A stretch of DNA of 47,511 bases from an uncultured Bacteroidales bacterium. Its GTDB lineage: Bacteria > Bacteroidota > Bacteroidia > Bacteroidales > Bacteroidaceae. The notes beneath the pieces were generated by a model. That model ran no database searches and had not been told where the DNA came from. It saw nothing but the letters and a program-made list of their open reading frames with translations. Location: positions 1 through 47,511 of the forward strand of contig CACWIN010000011.1 in the NCBI GenBank assembly GCA_902760965.1, in the 5' to 3' direction. The translations under genes and the position numbers were made by a program. Positions 1 to 47,511 of this stretch are shown one piece after another. Each line of letters begins with the position of its first letter. The first letter of the stretch is position 1.

Positions 1-82
1 TCCTCCTTTTTACAACAAAGGTTGGGAAACGACCGTAGTTTAGCAAATTCTTCACATAGTTTTATTCTAGCGCAAACTTAGA

Positions 83-99
83 GTCCCCTTTGTGCCCCT
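83..99. repeat. partial copy of the GGGGACGGTTC-type palindromic repeat
   Basis: Seventeen bases, GTCCCCTTTGTGCCCCT, match exactly the end of the long inverted repeat at 8336-8372. Only the outer part of one unit remains. It lies just upstream of the menA -7 box, so it may be a decayed repeat that became part of the promoter region. Confidence 0.6.
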
Positions 100-106
100 T
101 TTTTTG

Positions 107-114
107 TACCTTTG
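107..114 (+). promoter_or_regulatory. Bacteroidota-type -7 box for menA
   Basis: TACCTTTG fits the Bacteroidota consensus TAnnTTTG. It ends 17 nt before the menA ATG at 132, which leaves a very short leader. A TTTG lies at 89-92, but its spacing is too short for a canonical -33 element. The box lies inside the longest open frame, so it supports the start at 132 over 90. Confidence 0.55.
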
Positions 115-131
115 CAGAGTATTTAAAGAGT

Positions 132-1028
132 ATGACTGTAAAGGCTGTTGTTCGATCAATGAGACTCCGGACATTGCCGCTCTCTACGGCGGGAATTGTA
201 CTTGGTATTATGCTGGCTTGCGCCGGGTACCATGTTCCTTGGTACGTAATCCTACTTACTGTTCTTACTACTGTTTCTCTGCAGATTCTGTCCAATATGT
301 CTAATGAATTGGGCGATTGGCTTAGCGGTGTGGACGGTAATGGCCGTGAAGGTCCAAAGTATGGCATTGCCGGCGGCGGACTGACCGAGGACGACATGCG
401 TTCCTGCATAAGGATAACGGTACTTGTATGCTGCATTCTGGGCCTTGGAATGATTAGAGCATCATTCAAGACAATATTCTGCATAGAATCAGAATCACTT
501 GTAGTCCTGGGCGGACTTGCCATTTGGGCCGCCATGCATTACACTCTGGGCAAGCACCCCTACGGCTATATGGGACTTGGCGACCTGTTCGTATTCATAT
601 TCTTTGGATTGGTCCCGGTAACAGGAGGTTATTTTGTCTGTGCCCACCAAATTGATTTCTGGACGCTGTTACCCGGTACGGCAATAGGTCTTTTCAGTGT
701 TGGCGTACTGAACGTGAACAACATACGTGACATGAAATCCGATGCAGCCAACCGCATTACAGTCCCATTGAAACTGGGAGGGAAACGCGCCAGGATATAT
801 CATACCATACTGTTGCTGCTTGGATGGATTCTGATGACAGTGTTTACCGTCCTGCAAACTACAGGATGGACACCATTCCTGTTTGTGATAACTCTACCTC
901 TGTATATCAAGCACCTGATTGGAGTCTGGAAACTGGATGGAAAAGCATTAGACCCCATGTTGCCTATGCTGGTAATATCGACATTCATATTTTCACTGCT
1001 TGCAGGTGTAGGATACATACTTCAGTAA
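132..1028 (+). CDS. menA: 1,4-dihydroxy-2-naphthoate polyprenyltransferase
   Basis: This integral membrane enzyme prenylates 1,4-dihydroxy-2-naphthoate to demethylmenaquinone, the penultimate step of menaquinone synthesis. The 298-residue product has the UbiA-family pattern: about eight or nine hydrophobic helices and, after the second helix, an N-x-L-x-D segment (NELGDWLSGVDGNGREGP) that matches the prenyl-diphosphate/Mg binding region. A second region, NVNNIRDMKSDAANRITVPL, fits the conserved NNxRDxxxD loop of MenA. The open frame begins at 90, but I chose ATG 132 (MTVKAVVRSMRLRTLPLS) because it matches the usual MenA N-terminus and follows a -7 box. The menG gene begins one base after the stop, so the two final steps of the pathway are probably co-transcribed. 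Confidence 0.93.
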   Translation: MTVKAVVRSMRLRTLPLSTAGIVLGIMLACAGYHVPWYVILLTVLTTVSLQILSNMSNELGDWLSGVDGNGREGPKYGIAGGGLTEDDMRSCIRITVLVCCILGLGMIRASFKTIFCIESESLVVLGGLAIWAAMHYTLGKHPYGYMGLGDLFVFIFFGLVPVTGGYFVCAHQIDFWTLLPGTAIGLFSVGVLNVNNIRDMKSDAANRITVPLKLGGKRARIYHTILLLLGWILMTVFTVLQTTGWTPFLFVITLPLYIKHLIGVWKLDGKALDPMLPMLVISTFIFSLLAGVGYILQ

Positions 1029-1029
1029 T

Positions 1030-1719
1030 ATGCCCAAGAAAGAAGGAATACGCGAACTTTTTGATGACATTGCGGTCAAGTATGACCGTTTTAACCACGT
1101 ATCATCATTCGGAGCCGACCGTTCATGGCGCCGCAAAGCCGTAAGACAGATAGCCGATACAAAACAGCCTATTAAGGTACTGGATGTTGCCACCGGTACA
1201 GCCGATTTTGCATTAGCAGTAAACCGTAAGGCTGCACCCGGATCACATGTGACTGGCATTGACCTGTCACAAGGCATGCTCGATGTGGGCCGCAAAAAAT
1301 GTCAGGGACTTCCCATTGACCTGGAGGTTGGCGATGCCGAGAATCTGCGTTTTGCCGACAACACCTTTGACCGTGTATGCGTGGCTTTTGGAGTCCGAAA
1401 TTTTGAGAACCTCATGAAAGGACTCAAGGAGATGCTCCGCGTCCTTAAGCCCGGCGGCCGACTGGTGATACTTGAGCTCTCCTACCCCAAGAACAGATTC
1501 ATTTTTAGCCTGTACAAATTCTACTCGCTCAGAATACTCCCCAAGATAGGCGCAGGCATGACAGGCAACACCGGAGCTTTTACATATCTGCCCGACTCAA
1601 TCCTAAAATTCCCGCTCCCCGAAAAGTTCATCCCAATGCTTAAGGAAGCCGGTTATTCTACCGTTAAGGCACGTGCTTTTTTGTTTGGAGTCTGCAGGAT
1701 GTATTGTGCCGAAAAATAA
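1030..1719 (+). CDS. menG: demethylmenaquinone methyltransferase
   Basis: This SAM-dependent enzyme methylates demethylmenaquinone to menaquinone (UbiE/MenG family). The 229-residue protein opens with IRELFDDIAVKYDRFNHVSSFGADRSWR, shown here as its family-typical start, and carries the SAM-binding loop VLDVATGTADFAL (about residues 50-62) and GIDLSQGML. Further UbiE signatures are GDAENLRFADNTFDRV and LKPGGRLVILELSYP. Length is normal for the family. It starts one base after the menA stop. The family also acts on ubiquinone precursors, but with menA next door and no ubiquinone genes in view, menaquinone is the likely substrate. Confidence 0.95.
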   Translation: MPKKEGIRELFDDIAVKYDRFNHVSSFGADRSWRRKAVRQIADTKQPIKVLDVATGTADFALAVNRKAAPGSHVTGIDLSQGMLDVGRKKCQGLPIDLEVGDAENLRFADNTFDRVCVAFGVRNFENLMKGLKEMLRVLKPGGRLVILELSYPKNRFIFSLYKFYSLRILPKIGAGMTGNTGAFTYLPDSILKFPLPEKFIPMLKEAGYSTVKARAFLFGVCRMYCAEK

Positions 1720-1720
1720 C

Positions 1721-1728
1721 TAATTTTG
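1721..1728 (+). promoter_or_regulatory. candidate -7 box for the lipoprotein gene
   Basis: TAATTTTG fits TAnnTTTG and begins right after the menG stop codon, 54 nt before the ATG at 1783. I see no well-spaced TTTG -33 element. It may give the lipoprotein-phoH-purC-aroE group its own promoter. Confidence 0.45.
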
Positions 1729-1782
1729 CAGAATTGACAGTACGAACCAAAAATACAGGTTTTCAATTAAAAAAGCAGGCAA

Positions 1783-2577
1783 ATGAAAACAATGAGCAAG
1801 ACATTAACCTTATCGGCACTATTGCTGGCCACACTGGTCCTTGGATGTAAAAAAGAAGACGAAGATGCCATATCACCCGACAAGCTCCAGCAGGGAGTAA
1901 TGTACGTTACGCTGGATGACGGCGAAACTATAGTTGGCGTTGTTGACTTAGGCTTGAGCAAATCAAGCACAAGAAAATTATGGGCCACCTGCAACATTGG
2001 TTCATCGGTCCCTGAAGGATTGGGTTCCACATTTGCGTGGGCCGAAACAACTCCAAACAAACGGGAGTATGACAGAGACAGCTATCAATGGTTTTATAAC
2101 GGCGAAAATACTGCCATTTCCAAATATTGCCAAGTAGCAGCTGTAGCACACAATGGAACCGATACTCTTAAAGCATTGACACCACAAGACGATCCTGCAT
2201 CGGTCATTTATGGTGAAAAATGGAAGACTCCGTCCCAGAGAGAATTTCAGGAGCTGTTAAAACACTGCACCAGGACTTGGGGAACTGTAAATGGTGTTTG
2301 GGGATGTATGCTTACAAGCACCGAAAACGGAAACAGCATTTTCTTTCCTCTGACCGGAGTTACCGACACAGACATTCGTAAGAACACTTCAGTAAGATAT
2401 ACCTCGATAGGTTTTTACTGGACCAGGGACCTTCACACCACCAACCCCTGTGAGGCTAAAGCCGTTTGGGTCAAGGATGACGGCGATTTCAGTGATATAG
2501 GTTTTGTAGACACCGACAGGGAACGTGGTCTTAAAGTTCGTCCCATAATTTCCAGAGCCGACGCAGGAGTAAAATAA
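1783..2577 (+). CDS. surface-type lipoprotein with a FISUMP-like domain
   Basis: The 264-residue protein has a lipoprotein signal peptide ending in the lipobox LVLGC, with Cys22 as the predicted lipidated residue. The next residues, KKEDED, are charged and acidic, like the lipoprotein export signals that send Bacteroidota lipoproteins to the cell surface. The rest resembles the Fibrobacter succinogenes major paralogous domain family: VDLGLSKSSTRKLWATCNIG, then FAWAETTPNK, WKTPSQREFQELL and FPLTGVTD, ending in a typical GLKVRPI segment. These motifs are common in uncharacterised Bacteroidales surface proteins. The molecular role is unknown. A second ATG at 1792 is possible and gives the same mature protein. 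phoH follows after two bases. Confidence 0.8.
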   Translation: MKTMSKTLTLSALLLATLVLGCKKEDEDAISPDKLQQGVMYVTLDDGETIVGVVDLGLSKSSTRKLWATCNIGSSVPEGLGSTFAWAETTPNKREYDRDSYQWFYNGENTAISKYCQVAAVAHNGTDTLKALTPQDDPASVIYGEKWKTPSQREFQELLKHCTRTWGTVNGVWGCMLTSTENGNSIFFPLTGVTDTDIRKNTSVRYTSIGFYWTRDLHTTNPCEAKAVWVKDDGDFSDIGFVDTDRERGLKVRPIISRADAGVK

Positions 2578-2579
2578 TC

Positions 2580-3578
2580 ATGTTGGAAAAGCACCTTGTC
2601 CTGAACGAAGCTGACCCCGCAGTCTTTTACGGTGTCAATAATACCAATCTGCAGTTAATCAAAGCCCTGTTTCCCAAACTGAGGATAGTTGCCAGGGGAA
2701 ACGTTATTCGCATTATGGGCGATGACGATGAGACTGCCCGATTGGAACAGGCTGTACTTAAACTTGAAAAATACTGTTCAAAATACAATTCTCTTAAAGA
2801 AGAGGTTATAGTTGACATTGTAAACGGTCAGGAGCCGGGTGGCCAGAAAGACTCCGATGTCATTCTGTTTGGAGTTACCGGGCGCCCCATTATGCCCCGT
2901 AGCGTAAACCAAAAGAAACTGGTTACCGATTATGCTACCCACGACATGCTGTTTGCCATAGGCCCTGCCGGTTCGGGCAAGACTTACACAGCTATAGCTC
3001 TGGCCGTACGTGCTTTAAAGAACAAGGAGGTTAAGCGCATAGTCCTGTGCCGCCCCGCAGTCGAGGCCGGCGAGAAACTGGGATTCCTGCCCGGTGATAT
3101 GCGTGAAAAGATAGATCCGTTCCTTCAGCCCCTTTACGATGCCCTTCAGGATATGATTCCTACCGCAAAGCTAAAGGAATATATGGAACTGAACATCATA
3201 CAGATTGCACCGTTGGCATTCATGCGCGGCCGTACCCTTAATGATGCCGTTGTCATTCTTGATGAGGCTCAGAATACCACCCCGCAGCAAATCAAGATGT
3301 TCCTTACCCGTATGGGCTGGAACACCAAGATGATTGTTACGGGTGACCTTACGCAGATTGACCTGCCGCCCACACAGATATCGGGTCTGGTTCAGGCTTT
3401 GGACATTCTGGACGGAGTTGAAGGTTTGAGCATCATACGCATGACCAAGAAGGACATTGTCCGCCACAAGCTGGTAACACGCATTGTTGATGCATATGAC
3501 CGCTATGAGCAGACACATAAAGACGAAAAAAGAATTTTTAAAAAAGATAACAATGAGCAAAGCGTTGACAAGAACTGA
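2580..3578 (+). CDS. phoH: PhoH-family ATPase
   Basis: This is a cytoplasmic PhoH/YbeZ-type protein of 332 residues. The N-terminal ~100 residues form the small domain typical of PhoH-like proteins. The ATPase core has Walker A GPAGSGKT (about residue 128), [20 protein letters not shown], Walker [15 protein letters not shown] and the sensor region [10 protein letters not shown]. In other bacteria YbeZ works with the endonuclease YbeY in rRNA processing; ybeY is not in this window. The stop lies 26 nt inside purC, a long overlap that implies tight co-transcription. The last ~20 residues are charged and probably variable. Confidence 0.92.
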
Positions 3579-4500
3579 CTTTCAGTTCAAAGGACAAAAG
3601 AGTGTATATCACGGCAAGGTTCGTGACGTTTATAACATTGATGACGACCTGATGGTAATGGTTGCCACAGACCGCATATCGGCCTTTGACGTTATCCTGC
3701 CCAAGGGCATTCCTTTTAAGGGTCAGGTACTGAATCAGATTGCCGCCAAGTTCCTTGATGCTACAGCTGATATCTGCCCCAACTGGAAACTGGCTACCCC
3801 GGATCCTATGGTTACCGTAGGTCTTAAGTGTGAAGGTTTCCGCGTGGAGATGATTATCCGCGGTTATCTGACCGGTTCTGCATGGCGCGACTATAAGAAC
3901 GGCTGCCGTAACCTGTGCGGTAACGTTCTGCCCGAGGGTATGAAAGAGAACCAGAAGTTTGCCGAGCCCCTTATCACCCCCACCACCAAGGCTGAGGAGG
4001 GTCATGATGAAAACATCTCAAAGGAGGAGATCATCAAGCAGGGTCTGGTAAGCAAGGAGGATTATGAGGTTATGGAGCAGTACACCCGCGCCCTCTTTAA
4101 GCGTGGTACAGAGATTGCCGCTCAGAAAGGCCTTATCCTGGTTGATACCAAGTATGAGTTCGGCAAGCGTGACGGTAAGGTATATCTGATTGACGAGATC
4201 CATACCCCCGACAGCTCACGTTATTTCTACGCTGACGGCTATCAGGAAAAATTTGAGAAAGGTGAGCCCCAAAAGCAGCTCTCCAAGGAGTTTGTACGCC
4301 AGTGGCTCATTGAGCACAACTTTATGAACCAGCCCGGTCAGGTTATGCCTGAGATTACCGATGCATACGCCGACAGCGTATCGGACCGTTATATTGAGCT
4401 TTACGAGCATATTGTAGGTGAAAAATTCGTCAAGGAGAGCGGTACCGATCTTGCCGCCCGTATTGAAAAGAACGTAACTGACTGGTTAGCCAAGAGATAA
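3553..4500 (+). CDS. purC: SAICAR synthase (phosphoribosylaminoimidazole-succinocarboxamide synthase)
   Basis: PurC joins aspartate to CAIR with ATP in de novo purine synthesis. The 315-residue protein has the nucleotide-binding start [20 protein letters not shown] followed by [17 protein letters not shown], the family signature [16 protein letters not shown], and the C-terminal DTKYEFG and [10 protein letters not shown] motifs. The open frame extends up to 3484, but family comparison places the start at [13 protein letters not shown] 3553. This begins inside the 3' end of phoH. aroE starts one base after the stop, and purM, another purine gene, lies one gene further on. Confidence 0.95.
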
Positions 4501-4501
4501 T

Positions 4502-5473
4502 ATGCTGTTCACGCTTTTCGTACTAGGCAGTGTGCTGTTGTTCCTTGTAAAAACAGTGAACAACAAGCTTAACAACCCGCAGGACACCCCCTTTGGCACC
4601 AATGACACGGAGCCTCAGGAGGAGTTTAAGGAGGAGTTTAAGGAAGAGCCTCAAGTGGAGCCTCAGGAGAAGCCTCAGGAGAAGCCCCAGGAGAAGCCCC
4701 AACCTAAACAGGCTTACTCCTCATACGGTCACCTGTTCGGTCTGATAGGCAAGCCATTGGGACATTCAACTTCAAAGGACCGTTTCAACAAAATGTTCCG
4801 TGAGCAGCATATCAACGCCTATTATGAGAACTTTGAGCTGGACAGCATTGAACAGGTCAAGGATATGGTAGATCGCAATCCCAATCTCTGCGGATTCAAC
4901 GTTACCATACCGTATAAGGAGGATATCATACCCTACCTGACCCGTCTTGACGAGACTGCCCAGGCTATCGGTGCCGTAAACACAGTCAAGGTTATCCACA
5001 AAGACTCCGGAACCGAACTAATTGGTTACAACACCGACTGGATAGGTTTTACTGAGTCATTCAAGGAACTGCTTGACGGTCATAAAAAAGCCCTTATCCT
5101 TGGAACGGGTGGAGTTTCAAAGGCAGTTAAATATGCACTGGACACACTTGGAATAGAAAACAAGTTTGTATCCCGCAATTCAACATTTGATATTCTGGGA
5201 TATTACGAGCTTTCTCCTTCCGTCATGGATGAGTATGACGTAATTGTAAACTGCACGCCGCTTGGCATGTGGCCCAATACTGACCAGTGTCCTGACATTC
5301 CATACACATTCCTCTCTGACAGTCACGTGTTGCTTGACGTAATAGCCAATCCGGACGAGACTCTCTTTATGAAAAAAGGACGTGAACATGGAGCCCAGGC
5401 CAAGGGAGGCAAGGATATGCTTGAACAACAGGCTGTTGCAGCATGGAACATTTGGAACAGCATAGAGATTTAA
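4502..5473 (+). CDS. aroE: shikimate dehydrogenase with an N-terminal membrane anchor and E/P/K-rich linker
   Basis: Residues ~78-323 are a complete AroE, which reduces 3-dehydroshikimate to shikimate with NADPH. It shows FGLIGKPLGHSTSK, the catalytic lysine in NVTIPYKED, the catalytic aspartate in GYNTDW, the nucleotide loop LGTGGVSKAV, NCTPLGMWPN and GKDMLEQQAVAAW. In front of it are one hydrophobic segment (residues 2-18) and about 30 residues of repeated EEFKEEFKEEPQVEPQEKPQ type, encoded by tandem DNA repeats at about 4610-4702. No start codon exists close to the AroE domain, so the extension seems to be part of the gene. The usual AroE is soluble and about 250 residues. Membrane tethering is inferred. 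Confidence 0.9.
   Translation: MLFTLFVLGSVLLFLVKTVNNKLNNPQDTPFGTNDTEPQEEFKEEFKEEPQVEPQEKPQEKPQEKPQPKQAYSSYGHLFGLIGKPLGHSTSKDRFNKMFREQHINAYYENFELDSIEQVKDMVDRNPNLCGFNVTIPYKEDIIPYLTRLDETAQAIGAVNTVKVIHKDSGTELIGYNTDWIGFTESFKELLDGHKKALILGTGGVSKAVKYALDTLGIENKFVSRNSTFDILGYYELSPSVMDEYDVIVNCTPLGMWPNTDQCPDIPYTFLSDSHVLLDVIANPDETLFMKKGREHGAQAKGGKDMLEQQAVAAWNIWNSIEI
4610..4702 (+). repeat. in-frame tandem repeats in the aroE linker
   Basis: The DNA holds two copies of GAGGAGTTTAAG followed by a run of CAGGAGAAGCC(T/C) units, which encode EEFK and QEKP repeats. All units are multiples of three and keep the frame. The number of repeats could vary between strains by slippage. Confidence 0.75.
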
Positions 5474-5491
5474 AATAAAGGATCATTTCTG

Positions 5492-6661
5492 ATGGAATCA
5501 AACGAAAGATATATGCTACGCGGCGTATCGGCATCCAAGGAGGATGTTCACAACGCCATCAAGAACATCGACAAAGGACTCTACCCCAAGGCATTCTGCA
5601 AGATTATCCCCGATATCCTGGGCGGTGATCCTGAGTACTGCAATATAATGCATGCCGACGGTGCAGGCACCAAGTCATCACTGGCTTACGCCTATTGGAA
5701 AGAGACCGGTGACCTGTCTGTATGGAAAGGTATCGCTCAGGATGCCCTCATCATGAATATTGATGACCTGCTCTGTGTAGGTGCAGTCGATAACATCCTG
5801 GTAAGCTCAACCATCGGCCGTAACAAGAACCTGGTTCCCGGCAGCGTTATCAGCGCCATAATCAACGGTACCGATGAACTCCTGGCCGAGCTCCGTGAGA
5901 TGGGTGTAGGTGCATACGCAACCGGCGGTGAGACTGCCGATGTAGGTGACCTGGTACGTACCATCATCGTGGACAGCACCGTTACCTGCCGCATGAAACG
6001 CAGTGACGTAATCAACAATGCCAACATCCGTCCGGGTGACGTGATTGTAGGTCTGGCATCTTTCGGTCAGGCTACATATGAGAAGGAGTACAACGGTGGT
6101 ATGGGCAGCAACGGTCTTACTAGCGCCCGTCACGATGTATTCGGCAAGAGTATAGCTCAGAAATATCCCGAGACATATGACCATGCAGTACCTGAGGACC
6201 TTGTTTACTCAGGCGGTCTGAACCTGACAGACAAGGTTGCAGGCTCACCTCTGGATGCAGGCAAACTGGTACTCTCACCCACCCGCACATATGCTCCGGT
6301 GGTAAAGAAACTGCTCGATGCATTGCGCCCTCAGATTCACGGCATGATCCACTGCTCAGGCGGTGCCCAGACCAAGATCCTGCACTTTGTAGATGGTGTT
6401 CACGTAGTCAAGGACAACATGTTCCCCATCCCGCCCCTGTTCCGCACAATCCAGGAGCAGAGCCACACTGACTGGAAGGAGATGTACAAGGTATTCAACT
6501 GCGGTCACCGTTTTGAGGTCTATCTGCCCAAGGAGTACGCCCAGCAGGTAATTGAAATCAGCAAGTCATTCGGAATCGATGCACAAATCATAGGTCGCAT
6601 CGAACCCTCCGACCACACTCACCTGACCATCCACAGCGAGTATGGAGTCTTTGAATATTGA
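5492..6661 (+). CDS. purM: phosphoribosylformylglycinamidine cyclo-ligase (AIR synthase)
   Basis: PurM closes the imidazole ring of FGAM to form AIR, the fifth step of purine synthesis. The 389-residue protein is longer than the ~345-residue enterobacterial enzyme, which is the length I expect for the Bacteroidales form. It contains MHADGAGTKSSLAY, ALIMNIDDLLCVGA, ATGGETADVGDLVRT, PGDVIVGLASFGQA and GMIHCSGGAQTKI, all recognisable PurM motifs. The start ATG 5492 lies 18 nt after aroE, so it may share a transcript with phoH-purC-aroE. A strong terminator follows. Confidence 0.94.
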   Translation: MESNERYMLRGVSASKEDVHNAIKNIDKGLYPKAFCKIIPDILGGDPEYCNIMHADGAGTKSSLAYAYWKETGDLSVWKGIAQDALIMNIDDLLCVGAVDNILVSSTIGRNKNLVPGSVISAIINGTDELLAELREMGVGAYATGGETADVGDLVRTIIVDSTVTCRMKRSDVINNANIRPGDVIVGLASFGQATYEKEYNGGMGSNGLTSARHDVFGKSIAQKYPETYDHAVPEDLVYSGGLNLTDKVAGSPLDAGKLVLSPTRTYAPVVKKLLDALRPQIHGMIHCSGGAQTKILHFVDGVHVVKDNMFPIPPLFRTIQEQSHTDWKEMYKVFNCGHRFEVYLPKEYAQQVIEISKSFGIDAQIIGRIEPSDHTHLTIHSEYGVFEY

Positions 6662-6678
6662 ATCAGCTTCTAATTAAT

Positions 6679-6710
6679 AAAAAACTCGGGCCAAAAGGTC
6701 CGAGTTTTTT
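6679..6710. terminator. bidirectional rho-independent terminator between purM and pepD
   Basis: A 14-bp stem with one G-U pair, loop AAAA, is flanked by an A run on the left and a T run on the right: AAAAAACTCGGGCC / GGTCCGAGTTTTTT. It lies between the stop codons of the convergent genes purM and pepD and can end transcription from both sides. Confidence 0.9.
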
Positions 6711-6717
6711 CTTGAAA

Positions 6718-8199
6718 TTATTGAGCAGGGATTGCAGCAAGAACGGCTTTAAGATAATCCCAGATCTTTTGGACTGAGGGAATGTAGCAACGTTCATCAG
6801 GTGAATGAGGACTAAGCAGCGTAGGCCCGAATGACACCATATCCCAATTTGGATAGGTACCGCTCAGTATGCCGCACTCCAATCCGGCATGGATAGCCAT
6901 AACCTTAGGCTCAGTACCGAACATCTTCTTATATTCCTGCTGCATTACCTTAAGAATAGGTGATTCTGCATTTGGAGCCCATCCGGAATAACCGTCAGAA
7001 TACTCTATGCTGCAACCAGCAAGTTCTGCAACACTGCGCAGGCGCAGTGCCATCAGGTCACGCTCTGAATCAACAGAACTGCGCAACAGGCTGAGAATAT
7101 CAAACTGTCCTTTATATATCTTTACCACAGCCATGTTGTTCGATGTCTCTACAAGGCCAGGCATCTGGTCGCTCATACGCTCTACCCCGTCTGGGCAAAC
7201 CAGGATTGCCTGGATAAAGCGCAAAGCGGTATTCTCCTCAACATAAAGGCACTCCTCAGGATCACACGTTACATCAGGAGCACACTTGTAAGGCTCAAAA
7301 ACGTAGTTACAATTAGGATCTGTTACCGCATATTCTACCTTGACATCGGCAAAGACATCGGCCACAACATGTTTAGCCAGTTCAACCTTATCAGGAGCGA
7401 CATAGACTGTAGCAAAGCATTCACGCGGTATTGCATTATGCAACGTACCTCCCTCAAGGTCAATCAGTTTAACATCAGCCTTGGTCAGCAAAGCGTACAA
7501 GACACGAGCGGCAACCTTATTGGCATTGGCGCGGCACAGGTTAATGTCCATGCCTGAGTGACCGCCCTGGAATCCCTTTACGGCCAGACTGTAACAGAGC
7601 CAGCCCTTGGGTTCAGGTTTACGCTCGTACTTATCGGTAATAGTAGCATCAAGACCACCTGCACAACCAATATAGAGTTCACCCTCTGTCTCAGAATCTA
7701 TGTTCAGCAGTATCTCACCCTTAAGGACACCGGGCTTAAGAGAATTGGCACCTGTCATACTGGTCTCCTCATCATACGTAACCAGCAGTTCCAAAGGTCC
7801 GTGCCTGATGTCATCTGACTCAAGAACAGAAAGAGCCAAAGCCACACCAAGACCGTTGTCTGCACCCAAGGTGGTACCTTTGGCCTTGAGCCAATCGCCG
7901 TCAACCCAAGTCTCAATGGGATCGTTCTCAAAGTCATGCTTCACATCGGCATTCTTCTGCGGAACCATATCCATATGGCCTTGCATGATAACGCCTTTAA
8001 GGTTCTCCATTCCCGGAGTTGCCGGCTTGCGCATAATCACGTTACCGGTCTCATCGGCAAAAGCCTCTATATTACGCTGCTTAGCCCAATCCAGCAACCA
8101 TGCACGTATCTTCTCCTCATGCTTAGACGGACGCGGCTGCCGTGTTATACCATAAAAATTGTCCCAAACAATCTTGGGCTCCAAATCCCTGATAGTCAT
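6718..8199 (-). CDS. pepD: aminoacyl-histidine dipeptidase (cytosol non-specific dipeptidase)
   Basis: PepD is a zinc metallopeptidase of family M20 that cleaves dipeptides such as Xaa-His. The 493-residue length is typical. Metal and catalytic motifs are present: QGHMDMVPQ (zinc His and catalytic Asp, about residue 79), GADNGLGVA (bridging Asp), VTYDEETSMTGA (catalytic and metal Glu), and NIDSETEGELYIGCAGG. The C-terminal HAGLECGIL carries the family histidine and glutamate. The protein starts with MTIRDLEPKIVWDNF, as in related enzymes. It has its own -7 box at 8242-8249 and is separated from the upstream efflux operon by a large inverted repeat. Confidence 0.95.
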   Translation of the reverse strand: MTIRDLEPKIVWDNFYGITRQPRPSKHEEKIRAWLLDWAKQRNIEAFADETGNVIMRKPATPGMENLKGVIMQGHMDMVPQKNADVKHDFENDPIETWVDGDWLKAKGTTLGADNGLGVALALSVLESDDIRHGPLELLVTYDEETSMTGANSLKPGVLKGEILLNIDSETEGELYIGCAGGLDATITDKYERKPEPKGWLCYSLAVKGFQGGHSGMDINLCRANANKVAARVLYALLTKADVKLIDLEGGTLHNAIPRECFATVYVAPDKVELAKHVVADVFADVKVEYAVTDPNCNYVFEPYKCAPDVTCDPEECLYVEENTALRFIQAILVCPDGVERMSDQMPGLVETSNNMAVVKIYKGQFDILSLLRSSVDSERDLMALRLRSVAELAGCSIEYSDGYSGWAPNAESPILKVMQQEYKKMFGTEPKVMAIHAGLECGILSGTYPNWDMVSFGPTLLSPHSPDERCYIPSVQKIWDYLKAVLAAIPAQ

Positions 8200-8241
8200 A
8201 TTCTCTAATGTTTAATTGGTTATACACAAAAATACCTCTTT

Positions 8242-8249
8242 CAAAGATA
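8242..8249 (-). promoter_or_regulatory. -7 box for pepD
   Basis: On the minus strand this reads TATCTTTG, matching TAnnTTTG. An ATTG lies 20 nt further upstream (8270-8273), a reasonable -33 position. A second TAnnTTTG match, TATTTTTG, lies at 8227-8234, closer to the start. Either could be used. Confidence 0.55.
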
Positions 8250-8272
8250 TGCTTTTTTTGACAATGATACAA

Positions 8273-8372
8273 TAGGGGCACAAAGGGGACGGTTCTTTTT
8301 GTGCCCCTATCTACAACACCTCCTAGAGCCAAATTTAGGGGCACAAAAAGAACCGTCCCCTTTGTGCCCCTA
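8273..8372. repeat. perfect 37-bp inverted repeat made of two palindromic repeat units
   Basis: The left arm (8273-8309) and right arm (8336-8372) are exact reverse complements over 37 bases and enclose a 26-nt spacer. Each arm is itself a partial palindrome, with ends TAGGGGCACAAA and TTTGTGCCCCTA around the core GGGGACGGTTCTT. It lies between the last gene of the efflux operon and pepD. As RNA it would form a very stable hairpin and could end or protect the efflux transcript. It looks like a paired REP or BIME-type element; that classification is inferred. Confidence 0.9.
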
Positions 8373-8394
8373 ATTTTCAATTCTCAATTTAATT

Positions 8395-9111
8395 TTATCC
8401 CAAGAACTTGCCCCTGTTCTGAAGTCCCAGCAATCCCGACATAAGGAATATAATTCCTGCAACCACCATCATGATACGGTTCTTGAGCAGAATTACGCCC
8501 CAGATAGCGGCATTGATATTCTCCGGCTCCTCATACGGGTTAATCGTTACATCCCATACCTTATTCTCAACAAGCGGAGTACTGCCAAGAATCAGCGCAA
8601 GTATCACCGTAAGTACGGAGAGCACGGCGGCTGCGTTACCGTTGCGGATGAGTGTTGAGTAAAGGAATGCAAGGTTACCGAACAGCATGACCGGAATCAT
8701 AAGCTGTGCCGCCATTACGAACGGTGCCACAGGATAAAGCAAGATTCTGGCCAGAAAGGCGTAAACAACCAGGATAAGGTAAACCTCAACGTATATCATA
8801 AACAGGCGGAACAGCCATACCTTGTACATGTAGTTTGGAATGCCGAACAACAGTTCAAGGATACGATGGTCCGCATCATTCTGGATGCCGAAACATGCAG
8901 GATAAAACACCAGCAGGATACCGGGTATGATAAGCTGGTTGTAAACCATTCCATGACTCAGCTCCGTACCTCTGGATGCTGCGGCAAACATAAGGAAAAA
9001 GAACAGAACCAGTCCTACCAGCAGGAACCATATGAACTTGCCGGCAAAAATGATCCTCATGTTGTACATACACAACTTGCCGAATGATTTTGTTGTCTGT
9101 AATACTGACAT
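8395..9111 (-). CDS. ABC-2-type transporter permease
   Basis: This 238-residue inner-membrane protein has about six hydrophobic helices: around residues 25-42, 62-80, 105-130, 135-155, 160-180 and 213-230. The segment IIPGILLVFYPACFGIQNDADHRILELLFGIPNYMYKVW, described here by position 61-99, has the cytoplasmic elbow pattern of ABC-2 permeases that gate with a separate ATPase. It is the last gene of the 18-kb operon and starts 13 nt after the RND-ABC fusion, so its natural ATPase partner is probably the C-terminal ABC domain of that fusion. The substrate is unknown. Confidence 0.8.
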   Translation of the reverse strand: MSVLQTTKSFGKLCMYNMRIIFAGKFIWFLLVGLVLFFFLMFAAASRGTELSHGMVYNQLIIPGILLVFYPACFGIQNDADHRILELLFGIPNYMYKVWLFRLFMIYVEVYLILVVYAFLARILLYPVAPFVMAAQLMIPVMLFGNLAFLYSTLIRNGNAAAVLSVLTVILALILGSTPLVENKVWDVTINPYEEPENINAAIWGVILLKNRIMMVVAGIIFLMSGLLGLQNRGKFLG

Positions 9112-9124
9112 AGTTCCACTAGAT

Positions 9125-12100
9125 TTATAGGTTCTTTAATAGGCACAGGTATGCATCCTCAAGGTTGGGCTCAGCAGGCTCTGCTCCTGGGAACGGACAT
9201 ACGGGCGATATGTAACGCACCTTGATCTTGTCACCGTCCTGAATATGGTTGGCAATAAGTTTCTCGTCAAGTTCACCCAGACGTGATGAGTCTATATCAA
9301 ACAGCCAAACCTTGTCCTTGGCCAGTTTTACCATCTCGGATGGCAATCCAAAGTACTTGAGCGAACCCTTCTCTATTACAACGACCTGGTTGCATGAACT
9401 GGCTATATCCTCAATGATATGAGTAGAGAAAATAACTATGCGGTCACGGCTCAATTCAACCAACAGGTTACGGAACCTGATGCGTTCCCTTGGATCAAGA
9501 CCGGCAGTAGGCTCGTCAACGACAAGTATTCGCGGCAGGTTAAGCAGAATGAGCGCAATACCTATACGCTGTTTCATACCACCCGAGAATGAACCTATCT
9601 CCGAGTTCCTCAACTCATACATGTGTACGGCAGTAAGCACATATTCCAGTCTTTCCTTACGGATCTTTTCATCGGTTATACCCTTAAGGATGGCCTGATA
9701 ATCCAGGAAATCCCAGGCACTCATAGACTCGTACATACCAAACTCCTGCGGCAGGAATCCAATCAGGCTCTGAAGTTCCTCCCTGTACTTGAGAGTATCC
9801 ATACCATTAATGAATACCGTTCCGTAGCTTTGACGCAGGATACCGGTTACAATTCGCATGAATGTGGACTTACCGGCTCCGTTGGGTCCAAGCAGGCCGA
9901 ACATACCGCTGTGAATCTCAAACGATACGCCACGCAGAGCCTTGAACGGCTTTTTGCGCTTGCCGATTATAGGAATGCTCTTTACAAACACAAACCATGC
10001 ATGTCTAATACCGGCAGTCTCACCTTTAAGACGCTCCACGTTTATGTTGTTTGCATAGAGGTAGTCCGATGTCTTGCTGATGCAGAGACCCAGAATCCAG
10101 ACCACAGCAATGAATACCATGAATCCGGTACTCTCAATGCGGGTGCTAAGGAACAGCATGGCACATACCGGCAATGCCCAATACAGAATCTTCTTTATAA
10201 TAGCCGCTGTCTTTGCGCCTTTCTTTGATTTGTACGAAACATACTCAAGGACGGCCTTAAGGATATTATTGATTCCTGCCAGCGTAATGATGGTCATAAG
10301 AAGTATCCAGAACTCCTTTTCAAAATACCATCCTGCCAGATAACCGGTAAATCCAAACACTACCACCTGCCATAGCAGACTTACAAAATCCTTGGCGTGA
10401 TGGAAAGTGCGTGCAAGTCCCAATCGGCGGCGTATATTCAGTCCGCTCCTCCACTGACGCAGGAACAGGCTGTACCAGTCATATACCTTTACCAGGTTAC
10501 GTACCTCAATGACAATAGGTTCATCGGCCTTTACAATATCCTTACGTGCTATTCGGACGGAGCTCTTTATAAAGTAGGTAATTCCGGGAACTGCAATAGC
10601 CAGGACAATTATGTAAAGCAGTATCTTGAATATTCCGTGAGTGGTGGTAAAGATCAATATCAGGCCCACGCCGTACAATACCGCATGCATGATATGAGTG
10701 TAGCGGCCCAGCTTCTTATACCATGCTCTCATGTTCTCAAACGATATATAGAGCGTAGGAATAAGCAGCAGTGTAAGCACGGCCGAGAAAGCCAGACCAC
10801 CAATAACCGTCAGTGCAAAGGGAGCACCTATTGCGCCTGCATACTCATTGTCACCCATTGCCATAGGAATAAGAGTGACAATAGTTGTGATTGTAGTGAT
10901 ACAGATAGGTCTCAGACGTGAATATCCGCTTGTCATTATTGCCCTCATGCGGCCGTAGCCTCTGCGACGCAGTGTTGATGAGTAGTCAATAAGGATAATA
11001 CCGTTGTTCACCACAACACCAAGCAGAATAAGGAACCCGGTCAGGGTGTTGGCGTTCATAAGGCTGTTGCCCGACAGCAGCAGAGCCAGCAGTGAACCTA
11101 TGGCTGCCAACGGTATTGAGAACAGCAGCACCACAGGTGTGGTAAGTGACTCAAAGGCCGATGCCAGTATCATGAATATGAGTATTATCGATGCCAGTAT
11201 CAGGAACTTGAACTCACTTGTGGAGTCATCACCGCGCTGAACCTCCAGAGCCAGTCCCGAAGGCAGGTTGTAATTGGCAATAATGTCATCAATCTGCTCA
11301 TGATAACCGTCAAGGACATCCTTGGGCAGTTCCTCACTCTGCGAGATGGCATAGGTAACGTTCACCCTACGGTCACGGTTAACGCGTCTTACCTCCGATG
11401 GTCCGCGGCTCAGGCGGATATTTGCCAGTTGCTGCAGTTCGTGGGCTCCGCCGTTTGCATCGGTAACAATTACACGGCGCAGGTCATCCATGGTCTTCTC
11501 CCAGCGTCCGGCTTCCTCCTCTTCTTCGGTAAGGTCATCCATTATGACTATGTCATACTCATCGGTTCCAACCTTAAAGCTGGCTCCGGTGCTGGTTGAA
11601 CGGTTAAGTGACCCAAGAGCAGAGGTTATTGCCTGGTTGGTAATATTGTACGATGCCATAGCCACGGGGTCAAAGGTCAGTTGAACCTCACGACGGCCAC
11701 CGGGATTGTCAACCCTTATGTCACGTACAAAATCCAGCTGCTCCAGATAGTACCTAAGGTTATTGGATACTATACGCATGGTCTCGGTATCGGAACCCTT
11801 GACCACTATCCTCTCGGTGTTGTCACCCACACCCAGCACGCTCATGAAACGGGTCAGCGAACTCAGGCCCGAAGCGTTCTGGTTTCCGCGGGCATAGCCA
11901 GGAGTGACACGGACATCTATCTCATTCTCAAGGGCAAGCTCGTCGCTCAACTGTTCCACCAGTTGACTTATGGTTACACCACCCTTCTTGTTATAACCAT
12001 CCTGAAGAGTCACGGTAATTGAAGCCTGATCCTCCTGAATACGGCTTATTACATCCTTTTTCCATACCAGACTGTCCAGACGCGACTCAAGTGTGGCAGT

Positions 12101-13822
12101 TGCCTCATCGGTCTCATCGATTGTACTGCCGCTGGGCATTGTAATGTTCACATTTATCCTGTCACTGTCTACCTGACGGTTCTGACCGGTATTACGTGAC
12201 AATGCGAATATAAATGCAATAACCAGAACCGCTACCGCTGTACCAATGGTCGGACCGGGTTTTCTCAGGCTGGTCTTGAGCAGTGTTGAATACATCTGCA
12301 GCGGGCGGTCGTGAATGGACATTTTCTGGAAGAACACGCTGTTGCCGCCTCCGCCGCGTTCCATCATAGCTGCCGTTGCCATGGGAATGAATGTCACGGC
12401 TACCATAAGTGAGAATATCAGTGTTGATATTATCGAGAAACCGATATTCCTGCCCAGCAGTTTGATCATAGGCTCATCGGAGAACACAAACGGCAGGAAC
12501 ACCGTTATGGTTGTAAGCGTTGAGGCAATCAGGGCCTTACGCACCTCCTTTACGCCCTGCAGTGCCGCCAGTCGGGGCGGCATTCCCATTGATGCCAGAC
12601 GGTATATGTTTTCCAGCACCACAATACTGCTGTCCAGCAACATACCAATGGCCAGAGCCATACCTATAAGGGTAAGGGTGTTTATGGATATGTTAGCCGC
12701 ATAGAATATGTTGAAAGCCGAAAGTATTGATACCGGTATAGACAGAGCTATAAAGAATACAAGGCTTATGTTGCGCAAAAAGAACCACAATACCAGAATA
12801 GCCAGGATACCGCCCATAAGCGCCAGTTTGACTATCTGCGAAATGTTGTTGCTGATCTGGTCCGCCGAATTGGACTGCACCACCAGCTGAAGGTCCTGAC
12901 TGGCAATCTCCCTGTTAACCTCATCTATACGCTTAAGCGTTCTCTTGGACAGGTTAAGAAGATTCTCACCGGTTCCGTTCACCAGCGAAACCGATATGGC
13001 ATCCATACCGTTCACCCTGCTTATGGTCGTCTCCTCCTTATAGTCAAAGAATACAGTAGCAACGTTCTTAAGGTAAACCGGTCCTTGAGCCACCACCAGA
13101 TTCTCCACTTGTGACACGTCATCGTAATTGGCGTCAAGCTGTACGTAATACTTTTTGTCAGGCTCACTTATATAACCCAGGAATGTACGTTCCTGATTAT
13201 ACTGGTTCAGGGCCTGGCTTATCTGTGAGTTGGAGATATGCAATGCCTGCATGGCCTCCGGATTGGAACGTATCTCAATGGACTTTACGCGACCTCCATA
13301 TACGGTAACGCCTGCTATGCCGTCAATACTCTCCAGACGCGGCACCACCTCCTTGTCAACAATGGCTCTCAGACGGTCAACACCTCCCGATCCGCGCACC
13401 TGCAATGACATGAACTGATTGCTCATGCCGGTAAGGTTGGCCTGCTGGACATTCACTGTAACGTCCGACGGAAAATCGCCCCTTATGGAACTTATCTTCT
13501 CCTGCAGCTTTACAGTGGTCATCTTAAGGTTGGTGCCACTCTTAAAGTCAACCCTTATGGACCCCTGACGGCCCGATGCCGTGGACTCCATGTTTTCCAC
13601 ACCACCTACGGCACTGATGGCACCCTCAAGCGGTATAACCACCTGCTGCTCCATATATGACGGAGTAAGGTCGCTACGGGAATTGGCTGTCACATAAAGC
13701 TGTGGCAATTCCGTATTGGGCAGCAGCTCAACCGGCAGCTGCTTGTACGAGAAATAGCCCAGCAGCGTGAGCGCCACCAGAACCATGCATATAGTTACTC
13801 TTCTGTCAATAAATGACCTCAT
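9125..13822 (-). CDS. RND efflux permease fused to an ABC transporter ATPase
   Basis: The 1565-residue frame combines two transporter classes. Residues ~1-1015 are a full HAE1/AcrB-type RND permease: N-terminal TM1 after MRSFIDRRVT, two large periplasmic loops, and the TM4 motif MALAIGMLLDSSIVVLE. Residues ~1035-1085 add two more helices. At ~1103 comes IEVRNLVKVYD, which looks like the first strand of an ABC domain. About 170 residues with four hydrophobic segments follow, and only then does the ABC core resume: FKALRGVSFEI, Walker A GPNGAGKST (~1310), signature SFSGGMKQR (~1410), Walker B ILVVDEPTAGLD and H-loop STH. The end, EPNLEDAYLCLL, resembles the tail of the free ATPase at 22934-23815. 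The ATG overlaps the stop of the upstream RND gene by 4 nt. TM4 has Asp-Ser where AcrB has Asp-Asp. Confidence 0.9.
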   Translation of the reverse strand: MRSFIDRRVTICMVLVALTLLGYFSYKQLPVELLPNTELPQLYVTANSRSDLTPSYMEQQVVIPLEGAISAVGGVENMESTASGRQGSIRVDFKSGTNLKMTTVKLQEKISSIRGDFPSDVTVNVQQANLTGMSNQFMSLQVRGSGGVDRLRAIVDKEVVPRLESIDGIAGVTVYGGRVKSIEIRSNPEAMQALHISNSQISQALNQYNQERTFLGYISEPDKKYYVQLDANYDDVSQVENLVVAQGPVYLKNVATVFFDYKEETTISRVNGMDAISVSLVNGTGENLLNLSKRTLKRIDEVNREIASQDLQLVVQSNSADQISNNISQIVKLALMGGILAILVLWFFLRNISLVFFIALSIPVSILSAFNIFYAANISINTLTLIGMALAIGMLLDSSIVVLENIYRLASMGMPPRLAALQGVKEVRKALIASTLTTITVFLPFVFSDEPMIKLLGRNIGFSIISTLIFSLMVAVTFIPMATAAMMERGGGGNSVFFQKMSIHDRPLQMYSTLLKTSLRKPGPTIGTAVAVLVIAFIFALSRNTGQNRQVDSDRINVNITMPSGSTIDETDEATATLESRLDSLVWKKDVISRIQEDQASITVTLQDGYNKKGGVTISQLVEQLSDELALENEIDVRVTPGYARGNQNASGLSSLTRFMSVLGVGDNTERIVVKGSDTETMRIVSNNLRYYLEQLDFVRDIRVDNPGGRREVQLTFDPVAMASYNITNQAITSALGSLNRSTSTGASFKVGTDEYDIVIMDDLTEEEEEAGRWEKTMDDLRRVIVTDANGGAHELQQLANIRLSRGPSEVRRVNRDRRVNVTYAISQSEELPKDVLDGYHEQIDDIIANYNLPSGLALEVQRGDDSTSEFKFLILASIILIFMILASAFESLTTPVVLLFSIPLAAIGSLLALLLSGNSLMNANTLTGFLILLGVVVNNGIILIDYSSTLRRRGYGRMRAIMTSGYSRLRPICITTITTIVTLIPMAMGDNEYAGAIGAPFALTVIGGLAFSAVLTLLLIPTLYISFENMRAWYKKLGRYTHIMHAVLYGVGLILIFTTTHGIFKILLYIIVLAIAVPGITYFIKSSVRIARKDIVKADEPIVIEVRNLVKVYDWYSLFLRQWRSGLNIRRRLGLARTFHHAKDFVSLLWQVVVFGFTGYLAGWYFEKEFWILLMTIITLAGINNILKAVLEYVSYKSKKGAKTAAIIKKILYWALPVCAMLFLSTRIESTGFMVFIAVVWILGLCISKTSDYLYANNINVERLKGETAGIRHAWFVFVKSIPIIGKRKKPFKALRGVSFEIHSGMFGLLGPNGAGKSTFMRIVTGILRQSYGTVFINGMDTLKYREELQSLIGFLPQEFGMYESMSAWDFLDYQAILKGITDEKIRKERLEYVLTAVHMYELRNSEIGSFSGGMKQRIGIALILLNLPRILVVDEPTAGLDPRERIRFRNLLVELSRDRIVIFSTHIIEDIASSCNQVVVIEKGSLKYFGLPSEMVKLAKDKVWLFDIDSSRLGELDEKLIANHIQDGDKIKVRYISPVCPFPGAEPAEPNLEDAYLCLLKNL

Positions 13823-16800
13823 TTTCCAGTGATTCTTATTTTGGCGCTTTCAAACACATAATAAACACACGGTATCACCACAAGACTGAGCAGTGTCGAT
13901 GTTACCAGACCGCCTATCACGGCAATAGCCATAGGCGAACTGAGCGATGCTCCCTCGCCTATTCCCAGTGCCATAGGCACAAGTGCCAGGATTGTGGTAA
14001 GACTGGTCATAAGGATAGGACGGATACGTTGCTGTCCTGCCTCTGCTATGGCATCGGTCAGACTAAGGCCGGCATCCTTGAGCTGTCCTATACGGTCCAC
14101 CAGGATAATGGAGTTGTTGACCGCAATACCGGCCAGCATGACCATACCTATAATACCCATTATGTTTACGGTAATACCTGTTACAAGGAACATCAGTACT
14201 GCTCCCACCAATGCCAGAGGAATGGTAAGCAGGATGGTAAACGGATGCAGCAGTGATTCAAACTGTGAAGCCATCACCATGTAAACCAGCACGATTGACA
14301 ACACAAGTGCCAACAGAAGGCTGTTCATGGACTCTGCACGGCGTTCATCCTCACCTGTCACGGTAATGGAGTAATTCTGCGGCAGTTCTATGCCCTGCAC
14401 GGCCTGTCTTGTACGTTGCGCTGCCTTGTCAAGCGATACGGACTCGTCAATATCGGCTGTAACGCGCGTAACACGGTTCTGGTTGAGACGGTATATCTCC
14501 TTTGGGGCGGTACTTTCGGTTATCTGTGCCAGCTCCACCAGACGGAAATCCTTCTGGCCCGATGTAATAACCATATTGTTCAGGTCCGAAAGCGAAACTC
14601 CGGGAACTATGATATTGATATCCCTCATATCGCCTTTGTAATCCATCTGACCAGCAGCCCTGCCGTCAAGATGCTGCTGTATCTGGGTGATGATGGTAGA
14701 TACGTTAATGTTGTTCATGCCGGCCAGGGCACGGTCCACCGTAACTATAATTTCGGGGGCACCTCCGGCCAAAGAACTTTCCACATTATAGAGACAGTCT
14801 ATGGAATCCACTGCTGTCTTAACCTGCTCGGTAAGCATAGCCAGCAGATCCAGGTCCTCGCCCTTGATTTCAACTACCAGAGGAGCGTCCTCGGTACCCA
14901 TCATGGAACTCAGGGAGTTTTCATCCTGTGTGAATGACAGCTCCATCCCCTCAACACCGTCAACATATGCGGCAAGAACCTCAGCAAGGTAATCAGGGGT
15001 TACGGCCGATGCCTTGGAGAGCTGAATCTTCATGGATGCGGTATTCTCTCCCTCAAAATCCAGGTTCTGAGCCGATGCTCCGGGACCCACATGGGTGTAA
15101 ATCACGCATTCGGGATCCTGCGCAAGGTCATAGACCAGATTCTCCAGGTTCTCCAGTGTGGACGATGTACGGTCCAGACTGGTACCCTCGGCCATACGGA
15201 TCTTAACGTTTATGGTGTTGGCATCGGTCTTGGGCATAAACTCCGTACCTACAAACGGCAGCAGGAATACTGTACCGGCAACCAGGATGACCGAGCACAA
15301 TATTACCCACCAGCGCTTTTCAACAAGTTTTTTAAGGAACGATGAATATCCCTTGATATTAACTGAACTGAAATTCTTGAGTGGTACTGCTTTTTTGCGA
15401 CCGAATATACGCTCATACAGTGTAGGAATTACCAGGATAGCCACAAAAAGTGATGAGAGCAGCGAGAATGTGACAGTCCATGCCTCATCCTTGAACAGTT
15501 CGCCCGTAGCTCCGTGCAAATATACTATAGGCAGGAATACCACAATTGTGGTAAGAGTCGATGCCGATACAGCGCCACCCACCTCGGATGTTCCGGTAAT
15601 TGCAGCATCACGCACCGACAGGCCGCGCTCCTGATTCCTGAATATACTTTCAATAACCACGATGGCATTATCCACCAGCATACCCGCACCCAACGCCAAT
15701 CCTCCAAGCGTCAGTATGTTTATTGTCAACCCGCTAAAGAACATCAGGTTGAAAGTGGCAATTATTGAAACCGGGATTGAAACCGCCACGATAAGGGTAG
15801 TCCCCACCCTGCGCAAGAACACAAACAATACTATTATGGCCAGAAGGACGCCCAGCAAAGCGCTGTTCTTGACCTCGCCAATTGAATTGTTTATGAATGT
15901 AGCCTGGTCACTGATTATCTTAACGTCATATCCGGGTAATGACTTTTGTATCTTGGCCAGACTTGTCTTTATTCCTTCAACAGCCTTGACCGTATTGTAG
16001 TCCATCTCCTTGAATACGGAAATGCCAATGCTGCGCTTGCCGTTTACCCTTACAATGTTCTCTGGCTCACGATTCTCAAAATGGATGTCAGCCACGTGAT
16101 GCAAGTATATGGGTGCCATGCTGGCCGATCCAAACTCGCCAACCTGCCCCTGAGCGCTCTCGGTATTACGGTATCCTACAATGATGTTACCGAATGCAGT
16201 CTCGTCAGTCAAGGTATTGGAACCGGTAACTAGATACTGGAAACCCTGTTCCGAAATCCTGCCGCCCGAAACCCTCTGGTTGCTCTCCTGGATACGTGAT
16301 GAGATGTTGTCAACAGTAATGTTGAATGCTTGCAGCTTATAAGGGTCAGCCTCAATCACCAGGTTGGTAAACTCATCGCCGGCCAATGACACATCGGCCA
16401 CACCTTCTACCCTCATTAGTTCATTGCACACGTATGAGTCGGCCACCTTGCGCAGTTCAGCCATATCGGTAATATCCGGATTGGAGAAACCCAGAATCAT
16501 TATAGGTGCAGTAGTGGGATCCTTCTGCGATATCCTAAGGTCTGTCACTCGACTGTCCTGACTGAAACTGCTCATAGCCTTTTCCAGGTCCAGGAAAGCC
16601 TCGTCCATATTCTTACGCCATGCGTACTCCACAGTTATCCTGGCGGTACCTACTTTAACCACCGATGACACTGACCGCACGTCACTCTGACGGGCAATCT
16701 GAGACTCCATGTTCCTTATGAACTGTTTCTCAATCTCTTCGGGGGGACGCTCACCGGCGTCTATCTCAACAAACAGGCGGGGGCTGTTCATGCTTGGAAG

Positions 16801-16911
16801 CAGTTCCACGCTCAGCCTGTCATATGATATCTTTCCGAGCAGCAGGATAGCCAGCACCGCCATAGTGACAGTGACCGGATTCCTGACCGCCCAACTAACC
16901 AGCTTTTTCAT
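13819..16911 (-). CDS. RND-family efflux permease (HAE1/AcrB-like)
   Basis: This 1030-residue inner-membrane pump has the full RND layout: TM1 at residues ~12-30, a first periplasmic loop to ~335, TM2-6, a second loop from ~555 to ~860, and TM8-12. The N-terminus MKKLVSWAVRNPVTVTMAV is typical. TM4 reads GGLALGAGMLVDNAIVVIE and TM10 reads GIAVNNSIILVD, so the second TM4 aspartate and the TM10 lysine of AcrB are both Asn. It probably works with the adaptor and TolC protein encoded just upstream, and perhaps forms a mixed pump with the next gene product, since tandem RND genes in other bacteria (such as mdtBC) do so. The substrate is unknown. Confidence 0.93.
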   Translation of the reverse strand: MKKLVSWAVRNPVTVTMAVLAILLLGKISYDRLSVELLPSMNSPRLFVEIDAGERPPEEIEKQFIRNMESQIARQSDVRSVSSVVKVGTARITVEYAWRKNMDEAFLDLEKAMSSFSQDSRVTDLRISQKDPTTAPIMILGFSNPDITDMAELRKVADSYVCNELMRVEGVADVSLAGDEFTNLVIEADPYKLQAFNITVDNISSRIQESNQRVSGGRISEQGFQYLVTGSNTLTDETAFGNIIVGYRNTESAQGQVGEFGSASMAPIYLHHVADIHFENREPENIVRVNGKRSIGISVFKEMDYNTVKAVEGIKTSLAKIQKSLPGYDVKIISDQATFINNSIGEVKNSALLGVLLAIIVLFVFLRRVGTTLIVAVSIPVSIIATFNLMFFSGLTINILTLGGLALGAGMLVDNAIVVIESIFRNQERGLSVRDAAITGTSEVGGAVSASTLTTIVVFLPIVYLHGATGELFKDEAWTVTFSLLSSLFVAILVIPTLYERIFGRKKAVPLKNFSSVNIKGYSSFLKKLVEKRWWVILCSVILVAGTVFLLPFVGTEFMPKTDANTINVKIRMAEGTSLDRTSSTLENLENLVYDLAQDPECVIYTHVGPGASAQNLDFEGENTASMKIQLSKASAVTPDYLAEVLAAYVDGVEGMELSFTQDENSLSSMMGTEDAPLVVEIKGEDLDLLAMLTEQVKTAVDSIDCLYNVESSLAGGAPEIIVTVDRALAGMNNINVSTIITQIQQHLDGRAAGQMDYKGDMRDINIIVPGVSLSDLNNMVITSGQKDFRLVELAQITESTAPKEIYRLNQNRVTRVTADIDESVSLDKAAQRTRQAVQGIELPQNYSITVTGEDERRAESMNSLLLALVLSIVLVYMVMASQFESLLHPFTILLTIPLALVGAVLMFLVTGITVNIMGIIGMVMLAGIAVNNSIILVDRIGQLKDAGLSLTDAIAEAGQQRIRPILMTSLTTILALVPMALGIGEGASLSSPMAIAVIGGLVTSTLLSLVVIPCVYYVFESAKIRITGK

Positions 16912-16924
16912 CCTTTTTTAGGGT

Positions 16925-17995
16925 TTATCTTTGGATCTTTACCTTTGAACCGTCTCTCAGGGTCTCAAAACCACGAACAATCAGCTGATCGTCCCTATCC
17001 AGGCCGCCCAGAACCTCCACGTTGTTCTTTTCTTCAAGTCCCAGTTTTACCTGTTTGGCTCTGGCAATACCCTGGTCTACCACAAACACAAGACGGCGGT
17101 TTCGTTCGTTGCGTACAATATTCTTAGGTATCACGATTGTCTGGGAATGGCTCTCCGTAACAATATCGGCCTTAACGAACATACCCGGTCTGATAAGCAG
17201 GTCCTTGTTGTTGATGACAAGCTTGCCCTTGAATGTACGGGTCTCGGAACTTATGGCAGGTGAGAGTTCGGTAATCTCGCCTATGATAGTGTCTTTGGGC
17301 AGAGTATAATGGGTAATATAAGCTTTCTGACCCACCTGAACCTCGTTTATGGCACTCTCAGGCAGATTTATCTCAAGAAGCATTGAACTGTAGTCCATAA
17401 TTGTCACTACCGATGTACCGCTGTTCAGCTTGGCTTCGGTCGAGAAATGCGGGAGATTCACTATCACGCCGTCAAACGGAGCCCTTATGTTCATCTTTTC
17501 CAGATTCATCTGGGCGTTCTCATAGTCCAGACGTGTGGTCATTATCTTGATATCGGAGTTCTTGACCTCGGTAAGCGTGGCACCTCCCTTGTCATAAAGC
17601 GATTTTGTCTTTGTCTGCTCCTGTTCGGCCAGTTCCAGATTAAGGCGCTTGGTCTCAATTGATATGCCATTCTCATACGACTTGTCTTCAATGCGTACAA
17701 TAATCGCACCTTTCTTTACCTTGTCACCCAGTTTGTAAGGTTTTCCGGTTGCCGGGTTTTTTTGTAGATGATACTTGCCGGCCATCTCGGTTGACAGCTC
17801 AGCCTCGGCATTCGACACAGCAGTGCTGTTAGTCGTAAAGATCCTGCTTACCGAACCGTAGGTAATGTCACTGACCGATACCGGCGTTGGAATTTCGTTA
17901 CGGTTCATAGTGTTCTCTTGTCTGCACCCTGCCATAAGAACGGTGAGCACAGTCAGTGTAAGTGCGCTGATTCCTGATTTCATATACTGTATCAT
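16925..17995 (-). CDS. periplasmic adaptor subunit of the RND efflux system (membrane fusion lipoprotein)
   Basis: A lipoprotein signal with lipobox LMAGC (Cys24, or Cys20 if the second ATG at 17983 is used) anchors this 356-residue protein to the inner membrane. It follows the AcrA/HlyD plan: a lipoyl half-motif around NPATGKPYKLGDKVKKGAI, a short alpha-hairpin (residues ~120-165) with NLELAEQEQTKTKSLYDKG, the second lipoyl half IRAPFDGVI, then beta-barrel and membrane-proximal domains ending VLGGLDRDDQLIVRGFETLR. It would link the RND pump to TolC. The gene starts 17 nt after the TolC-family gene and ends 13 nt before the RND gene. Confidence 0.93.
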   Translation of the reverse strand: MIQYMKSGISALTLTVLTVLMAGCRQENTMNRNEIPTPVSVSDITYGSVSRIFTTNSTAVSNAEAELSTEMAGKYHLQKNPATGKPYKLGDKVKKGAIIVRIEDKSYENGISIETKRLNLELAEQEQTKTKSLYDKGGATLTEVKNSDIKIMTTRLDYENAQMNLEKMNIRAPFDGVIVNLPHFSTEAKLNSGTSVVTIMDYSSMLLEINLPESAINEVQVGQKAYITHYTLPKDTIIGEITELSPAISSETRTFKGKLVINNKDLLIRPGMFVKADIVTESHSQTIVIPKNIVRNERNRRLVFVVDQGIARAKQVKLGLEEKNNVEVLGGLDRDDQLIVRGFETLRDGSKVKIQR

Positions 17996-18012
17996 TTCTG
18001 TTATTTCTAGGT

Positions 18013-19509
18013 TTATTTGTTATTATTCTGGTCGTATGACATGGGAACCACAGGTGCATCCTTTTCAAAGTCATACAGGGTCAGGATCTTGATATTCAAA
18101 AGCTGGACCTTGTAATTGATTATAGCCTGTGTATATGACATCTTGCTGTTTGACAACTGGTTCTGGAACTGGTTCATCTGCAGTCCGGTCAGTTCGCCGT
18201 TGCGATAACGCTCCTCATTCAGGTCATATGTAAGCTGAGCGTTACGCTGGCTCTGCTCCGCAATCGATATCTGCCCTACCAGATTGTCCAGACTGCGGCA
18301 TGTGCTGCGGACGTTCATCTCTATGCTCTTAAGTTCTTCTTCGGCACTCAGTTCAAACATCTTGCGCTCAATCTCGGCAGCCTTTATGCGGGCTTTTCTT
18401 GCACCCCAGTCAAAAATAGGTACGCTGAACGATACTGCTACACGCGGATTGTTGGTGGGGTTGTCATAAATGTGGGGGAATTCAGCGTCATCGCCCATGA
18501 CACCCAGCGAGAGCGAAATGTTACCGCTAAAGCTGTCATTGTCCTTTACCTGTATCATTGACATTTCCTGCTGTTCCCTTGATATCTGACGCTGTCTGAG
18601 TTCAAGTCTGGATGACATGGCACTCTCAAGGGCCTTGGCCTGGTCCACATATACAGGTTCGGCCTCAATATCGCACACCACTATGATATCCTCCTCGATG
18701 GGAATGCCCAGCGCCTGCTTGAAATTGTCCTTGGCGTTCTCCAGACTCACCCTCTGGTTCTCCAGACTGGAACGTGACTGGGCCAGGTTCAGTTCGGCCT
18801 GATAATATTCGTCCTTTGTAGTAAGGTCAGCTTCGACCTTGTCCTTGATTATATTAAAGTTCCTTTCGGCATTCTCCAGTTCCGATTCGCTTATCTCCAG
18901 GTTCTGCTGTGACATGAACAGGCTGTAAAACTGGCTGGTTATGTTACGCTCCACATTGAGCATCTGGAGTGCATAACTTATGCGGGCGTTCTCATAGTTC
19001 ATCTCTATCTGGCGCATGTTCATCTTGGTCCTGTTATATGTGAATATAGGCTGACTCAAACTCAGATAAAGACGGTTACTGAACGCGCGGTTGCTGTTGG
19101 TGGTACCTCCTATTGACGACTCGTTGTTCTGCCAGGACAGGCTGTTGTTGAGTGACAGGGTTGCATCGGTCCAGATAATGGGCTGCGAAATGCTGAAAGT
19201 ACCCGATGATGACACCGAACGGTTGGTATACCAGTCCGAATAACGGCTGTCAAACTGACGTGACTGGGAGTACGAGAACGGCTCCAGGTTAAGTGAGAAC
19301 CTGGACTTGAGCGATGCCTTCTGGGCTATCAGGTTCTGCTCATACCTCTCCATGCTCAGACGGGAGTTTATCAGATCGGGATTATGCTGGGCACTGTATT
19401 CAAGTGCCTGCTCCATGGTCATGACAATCTGCGCCTTGGCTCCGGTCTCAAAGGCCAATGCCGCTGCAAGCGCAAGTACTGCCGTAGTTACAGTTTTTCT
19501 TTTTTTCAT
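18013..19509 (-). CDS. TolC-family outer membrane efflux protein
   Basis: The 498-residue protein has a cleavable signal peptide (MKKRKTVTTAVLALAAALAF, cut near AKAQ) and the TolC architecture of two repeats rich in long alpha-helices. Each repeat starts with a pattern like MEQALEYSAQHNPDL. Helical segments such as LAQSRSSLENQRVSLENAKD and RNAQLTYDLNEERYRNGE match the periplasmic tunnel. It should form the outer membrane duct for the adaptor and RND pumps encoded directly downstream. It sits between the ABC permease (29-nt gap) and the adaptor gene (17-nt gap), so the ABC and RND parts of the operon are interleaved rather than separate. Confidence 0.93.
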   Translation of the reverse strand: MKKRKTVTTAVLALAAALAFETGAKAQIVMTMEQALEYSAQHNPDLINSRLSMERYEQNLIAQKASLKSRFSLNLEPFSYSQSRQFDSRYSDWYTNRSVSSSGTFSISQPIIWTDATLSLNNSLSWQNNESSIGGTTNSNRAFSNRLYLSLSQPIFTYNRTKMNMRQIEMNYENARISYALQMLNVERNITSQFYSLFMSQQNLEISESELENAERNFNIIKDKVEADLTTKDEYYQAELNLAQSRSSLENQRVSLENAKDNFKQALGIPIEEDIIVVCDIEAEPVYVDQAKALESAMSSRLELRQRQISREQQEMSMIQVKDNDSFSGNISLSLGVMGDDAEFPHIYDNPTNNPRVAVSFSVPIFDWGARKARIKAAEIERKMFELSAEEELKSIEMNVRSTCRSLDNLVGQISIAEQSQRNAQLTYDLNEERYRNGELTGLQMNQFQNQLSNSKMSYTQAIINYKVQLLNIKILTLYDFEKDAPVVPMSYDQNNNK

Positions 19510-19538
19510 ACTATGCTGTTTTTTCCTTATTCTCTGAC

Positions 19539-22500
19539 TTAACGGGAATTATCTCTTTTTACCAACCTAATGGCATCGGCCACAATTATCCTTATGCCGG
19601 ACCTGTTGTTCAGCGTAACCCTTACGGTATCGGCCTCAAAACGGAACGAGCCCAACAGATTCCAGCCCTCGTCGGCACGGAACATGTTCATTGACACATT
19701 GTCGCTCATGTTGAACTGCTCTATCTCAAAGTTATAGTCGTTGGTTACCCTGCGGCCGTTGTTGTTATTGTTATTCCAGTTATTGTTGTTGTTCCACCTG
19801 CGGTTCCGGTTGTTATTGTCATACATATTGGGTGATGCGTAGTAATACACATCATATACGCCGGCAACTGTCAAAGGAACACTCCAGCGTGCATACTGGG
19901 AGCCGTCACCCGGCGATATGAGATATGCCGAACGGATATAATCGCCGTAAAGGTTCTGGTCAGTCACCAGAGTCCACTGACTGTATGTGCGCCAATCGGA
20001 AAAACCTTCATAGATAAACTCGTTTTTCTTTTCCTTGGCCTTGTCTATCCATTTTGACAGATAACCGGTACGGAGCGGACGGGAAAGCGAGAACAGTTCA
20101 CTGTCCTCATTATCTATGATTATCTCGCCCGGGAGAGTGTTGTCTACTCCGCCACGAACCGGATAAATACCTTCGGCGGTAAGTTCGGTACCCTCGTATG
20201 TACTCCAGTCCGAATTGTTCAGGTTTACATCGTGCGGCAGATTTGACGACAGCATGGTGTTTATCCTTATGTAACTGGGAGTATTGAACCAATGGGTGAC
20301 AATCCTGCGTGTCTCATGCGGATTTATGCTCAGTACCATGCTCTTGGGCTTGTCCTCATCACCGGCATTCTCCATCTCATAGAACACGAATTCCACATTG
20401 ATATAGCCCGGGTTGTCCGATATGTTCTCAACGGCAACCTCTGCCTGATAAATCTCGGCCGTATCGGTGGTAACCGTAGTAATGACCGGATTACCTATCT
20501 TGTAGCAGGCCAACCGTGCAGGCTGGTTCCAGGCTTGGATCTTTTCCTTAAGGCTGATTCCCGAATAACTCTGCACCCAATCCAGGATAGAATCAAACGA
20601 GACGTTCTCAAACTCCCGTTCCCTGGTCTTTGCCGATATGGAATCAACCAATGACTCAAAGCCAACCGCCGCCGATACCGGAGCAAAGAAATCCTGGGTC
20701 TTGAGTGCAAGGGCGTTGTCGGCAAGATCCTCCCACTCCGGGTCAGACATAATGCGGTCAAAATCATATTTGCCCATCAGGATAAGGGCTTTCTCGTCCT
20801 CGGACAAACCGTTCATTCTCCTCATCCAGTCATTTCCTAGATTCTGGTTGGTGCCAGTCATTGACTCCACCATCCTGTTGGCCATAGGCCAGTCCGATGA
20901 ATAGACATTGTATCTGAAATTGTAGAATAACGGACGGTAATAGTATGGATTGTCCACCTGGGTCATTGTCCACTGTCCGTTCCTGTTGCTGCCGCTCATA
21001 TTGCCGGACTGCATCATGAAAGAGACGGAATTGTTCAGGATATTAACAAGTATCTCCTTTTCGGACATGTTGTTGTTGCGGCGGTTCCAGTTGTTACGGC
21101 CACTCCACGAACGTTTCATGTTGCGGAACTGGAATACGTTCATGTCAAAGCCCCTCTCGTGTACCAACGCCATCTCGGGCTGAAGCTGTTCATAGACCGA
21201 TGTCCATACACGTTTGTACGAGGTGAACTGGGCAGGCACCTCAACAAACGAGAAACGTTTGAACGGATACTCCATGTCGGCCTGATACTCCATATTCCTG
21301 CGCCTGTCACGGATAATATACGGAACAGTATCGCGTATTGAGTCAAACACCTCAAACTGATCGTCCCAACTGCCAAGTTCCCATACCGTATACATTGTTG
21401 AGTCAACGGTTATTGACTTGGGAGTGTAGTCGCCTATTATAAGCGATACCGACGGCAGTGACGACTCCGGCTTGAAAGTATACTGGGTGGAGTCGGCATT
21501 TGCCGTGCACAGGCCCTGTGAAATGGGAGTAAGTCCCGGATTCGGGGTTACATTCACCACAAAATCAGTAAAGTATGACAGTTGCCATTCGGGACTCCTG
21601 TCACTGAATGCCACACCTGGGCGCGGATACCAATAGCTCTCAGGAGTAAGCAGGGTATAATCCTTATCCTGGAACATATAACGCTTTCCTACATTCAGCA
21701 TGGATAGAGCCTTTGTGTTTTCAAGCATCTTGTCTTTCGAAATATCCAGGAAGCATATGCGGTCATCGGCCTCTCCTCCATACTCCATTATTATGTTTAC
21801 CGGTTCGCCGGCACCCAATGTGTTGTCAAAAGAGAGAATAATAAGGTGCATAAGCCTTTCGTACTTCATGCTGTGACCTGCAGCGCTTATACTGCCCACA
21901 TTGAATCCGGGATTAAGCGTGAACACCAGTTGTGACGCCTCCTGTTTGGGACGGACTTTCAAATCGGCCCTTATGCTCAGGGAATCTCCTTCCTGCGAAA
22001 TGTAAAGCATGCAGGAGTCCACCACCGCGCCACCTACGTTAACGTACCTGTTGTCCAGTTCAACCATATCGGCCCTGTATCTTTCATCAACCTTATACAG
22101 GCGGACATGCCTGTACCCGGCAAACAGACCTCCCAACAGGAACACCACAGCGGCTATTCGCCATGGCAACAGGCTGTACCTGGAGTTGGCAAGTCTATGG
22201 AACAGCGACACATCGGTAAGTATCAGGCCTATGCCAAGCAACAGATAGCACATCCTGTGATTGATCAGCCTGGACAAGCCGCTGAAACCCGTTATTACCG
22301 ATTTAAGCATAGGCAGGTTAAAACCTATATAGTCAAACAGGTAATAATACACGTTGTCTATATAGAACAGCGTTACGCCTATGTATGCCAACAGGATAAC
22401 CATGGTAATGGCCTGGTTGTTGAGCAACAGCATAAGGGTCGTTGACAGACCTACTATGAATACCAGCGTAGGAACACTCAGCAACAGGAAATACCATATA

Positions 22501-22937
22501 TAGCTCAGATAGTCCAGGTCAAAGCCGTATTTGATAAGGCTCATCACCAATGCTATCAACGCCACCACAAAGTCTAGAATAAAGAACACCTTCAGCGTTG
22601 CCCACATCTTGCCTATAAGGTACTCGGCATTGCTAAGCGGTCTGGTATAGAAAACCTCCGACGTATCCAGCTGCTTGTCACGCTTCAGGTACTCCGATGC
22701 CAGGAACACCGATACTACCGCCTGCCCTACATTCATTACCAGCATGAACATGTAAGGTATGACGGACCTGTTCACCATCTGCGGCTGCTGATTTGGCGAA
22801 AGAATATATATGGAGCCCAGAATGACCGAGGCAAGCAGTGCAAGAAAAGCAAATACCTTAAAGAACCAGCCTCGGACAAGCAGTTTTGTCTCGTATCTGG
22901 AGACTATTATTATGTTAGTTATTCCCAATCCCATCAA
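19539..22937 (-). CDS. giant ABC permease with M1-peptidase-like and golvesin-like regions
   Basis: The 1132-residue protein starts with an ABC-2-type membrane domain (residues ~1-290, about eight helices; it includes EYLKRDKQLDTSEVFYTRPL). Residues ~300-620 resemble the periplasmic part of permease/M1-aminopeptidase fusions known in Bacteroidota: a beta-rich domain, ESYWYPRPGVAFSDRSPEW, NPGLTPISQGL and a segment ending LQPEMALVHERG. I find no HExxH zinc motif, so a peptidase activity is unlikely. An Asn/Arg-rich stretch follows near residues 600-625. The C-terminal ~150 residues (ARWSVPLTVAGVYDVYYYAS ... GSFRFEADTVRVTLNN) look like the golvesin C-terminal-like fold, which is beta-sandwich and often extracytoplasmic. 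Another Asn-rich stretch interrupts it. The start overlaps the ATPase gene by 4 nt. Confidence 0.75.
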   Translation of the reverse strand: MMGLGITNIIIVSRYETKLLVRGWFFKVFAFLALLASVILGSIYILSPNQQPQMVNRSVIPYMFMLVMNVGQAVVSVFLASEYLKRDKQLDTSEVFYTRPLSNAEYLIGKMWATLKVFFILDFVVALIALVMSLIKYGFDLDYLSYIWYFLLLSVPTLVFIVGLSTTLMLLLNNQAITMVILLAYIGVTLFYIDNVYYYLFDYIGFNLPMLKSVITGFSGLSRLINHRMCYLLLGIGLILTDVSLFHRLANSRYSLLPWRIAAVVFLLGGLFAGYRHVRLYKVDERYRADMVELDNRYVNVGGAVVDSCMLYISQEGDSLSIRADLKVRPKQEASQLVFTLNPGFNVGSISAAGHSMKYERLMHLIILSFDNTLGAGEPVNIIMEYGGEADDRICFLDISKDKMLENTKALSMLNVGKRYMFQDKDYTLLTPESYWYPRPGVAFSDRSPEWQLSYFTDFVVNVTPNPGLTPISQGLCTANADSTQYTFKPESSLPSVSLIIGDYTPKSITVDSTMYTVWELGSWDDQFEVFDSIRDTVPYIIRDRRRNMEYQADMEYPFKRFSFVEVPAQFTSYKRVWTSVYEQLQPEMALVHERGFDMNVFQFRNMKRSWSGRNNWNRRNNNMSEKEILVNILNNSVSFMMQSGNMSGSNRNGQWTMTQVDNPYYYRPLFYNFRYNVYSSDWPMANRMVESMTGTNQNLGNDWMRRMNGLSEDEKALILMGKYDFDRIMSDPEWEDLADNALALKTQDFFAPVSAAVGFESLVDSISAKTREREFENVSFDSILDWVQSYSGISLKEKIQAWNQPARLACYKIGNPVITTVTTDTAEIYQAEVAVENISDNPGYINVEFVFYEMENAGDEDKPKSMVLSINPHETRRIVTHWFNTPSYIRINTMLSSNLPHDVNLNNSDWSTYEGTELTAEGIYPVRGGVDNTLPGEIIIDNEDSELFSLSRPLRTGYLSKWIDKAKEKKNEFIYEGFSDWRTYSQWTLVTDQNLYGDYIRSAYLISPGDGSQYARWSVPLTVAGVYDVYYYASPNMYDNNNRNRRWNNNNNWNNNNNNGRRVTNDYNFEIEQFNMSDNVSMNMFRADEGWNLLGSFRFEADTVRVTLNNRSGIRIIVADAIRLVKRDNSR

Positions 22938-23815
22938 TCCTTATCCTTAACTTCCATAAAATAAACATAGGCATGCTCCAGGTTTGGCGGATAGCTCACC
23001 GCATCATAACCAGGCATACTCTTTGCCACCACCTGAATATCCCATCCCAGTCCATGAGGTATGGTTGAGATAACGGCATATTTCTGATTTATCTCGGCAT
23101 ACTGCTCGTTGGTAACCTTAAGACGCCATACGTTGCCCTCGGTCTCCTTGAGCATACCTGCCGGTGACCCTCGGAACATGACCTGTCCCTGATTGAGCAT
23201 AGCCATCTCGGTACATGAACTGGAAATGTCACCTACTATATGGGTTGACAGAATTATTGTGGTATCCTTTGAACTGGCTTCACTTAGCAGGTTGCGGAAC
23301 CTGATACGCTCCTCCGGGTCCAGTCCGGTGGTAGGCTCGTCAACCACCAGGACTTTTGGCTTGTGGATAAGAGCCTGGGCTATACCCAGACGTCTTTTCA
23401 TACCGCCCGACAGGTTCTGTGCATAACGGTCACGCACTTCGTAAAGGCCCACCTGTTCCAGCATAGAATCAACCGCCTTGCCACGTTCCGATGAGTTTGT
23501 CATGCCCGACAGAGCCGCTGCATACTCCAGGAACTCCCTGACCTTATATTTGGCAAAGAACCTGAAATCCTGCGGCAGATAACCCAGAATACGTCGTACT
23601 TCCTTACGCTGCGTACGTATATCGTAACCGCATACGTCAATCTGACCTTCGGACGGTTCCATAAGGGTTACCAGAATACGCATAAGAGTGGACTTTCCGG
23701 CTCCGTTGGGGCCCAAAAGGCCAAACATACCGGAAGGTATTTCCAGGTTTATATCGGTTAACGCTCTCTTACCGTTAGGGTAATAATGACTTAAGCCTTT
23801 TATACTTATTGACAT
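22934..23815 (-). CDS. ABC transporter ATP-binding protein
   Basis: This 293-residue ATPase has every NBD motif: Walker A GPNGAGKST (residues 35-43), Q-loop YLPQDFRFF, signature NLSGGMKRR, Walker B VLVVDEPTTGLD, and H-loop STH. The C-terminal ~75 residues form an extra domain ending PPNLEHAYVYFM. Its ATG sits 7 nt after the GH9 stop, and its 3' end overlaps the giant permease by 4 nt, so it is the likely engine for that permease. It is very similar to the ABC part of the RND fusion: both have GMFGLLGPNGAGKST and DEPTxGLDPxERIRFRNLL, which suggests duplication within the operon. Confidence 0.93.
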   Translation of the reverse strand: MSISIKGLSHYYPNGKRALTDINLEIPSGMFGLLGPNGAGKSTLMRILVTLMEPSEGQIDVCGYDIRTQRKEVRRILGYLPQDFRFFAKYKVREFLEYAAALSGMTNSSERGKAVDSMLEQVGLYEVRDRYAQNLSGGMKRRLGIAQALIHKPKVLVVDEPTTGLDPEERIRFRNLLSEASSKDTTIILSTHIVGDISSSCTEMAMLNQGQVMFRGSPAGMLKETEGNVWRLKVTNEQYAEINQKYAVISTIPHGLGWDIQVVAKSMPGYDAVSYPPNLEHAYVYFMEVKDKD

Positions 23816-23822
23816 GAATTCA

Positions 23823-26468
23823 TTATTTGTTTATTGCAGCCGCAATTTCTTCGGCTCCAATGGATAGGGTTACATATGAGGGAACAGTACGGGTACAGCA
23901 CTCGTTCTCGCCCCATAGGAACGGATAATCATCCTTATGCTCCAGCAGGTCCGGTTGCAACAGGACAAGTCCGGGAGCAATACCGCCGGGAATGAATGTA
24001 TGGTCTGCACGGTTGTTGCCGTATGCAACCTTTTTGGTATTCACTCCCACGGCAGTCACAAACGATACGTTCGAGTACGGATGGTTGCCGTAAATAAAAT
24101 TAAGACCGGAAAGGACCAGTTCCGGATCAATCAGGTCCGGGTAGTAACGCCATACCATATAGTTATTCTGGGCCCAGCTTATTACGCGCTCGCTGCCACC
24201 CCATGTGCCGCCGGCTACCGGTACGCCATAGGGAGTGGATTCGGCTGTACGCTTGGCATCCTCAACAAATACGGGTATTACCTCGCGGAGCTGTGCCTTG
24301 AAATCATCGTCCATATACGGAAGCAGTGAAAGTGCAGTAGTGATATTCACACGCGGAGCACGCATTGCGCTACCACCGCCTGTACGGTTATCCTCGGCCC
24401 CCTGGGGAGCAGTTTTTGCCATCTCGATCTGACGCATCACACCGGGCATAAAGATATCCTTGTATTTCTGTTCACCGGTCAGGAGCCACAACTGAATGGC
24501 TGCACTTGAACGGTCGCCGCCCATGCCGCGATTGTTTCTCATAACGTTGGCGTTGGCATTGGCGTTGGCCTGTTGGTTACGGGCAGGCTGACGGGCCTGG
24601 AACTCATCCATCTCCTTCCACAGCTTAAGAGCATTCTTTTTGCAACGCTCGGCAGTCTCGGGTATGTACGGAGCCAGTACGCGGGCCGCATGTGCCAGGG
24701 CGGCACAGACATTTACGTTACCCATGGGGTTACCGGCATTATTGGTAAATGCAAAACGGTCGTCAAGTGTACCTGACCGGTTGCCACGAACCTCATAGGG
24801 TTTAAGACTCGGGTCATATATATAACCGTCAGTTATAGTCACGGCATCGCCCAGATGATGGTACTGGTGCATGTTTCCCTGAACTATACCTCCTGCTATG
24901 AATCCCAGGTTCTCAATCTGGGCGCAAAGGTTAAGAGCGCCATGTTCAACCTGCTGGATGACATCGGGCAGACCGTCCGGACGGTGAATGTCCACAAACT
25001 GGGTCTTCTGGTCAATGAAGGTCTCGTCACGCTCCGGACGGAGTACATCCCAAACCTCGGCCAACTGATTGGTCAGGCCAATAACGGTACCGGACTGAAT
25101 GTCAAAGTCACCGGCATCATACCATGCACCTACAGCCAGACCGGGTATGTGCTCATATGGTTTGTACTTGGTACCCGTGGTATTGCCCATACGGTAACCG
25201 TCATGCTGCTGATAGTTGGTTGGAGCCTGGATGGCATCGTCCATGTGAGAGCGTCCGTGCCATACTCGGTATGCCTCGTTAACCAGCATGTGGTCCATCT
25301 GGACGGGCAGCCAAACATCCATTGTATTATGCCACTTGCCCTCATATACGTTCTTGTTTATGGGGAACGGATTGGTCTTAACGCCGTTATACTCTATATA
25401 ATAGGTACCCGGCTCATTTACTGCACTAAAATCGCACTGGGCATAGTTGTATCGGTTATAGAATACTCCCCACTCCTTTACGGAAGGTTCAAGTGCCAGA
25501 GTATGACTGCCATCGGCATTTACACGGAACACCTTGGCTTTAGGATAAACCTTGTCATTACGGTCCAGTTCAATCACAGCCACCTTCTTTTGGGCAGGTG
25601 TATAACCTATCTGCGAGAATCCTATATTGGGTTCACGAATCCAACTTGCATCGGCAGTTGGCTCAACATACCACTCCAGCACTGTTCCGGTCTTACCTGC
25701 CGGAAGGAATGAACGGACTACAAAAGTACCGTTCTGTGACAGATTGCGGCCGTCATACAGATTGATTTCGGAATCGGACTTAAATAGTACACGCAGGGAT
25801 TCATCCTCGGGGGCCACCACAAGAGTGTGTCCTTGGGATATTGGTTTTGGTACTATGAATTCGTTACGTCCGCGGTCATCAAATGTTGACAGGCCCCAGA
25901 ACTGGTCAATCTTTTCGGATTTGGGACGCATTTCGGTGTCACTCGAAGGATAGCGCGGGAATATCTCGCTCTGACCATCCATAAGATATGTCTTACCAAA
26001 ATAGGTAGCGGGGAAAAACTCCATGTTCAGACCTGCCTTACCAACAAGATTGGCCGGCAACGGCTGTTCCAGAATTACCTGCAAGCGTATTCCCTTTCCC
26101 TCTTGCATGGCCTTTATGTCATATCTGAAATTAAAGTCCGGATAATAGAACTTGCAGTTTATCACCCCTCCAAGTGTATCAATGGTACGCTCAGTAAGCG
26201 ATGCATAGATATCCCACTGTTCAGGAGTGTTCATAAGACGCACGGCTCCACCGGTTGCTATACGCACTCCACGCTGCACGATCTCAATTCCTGCAGTCTT
26301 TTCATCGCAAAAAACACCTTGATAATTGTTTGAGTAAACAAGCACATTAACGCCACGGGTCTCATAATAACCAAGATCATTGATCTCAAGTTTTCCGGGT
26401 TCCTGATTAGTTGAACAGGAAACAAATGCACATAACAATGCGGCGACAATTGGCAGTAATCGTTTCAT
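23823..26468 (-). CDS. glycoside hydrolase family 9 lipoprotein
   Basis: The 881-residue protein has a lipoprotein-type signal (Cys18 in AFVSCS). Residues ~20-270 are a beta-rich region that I do not recognise. An Ig-like cellulase N-terminal domain follows at ~275-365 (PNIGFSQIGYTPAQKKVAVI). The (alpha/alpha)6 catalytic domain is GH9: AVGAWYDAGDFDIQSG (~445-460) holds the paired aspartates used as base, NFIYGNHPYSNVSFVTAVG matches the conserved C-terminal substrate region, and FLWGENE (~854) could supply the acid. GH9 enzymes cleave beta-1,4-glucans and related beta-glycans; the actual substrate is unknown. An in-frame ANANANAN insertion lies near residue 637. It is the first gene of the efflux operon. 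Confidence 0.85.
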   Translation of the reverse strand: MKRLLPIVAALLCAFVSCSTNQEPGKLEINDLGYYETRGVNVLVYSNNYQGVFCDEKTAGIEIVQRGVRIATGGAVRLMNTPEQWDIYASLTERTIDTLGGVINCKFYYPDFNFRYDIKAMQEGKGIRLQVILEQPLPANLVGKAGLNMEFFPATYFGKTYLMDGQSEIFPRYPSSDTEMRPKSEKIDQFWGLSTFDDRGRNEFIVPKPISQGHTLVVAPEDESLRVLFKSDSEINLYDGRNLSQNGTFVVRSFLPAGKTGTVLEWYVEPTADASWIREPNIGFSQIGYTPAQKKVAVIELDRNDKVYPKAKVFRVNADGSHTLALEPSVKEWGVFYNRYNYAQCDFSAVNEPGTYYIEYNGVKTNPFPINKNVYEGKWHNTMDVWLPVQMDHMLVNEAYRVWHGRSHMDDAIQAPTNYQQHDGYRMGNTTGTKYKPYEHIPGLAVGAWYDAGDFDIQSGTVIGLTNQLAEVWDVLRPERDETFIDQKTQFVDIHRPDGLPDVIQQVEHGALNLCAQIENLGFIAGGIVQGNMHQYHHLGDAVTITDGYIYDPSLKPYEVRGNRSGTLDDRFAFTNNAGNPMGNVNVCAALAHAARVLAPYIPETAERCKKNALKLWKEMDEFQARQPARNQQANANANANVMRNNRGMGGDRSSAAIQLWLLTGEQKYKDIFMPGVMRQIEMAKTAPQGAEDNRTGGGSAMRAPRVNITTALSLLPYMDDDFKAQLREVIPVFVEDAKRTAESTPYGVPVAGGTWGGSERVISWAQNNYMVWRYYPDLIDPELVLSGLNFIYGNHPYSNVSFVTAVGVNTKKVAYGNNRADHTFIPGGIAPGLVLLQPDLLEHKDDYPFLWGENECCTRTVPSYVTLSIGAEEIAAAINK
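24546..24569 (-). repeat. in-frame GCCAAC hexamer repeat in the GH9 gene
   Basis: Four hexamers lie in a row (GTTGGC, GTTGGC, ATTGGC, GTTGGC on the plus strand), which on the coding strand are GCCAAC units encoding ANANANAN. The same hexamer makes up the intergenic inverted repeat at 29590-29679. Confidence 0.75.
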
Positions 26469-26496
26469 AAGTTTTCACATATAGTTGGATAGTTCA

Positions 26497-26504
26497 CAAA
26501 AGTA
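26497..26504 (-). promoter_or_regulatory. -7 box for the GH9-efflux operon
   Basis: The minus strand reads TACTTTTG, matching TAnnTTTG, with 28 nt to the GH9 ATG at 26468. No clear TTTG -33 element is seen. I see no other promoter-like gap before 8395, so this may drive all eight genes. Confidence 0.5.
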
Positions 26505-26630
26505 ATTAATGACGTGCGAATAAAAAAGCAGTTAACTATTTTTATACCCTTGAACGACACATGATTTTAAAACCATGCCCCCGATTAGTGAAAGGATTTT
26601 AAAATAAGCCAACCCTGCACAAAAAATGAG

Positions 26631-26638
26631 TATCTTCG
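26631..26638 (+). promoter_or_regulatory. -7 box for the dehydrogenase-prfA-pyrF group
   Basis: TATCTTCG, a one-base variant of TAnnTTTG, ends 18 nt before the ATG at 26657. It faces away from the GH9 promoter, so 26469-26656 is a divergent regulatory region. Confidence 0.5.
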
Positions 26639-26656
26639 CGAACCAAAATATCCGGT

Positions 26657-27637
26657 ATGAAAAAACGTGTTCTTGTAACATACAACATGTTCCGCACAGG
26701 ATATGCGGAACTGATAAAAAAGTATGATGTAACATTCCCGCCAGAGGGCCGTGAGACTTTCACATATGATGAGGTGTATGAAATGCTCCCGGAGTATGAT
26801 GTACTCCAGTCCATGTTCAATTTCCCGGTTGACCGCAAGCTTATGGAGCGCGGCCTGCCCCGTCTGGAACTGGTAAGCAACTACGCCGTAGGATTTGACA
26901 ATATAGATATTCCCACAGCAACCGAGCTTGGCATTGCCGTTACGAATACCCCGGGCCCCGTAACAGAGCCCACCGCCGACCTGGCATTCGGACTGATGCT
27001 GGCAGTAGCACGCCGCATTACCGACGTTGACCGCCGCCTACGCATTCCTGGCGCTCTGGAGTGGACACTTCTGGCCAATCTGGGATACTCACTTGGAGGC
27101 AAGACACTGGGTATTTTGGGTATGGGACGTATAGGCCAGGCTCTGGCACGTCGCGCCAAGGCCAGCTGTATGAAGGTAATCTATCACAACCGTCATCGCG
27201 TAAGCCCCGAGATTGAAAAGGAGTACGATGCCACATACGTTGAGTTCAACGAGCTGCTCAAGACATCCGATTTCATATCGGTCAACGTACCCTACTCCAA
27301 GGATACATGGCACCTGATTGGCAAGGAGCAGATAGAGCTCATGAAACCCACCGCAATACTTGTCAATACAGCACGCGGTCCTATAGTTGATGAGCTTGCC
27401 CTGGCCGACGCCCTTAAGAACAAGCGTATCTGGGGTGCAGGACTGGATGTGTTTGAGTTTGGCGACAAGGTAAGTCCCGAGATACTGGCATGTGAGAACG
27501 CAGTCATCACCCCTCATGTGGGCACACAGACATACGATGTCCGCAATGAGATGGCCGAGTTCGTGTCACGCAACATCATCAACTTCTATGAGGGTGGTCC
27601 TGTTGCATTCGTAAACAAGGTTGAGAGAAAGAAATAA
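26657..27637 (+). CDS. NAD(P)-dependent D-2-hydroxyacid dehydrogenase
   Basis: This 326-residue soluble enzyme belongs to the D-isomer 2-hydroxyacid dehydrogenases, which interconvert 2-oxo acids and D-2-hydroxy acids. It has the catalytic-domain start, the Rossmann loop LGILGMGRIGQALARRA (~150-166), the substrate-binding arginine in NTARGPIVDE, the glutamate in GLDVFEFGDKVSPE and the proton-donor histidine in ITPHVG. The sequence is closest in style to glyoxylate/hydroxypyruvate reductases, but the substrate cannot be fixed from motifs. The stop overlaps the prfA ATG by one base (TAATG), so translation is probably coupled to release factor 1. Confidence 0.88.
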   Translation: MKKRVLVTYNMFRTGYAELIKKYDVTFPPEGRETFTYDEVYEMLPEYDVLQSMFNFPVDRKLMERGLPRLELVSNYAVGFDNIDIPTATELGIAVTNTPGPVTEPTADLAFGLMLAVARRITDVDRRLRIPGALEWTLLANLGYSLGGKTLGILGMGRIGQALARRAKASCMKVIYHNRHRVSPEIEKEYDATYVEFNELLKTSDFISVNVPYSKDTWHLIGKEQIELMKPTAILVNTARGPIVDELALADALKNKRIWGAGLDVFEFGDKVSPEILACENAVITPHVGTQTYDVRNEMAEFVSRNIINFYEGGPVAFVNKVERKK

Positions 27638-28746
27638 TGGGTACACAGGACAGCCTGCTTGACAAACTTGACGGTCTGGAGGCACGCTTCCAGGAGGTTA
27701 GTCTGCTCATAACAGACCCGTCCGTGATAGCCGATATGAAACGGTTCGTAAAACTGAACCGTGAGTACCGTGACCTGGAGCCAGTGGTTGCAGCCCGCAA
27801 GGAGTACATCCAGCTGCAAAAAAGCATTGAGGAGGCGCGTGAACTGCTCTCCGAGAATGACCCTGAGATGCGCCAGATGGCACGTGAGGAACTTGACAGC
27901 GCCACTGCACGCCTACCCCAGCTTGAAGAGGAGATAAAGCAGATGCTCATACCTGCCGATCCTCAGGATGACAAGGATGTGATAATGGAGATACGCGGCG
28001 GCACAGGCGGTGACGAGGCTGCCCTGTTTGCAGGCGACCTGTTCCGCATGTACTGCAAGTTCTGTGAGGCCAAAGGCTGGAAATACGCAGTATCATCATG
28101 TTCCGAAGGTGCATCGGGAGGATATAAGGAGATAATATTCACCGTAACTGGTGAAAAAGTATACGGAACGCTCAAATATGAGTCCGGCGTACACCGCGTA
28201 CAGCGCGTGCCTGTTACCGAAACCCAGGGCCGCATCCATACATCGGCAGCCACGGTTGCCGTTCTGCCCGAAGCCGATGCCTTTGAGGTGGAGATAAACG
28301 AAGGCGAGATAAAGTGGGATACATTCCGAAGCGGCGGTGCCGGCGGCCAGAACGTGAACAAGGTAGAGTCCGGGGTAAGACTCCGTTACAATTGGAAAAA
28401 TCCCAACACCGGAGTCGTCGAGGAGATCCTCATTGAATGTACCGAGACCCGTGACCAGCCCAAGAACAAGGAGCGTGCGCTCTCACGTCTGCGCACCATG
28501 ATTTATGACCGCGAGCATCAGAAGTACATGGATGACATAGCAGCCCGCCGTAAGACAATGGTATCAACCGGTGACCGTTCGGCCAAGATCCGCACATACA
28601 ACTTCCCGCAGGGTCGCATAACCGATCACCGCATCAATTACACCATCTACAATCTGCCGGCATTCATGGACGGCGACATACAGGACTGCATAGACAAGCT
28701 TACCATAGCTGAGAATGCAGAGCGCATGAAAGAGTCAGACATGTAA
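27637..28746 (+). CDS. prfA: peptide chain release factor 1
   Basis: RF1 ends translation at UAA and UAG. The 369-residue protein has the stop-codon-recognition tripeptide PVT in VQRVPVTETQGR, which marks RF1 rather than RF2 (which has SPF). It also has the peptidyl-hydrolysis motif GGQ in RSGGAGGQNVNKVESG (~235). No frameshift site of the kind found in prfB is present. It sits between a dehydrogenase (1-base overlap) and pyrF (24-nt gap). Confidence 0.96.
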   Translation: MGTQDSLLDKLDGLEARFQEVSLLITDPSVIADMKRFVKLNREYRDLEPVVAARKEYIQLQKSIEEARELLSENDPEMRQMAREELDSATARLPQLEEEIKQMLIPADPQDDKDVIMEIRGGTGGDEAALFAGDLFRMYCKFCEAKGWKYAVSSCSEGASGGYKEIIFTVTGEKVYGTLKYESGVHRVQRVPVTETQGRIHTSAATVAVLPEADAFEVEINEGEIKWDTFRSGGAGGQNVNKVESGVRLRYNWKNPNTGVVEEILIECTETRDQPKNKERALSRLRTMIYDREHQKYMDDIAARRKTMVSTGDRSAKIRTYNFPQGRITDHRINYTIYNLPAFMDGDIQDCIDKLTIAENAERMKESDM

Positions 28747-28770
28747 AGAAAATTCATAAAAATAACCAAT

Positions 28771-29586
28771 ATGACAAGAGACGAACTTTATGCCAACATC
28801 AAACGCAAGAAATCATTCCTGTGCGTAGGTCTTGACACCGATCTCAAAAAGATTCCTGAGCATCTGCTCAAGGAGGAGGATCCAATATTCGCATTCAACA
28901 AGGCGATAATTGATGCAACCGCCGACTACTGCGTTGCATACAAGCCCAATCTGGCATTCTACGAGAGCGCAGGCCTGAAAGGCATGCAGGCTCTTTACAG
29001 GACAATAGATTATATCCGCACCAATTACCCGGACCAGTTCATCATAGCCGACGCCAAACGCGGTGACATAGGCAACACCTCAATGATGTATGCCGACAGC
29101 TTCTTTACCGAGATGAACGTTGACGCCGTAACCGTTGCACCTTATATGGGCGAGGACAGCGTGACACCGTTCCTGGGACATGACGGCCGCTGGGTAATCC
29201 TGCTGGCCCTGACCAGCAACAAGGGTGCAGCCGATTTCCAGTACACTCACGACACGCAAGGCACACCTCTGTACCAAAAGGTGCTGGCCAAGTCACTTGA
29301 ATGGGGCGGAAATGCCGACAACATGATGTATGTGGTTGGCGCCACACGCGCCGAGATGCTGACTGACATCCGCAAGACAGTACCCGACAGTTTCCTGCTG
29401 GTTCCCGGCATAGGAGCCCAGGGCGGATCTCTGGCCGATGTCTGCAAATACGGCCTTAACAGCAAATGCGGTCTGATAGTAAACAGCAGCCGTGCAATAA
29501 TTTACGCCGACAAGACGGAGAACTTTGCTCAGGTGGCCCGCGCCAAAGCTTTGGAGGTTCAGCAGGAAATGGCGCAGTACCTTTAA
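28771..29586 (+). CDS. pyrF: orotidine 5'-phosphate decarboxylase
   Basis: PyrF converts OMP to UMP, the last step of de novo pyrimidine synthesis. The 271-residue length fits the longer subgroup of the family. Visible motifs are [25 protein letters not shown], the catalytic [14 protein letters not shown] (~91-104) with its Lys-Asp pair, and the phosphate-binding end [11 protein letters not shown] and [10 protein letters not shown]. It is the last gene of its group. The region behind it holds a hexamer-based inverted repeat and then the lpxD promoter. Confidence 0.95.
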
Positions 29587-29589
29587 ACC

Positions 29590-29679
29590 TTAGCGTTGGC
29601 TTTGGCGTTGGCCTCATAAGCGGTCCTTTGGCCCGAATGCCACGCACCGGATGGTAGCCAACGCCAACGCCAACGCCAA
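29590..29679. repeat. intergenic inverted repeat built from GCCAAC hexamers
   Basis: Left arm 29590-29612 and right arm 29657-29679 match as reverse complements at 20 of 23 positions, with a perfect 13-bp inner stem, CTTTGGCGTTGGC / GCCAACGCCAAAG. The spacer is 44 nt. It begins 4 nt after the pyrF stop. It has no T run, so it is not a standard terminator, but the RNA hairpin could still stabilise or end the pyrF message. Confidence 0.75.
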
Positions 29680-29720
29680 AGTTAATGTCTGCTAATATTA
29701 CAGAATCTGAACAATTTTAC

Positions 29721-29728
29721 TATATTTG
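29721..29728 (+). promoter_or_regulatory. -7 box for the lpx operon
   Basis: TATATTTG matches TAnnTTTG. A transcript from it would begin near 29735, which leaves about 24 nt to the ATG at 29759 and too little room for the alternative ATG at 29744. No clear -33 box is seen. Confidence 0.6.
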
Positions 29729-29758
29729 CAAGTCTTATAGAAATTGCAGATCAAAAGC

Positions 29759-30802
29759 ATGGAATTTACAGCAAAACAGATAGCGGAATTTCTGGGCGGC
29801 ATCGTTGACGGCAACGAGAATGCGATTGTCCACACTTTCGCCAAAATTGAGGAGGGTGTACCTGGTGCACTCTCTTTTCTTTCTAATGTTAAGTACACCC
29901 ATTACCTATATTCAACCCAGTCAAGCGTAGTCCTGGTAAACAAGGATTTCAAGCCTGAGCAGCCAGTTAGCGCCACTTTGATCAGGGTTGACAACGCCTA
30001 CGAGAGCCTGGCCAAACTCATGTCACTGTACGCATCCATGAAACCCGGCCGTACAGGCATCAGCTCGCTGGCATCGGTATCGGACAAGGCAAAAATAGGC
30101 CAGAACGTATACATAGGTCCATTCTCGGTCATAGAGGATGGTGCCGTGATAGGCGACAACACCCAGATTTACCCTCACGTAATTGTAGGCGAAGGCGCAA
30201 GCGTTGGTGCCGGCTGTATCCTTTATCCTCATGTAACCATCTACTACGGATGCAAGATAGGCAACCGTTGCACTTTGCATGCAGGCAGCGTTATCGGTGC
30301 CGACGGATTTGGTTTTGCCCCCACGCAAAACGGCTACAACAAGATTCCGCAGATAGGAATTGTAGAAGTGGAGGATGACGTAGAAATAGGCGCCAACACC
30401 TGCATTGACCGTTCCACCATGGGCCGGACCATTGTCCACAAGGGCGTAAAACTTGACAATCTCGTTCAGATTGCCCACAACGTGGAGATTGGCGAGAACA
30501 CCGTCATGTCGGCCCAGACAGGTGTAGCCGGATCAAGCAAGGTTGGTTCATGGTGCATGGTTGGAGGTCAGGTAGGCATTTCGGGCCACCTCACCATAGG
30601 AAACAAGGTCAATGTAGGAGCACAGACCGGTATCATAAGCAATATAGCTGACGGCGAAGGAGTAATGGGATATCCATCAATAGGATACCGCAACTTTCTG
30701 CGCTCATCACTGTTATTCAGGGATCTTCCTGAAATGAGCAAGACCGTAAGCCAACTCAAAAAAGAAATAGAAGAACTCAAAGCCCAGCTTGCAAGCAAGT
30801 AA
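29759..30802 (+). CDS. lpxD: UDP-3-O-(3-hydroxyacyl)glucosamine N-acyltransferase
   Basis: LpxD adds the N-linked hydroxyacyl chain in lipid A synthesis, using acyl-ACP. The 347-residue protein has an N-terminal uridine-binding domain ([29 protein letters not shown]) and a left-handed beta-helix of hexapeptide repeats ([20 protein letters not shown] onward), with the catalytic histidine in [14 protein letters not shown] and a C-terminal helix. I chose ATG 29759 over 29744 because of the promoter position and the family N-terminus. It is the first gene of lpxD-lpxC/fabZ-lpxA, followed after 23 nt by the fusion gene. Confidence 0.95.
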
Positions 30803-30825
30803 AGCTTTAAGATATACATCGTAAC

Positions 30826-32214
30826 ATGTACAAACAAAAGACTTTAAAGAGTAGTTTCTCACTTAGCGGCAAGGGACTTCACACTGGTCTTGACCTGACC
30901 GTGACATTCAATCCAGCTCCAGCCGACTACGGATATAAGATACAGAGAACCGACCTTGACAGCCAGCCCATAATAGAGGCTTATGCCGAGAACGTTCGTG
31001 AAACCCAACGCGGAACCGTGCTGTTTAAAGGCAATGTCAAGGTCAGCACCGTAGAACATGGTCTGGCCGCCCTCTATGCCGCAGGAATTGACAACTGCCA
31101 TATTGAGGTGAACGGCCCCGAATTCCCAATACTTGACGGCAGCGCCATTGAGTACGTGGAAAACATCCAGAAGGTTGGAATAAAAGAATTGGACGCACTT
31201 AAGGACTTTTATGTTGTCAAGAACAAGATTGAAGTCAAGGACGAGAGTACCGGTTCGTCCATAATCCTGCTCCCGGACAACGAGTTCAGTGTAAACGTAC
31301 TTATTTCGTACGAGTCCAAGATACTGTACAACCAGTACGCTTCGCTCGATGACATGCGTGATTTCCCCACCGAGATAGCCAAAAGCCGCACATTTGTATT
31401 TGTACGTGAAATTGAGCCTCTGCTTGGTGTTGGACTTATCAAGGGTGGCGACCTGGACAACGCTATAGTAATATATGAGCGCGAGATGCCTCAGGATAGG
31501 TATGACAAGATATGCGAGATAATGGGTGTTCCCACAATGGATGCCACCAAGCTGGGTTACATCATGCACAAGCCCTTGCAGTGGGACAACGAGCCCGCCC
31601 GTCATAAACTGCTTGACATTATTGGTGACCTTGCCCTGGTTGGCAAACCCATCAAGGGCCGCATCATTGCCACCCGTCCCGGACACACCATCAACAACAA
31701 GTTTGCCCGCATTCTGCGCAAGAACATAATACTGAACGATGTTCAGGCTCCTGCATATGACCCGTCCATACCACCTGTAATGAACCTGCAGCAGATCCAG
31801 GCAGTAATGCCTCACCGGTTCCCCATGCAGCTTCTGGACAAGGTCATAGCACTTACAGACCTTTATGCCGAGGGTGTCAAGAACGTGACCAACAACGAGT
31901 TCTTCTTTCTGGGACACTTCCCGGAACATCCAATCATGCCCGGCGTGCTCATTATTGAGGCCATGGCACAATTGGGAGGAACACTAGCACTTCAGTACAC
32001 CGACGAACCCAAGGAATACGAGGCCATGTTCGTAAAGATAGACAACACCCGTTTCCGTCAGGCGGTAGTACCCGGCGACACCCTTCTTATGCGTGTCGTA
32101 AGAACCGCGCCCATACGTCATAACATATTATCAATCAAAGGATACGCCTTTGTAGCCGACAAATTGGTTGCAGAGTCAGAATTCATGGTTCAAATTGTAA
32201 AAAGAGATAACTGA
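30826..32214 (+). CDS. lpxC-fabZ: bifunctional UDP-3-O-acyl-GlcNAc deacetylase / 3-hydroxyacyl-ACP dehydratase
   Basis: The 462-residue protein joins two enzymes. Residues ~1-300 are the zinc deacetylase LpxC, the committed step of lipid A synthesis, with [21 protein letters not shown] and the zinc-binding [14 protein letters not shown]. Residues ~315-462 are the dehydratase FabZ with [13 protein letters not shown] and the active-site [19 protein letters not shown]. This fusion is known in Bacteroidota and links fatty-acid elongation to lipid A output. Its TGA overlaps the lpxA ATG by one base. Confidence 0.96.
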
Positions 32215-32987
32215 TGATTAGCCCGTTAGCATATGTTGACCCCTCAGCCCAGATAGGCGAGAATGTTGAAATAGGCCCGTTCTGTTTCATTGACAAGAAC
32301 GTGGTGATAGGAAACGACAATGTCCTTATGCCTCACGTGAACGTCATGTACGGTTCCCGTATAGGCAACGGCAACACCATTCACCCCGGAGCCGTCATTG
32401 GAGGCATACCTCAGGACCTGAAATTTGTTGGCGAGGATACTATTGCCCAGATAGGCGATAACAACAAGATACGTGAAAACGTAACCATTAACCGTGGTAC
32501 CGCATCAAAAGGCAAGACTGTTGTAGGTAACAACAACCTCCTTATGGAGAACATGCATGTAGCACATGACTGCGTTATAGGAAACAACTGCATACTTGGC
32601 AACAGCACCAAGATTGCCGGCGAAGTTGTAATTGACGATTTTGCCATCCTGAGCGCCTGCGTCCTTATACATCAGTTCTGCCATGTTGGAGGACATGTAA
32701 TGATTCAAGGCGGATCCGGCTGCAGCAAGGATATACCTCCCTACATAATAGGCGGCCGTCATCCATTGGTTTATGCTGGCCTTAATATTGTAGGACTGCG
32801 CCGTCGCGGGTTTGCCGAGGATACCATCGAGGCCATTCACAACGCATACCGCACCCTTTATCAGAACGGACTTAACGTAAGCCAGGCTATAGCTGCCCTA
32901 AAGGAAGACCCCATTTCAAAGTATCCCGAGGTGCAGTACATAATCAGGTTTGTGGAGAGTTCAGAGAGAGGAATTGTTAGAGACTGA
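32214..32987 (+). CDS. lpxA: UDP-N-acetylglucosamine acyltransferase
   Basis: LpxA performs the first acyl transfer of lipid A synthesis in the cytoplasm. The 257-residue protein is a left-handed beta-helix of hexapeptide repeats starting PLAYVDPSAQIGENVEIGPF, with the active-site histidine in NMHVAHDCVIGNN and the conserved GIPQDLKFVGE. The C-terminal helical domain includes GLNIVGLRRRGF. Length is typical. The start codon overlaps the stop of lpxC-fabZ by one base. Confidence 0.96.
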   Translation: MISPLAYVDPSAQIGENVEIGPFCFIDKNVVIGNDNVLMPHVNVMYGSRIGNGNTIHPGAVIGGIPQDLKFVGEDTIAQIGDNNKIRENVTINRGTASKGKTVVGNNNLLMENMHVAHDCVIGNNCILGNSTKIAGEVVIDDFAILSACVLIHQFCHVGGHVMIQGGSGCSKDIPPYIIGGRHPLVYAGLNIVGLRRRGFAEDTIEAIHNAYRTLYQNGLNVSQAIAALKEDPISKYPEVQYIIRFVESSERGIVRD

Positions 32988-33004
32988 TTTTAAAAGAAAA
33001 AGCT

Positions 33005-33574
33005 ATGATATACAGATTCATTTTCATTTCCGATGAGGTCGATGACTTTTATCGTGAAATCCAGATCAGTTCATCTGCATCGTTCCTGGATTTCAGCAAT
33101 GCCATTCTAAAATCTGTAGGATACCCCGATGACCAGATGACATCGTTCTTTATCTGCGAGGACAACTGGGAAAAACGTGAAGAGATTACGCGCGAGGAGA
33201 TGAGTACAAGCTCCGAAGTGGATAATTTTGTCATGGCCGATACCCCGCTTGACGAACTGATTGAGGACGAAAAACAGCGCTTGATATATGTGTTCGACCC
33301 TTTAACCGAACGATGCTTTTTTATTGAATTAAAGGAGATTATAACAGGCAAGACTCTTAAAGAGGCCGTATGTACCGCAAGTCAGGGCAATCCTCCCAAA
33401 CAGACTGTCGATTTTGATGAGGTAGCCAAAGCCAATCCAGTCCTTGACGTTGACGAAAACTTTTATGGCGACGAAGGATTCGATTCCGATGAGCTTGACG
33501 AGGAGGGATTCGGCATGGAAGGCGGCGAAGGAGGAGGCACTGTCAGCCTGGATTCCATTGACGACCTTTATTAA
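33005..33574 (+). CDS. uncharacterised acidic protein, pRiA4b ORF-3-like
   Basis: The 189-residue protein begins MIYRFIFISDEVDDFYREIQ and has features of the plasmid pRiA4b ORF-3-like family: an early strand-rich domain, TSFFICEDNWEKREEIT and RLIYVFDPLTERCFFIEL. The last ~50 residues are very acidic with a glycine run (EGFGMEGGEGGGTVSLDS) and are probably disordered. It follows lpxA by 17 nt and touches miaA, so it belongs to the operon. No function is known to me. There is no signal peptide or membrane segment, so it is probably cytoplasmic. Confidence 0.75.
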   Translation: MIYRFIFISDEVDDFYREIQISSSASFLDFSNAILKSVGYPDDQMTSFFICEDNWEKREEITREEMSTSSEVDNFVMADTPLDELIEDEKQRLIYVFDPLTERCFFIELKEIITGKTLKEAVCTASQGNPPKQTVDFDEVAKANPVLDVDENFYGDEGFDSDELDEEGFGMEGGEGGGTVSLDSIDDLY

Positions 33575-34495
33575 GTGAAGAGCTTAGTCATCATATTAGG
33601 ACCAACCGGCGTGGGAAAGACAGAATTGTGCCTGACCCTCGCCGGTTTGTTTCATTCACCCATCATTTCGGCCGACTCAAGGCAGATGTATGCCGACATT
33701 CCCATATGTACGGCGGCGCCAACCCAAGCCGAAAAAGAGAAAGTGGAGCATTACCTGGTTGGGAACCTTGAAATTGATGACTATTACAGTGCCGCAAGGT
33801 ACGAAGAAGATGTACTGGCGCTAGCGGATAGGCTATTCGCATCCCATGACATACTACTCGTCACAGGTGGGTCAATGATGTACATAGATGCCCTGTGCTA
33901 TGGTATAGACCAGATTCCCACCATTCCGGATGACATACGCAAGCCACTTTTGGAGCGTTATGAGAGCCAAGGATTGGACAATCTGGTACAGGAACTCAAA
34001 CTGCTTGATCCAACCTACTACAAACAGGTGGATCGCCGCAATCCTAAGCGCGTTTTGCACGCTTTGGAGGTATGTTACCTGACCGGACACCCCTACTCTG
34101 ACCTGCGCAAAGGACACAAGGCGGACCGTCCGTTCAACATAGTACGCATCGGTCTTACCCGTCCGCGTGAAGAGCTGTATGAACGGATAAACCGGCGCGT
34201 TGACAAGATGATTCAGAACGGTCTGATTGACGAGGCGCGACGAATGTACCCGCTCAAGGGTCTCAACTCGCTCAATACCGTGGGCATGAAAGAGTTGTTC
34301 AACTGGATGGACGGTGCACTTACCCCGGAGGGCAAGCCCTGGACTCTGGAATTTGCCATTGACAAGATCAAACAGAACACCCGCATCTATTCACGCAAGC
34401 AGATGACATGGTTTAAACGCGACCCGGAAACACGTTGGTTTAACCCCGATGACGTTCAGTCTATAATTGATTATATAAAGGACAAGACATGCTGA
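33575..34495 (+). CDS. miaA: tRNA dimethylallyltransferase
   Basis: MiaA adds a dimethylallyl group to A37 of tRNAs that read codons starting with U. The 306-residue protein has the P-loop GPTGVGKTEL (~9-18), SADSRQMYADI, VTGGSMMYIDAL and the C-terminal TRIYSRKQMTWF-type segment (here NTRIYSRKQMTWFKRD). The start is GTG, placed immediately after the TAA of the preceding gene with no gap, which suggests re-initiation by terminating ribosomes. The last seven bases overlap the next gene. Confidence 0.94.
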   Translation: MKSLVIILGPTGVGKTELCLTLAGLFHSPIISADSRQMYADIPICTAAPTQAEKEKVEHYLVGNLEIDDYYSAARYEEDVLALADRLFASHDILLVTGGSMMYIDALCYGIDQIPTIPDDIRKPLLERYESQGLDNLVQELKLLDPTYYKQVDRRNPKRVLHALEVCYLTGHPYSDLRKGHKADRPFNIVRIGLTRPREELYERINRRVDKMIQNGLIDEARRMYPLKGLNSLNTVGMKELFNWMDGALTPEGKPWTLEFAIDKIKQNTRIYSRKQMTWFKRDPETRWFNPDDVQSIIDYIKDKTC

Positions 34496-35100
34496 TAAGA
34501 CTATACGAAAAGAATCCAAGCCAGCGCGATATAGACCGCGTTCTGGACATCCTGAACGGAGGAGGCGTAATTGTATTCCCCACCGATACGGCGTACGCAC
34601 TTGGCTGCCACGCCTTAAAGGAACGCCCTATAGAACGTATCTGCAAGATAAAGGGCATGAACCCTCAAAAGCACCGTTTCTCCATAGTGTGCTATGACCT
34701 GAGCGACATAAGTCAGTATGTCCAGATAGACAACGCCACTTTCAAGACAATGAAACGCAACCTGCCCGGCCCGTTCACCTTTGTACTGCGTGCCGGCAGC
34801 CGTCTGCCCAAGATATTCAGCAACCGCAAGGAGGTTGGAATACGCGTCCCAGACAACGATATAACACGCGAGATATGCCGCCAACTGGGCGCTCCCCTGC
34901 TCTCCACCACCGTTCCTTACGATGAGTCCGATGATATAGGCTACCTTACCGATCCGGAACTCATTGACGAACGTCTGGGCGATGATGTGGATCTTGTAAT
35001 AAACGGAGGACCTGGAGGGTTTGAGTACTCCACCGTTGTTTATTGCGTAGATGGTGACCAGGAGATAATACGTCAGGGAAAAGGAGTCCTTGACGAGTGA
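34489..35100 (+). CDS. YrdC/Sua5-family protein, probable threonylcarbamoyl-AMP synthase
   Basis: The 203-residue single-domain protein belongs to the YrdC/Sua5/YciO family. TsaC members make threonylcarbamoyl-AMP for t6A at tRNA position 37. Motifs are GGVIVFPTDTAYALGCHA, RICKIKGMNPQKHRFSIV, NLPGPFTFVLRAG, VGIRVPDN and APLLSTTVPYDE. The sequence looks somewhat more YciO-like than TsaC-like, so activity is not certain. It overlaps miaA by 7 nt, joining two possible A37-modification genes in one operon. Confidence 0.82.
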   Translation: MLIRLYEKNPSQRDIDRVLDILNGGGVIVFPTDTAYALGCHALKERPIERICKIKGMNPQKHRFSIVCYDLSDISQYVQIDNATFKTMKRNLPGPFTFVLRAGSRLPKIFSNRKEVGIRVPDNDITREICRQLGAPLLSTTVPYDESDDIGYLTDPELIDERLGDDVDLVINGGPGGFEYSTVVYCVDGDQEIIRQGKGVLDE

Positions 35101-35136
35101 TTCTTACATCAACAATAATAGAATAACATACAGATT

Positions 35137-37338
35137 ATGAAGAAGATATTACTTATAGCCTTAACTACTATATTAAGTGTGTCAGTTTCGGCCCAGAACA
35201 AAAAAATCACTCTGTCCACTGTGTTGGACGGTACTTTTTCGGCAAGCGGTGCCTCATCGGTCACACCTATGGCCGATGGTGAACATTACCTGTCAAGCCA
35301 GAACGGACAACTCATTCTGCAATATTCATTCAAGACCGGTCAGGTTACTGACACCATTCTTAATCTGAATTCGGTCAGAGGTGAACAACTGCCGGCTTTT
35401 GACAGCTTTATCCTCTCTCCGACCGAGGATATCATACTGTTGCAAACCAATACCAGCAGGATATTCCGCCGTTCATTTAAGGCAAACTATTACATATTTA
35501 CCATACGCAACAACAAGATTGACCCGCTCACGTCAAATGGTCCCATACAGGTTCCGTCATTCTCGCCCGATGGCCATAACATTGCATTTGTTCGCGACAA
35601 TAACATATTCATAGTCAAACTGTTATTTAATAATGCCGAAGTACAGGTAACTAAGGACGGACAGATTGGAAAGATCCGGAACGGCATCCCTGACTGGGCA
35701 TACGAGGAAGAGTTCGGCCTGGTTCGCGCCTATGAGTTCAGCGCCGACAGCCGCATGCTGGCCTGGATTCGCTTTGACGAGTCAAACGTGGACAGTTTCA
35801 ACCTGCCATTCTACCTTACCTACCCCGACCGCAACTCCTACTCTCAGGAACTGCTTTCATACAGGCCGCAGCAGTATCCGACCGCAGGAGCCGCAAACTC
35901 AAAGGTATCGGTCCACTCATTTGATATAAAGAGCTCCGTAATACGCGATATGAACCTTAAGCTGGACAGCACCAGCTATATTCCGCGCATCAAGTTCATA
36001 GAGAACGATGACAACAGCCTGTTCATCTTTACTCTGAACCGCCGCCAGAACAAACTGGAGATATATTCGGCCAATCCACGCTCAACACTCTGCACACTTA
36101 CTCTGCGTCAGGAGGACGAGCGTTACATTGATGATTTTGAATATATGGATACCAAATTCTACGGCAATCAGTTCATCATGCAGAGTGAGCGTGACGGACA
36201 CCGTCATCTTTACCTATATAACCTGAACGGACAGCTCAAACGCCAGATAACCAAGGGCAATTTTGATGTTCTGGCTCTGCACGGCTTTGATGCCAAGACC
36301 GGTACCGCATTCTATGAGAGCAACGAATCAGGCATGTATGAGTGCGCTGTCTGGAAGATTGACAGCAAGGGCAAAAAGACCATACTCACACCTCAAAAGG
36401 GTACAAGTCACGCCCGTTTCAGCGCTGACTACAAATACTTTATCAACTCCTGGTCCGATATGAACACCCCTACCCGCGTATCGGTCATAACCGATGCAGG
36501 CAAGACTCTCCGTACAATTGAGGATAATCAGGATGTTGCAACTGCAGCACTGGAATACGGTCTTCCACGCAAGGAATCGTTCTCATTCAAGACTGTCGAT
36601 GGCACTACCCTCTACGGCTGGATGGTCATGCCTGCAAACGTCAACGAATCAAATCCCTGCCCCGTTATCCTGTATCAGTATAGCGGTCCTGGCTCAAACG
36701 AACTGCTTAACGAATGGGGCGCAGGTTTCTATCCCGGAGCGGCCTTTGAGGCTCTTTTAACTACTAAAGGATACGCTGTTGCAGTTGTTGACGGTCGAGG
36801 CACAGGCCGCCGTGGAGCCGATTTCAAAAAGCAGACCTACAAGCATCTGGGCGTAATGGAAAGCCAGGACCAGGTGGCTGCTGCCAAATATCTGGGTTCC
36901 CTGCCCTATATTGATGCTGAGCGCATTGCAATCTGGGGCTGGAGCTACGGCGGTTACAATACACTTATGTCTATGAGCGAGGGCACGCCGGTATTCAAAT
37001 GCGGCGTAGCGGTTGCTCCTGTAACAGACTGGCGTTACTATGATGCTCCCTACACCGAGCGTTTCATGCAGCAGCCCAAGGAGAATGCCGACGGCTATCA
37101 TGATGCATCGGCCATTGACCGCATAAACAAGCTTCATGGCCGCCTGCTCATTGTTCACGGCTTGGATGATGACAACGTGTTCTTTAGCAACACCGCCTCT
37201 TACATCGAGGCCCTGATTAACGCAGGAGTTGATTTCGATATGCAGGTCTACCCTGGTAAGGAACACAGTATCACTGGGTACTCTCATCGCAAGCACCTGT
37301 TTACCCGCATACTAAGGTTCTTTGAGGAGAATCTTTAA
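35137..37338 (+). CDS. dipeptidyl peptidase IV-type S9 peptidase
   Basis: The 733-residue exported serine peptidase has signal peptide MKKILLIALTTILSVSVSA. An eight-bladed propeller domain (residues ~50-480) contains DWAYEEEFG (~187), the double-glutamate signature that binds the free N-terminus of substrates in DPP IV enzymes. The alpha/beta-hydrolase domain has the nucleophile in GWSYGG (~604), the aspartate in HGLDDDNV (~675) and the histidine in GKEHSITG (~709). It should cleave X-Pro or X-Ala dipeptides in the periplasm. It follows the YrdC-family gene by 36 nt and is the last gene before the structured element. Confidence 0.93.
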   Translation: MKKILLIALTTILSVSVSAQNKKITLSTVLDGTFSASGASSVTPMADGEHYLSSQNGQLILQYSFKTGQVTDTILNLNSVRGEQLPAFDSFILSPTEDIILLQTNTSRIFRRSFKANYYIFTIRNNKIDPLTSNGPIQVPSFSPDGHNIAFVRDNNIFIVKLLFNNAEVQVTKDGQIGKIRNGIPDWAYEEEFGLVRAYEFSADSRMLAWIRFDESNVDSFNLPFYLTYPDRNSYSQELLSYRPQQYPTAGAANSKVSVHSFDIKSSVIRDMNLKLDSTSYIPRIKFIENDDNSLFIFTLNRRQNKLEIYSANPRSTLCTLTLRQEDERYIDDFEYMDTKFYGNQFIMQSERDGHRHLYLYNLNGQLKRQITKGNFDVLALHGFDAKTGTAFYESNESGMYECAVWKIDSKGKKTILTPQKGTSHARFSADYKYFINSWSDMNTPTRVSVITDAGKTLRTIEDNQDVATAALEYGLPRKESFSFKTVDGTTLYGWMVMPANVNESNPCPVILYQYSGPGSNELLNEWGAGFYPGAAFEALLTTKGYAVAVVDGRGTGRRGADFKKQTYKHLGVMESQDQVAAAKYLGSLPYIDAERIAIWGWSYGGYNTLMSMSEGTPVFKCGVAVAPVTDWRYYDAPYTERFMQQPKENADGYHDASAIDRINKLHGRLLIVHGLDDDNVFFSNTASYIEALINAGVDFDMQVYPGKEHSITGYSHRKHLFTRILRFFEENL

Positions 37339-37343
37339 GCACC

Positions 37344-37538
37344 GCCGGACTATCCCTCTCAGGGAGACGACGTTCCGTGGCTACTCCGGCCCTCTCCAGA
37401 CCCTAAACGTCGAACTCCTCCTTATTCGACCCCTTTGGGGCCGAAACGTTCGTCAAACATGCGCCGTTCTTAACGGGATCTTCCGGGGGCCTACGCTTAC
37501 GCCACTACACTGACGCTCCCCGAGAGGGATAGTCCGGC
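37344..37538. other. structured non-coding element with a 17-bp perfect closing stem
   Basis: The ends GCCGGACTATCCCTCTC (37344-37360) and GAGAGGGATAGTCCGGC (37522-37538) are exact reverse complements. After one mismatch, five more pairs follow (GGGAG 37362-37366 with CTCCC 37516-37520). Inside are at least three hairpins: CGACGTT/AACGTCG (37368-37374 with 37406-37412), TTCG-CCCC/GGGG-CGAA (37425-37445) and CCGTT/AACGG (about 37464-37476). No gene is visible. It lies between the 3' ends of the convergent peptidase and methyltransferase genes. It could be a structured RNA on either strand or a small non-autonomous mobile element; the sequence does not decide. The rest of the gap (37539-37625) holds only a weak GCAAAT/ATTTGC hairpin. 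Confidence 0.7.
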
Positions 37539-37625
37539 TACTGCAAATGGAGATATTTGCTGATACCGATATACCAAAAATTCTGTGCACCTAGGAGGAT
37601 TATCGCCTAAGGAGACCTTTAATAA

Positions 37626-38330
37626 TTACTTGTAAATAAGAAAAATACAAGGTATCTTTTCAAGTGTAGGAAGTTTGCCGTTCCACTCCTTAATCGTGTG
37701 GGTTTTGATGTATTCGTCTTTTGTGGTTAAGCCCGCGGCGATGCAGAGATGAGTTTGGGGACGACAGGCTTTTAGGATGTCGGCCAGCATTTTGGCGTTG
37801 CGGTACGGGGTTTCTATGAAAAGTTGGGTTTGATTCTCGGTGTAGGCTCGCTGCTCAAAGCGTTTTAGGGTTTTTATGCGCTCATCGGGCTCTATGGGGA
37901 GGTAGCCGTTAAAAGCGAAACTCTGACCGTTGAATCCCGATCCCATTACTGCGAGGATTATGCTTGAGGGGCCTACCAGAGGCACTACTTTGAGGCCTTT
38001 GCGCTGGGCTATGGCCACTACATCGGCCCCGGGATCGGCTACGGCGGGGCATCCGGCTTCTGAGATAACGCCCATGGGGCTGCCCTCTTCCAATGGTTTT
38101 AGCATTCCGGATATCTCATCGGGCTTGGTATGCTTGTTCAGGGTGTAGAACGTGAGCTGGTCTATGTCTATGCTTCGGTCCACCTGTTTAAGGAAACGGC
38201 GGGCGGTGCGGACATCTTCCACAATGAAATGGCGTATGCCCATGATTATCTCATGATTGTATGCGGGAAGCACCTGCTCCACCGGGGTCTCACCCAAAAG
38301 ATTGGGAATTAGGTATAAAGCGGGAATCAT
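37626..38330 (-). CDS. RsmI-like SAM-dependent methyltransferase (tetrapyrrole methylase fold)
   Basis: RsmI methylates the ribose of C1402 in 16S rRNA; this 234-residue protein belongs to the same superfamily. It shows PALYLIPNLLGE at the N-terminus, GVISEAGCPAVADPGADVV (the SAM-binding glycine/aspartate region), VPLVGPSSIILAVMGSGFNG and FIETPYRN. It is shorter than E. coli RsmI (~286), so it may be the Bacteroidota subgroup with an unproven target. I chose ATG 38330 (MIPALYLIP) over the upstream alternative. A near-match -7 box TACCTTAG at 38335-38342 on the minus strand would make the message almost leaderless. Confidence 0.82.
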   Translation of the reverse strand: MIPALYLIPNLLGETPVEQVLPAYNHEIIMGIRHFIVEDVRTARRFLKQVDRSIDIDQLTFYTLNKHTKPDEISGMLKPLEEGSPMGVISEAGCPAVADPGADVVAIAQRKGLKVVPLVGPSSIILAVMGSGFNGQSFAFNGYLPIEPDERIKTLKRFEQRAYTENQTQLFIETPYRNAKMLADILKACRPQTHLCIAAGLTTKDEYIKTHTIKEWNGKLPTLEKIPCIFLIYK

Positions 38331-38355
38331 GATGCTAAGGTAGCGCATTTTGCAT

Positions 38356-38363
38356 TATCTTCG
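38356..38363 (+). promoter_or_regulatory. -7 box for the tandem ABC gene
   Basis: TATCTTCG, the same variant as at 26631, lies 18 nt before the ATG at 38382. The region 38331-38381 is divergent between this gene and the methyltransferase. Confidence 0.5.
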
Positions 38364-38381
38364 CACTACATTCAGCAAATA

Positions 38382-39830
38382 ATGGAACAGAACAGCGGAT
38401 TCGTACTCAAAATAACTGACGGCGTGGCTTGTACGCCCAAGTACCGTCTAGACTCCCCTATCAACATTTGCCTGGCACCCGGCCAACAGACAGCAATTGT
38501 GGGGCCAAATGGTGCGGGCAAAACCCTGCTTGTAAACACCCTGCTGCGCCAATATCCGCTTATGAACAACCGTGAGGTGGAATACGGCAGCGGCATAAGT
38601 GGAGCCGATATCCGCAACATTACGTTCCGTGACAGTTACGGCAGTGCCGATGCCACCTACTTTTACCAGCAACGCTGGAACATGACTGAGATGGGTGAAT
38701 CGGCCATTGTGCATGACGCTTTCCCCGATATCAAAGATCCGGTGTGGAAAGAGCGCCTGCACACTCTGTTTGCGCTACCATCAATCTGGGACAAGCAGCT
38801 TGTAACCCTCTCCAGCGGCGAGATGCGCAAGTACCAGCTGGCCCGTGCCCTGGCCGTACGCCCCAAGATGGTGATAATAGACAGCCCGTTCATAGGTCTG
38901 GATGTCCAGACACGCGATATGCTGTGCCGTCTGCTTGAGAACCTTATCAGCGAATGGAGGATACAGATAGTGCTGGTGGTGGCACGACGTGAGGATATAC
39001 CGCAGTTCATTACGCATATAATAGAGGTAAAAGACCGCCGCTGTACCGGTGTAATGCCCATTGAGGAGTATCTGGCACAGCCGCTTGATCCACTCCCCCA
39101 GCCTCTTCTGCCGCAAGAGACGGTAGAGTTGATGCACAACCTCCCAGAGAACGGAATGCAGTCCGATGAGATTGTACGCTGCAATCAGGTAACCCTGCAA
39201 TACGAGAACCGCCGCATACTGGGCCCTCTTGACTGGACCATCCGCAAAGGTGAACACTGGGCGCTCCTAGGACCTAACGGAAGCGGTAAATCTGCCCTTC
39301 TGAGTATGGTTTATGCCGATAATCCGCAGTCATACGCCTGTGACATAGCCCTATTTGGCCGTCCTCGCGGTACAGGTGAAAGCATTTGGGAGATAAAAAA
39401 ACACATAGGATACGTATCTCCTGAGATGCACCGCTCATACTGCCGCCGCTATCCGGCCATCGACATAGTGGCTTCGGGCCTGCACGACACCATCGGTTTG
39501 TATAAAAAAATTACTGTCCAAGAAAGAGAGTCATGCCGCGTCTGGATGAAGATATTCGGCATAGAAGAACTGGAAGACCGGGATTTCCTGGAACTCTCCA
39601 GCGGAGAGCAGCGCATGATCCTGCTGGCCCGCGCGTTCGTAAAGAACCCATCCCTACTCATCCTTGACGAACCGCTCCACGGACTGGACCGCCGGCGCCG
39701 CACCTTGGTAATGGAAATAATAAAGGCCTTCTGCGCCAACCCGCAAAAGACCCTAATCATAGTAACCCACTACCCTGAGGAACTCCCCCACACCATCGAC
39801 CACACCCTCACGCTAGTTCGTCAGCACTAG
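38382..39830 (+). CDS. ABC protein with two ATPase domains (ModF-like)
   Basis: The 482-residue soluble protein has two complete NBDs. The first has Walker A GPNGAGKTLL (~40-49), signature TLSSGEMRKYQLARAL and Walker B MVIIDSPFIGLD. The second has GPNGSGKSALL (~298), signature LSSGEQRMILLARAF, Walker B LLILDEPLHGLD and H-loop VTHYPEEL. The layout resembles ModF/PhrA-type ATPases, whose transport partners are often absent. No permease lies nearby, so it may have a non-transport role. In the first NBD the Walker B position after Asp is Ser (DSP rather than DEP) and no H-loop histidine is obvious, so that site is probably degenerate. The TAG stop is the first triplet of a repeat element. Confidence 0.87.
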   Translation: MEQNSGFVLKITDGVACTPKYRLDSPINICLAPGQQTAIVGPNGAGKTLLVNTLLRQYPLMNNREVEYGSGISGADIRNITFRDSYGSADATYFYQQRWNMTEMGESAIVHDAFPDIKDPVWKERLHTLFALPSIWDKQLVTLSSGEMRKYQLARALAVRPKMVIIDSPFIGLDVQTRDMLCRLLENLISEWRIQIVLVVARREDIPQFITHIIEVKDRRCTGVMPIEEYLAQPLDPLPQPLLPQETVELMHNLPENGMQSDEIVRCNQVTLQYENRRILGPLDWTIRKGEHWALLGPNGSGKSALLSMVYADNPQSYACDIALFGRPRGTGESIWEIKKHIGYVSPEMHRSYCRRYPAIDIVASGLHDTIGLYKKITVQERESCRVWMKIFGIEELEDRDFLELSSGEQRMILLARAFVKNPSLLILDEPLHGLDRRRRTLVMEIIKAFCANPQKTLIIVTHYPEELPHTIDHTLTLVRQH

Positions 39831-39882
39831 GGGCACAAAGGGGACGGTTCTTTTCGGGCCAAAGGGGACGGTTCCGTTTGGC
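39828..39882. repeat. two direct copies of the GGGGACGGTTC-type repeat
   Basis: The core AAAGGGGACGGTTC occurs at 39837-39850 and again at 39861-39874, 24 bases apart. The first copy keeps only the left flank TAGGGGCACAAA. The second has different palindromic flanks, GCCAAA and TTTGGC (39858-39882). The first three bases form the stop codon of the ABC gene. The element also runs up to the 3' end of the XRE regulator. Confidence 0.75.
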
Positions 39883-39899
39883 ACTGCCACTGAGAATCC

Positions 39900-40070
39900 T
39901 TATTTCACAAAAAGTATTAGTAATAAGAGCTTGAGCGCCAACTCGGTGGATGGGATGAACTTGCCGTTCTCAATAGCGAATATCGTCTGGCGTGACACAC
40001 CAATGGCGTTTGCCAGATCCTGCTGCGAAATCCTGAGGATTGCCCTCTCCACACGTATATTATTCTTCAT
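39900..40070 (-). CDS. small XRE-family (Cro/C1-type) transcriptional regulator
   Basis: The 56-residue product starts MKNNIRVERAILRISQQDLA and continues NAIGVSRQTIFAIENGKFIP STELALKL (split here at residue 40), a textbook HTH of the kind that ends ALKIAxxFxxxIEDIF in relatives. Here the last residues, LLLLILFVK, do not fit. In another frame the DNA reads ITNTFCEIRIL, which does resemble the missing end, so a frameshift may have shortened the gene. Its ATG overlaps the end of the upstream membrane-protein gene by 11 nt, and this pairing suggests a two-gene regulatory unit. It was found by reading the minus strand directly. Confidence 0.8.
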   Translation of the reverse strand: MKNNIRVERAILRISQQDLANAIGVSRQTIFAIENGKFIPSTELALKLLLLILFVK

Positions 40071-41070
40071 CGTTACTCTCCTTTAAGTTATTTGACAACA
40101 CCTTTCTCAACACCAGTGCATATACCACCGACAGACCAGGAATCCACGTCAACCATAACAACAACTGTCCACTTATATGAGAATACAGATAATAACCGTG
40201 ATTTTCTATTGTAGGCTGTTCAATAACACTGTACAAATGCCTACCGGCAATGTTCAGTACTTCAAACAATGAGAGCAATGCATAAGCGATTACAAATATG
40301 ACCAGCAGACGCACTCTTATATGCCGTATGAACTCATCCTCCTGCTCTTCCCTGGAAAGACATACCATAAAGACTCCTGTATATGCCATTAGCGGCAGAA
40401 TCAGACATACCAACAAGTACAACTTGACCAGCCACAGCATCTTTCCATACCAACACAACACGTTCACATACTTGTTAATCAGGATTGTTACCAACACTAA
40501 CACAATAGAAATCCCAAGTAACCACCATCCAGTCTTTTTATATCGGTTCTGAAGCAGCAACGACGAATAAACTGTTCCACAACCAATGCGCTTAAGGATC
40601 TTTACCAAAACTATGTATAACAGTTCCAGGTTAGCAGCATACCTGAAATAACCTAAGATACCGAGTAAAGAATACAGAATAGGATTATTCCCGAGAAAAA
40701 AACCGTCACCCTCACCTTTCATCATAGATATAGTCTGTATAGTTGTATACCTGTGAAAACGCCAGCCTATTATTTCAGCTATACCGCATGACACTATAAG
40801 TATCATCACTGAAATTGTCAATGCCCGATAACGTACCGTCGTTACATACTCATCCTCTGTGCGTTCCTGAGAGAAGCATGTCACCAGCAGGAAAGTGTTC
40901 CCCAGTACCAATACCGCCATTTCTGCGTACGCGTACCAAATTTCACCCTCATACTGTTTAAGAACTGTGTATTGAATCACTTCGCATGCAAACATAACTG
41001 CGAACACCACAAGACCAATAACCTGCCACTTATGCGGTAAGAGCGTAAGATGTTTCTTATAATCTCTCAT
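40060..41070 (-). CDS. multi-pass membrane protein partnered with an XRE regulator
   Basis: The 336-residue protein has about eight hydrophobic helices arranged as two similar halves. Each half carries a cytoplasmic-looking motif: CFSQERTEDEYVTTVRYRAL near residue 65 and CLSREEQEDEFIRHIRVRLL near residue 240. Such RxEDExxxxxRxxxL motifs are, as far as I recall, a feature of Bacteroidota membrane proteins found next to small XRE regulators. I chose ATG 41070 (MRDYKKHLTLLPHKWQ) over the frame start at 41142 because a -7 box lies between them. The function is unknown; it may sense an envelope signal and control the regulator. Confidence 0.75.
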   Translation of the reverse strand: MRDYKKHLTLLPHKWQVIGLVVFAVMFACEVIQYTVLKQYEGEIWYAYAEMAVLVLGNTFLLVTCFSQERTEDEYVTTVRYRALTISVMILIVSCGIAEIIGWRFHRYTTIQTISMMKGEGDGFFLGNNPILYSLLGILGYFRYAANLELLYIVLVKILKRIGCGTVYSSLLLQNRYKKTGWWLLGISIVLVLVTILINKYVNVLCWYGKMLWLVKLYLLVCLILPLMAYTGVFMVCLSREEQEDEFIRHIRVRLLVIFVIAYALLSLFEVLNIAGRHLYSVIEQPTIENHGYYLYSHISGQLLLWLTWIPGLSVVYALVLRKVLSNNLKESNDEE

Positions 41071-41074
41071 AATT

Positions 41075-41111
41075 GTAAAGTTTAACGCAACAAAAGTAAA
41101 GCGCACTTTAC
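41075..41111 (-). promoter_or_regulatory. promoter with GTAAAG/CTTTAC operator-like sites
   Basis: The minus strand has the -7 box TACTTTTG (plus-strand 41091-41098). A palindrome, GTAAAG-CGCA-CTTTAC (41096-41111), overlaps it, and a further GTAAAG half-site lies at 41075-41080. The larger inverted repeat AATTGTAAAG/CTTTACAATT (41071-41080 and 41106-41115) brackets the box. The position suits autorepression by the XRE protein; that link is inferred. Confidence 0.5.
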
Positions 41112-41197
41112 AATTTTCCAAGCAAAATTTACACTTTAACAAAAATTATGACGCAAAGGGGTCGTTTCTCAATGCGCTCTATACACTCTCAAATAAT

Positions 41198-41617
41198 TCA
41201 AACGTTTGATGATTCTATAGCGCAGCAACGCTTGCGGTACAACCTTATAAAGCAGAAACATAACGCCAGCGCTGCAATTACAGCAAGTATGGTCCAGATA
41301 AGGGTTGTCTGATCATCGCCTGCAGCCGGTCCGTTCAGGAAATTGCCCGATGCATGCAAAGTGTCAATTACGCCGTTCCGGTTTGATATGGTATCGGCCA
41401 CACCATTATTCATCAATGTATCGAACGATGCAGAATCAGGCGTGGATTGAACGTTAAAGACTGAGTCTGAAAAAACTGTGTCAGGTTTTGCCTTCTGAAA
41501 AAAATCGGGAACCCTGAAATCAACTCTATTACGACGCCGTTGTATGTTTGCCCTTTCCCAATCTTCTAACCTGCCCCAATCTTCAGGAGAGATGATTATA
41601 TCCAAGAAATGAAGCAT
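41198..41617 (-). CDS. hypothetical protein with one C-terminal membrane helix
   Basis: I do not recognise this 139-residue protein. It has a hydrophilic N-terminal part with aromatic and charged residues (SPEDWGRLEDWERANIQRRR), a Ser/Asn/Asp-rich middle and one hydrophobic helix near residues 105-125 (IWTILAVIAALALCFCFI), followed by a basic, cysteine-containing tail (RLYRKRCCAIE). No signal peptide is seen, so it is probably tail-anchored with its N-terminus in the cytoplasm. It is the last gene of a three-gene set with the MFS protein and the small four-helix protein; the gap to the upstream gene is 21 nt. Confidence 0.6.
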   Translation of the reverse strand: MLHFLDIIISPEDWGRLEDWERANIQRRRNRVDFRVPDFFQKAKPDTVFSDSVFNVQSTPDSASFDTLMNNGVADTISNRNGVIDTLHASGNFLNGPAAGDDQTTLIWTILAVIAALALCFCFIRLYRKRCCAIESSNV

Positions 41618-41638
41618 AATGTATTATAATATAATTAG

Positions 41639-41983
41639 TTAATAATTCATCATCAACAAATAGGAACAGACAGTCGTTCCAAGTAAACCTGAAAGGAAAC
41701 TCACCGCATTACATAGAAAGCTGTAAACCACCGCTTTCTTTATATCCCTTATAAAAATGAGATACCACAGAGCCTCCACAATGAACACCAGCAGTTCACC
41801 AATCAGAATAACCTTTGTGCTGTAACCTACGCGCATGACATACAGGTTCAGCGGCACATTGGTTAAGACGTTTATCACAACTGACAGGGCAAGCACCTTA
41901 CCCCTGCGCTCCATAAGCAGCCACAGCACGCCCAGTTCAATCAGAACCGTAAGTGTTAGAGCTATAAGCAACTGTCCTGTCAT
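41639..41983 (-). CDS. small membrane protein with about four helices
   Basis: The 114-residue protein is almost entirely hydrophobic, with helices near residues 3-24, 30-48, 58-78 and 86-110. Short polar turns (MERRGK, IRDIKK) fit a four-helix inner-membrane protein. I recognise no family. It starts 7 nt after the MFS gene, so the two are surely co-transcribed and may form a complex. Confidence 0.65.
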   Translation of the reverse strand: MTGQLLIALTLTVLIELGVLWLLMERRGKVLALSVVINVLTNVPLNLYVMRVGYSTKVILIGELLVFIVEALWYLIFIRDIKKAVVYSFLCNAVSFLSGLLGTTVCSYLLMMNY

Positions 41984-41990
41984 AACCTTA

Positions 41991-42995
41991 TCAATTAAGT
42001 ATTGTTGCTATCAGGTAACCGGGTATAAGTGATGCCGCTAGCAGCCCGAAAGCAAGTCCCTCACGCCCCTTTAGCATCACATTTGCCCAGTAGAGAGTGA
42101 TAGGCATTGTGCAGTTCACCATAAAAAGCCCCGCAAGGGCAATGCCTATGTGGTTACCTTTGGCTACAAGGCAGACTGTAACACCCGCAACCAGAAGAAT
42201 GACGGACGTAACCATCCCCATCCATTTTACCAGCCATCCGCCAGCCATCTTACCCATCATGGTCAATGCTCCAACCAGGAGAACCACCATTGGAGTCTTG
42301 TCAATCACTCCTGTAAAGGATTCACCCATGAATGAACGTCCGGCCACAATAAGCATAATCAGGATCAGGACCGCCCAGACCAACATTTTTGGGTACGCTT
42401 TGCTTTCACTGTCAATCTCTGTTGTATCAATAGGCTGTGCGGTATCAATCCGCAGATAAACCAAAGCCAGGATGCATATACCAATCAGTAGGCAGAGCAT
42501 CAGCGCCCGTGACAGGAATACAGACCCCACGGCAAGCCCGAACGCTCCGGTAGATACAAACACACCAAGAGCCCTGATGTCATTACCGGTCCTGACGGCA
42601 GTCTCTTTCCCGCCCCACACGTGAAACAGGGAGTTGCCCATACCCAACAGCACCGATAACACCACAAGCAGGAACACAGATGATGCAGAATTGCGTGAAA
42701 CAATACCGATGGTTTCCACAACCGCAAGAATCAACAATACAATTGAGGCCAGCAATATCCAGTGACGCCGCTTGGCTCTATCGGCCAGCATACCCGTAAG
42801 CGGTTGGGTTAGAAAAGCCAGCACGTTATACACAACAAAGTATCTGAGCAGTTCCGATACCCCTGCAGTCGCCAAATACATACAGCAAAGACACAGCCCG
42901 TCAACACAGAAATGAAGTGCCGCCGCCAATCCCGTAAGAACTACCGTATTACCGGAATGAGTCTTTATCAGCATGTATGCTTTTATTCGTCTCAT
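41991..42995 (-). CDS. MFS-type transporter
   Basis: The 334-residue protein has about 10 to 11 hydrophobic helices and the major-facilitator loop motif between helices 2 and 3 (LTQPLTGMLADRAKRRHWIL, close to GxLaDrxGrr). A second region, LLGMGNSLFHVWGGKETA, resembles the helix 4-5 part of fosmidomycin-resistance-type MFS proteins. It is somewhat shorter than the usual ~400 residues. I chose ATG 42995 because AAAGGA lies about 6 nt upstream; the frame extends to 43016. The substrate is unknown. Confidence 0.75.
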   Translation of the reverse strand: MRRIKAYMLIKTHSGNTVVLTGLAAALHFCVDGLCLCCMYLATAGVSELLRYFVVYNVLAFLTQPLTGMLADRAKRRHWILLASIVLLILAVVETIGIVSRNSASSVFLLVVLSVLLGMGNSLFHVWGGKETAVRTGNDIRALGVFVSTGAFGLAVGSVFLSRALMLCLLIGICILALVYLRIDTAQPIDTTEIDSESKAYPKMLVWAVLILIMLIVAGRSFMGESFTGVIDKTPMVVLLVGALTMMGKMAGGWLVKWMGMVTSVILLVAGVTVCLVAKGNHIGIALAGLFMVNCTMPITLYWANVMLKGREGLAFGLLAASLIPGYLIATILN

Positions 42996-43099
42996 ATACA
43001 ATCCTTTTATATACATTATAGCGTCTTGACCTGATAGTTAATACCTTTCATAACCATATCAGTTTTTCATTCCATTAAAATAGGTGACTGAACTCTGTA

Positions 43100-43107
43100 C
43101 AAAAATA
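43100..43107 (-). promoter_or_regulatory. candidate -7 box for the MFS set
   Basis: The minus strand reads TATTTTTG, matching TAnnTTTG, about 105 nt before the ATG at 42995. It is the only good match in this A/T-rich stretch. Confidence 0.35.
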
Positions 43108-43160
43108 GTTCTCATATTTACATTTTTCAAAGATCGGGCGTTGCAATCCCGTTGCAATCT

Positions 43161-43301
43161 CGCCAAAGTGTCCCACAGTCACCACGTCCAGGTAAGTCTT
43201 GACAGATATGAGTGTGGGACACGAGCTTATCTTGAGGGTATGTAACACAGTGAGAGCCGCTACAGAACTTGTGGCGGGGAGTGTTGTGGGACACTTTGGC
43301 G
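43161..43301. repeat. 17-bp perfect inverted repeat in the 43.0-43.3 kb gap
   Basis: CGCCAAAGTGTCCCACA (43161-43177) and TGTGGGACACTTTGGCG (43285-43301) are exact reverse complements. A third partial copy, TGTGGGACAC, lies between them at 43213-43222. The direct repeat GTTGCAATC occurs twice just before (43140-43148 and 43151-43159). No gene is visible in 43017-43335. The end lies 34 nt beyond the 3' end of the glycosyltransferase gene, so it may act at the end of that transcript. Confidence 0.75.
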
Positions 43302-43335
43302 GCGGGAAGACTGATGAGCGGAAGCTGACGGCAAA

Positions 43336-44355
43336 CTACCCGATAAGTGACGAGTATGTTTTCTGACGTTTTATGTAGTAGCGCCAGAGCAGGCTGAAGT
43401 TTACGCGCTCGGGGATGGTATCGGTCGATGACTCCTCCAGGTTCTCGCGGCGGCTGTCTGCAAACTCCGGCTTAATGCGGCGGAACTCACGGCGGGCACG
43501 CAGCACGGCCTTGAAATCGCCCCAGTGAAATTTACACAGGAACATAATGGCGGCCAGAATATCCAGCCAGAAACGTACGCGCATCACCTTGCTTAACTCA
43601 CTCTCCGGCAGGTTCTTGTAGAGCATCAGCAGATTGTTCCTGAAATTAAGGAATGTCTTGTACGGATTTGATTTGTTGAGCGTAGCACCACCAACATGAT
43701 AAACTACACTCTCCGGAATGCACACTATACCACGGTTACGGCTGCGAATACGCCAGCAAAGGTCAATTTCCTCCTGATGTGCAAAGAATCGGTCATCAAG
43801 ACCTCCTGCAGCCCAATAATCGGCACTACGTACCATCAGACAGGCACCTGTTGCCCAGAATACCGGTGCAATGGTGTCATACTGTCCTTCATCCTTCTCG
43901 ACAGTCTCAAAAGCACGGCCACGGCAAAACAGATAACCCCATCTGTCCATATATCCGCCAGCACCTCCAGCATACTCAAACATCTCGGGATTCTTAAAAT
44001 CCCGCAGTTTGGGCTGGCATGCGGCCACCTCGGGATGCACATCCATATAGCTTACAAGCGGAACCAGCCAGTCCTCTGACACCTCCACATCGGAATTAAG
44101 CAGTATATAATACTCCGCTTCGACTTGACGGAGAGCCATATTGTAACCCTTTGCAAATCCCCAGTTCTTTTCCAGACGGATAAGAGGGACCTGCGGGAAC
44201 TCACGCTGCATCATCTCCATGGAGTCATCCTTGGAATCATTATCGGCAACAATCACCTGCGTGCCCTCCATATTGGAATACTTGAGCAGCGTAGGCATGT
44301 AACGCTTAAGCATTGCGCTACCGTTCCAGTTCAATATGACAATTGCAATCTTCAT
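43336..44355 (-). CDS. family 2 glycosyltransferase
   Basis: The 339-residue protein has a GT-A fold of the GT2 type, similar in layout to rhamnosyl- and galactosyltransferases of cell-surface glycan synthesis. Motifs are IAIVILNWNGSAMLKRYMP at the N-terminus, VIVADNDSKDDS (first Asp pair), LLNSDVEVSEDW (metal-binding DxD region), FWATGACLMVRSADYW and FFAHQEEIDLCWR (catalytic base region). A short hydrophobic stretch near the C-terminus (WLDILAAIMFLCKF) may bind the membrane. I chose ATG 44355 over a TTG at 44364. It starts one base after the mtaB stop. Donor and acceptor are unknown. Confidence 0.88.
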   Translation of the reverse strand: MKIAIVILNWNGSAMLKRYMPTLLKYSNMEGTQVIVADNDSKDDSMEMMQREFPQVPLIRLEKNWGFAKGYNMALRQVEAEYYILLNSDVEVSEDWLVPLVSYMDVHPEVAACQPKLRDFKNPEMFEYAGGAGGYMDRWGYLFCRGRAFETVEKDEGQYDTIAPVFWATGACLMVRSADYWAAGGLDDRFFAHQEEIDLCWRIRSRNRGIVCIPESVVYHVGGATLNKSNPYKTFLNFRNNLLMLYKNLPESELSKVMRVRFWLDILAAIMFLCKFHWGDFKAVLRARREFRRIKPEFADSRRENLEESSTDTIPERVNFSLLWRYYIKRQKTYSSLIG

Positions 44356-44356
44356 A

Positions 44357-45676
44357 TCACTCAATCAATGTGGCAGTTAATGCATCACCCGCGGCATTCA
44401 GTCCGCCCAGACGCACTTTTACAAGAGTATTTTCCCTAACCTTGTCCGAATCAAGCTCCACCCGGATATAATTATCGGTAAATCCGTGAGCAGGCAGACC
44501 ACGTTTGGGACGCTCCACCAGCACAGACGCTTCACGGCCGATATGAGACTCGTAGAAAGCCCTTGTCTTACGGTCCGATAACTCCAGCAGACGCTGGCTG
44601 CGCTCATGTTTGGTCTGAGGTGACACCTTATATGGAATCTTCAAAGCAGCGGTACCCGGACGCTCCGAATAGCTAAACACATGCAGTTGTGTCACATCCA
44701 GCCCCTCAATAAAACGGAAGGCATCCTCAAACAGTTCATCAGTCTCTCCGCGCATACCCACTATCACATCCACGCCTATGAACGCGTCAGGCATCACGCT
44801 CTTTATTCGAGCCACTTTTGCCGCAAAAAGCTCACGCTCATAACGGCGGTGCATAAGCTTGAGCACCTCATTAGAGCCACTCTGCAAGGGAATATGGAAA
44901 TGCGGCATGAACGCTCTGGAACCAGCCACAAAATCAATCACCTCATCAGTCAGCAGATTGGGCTCAATAGACGATATACGGTAACGGGCAATATCCTCAA
45001 CCTTATCCAATTCACGTATCAGGTCAATGAACTTCTCACCTGTACTCTTGCCAAAATCACCAATATTCACACCGGTTATGACAATCTCGCGACCTCCCTC
45101 CTGTCCGGCCTGACGTGCCTGTTCCACCAGACTATCAACCGATGGATTACGGCTGTGTCCGCGTGCATATGCCACGGTGCAGTAAGTGCAGTAATAATCA
45201 CAGCCATCCTGAACCTTCAGGAAGAAACGTGTACGATCGCCGCGTGAGCATGACGGAACAAAGTTCTTGATATCATTTGTACCTACGGTCCTGGATATTC
45301 CATGGTCACGCTTTTGGAGTCCGTTAAGATTCTCCAGCACGTTACCCTTCTGATCCTGTCCCAGTACGATATCCACGCCGGGAATATCGGCCACCGTATC
45401 AGGTCGGAGTTGACCGTAGCATCCGGTCACCACGATATATGCATCGGGATTCTCGCGTACAATCTTATGGATAGCCTGACGGCACTTCTTATCGGCCACC
45501 TCCGTAACCGAGCAGGTATTGATAACGCAGATATCGGCCTTCTCGCCACGAGCAGCCTTATGCGCTCCAGCCTCAATAAGCTGACGCATAATGGTCGATG
45601 TCTCCGAGAAGTTAAGCTTGCATCCCAGAGTAAAGAAAGAAGCGCTCTTACCTACAAGTGAATTATGACTACCCAT
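44357..45676 (-). CDS. mtaB: tRNA t6A37 methylthiotransferase
   Basis: MtaB converts t6A37 to ms2t6A37 in tRNAs that read ANN codons. The 439-residue radical-SAM enzyme has the N-terminal cluster region (FFTLGCKLNFSE, CVINTCSV, VVTGCYGQ), the radical-SAM motif CDYYCTYC (~156-163), and PLQSGSNEVLKLMHRRY plus a C-terminal TRAM-like domain. The frame allows a GTG at 45694, but a TAnnTTCG box on the minus strand at 45697-45704 and family similarity favour ATG 45676. Confidence 0.92.
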   Translation of the reverse strand: MGSHNSLVGKSASFFTLGCKLNFSETSTIMRQLIEAGAHKAARGEKADICVINTCSVTEVADKKCRQAIHKIVRENPDAYIVVTGCYGQLRPDTVADIPGVDIVLGQDQKGNVLENLNGLQKRDHGISRTVGTNDIKNFVPSCSRGDRTRFFLKVQDGCDYYCTYCTVAYARGHSRNPSVDSLVEQARQAGQEGGREIVITGVNIGDFGKSTGEKFIDLIRELDKVEDIARYRISSIEPNLLTDEVIDFVAGSRAFMPHFHIPLQSGSNEVLKLMHRRYERELFAAKVARIKSVMPDAFIGVDVIVGMRGETDELFEDAFRFIEGLDVTQLHVFSYSERPGTAALKIPYKVSPQTKHERSQRLLELSDRKTRAFYESHIGREASVLVERPKRGLPAHGFTDNYIRVELDSDKVRENTLVKVRLGGLNAAGDALTATLIE

Positions 45677-45731
45677 CAGGCTTTTAAAATACACCGCGAA
45701 TTTAGCAAATAATTCCGTTTGCCATATAACA

Positions 45732-45762
45732 TTGAAGGATGACCTTTAGGGCCATCCTTCAA
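45732..45762 (-). terminator. hairpin after rplI
   Basis: TTGAAGGATG and CATCCTTCAA form a 10-bp stem 21 nt beyond the rplI stop. No T run follows on the minus strand, so it may protect the 3' end or act as a weak terminator. Confidence 0.45.
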
Positions 45763-45782
45763 CTATTTTGTCATATAACTGA

Positions 45783-46229
45783 TTACTCAGCCTCGGCTAC
45801 AACCTCAAAAGCAACCTCAGCCTTAACCTCCTTGTGAAGGTTAACGGTAGCGGTGTACTCGCCAATAGCCTTAACGGTCTCGGCAACGATTGCCTTGCGG
45901 TCAATCTCAAAGCCCTTAGCAGCAAGAGCCTCAGCAACCTGAGCAGCACCTACGCCACCAAAGATTGTGCCATCCTCGTTAACCTTAGCACTGATGCTAA
46001 CCTTAACGCCGTTCAACTTAGCTGCCAGAGCCTCGGCATCGGCCTTGATCTTAGCCAGCTTGTGAGCGCGCTGACGCTCGTTCTCTGCCAGAACCTTCTT
46101 GGCTGACTCTGTAGCGATGACAGCCTTGCCCTGGGGAATCAGATAGTTACGGCCATAGCCGTCCTTAACCTTTACTATATCGTTCTTGTATCCAAGATTA
46201 ACAATATCTTCCTTAAGTATAATCTCCAT
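45783..46229 (-). CDS. rplI: 50S ribosomal protein L9
   Basis: The 148-residue protein has the N-terminal rRNA-binding domain MEIILKEDIVNLGYKNDIVK VKDGYGRNYLIPQGKA (split at residue 20), the long connecting helix (residues ~40-75, LAENERQRAHKLAKIKADAE) and the C-terminal domain ending in an acidic tail. L9 binds 23S rRNA near the L1 stalk. It is the last gene of the rpsF-rpsR-rplI operon, 24 nt after rpsR. Confidence 0.97.
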   Translation of the reverse strand: MEIILKEDIVNLGYKNDIVKVKDGYGRNYLIPQGKAVIATESAKKVLAENERQRAHKLAKIKADAEALAAKLNGVKVSISAKVNEDGTIFGGVGAAQVAEALAAKGFEIDRKAIVAETVKAIGEYTATVNLHKEVKAEVAFEVVAEAE

Positions 46230-46253
46230 AGTCTTTCTGTTCTTTAAAGATTA

Positions 46254-46523
46254 TTACTTCATCATATCGGTTACGTAAGGCAGAAGAGCCAAGTGACGTG
46301 CTCTCTTTACAGCCTGAGCCACGCGACGCTGGAACTTGAGTGAAGTACCGGTAATGCGACGGGGCAGAAGCTTACCCTGCTCGTTAAGGAAACGCTTAAG
46401 GAATTCGGGATCCTTATAGTCGATATACTTGATACCTGCCTTCTTGAAACGGCAATATTTCTTCTTCTTGATATCCTGGGTCTGAGGTGCCAGATATCTG
46501 ATTTCTGATGTCTGCTCTGCCAT
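46254..46523 (-). CDS. rpsR: 30S ribosomal protein S18
   Basis: The 89-residue protein contains [32 protein letters not shown] and [19 protein letters not shown], all characteristic of S18, which binds 16S rRNA together with S6 in the small-subunit platform. Two bases separate it from rpsF. Confidence 0.97.
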
Positions 46524-46525
46524 GA

Positions 46526-46873
46526 TTATGCCTCCTCTTGTTTAGACTGTCTAAGACTTCTTCTCTTTGCTGCGTACTCAGCTGCGTACTTGTCCTGCTT
46601 GATGGTCAGGAAACGGATAACGCGCTCGTCACGACGGAAGTTAACTTCCAGCTTCTCTACAACTGTAGGCTCAGCATTGAACTCGATAAACTCATAGAAG
46701 CCGGTTGACTTCTTTTCAATAGGATAGGCCAGCTTACGCATACCCCAATTCTCTTCATTGACAATCTCTGCGCCTTCGGCAGTAAGAATGCCCTTGAATT
46801 TCTCTACCGCTTCCTTCATCTGAACATCAGATAAAACGGGAGTCAAAATGAAAACGGTTTCGTACTGATTCAT
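46526..46873 (-). CDS. rpsF: 30S ribosomal protein S6
   Basis: The 115-residue protein starts [20 protein letters not shown] and contains [20 protein letters not shown], typical of S6. S6 pairs with S18, encoded directly after it. In many bacteria the S6:S18 complex binds its own leader; the leader here (about 42 nt after the -7 box) is short and I see no clear copy of that structure. The C-terminal tail is basic. Confidence 0.97.
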
Positions 46874-46921
46874 TCATTTGTTTTTAATTAAATAATAACT
46901 AGTGTTTGCAAAATGCGGATG

Positions 46922-46929
46922 CAAAGGTA
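46922..46929 (-). promoter_or_regulatory. -7 box for the ribosomal protein operon
   Basis: The minus strand reads TACCTTTG, matching TAnnTTTG, with an ATTG about 18 nt upstream as a possible -33 element. It lies 48 nt before the rpsF ATG. The remaining gap up to 47134 is A/T-rich and holds the start region of the small gene on the plus strand. Confidence 0.6.
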
Positions 46930-47134
46930 CAAATATTTTTGACTCAGCAATCATTTAACCATGATAAAATCACTTATTTGAGCCTCATTTGTCGGCCACT
47001 AAACATCTGTCAGTCATTTTTAAAGTTCCTAAACACATCTGGGCTTATAAAAAAACGCGTATTGTTTCATTTTTCGGATAAAAACCATTTATTTTGCAGT
47101 CAAAGTCCGAAAAACAAATAAAATAACAATAAAA

Positions 47135-47305
47135 ATGAACAGCTTTTTAAAGTATTTGGGAGCAATCCTGGTAGCCATAGGCGCTATTGTACTGATTTGC
47201 AGTTATCAACTTGGCTGGAACAGCTACAATGGTGTCCAGATTGGATCTATGGCCCTCATGATTGTAGGTCTTCTGCTCTACATCTTCCTGGGCAAGAAAG
47301 GATAA
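47135..47305 (+). CDS. 56-residue membrane protein with two helices
   Basis: Read directly from the sequence, the product starts MNSFLKYLGAILVAIGAIVL and ends IFLGKKG. It has two hydrophobic helices (about residues 7-23 and 37-53) joined by a short polar loop (YQLGWNSYNGVQ). The start follows an A-rich leader, a common Bacteroidota initiation context. A clear terminator follows 20 nt after the stop, which supports a real transcription unit. I recognise no family or function. Confidence 0.7.
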   Translation: MNSFLKYLGAILVAIGAIVLICSYQLGWNSYNGVQIGSMALMIVGLLLYIFLGKKG

Positions 47306-47325
47306 AAATCAACTCCAAAAAAAAT

Positions 47326-47358
47326 GAGGTGGAACCCACAAGGTCCCACCTCTTTTTT
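47326..47358 (+). terminator. rho-independent terminator after the small membrane protein gene
   Basis: GAGGTGGAACC and GGTCCCACCTC pair over 11 positions with one mismatch, the loop is CACAA, and TTTTTT follows. Confidence 0.85.
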
Positions 47359-47372
47359 ATCCCCATTAGCTC

Positions 47373-47411
47373 AAAAAAAAAGCGCCTCAGATTGAAAATC
47401 TGAAGCGCTTT
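47373..47411 (-). terminator. terminator of the rRNA operon
   Basis: On the minus strand a 15-bp stem with one wobble pair, AAAGCGCTTCAGATT / AATCTGAGGCGCTTT, is followed by a T run (plus-strand A run at 47373-47378). It lies directly behind the 5S rRNA gene. Confidence 0.88.
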
Positions 47412-47418
47412 CAAAGAC

Positions 47419-47511
<93 letters not shown>

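Follow-up and report, generated by a model that had tools for sequence, protein, structure and literature searches.

Can an RND permease and an ABC ATPase work as one protein, and if so, which transport step does the ATPase drive? Export across two membranes is usually described as the work of separate pumps: according to one account, some carry substrate over the inner membrane and RND systems then expel it from the periplasm (PMC4338810). A conserved protein in which an ABC motor is welded to an RND pump, encoded beside other transport parts, would be a natural system in which to ask whether substrate passes directly from one to the other, and whether an RND cycle can be driven or gated by ATP. 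One such protein is encoded in the window analysed here, a whole metagenome-assembled Bacteroidales contig of 47,511 bp from a bin of 2.32 Mb, 93 contigs, and 81% completeness. Because the window comes from a bin of this kind, conservation weighs more than the contig itself. Many Bacteroidota encode this giant RND-ABC membrane protein beside the same partner genes; this speaks for a two-stage export machine that has not been described, and against a sequencing error.

Domain architecture and catalytic residues

RND2::ABC (P0001) is a genuine, conserved single polypeptide frame (Table 1). It begins with an RND permease and two predicted membrane helices; the opening strand and A-loop of an ABC nucleotide-binding domain (NBD) come next, followed by a membrane insert with some four helices and the remainder of the ATPase. 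The preliminary description had proposed an uninterrupted 1565-codon frame and left out its strand; ORF analysis bears the frame out, with an ATG start and a single terminal stop. Its RND part, earlier placed at residues ~1-1015, matches the Pfam family ACR_tran over the full length expected of RND permeases, from residue 2 to 1028 (547.9 bits, E 5e-164, cut-off 28), and scores 476.4 bits with the NCBIfam model RND_permease_2 (NF033617), below the curated cut-off of 1250. ABC_tran matches residues 1296-1440 (89 bits, E 6e-25). The complete set of ABC motifs claimed earlier, with Walker A near 1310 and the signature near 1410, is present (Walker A, 1312-1320; SGGMKQR signature, 1413-1419; Walker B and its Glu, 1432-1437; H-loop His1468). 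The motifs are not contiguous, however, with the A-loop ~190 residues upstream of Walker A.

Table 1. Features of the seven-gene cluster and segments of the fusion protein (positions in the window).
Feature	Position	Strand	Basis or remark
PERM4 (P0004), 238-aa ABC-2-like permease, probable partner of the fused ATPase	8395..9111	minus	weak Pfam matches, co-occurrence
RND2::ABC fusion (P0001), 1565 aa	9125..13822	minus	ORF, Pfam, one-frame conservation in relatives
Remaining ABC ATPase, residues 1289-1565, including C-terminal LED motif	9125..9958	minus	Pfam, motifs
Membrane insert inside the ATPase, residues 1119-1288, ~four predicted TM helices	9959..10468	minus	hydropathy
Putative displaced first strand and A-loop, residues 1101-1118, I-x-V-x-N-L-V-K-V-Y1114	10469..10522	minus	A-loop profile, conservation
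Linker, residues 1031-1100, two predicted TM helices	10523..10732	minus	hydropathy
RND permease part, residues 1-1030	10733..13822	minus	ACR_tran 2-1028
RND1, unfused RND permease, 1030 aa	13819..16911	minus	Pfam
MFP, periplasmic adaptor	16925..17995	minus	HlyD_D23; RND_mfp 183.3 vs cut-off 94.9
TolC-like outer-membrane channel	18013..19509	minus	OEP, E 5e-47
P2 (P0002): ABC-2-like membrane domain, degenerate M1-peptidase-like stretch (seen in relatives), golvesin C-terminal domain	19539..22937	minus	likely ATG start 22934
ABC5 (P0005): separate ABC ATPase, A-loop in normal place	22934..23815	minus	Pfam, motifs

ABC5 has the normal arrangement, in which a strand and A-loop with the consensus I-S-I-E-N-L-N-K-I-Y immediately precede Walker A. 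A 13-column score matrix derived from 39 ABC5 proteins was slid along 50 fusion proteins, two of which are contig fragments. The best window lies at the same place in 49 of them and reads (I/L)-x-I-x-N-L-V-K-I-Y; in the exception (L195), another window scores above the shared site (6.5 versus 5.0). The gap between this window and GLLGP is 180-242 residues in 47 of the 49, mostly 189-198, and 126 in the other two, versus 18 in ABC5. At the normal place, the matrix gives the fusions scores of -16 to -34. In P0001 the element corresponds to residues 1103-1115, and its Tyr1114 is invariant (50/50). Nine of the 50 best scores, including the 7.8 of P0001, do not exceed the maximum of 10.3 among 50 shuffled proteins (mean 1.6), so the split is argued from the family-wide agreement of place and not from P0001 by itself. 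When P0005 is aligned with a profile of the fused C-terminus, the match starts at P0005 residue 16, beyond the P0005 A-loop, and the fusion has no contiguous ATPase domain with the A-loop just before Walker A. As judged from these alignments, the ATPase appears to be split: about four predicted membrane helices stand between Walker A and the first strand with its A-loop, which lie ~190 residues earlier. The displaced element would then complete the NBD fold.

The additional membrane segments earlier noticed at the join are recovered as six hydropathy peaks in the family average (1047-1065, 1068-1086, 1149-1167, 1170-1188, 1208-1226, and 1232-1250). Two precede the A-loop, and four fall within the ~170 residues between the A-loop element and the NBD core. 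Among 50 homologues, the linker has two predicted helices in 48 and one in two, while the insert has four in 38, three in nine, and one, two, and five in one each. Two loci of a single genus (L212 and L213; f132 g248) carry a natural minimal variant in which the insert is ~70 residues shorter (gap of 126 versus ~193) and shows two peaks in one and one in the other. Loop charges mostly fit the predicted topology. Counted per 100 residues, Lys+Arg reach 21.7-22.6 in the segment with the A-loop, in the middle loop, and in the segment that leads into the NBD core. Of the three turns predicted to be periplasmic, two have 7.0 and 3.5; the third has 13.2, versus 12.3 in the predicted cytoplasmic stretch after TM12, and charge does not part all loops. 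The two and four helices were also considered as a known transmembrane domain. This was rejected, as Pfam families matched the insert in at most 3 of 48 proteins (FlaC_arch, best E 0.014), a PDB search with the insert gave no match, and alignment with the PERM4 profile covered a single column. Among the papers listed in a search of the open-access literature, none gave an account of such a fusion or of a split ATPase with a membrane bundle behind its A-loop; the fusion may already be catalogued, as an unstudied domain architecture, in subscription papers or architecture databases.

Both ATPases of the cluster retain their catalytic residues. The A-loop Tyr, Walker A Lys, Q-loop Gln1359, SGGMKQR, Walker B Asp1436/Glu1437, and H-loop His1468 are each invariant across the 50 aligned fusions. 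All 39 ABC5 proteins have Walker A, LPQ, signature, STHI, and DEPTxGLD; 33 match a stricter Walker B pattern, and the other six are read as ordinary variants of it. Degenerate sites are frequent in heterodimeric ABC exporters, and neither the fused NBD nor ABC5 contains one. The fused NBD scores best with GldA (172.8 versus a cut-off of 402.6) and drrA (166.7 versus 312.45), and all of its scores lie below curated cut-offs; RbbA and NodI rank lower, with several other kinds of ABC protein in between. GldA/DrrA-type ATPases normally serve ABC-2 permeases. In a tree of NBDs, the fused domains form one clade (support 0.72) and ABC5 another (1.0), in which L039 and L042 are represented by their ABC5-type genes. 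The two clades are joined with a support of 0.13, and descent of the fused NBD from a duplicated ABC5 is possible but unsupported. PADLOC defence models match only the ATPase parts of P0001 and P0005, which is read as generic ATPase similarity, and none matches P0002, P0004, or P0006.

The RND half departs from the proton relay of the HAE-1 pump AcrB, whose residues Asp407, Asp408, and Lys940 are taken from a published account (PMC8277102). When aligned with AcrB, the fusion in the window has Asp397 of TM4 in place of Asp407, Ser398 at the Asp408 position, and Asn939 at the Lys940 position, and it lacks the complete relay. The Asp407 equivalent is kept in 49 of 49 fusions, with one further sequence gapped there; the Asp408 position is occupied by Asn (40), Ser (5), Thr (3), or Cys (1), and the Lys940 position by Asn in all 50. 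RND1 has Asp-Asn in TM4 (49/49) and Asn (47) or Ser (2) at the Lys940 position. Two other RND proteins of the same genome (L003 and L004) keep Asp-Asp and Lys. The altered relay is common to both subunits of the cluster but is not specific to the fusion, because the second Asp and the Lys are also missing from the unfused RND proteins L006 and, as far as it was aligned, L007. The L006 and L007 permease genes lie near each other on contig C33 of the window's genome.

Distribution and conservation of the join

With P0001 as the query, the fusion is found in 25 of 36 genomes of the same genus at E <= 1e-100. It is entire in one frame of 1570-1595 codons in 23 of these and in pieces in two (G010 and G026). 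One copy in G010 begins at a contig end (C116), and a second (C144, L248) is split over several frames, and so is its neighbouring TolC; poor sequence, strain mixture, and a decaying duplicate are alternative explanations for this second cluster. Other families of the order are also positive, with identities of, for example, 61% (G059) and 44% (G043).

A profile of the join (A2; residues 1035-1325, 291 positions) matches 52 of 393 sampled genomes of the order, representing 33 of 207 genera. The frame measures 1515-1640 codons in 45 of the 52, and the seven shorter frames (G565, G058, G517, G700, G682, G684, and G704) all run off contig ends. Within an even sample of the phylum (395 genomes), 70 genomes match the profile. 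Six match most or all of it: the window's own genome, G124, G218, G407, and, from another class, G176 and G405. Among the matches listed, the other 64 align only from about position 190 onward, within the NBD part of the profile, and most of these frames are as long as a typical ABC gene. A 1432-codon frame in G404 was rejected as a fusion, since long frames overlap one another there on both strands and it does not resemble a gene. The order of G176 contains the fusion in 4 of 146 genomes. A contig scan with two NBD patterns found the whole fusion, among the matches listed, in a further Bacteroidales assembly (L037, JAITWJ010000058.1), while the stretch retrieved for L039 (CALDOI010000195.1) has the first five cluster genes and stops before the fusion.

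Occurrence is patchy. Eleven of the 36 congeners lack the fusion, two of which are 96-97% complete, and the join profile was negative in five of five genomes listed from other genera of the same family. A plasmid search gave no match to the join. No version with separate genes was seen. Five P2-positive genomes gave no match to the junction (G050, G564, G609, G614, and G698), and in all of them the cluster is cut off by a contig end. The contigs of G564, G609, and G698 (L233, L234, and L236) stop directly after MFP and before RND1, which hides the fusion from join searches.

Every segment, the join included, is under purifying selection. In pairwise codon comparisons with 11 genomes of the same genus, dN/dS is 0.03-0.07 for RND, 0.05-0.18 for the linker, 0.06-0.13 for the insert, and 0.02-0.05 for the NBD, values that are rough because synonymous sites approach saturation in some pairs. 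The 18-codon A-loop element has zero amino-acid changes in 10 of the 11 comparisons.

These results decide between the two origins that the preliminary description had weighed, a simple loss of a stop codon between two genes and a settled architecture. The metagenomic source of the contig is what speaks for an artefact, whether a lost stop, a misassembly, or programmed read-through, and the chance of one is nonetheless negligible: the same join occurs in 52 order genomes, in another class, and in L037, and selection acts on all of its segments. Conservation rules out stop-codon loss or assembly error as far as sequence can tell, and the settled architecture stands, with frame, length, catalytic residues, and neighbours kept in 33 of 207 genera. 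The same description had named a stop between the parts, or a lack of homologues with the join, as evidence against it; among the homologues examined, the join was shared and just one broken extra copy, that of G010, was seen.

The seven-gene cluster

The fusion is the sixth of seven genes on the minus strand, in the order ABC5 / P2 / TolC / MFP / RND1 / RND2::ABC / PERM4. This exact order occurs in 39 of 49 fusion loci, and in a 40th (L205) with one further P2-like gene on the upstream side; locus or contig ends truncate the remaining nine. Median intergenic gaps in the cluster are 11-26 nt, and the RND1 stop overlaps the fusion start (ATGA). Adaptor and TolC genes are present in the operon, as for HAE-1 pumps. 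Directly upstream of ABC5 lies a GH9-type glycosidase gene (23823-26468, minus; CelD_N, Glyco_hydro_9), which is also seen in the congeneric loci L034 and L036 and is unlabelled in the loci of other families.

PERM4 profile matches occur in 52 of 393 order genomes, the same 52 that contain the fusion; the match in G749 is a contig-end fragment, and that in G527 lies on a different contig from the fusion. PERM4 is found downstream of the fusion in the 47 loci that contain the two genes; the gap is no more than 100 nt in 41 of them and never exceeds 878 nt. Its Pfam matches are all weak: ABC2_membrane_3 in 5 of 48 proteins (best 3e-5), ABC2_membrane_2 in 2, and Acyl_transf_3 in 6 (best 3.4e-4), the last of which is taken as membrane-helix similarity. 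The window's own PERM4 has no Pfam match. PERM4 and the P2 membrane domain were rejected as duplicates of each other, since comparison of their profiles was not significant (E 0.27).

P2 profile matches occur in 54 of 393 order genomes, comprising 49 of the 52 fusion genomes and five with clusters that end at contig ends. In the three fusion genomes without P2 (G684, G704, and G749), the contig ends before it. Among eight P2 relatives scanned, the N-terminus is ABC-2-like in four (E <= 0.01, under the curated cut-off), an M1-like stretch is found in five (best 1.3e-6), and the golvesin C-terminal domain is found in all eight, as well as in P0002. HExxH is absent from all 41 P2 proteins, so the peptidase is probably inactive. 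P2-like proteins or pieces also occur without other cluster genes in the retrieved stretch (L237, L238, and L239, with several in G605; L240 in G700; L241 in G617; L242 in G517; L243 in G712). In an assembly from Pyrinomonadaceae, a family of Acidobacteriota, an ABC5-like ATPase adjoins a 621-codon frame with weak P2 similarity (L040, 344-3250; 46 bits). No RND gene is labelled in that locus, which is possibly an RND-free version of the system.

Coupling of the ATPase and alternative readings

The preliminary description saw a conflict of stoichiometry and energy in joining a proton-driven RND trimer to an ATP-driven ABC dimer. The puzzle is real, and it has at least two ordinary solutions, an ATPase that serves PERM4 and an RND heterotrimer. 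Since the fused NBD scores best with GldA and DrrA and an ABC-2-like gene lies downstream, the fused ATP engine more probably serves PERM4, and a second, unfused RND gene allows for a heterotrimer. We propose, with a probability of about 0.5, that the fused ATPase drives PERM4 while tethered to a heteromeric RND pump, forming a two-step relay from the inner membrane to the outside.

According to this relay model, the fusion protein would be the second subunit (RND2) of an RND1 + RND2 pump, like MdtB/MdtC, that works with a single adaptor and a single TolC. Helices of the linker and of the insert would anchor the ATPase in the membrane on either side. With two RND2 subunits in the trimer, the fused NBD could pair with a second copy of itself; with one RND2 per trimer, it would pair with ABC5, and P2 with PERM4. 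Both stoichiometries are compatible with the data. The fused NBD would drive PERM4, perhaps together with P2, and this ABC step would lift or flip an amphiphilic substrate to the periplasmic side, at the entrance of the RND pump. The RND trimer would then take over the amphiphile and send it through MFP and TolC to the outside. By holding the two pumps side by side, the fusion may allow the substrate to be passed over without loss into the periplasm.

Other readings couple the ATPase differently. The NBD may power or gate the RND cycle itself, replacing or adding to proton flow, as suggested by its covalent link to the RND part and by the lack of Asp408 and Lys940 equivalents in both RND subunits, whereas L003 and L004 keep Asp-Asp and Lys. 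We consider this a live rival but an unlikely one: the conserved Asp407 equivalent means that a proton path may remain, unfused L006 (and L007 as aligned) share the second-Asp and Lys losses, and the NBD is of the ABC-2-serving kind with an ABC-2-like gene next downstream. A single covalent envelope machine is doubtful to a similar degree; here the insert would pass each ATP cycle into both the RND trimer and the ABC-2 permease, with ATP used besides or instead of protons, and each substrate molecule would travel in a single processive pass from the inner leaflet to the exterior.

Somewhat less likely still is mechanotransmission as in MacB and FtsEX, in which ATP hydrolysis in the NBD would pull on membrane helices, gating either the RND/MFP/TolC channel or the periplasmic part of P2, and PERM4 would move no substrate. 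The helices are inserted just behind the A-loop, where nucleotide binding could move them, and P2 has a large extracytoplasmic part; yet no MacB- or FtsX-type domain was found in the proteins scanned, and P2 and, weakly, PERM4 resemble ABC-2 transport domains. The fusion could also be a mere tether between two independent exporters with different substrates, joined for co-expression or co-localisation only. Each half looks complete by itself, but the fixed order of the seven genes, the finding that neither the fusion nor PERM4 was detected in the absence of the other in 393 genomes, and the presence of membrane helices between A-loop and NBD core, which exceed the needs of a tether, make this improbable.

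The relay model combines traits of several known systems. MdtABC is described as active in the form of a B2C heterotrimer with divided roles (PMC4338810). The cluster resembles the E. coli MdtABC-TolC system in encoding two different RND permeases and one adaptor in one operon. On alignment, MdtB has Asp-Asp in TM4 and Lys-Lys-Asn in TM10, while the fusion does not keep the complete AcrB-type relay. MdtABC is not known to have an ABC ATPase fused to it or encoded with it. The best matches of the fused NBD and the adjoining ABC-2-like permeases recall the DrrAB, NodIJ, and GldAF-type exporters, from which the fused NBD differs in scoring under their curated cut-offs; known members have separate genes and contiguous NBDs. 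The cluster shares with MacAB-TolC the prospect of an ABC-driven step that feeds an adaptor and TolC. MacB has an N-terminal NBD, four TM helices, and a periplasmic domain, and works without an RND protein, whereas the NBD of the fusion is C-terminal and apparently split, and the cluster has two RND proteins. In rhizobia, NodIJ and NolGHI likewise bring an ABC-2 exporter together with an RND pump; both have been proposed to act on the same lipo-oligosaccharide, as separate, unfused complexes.
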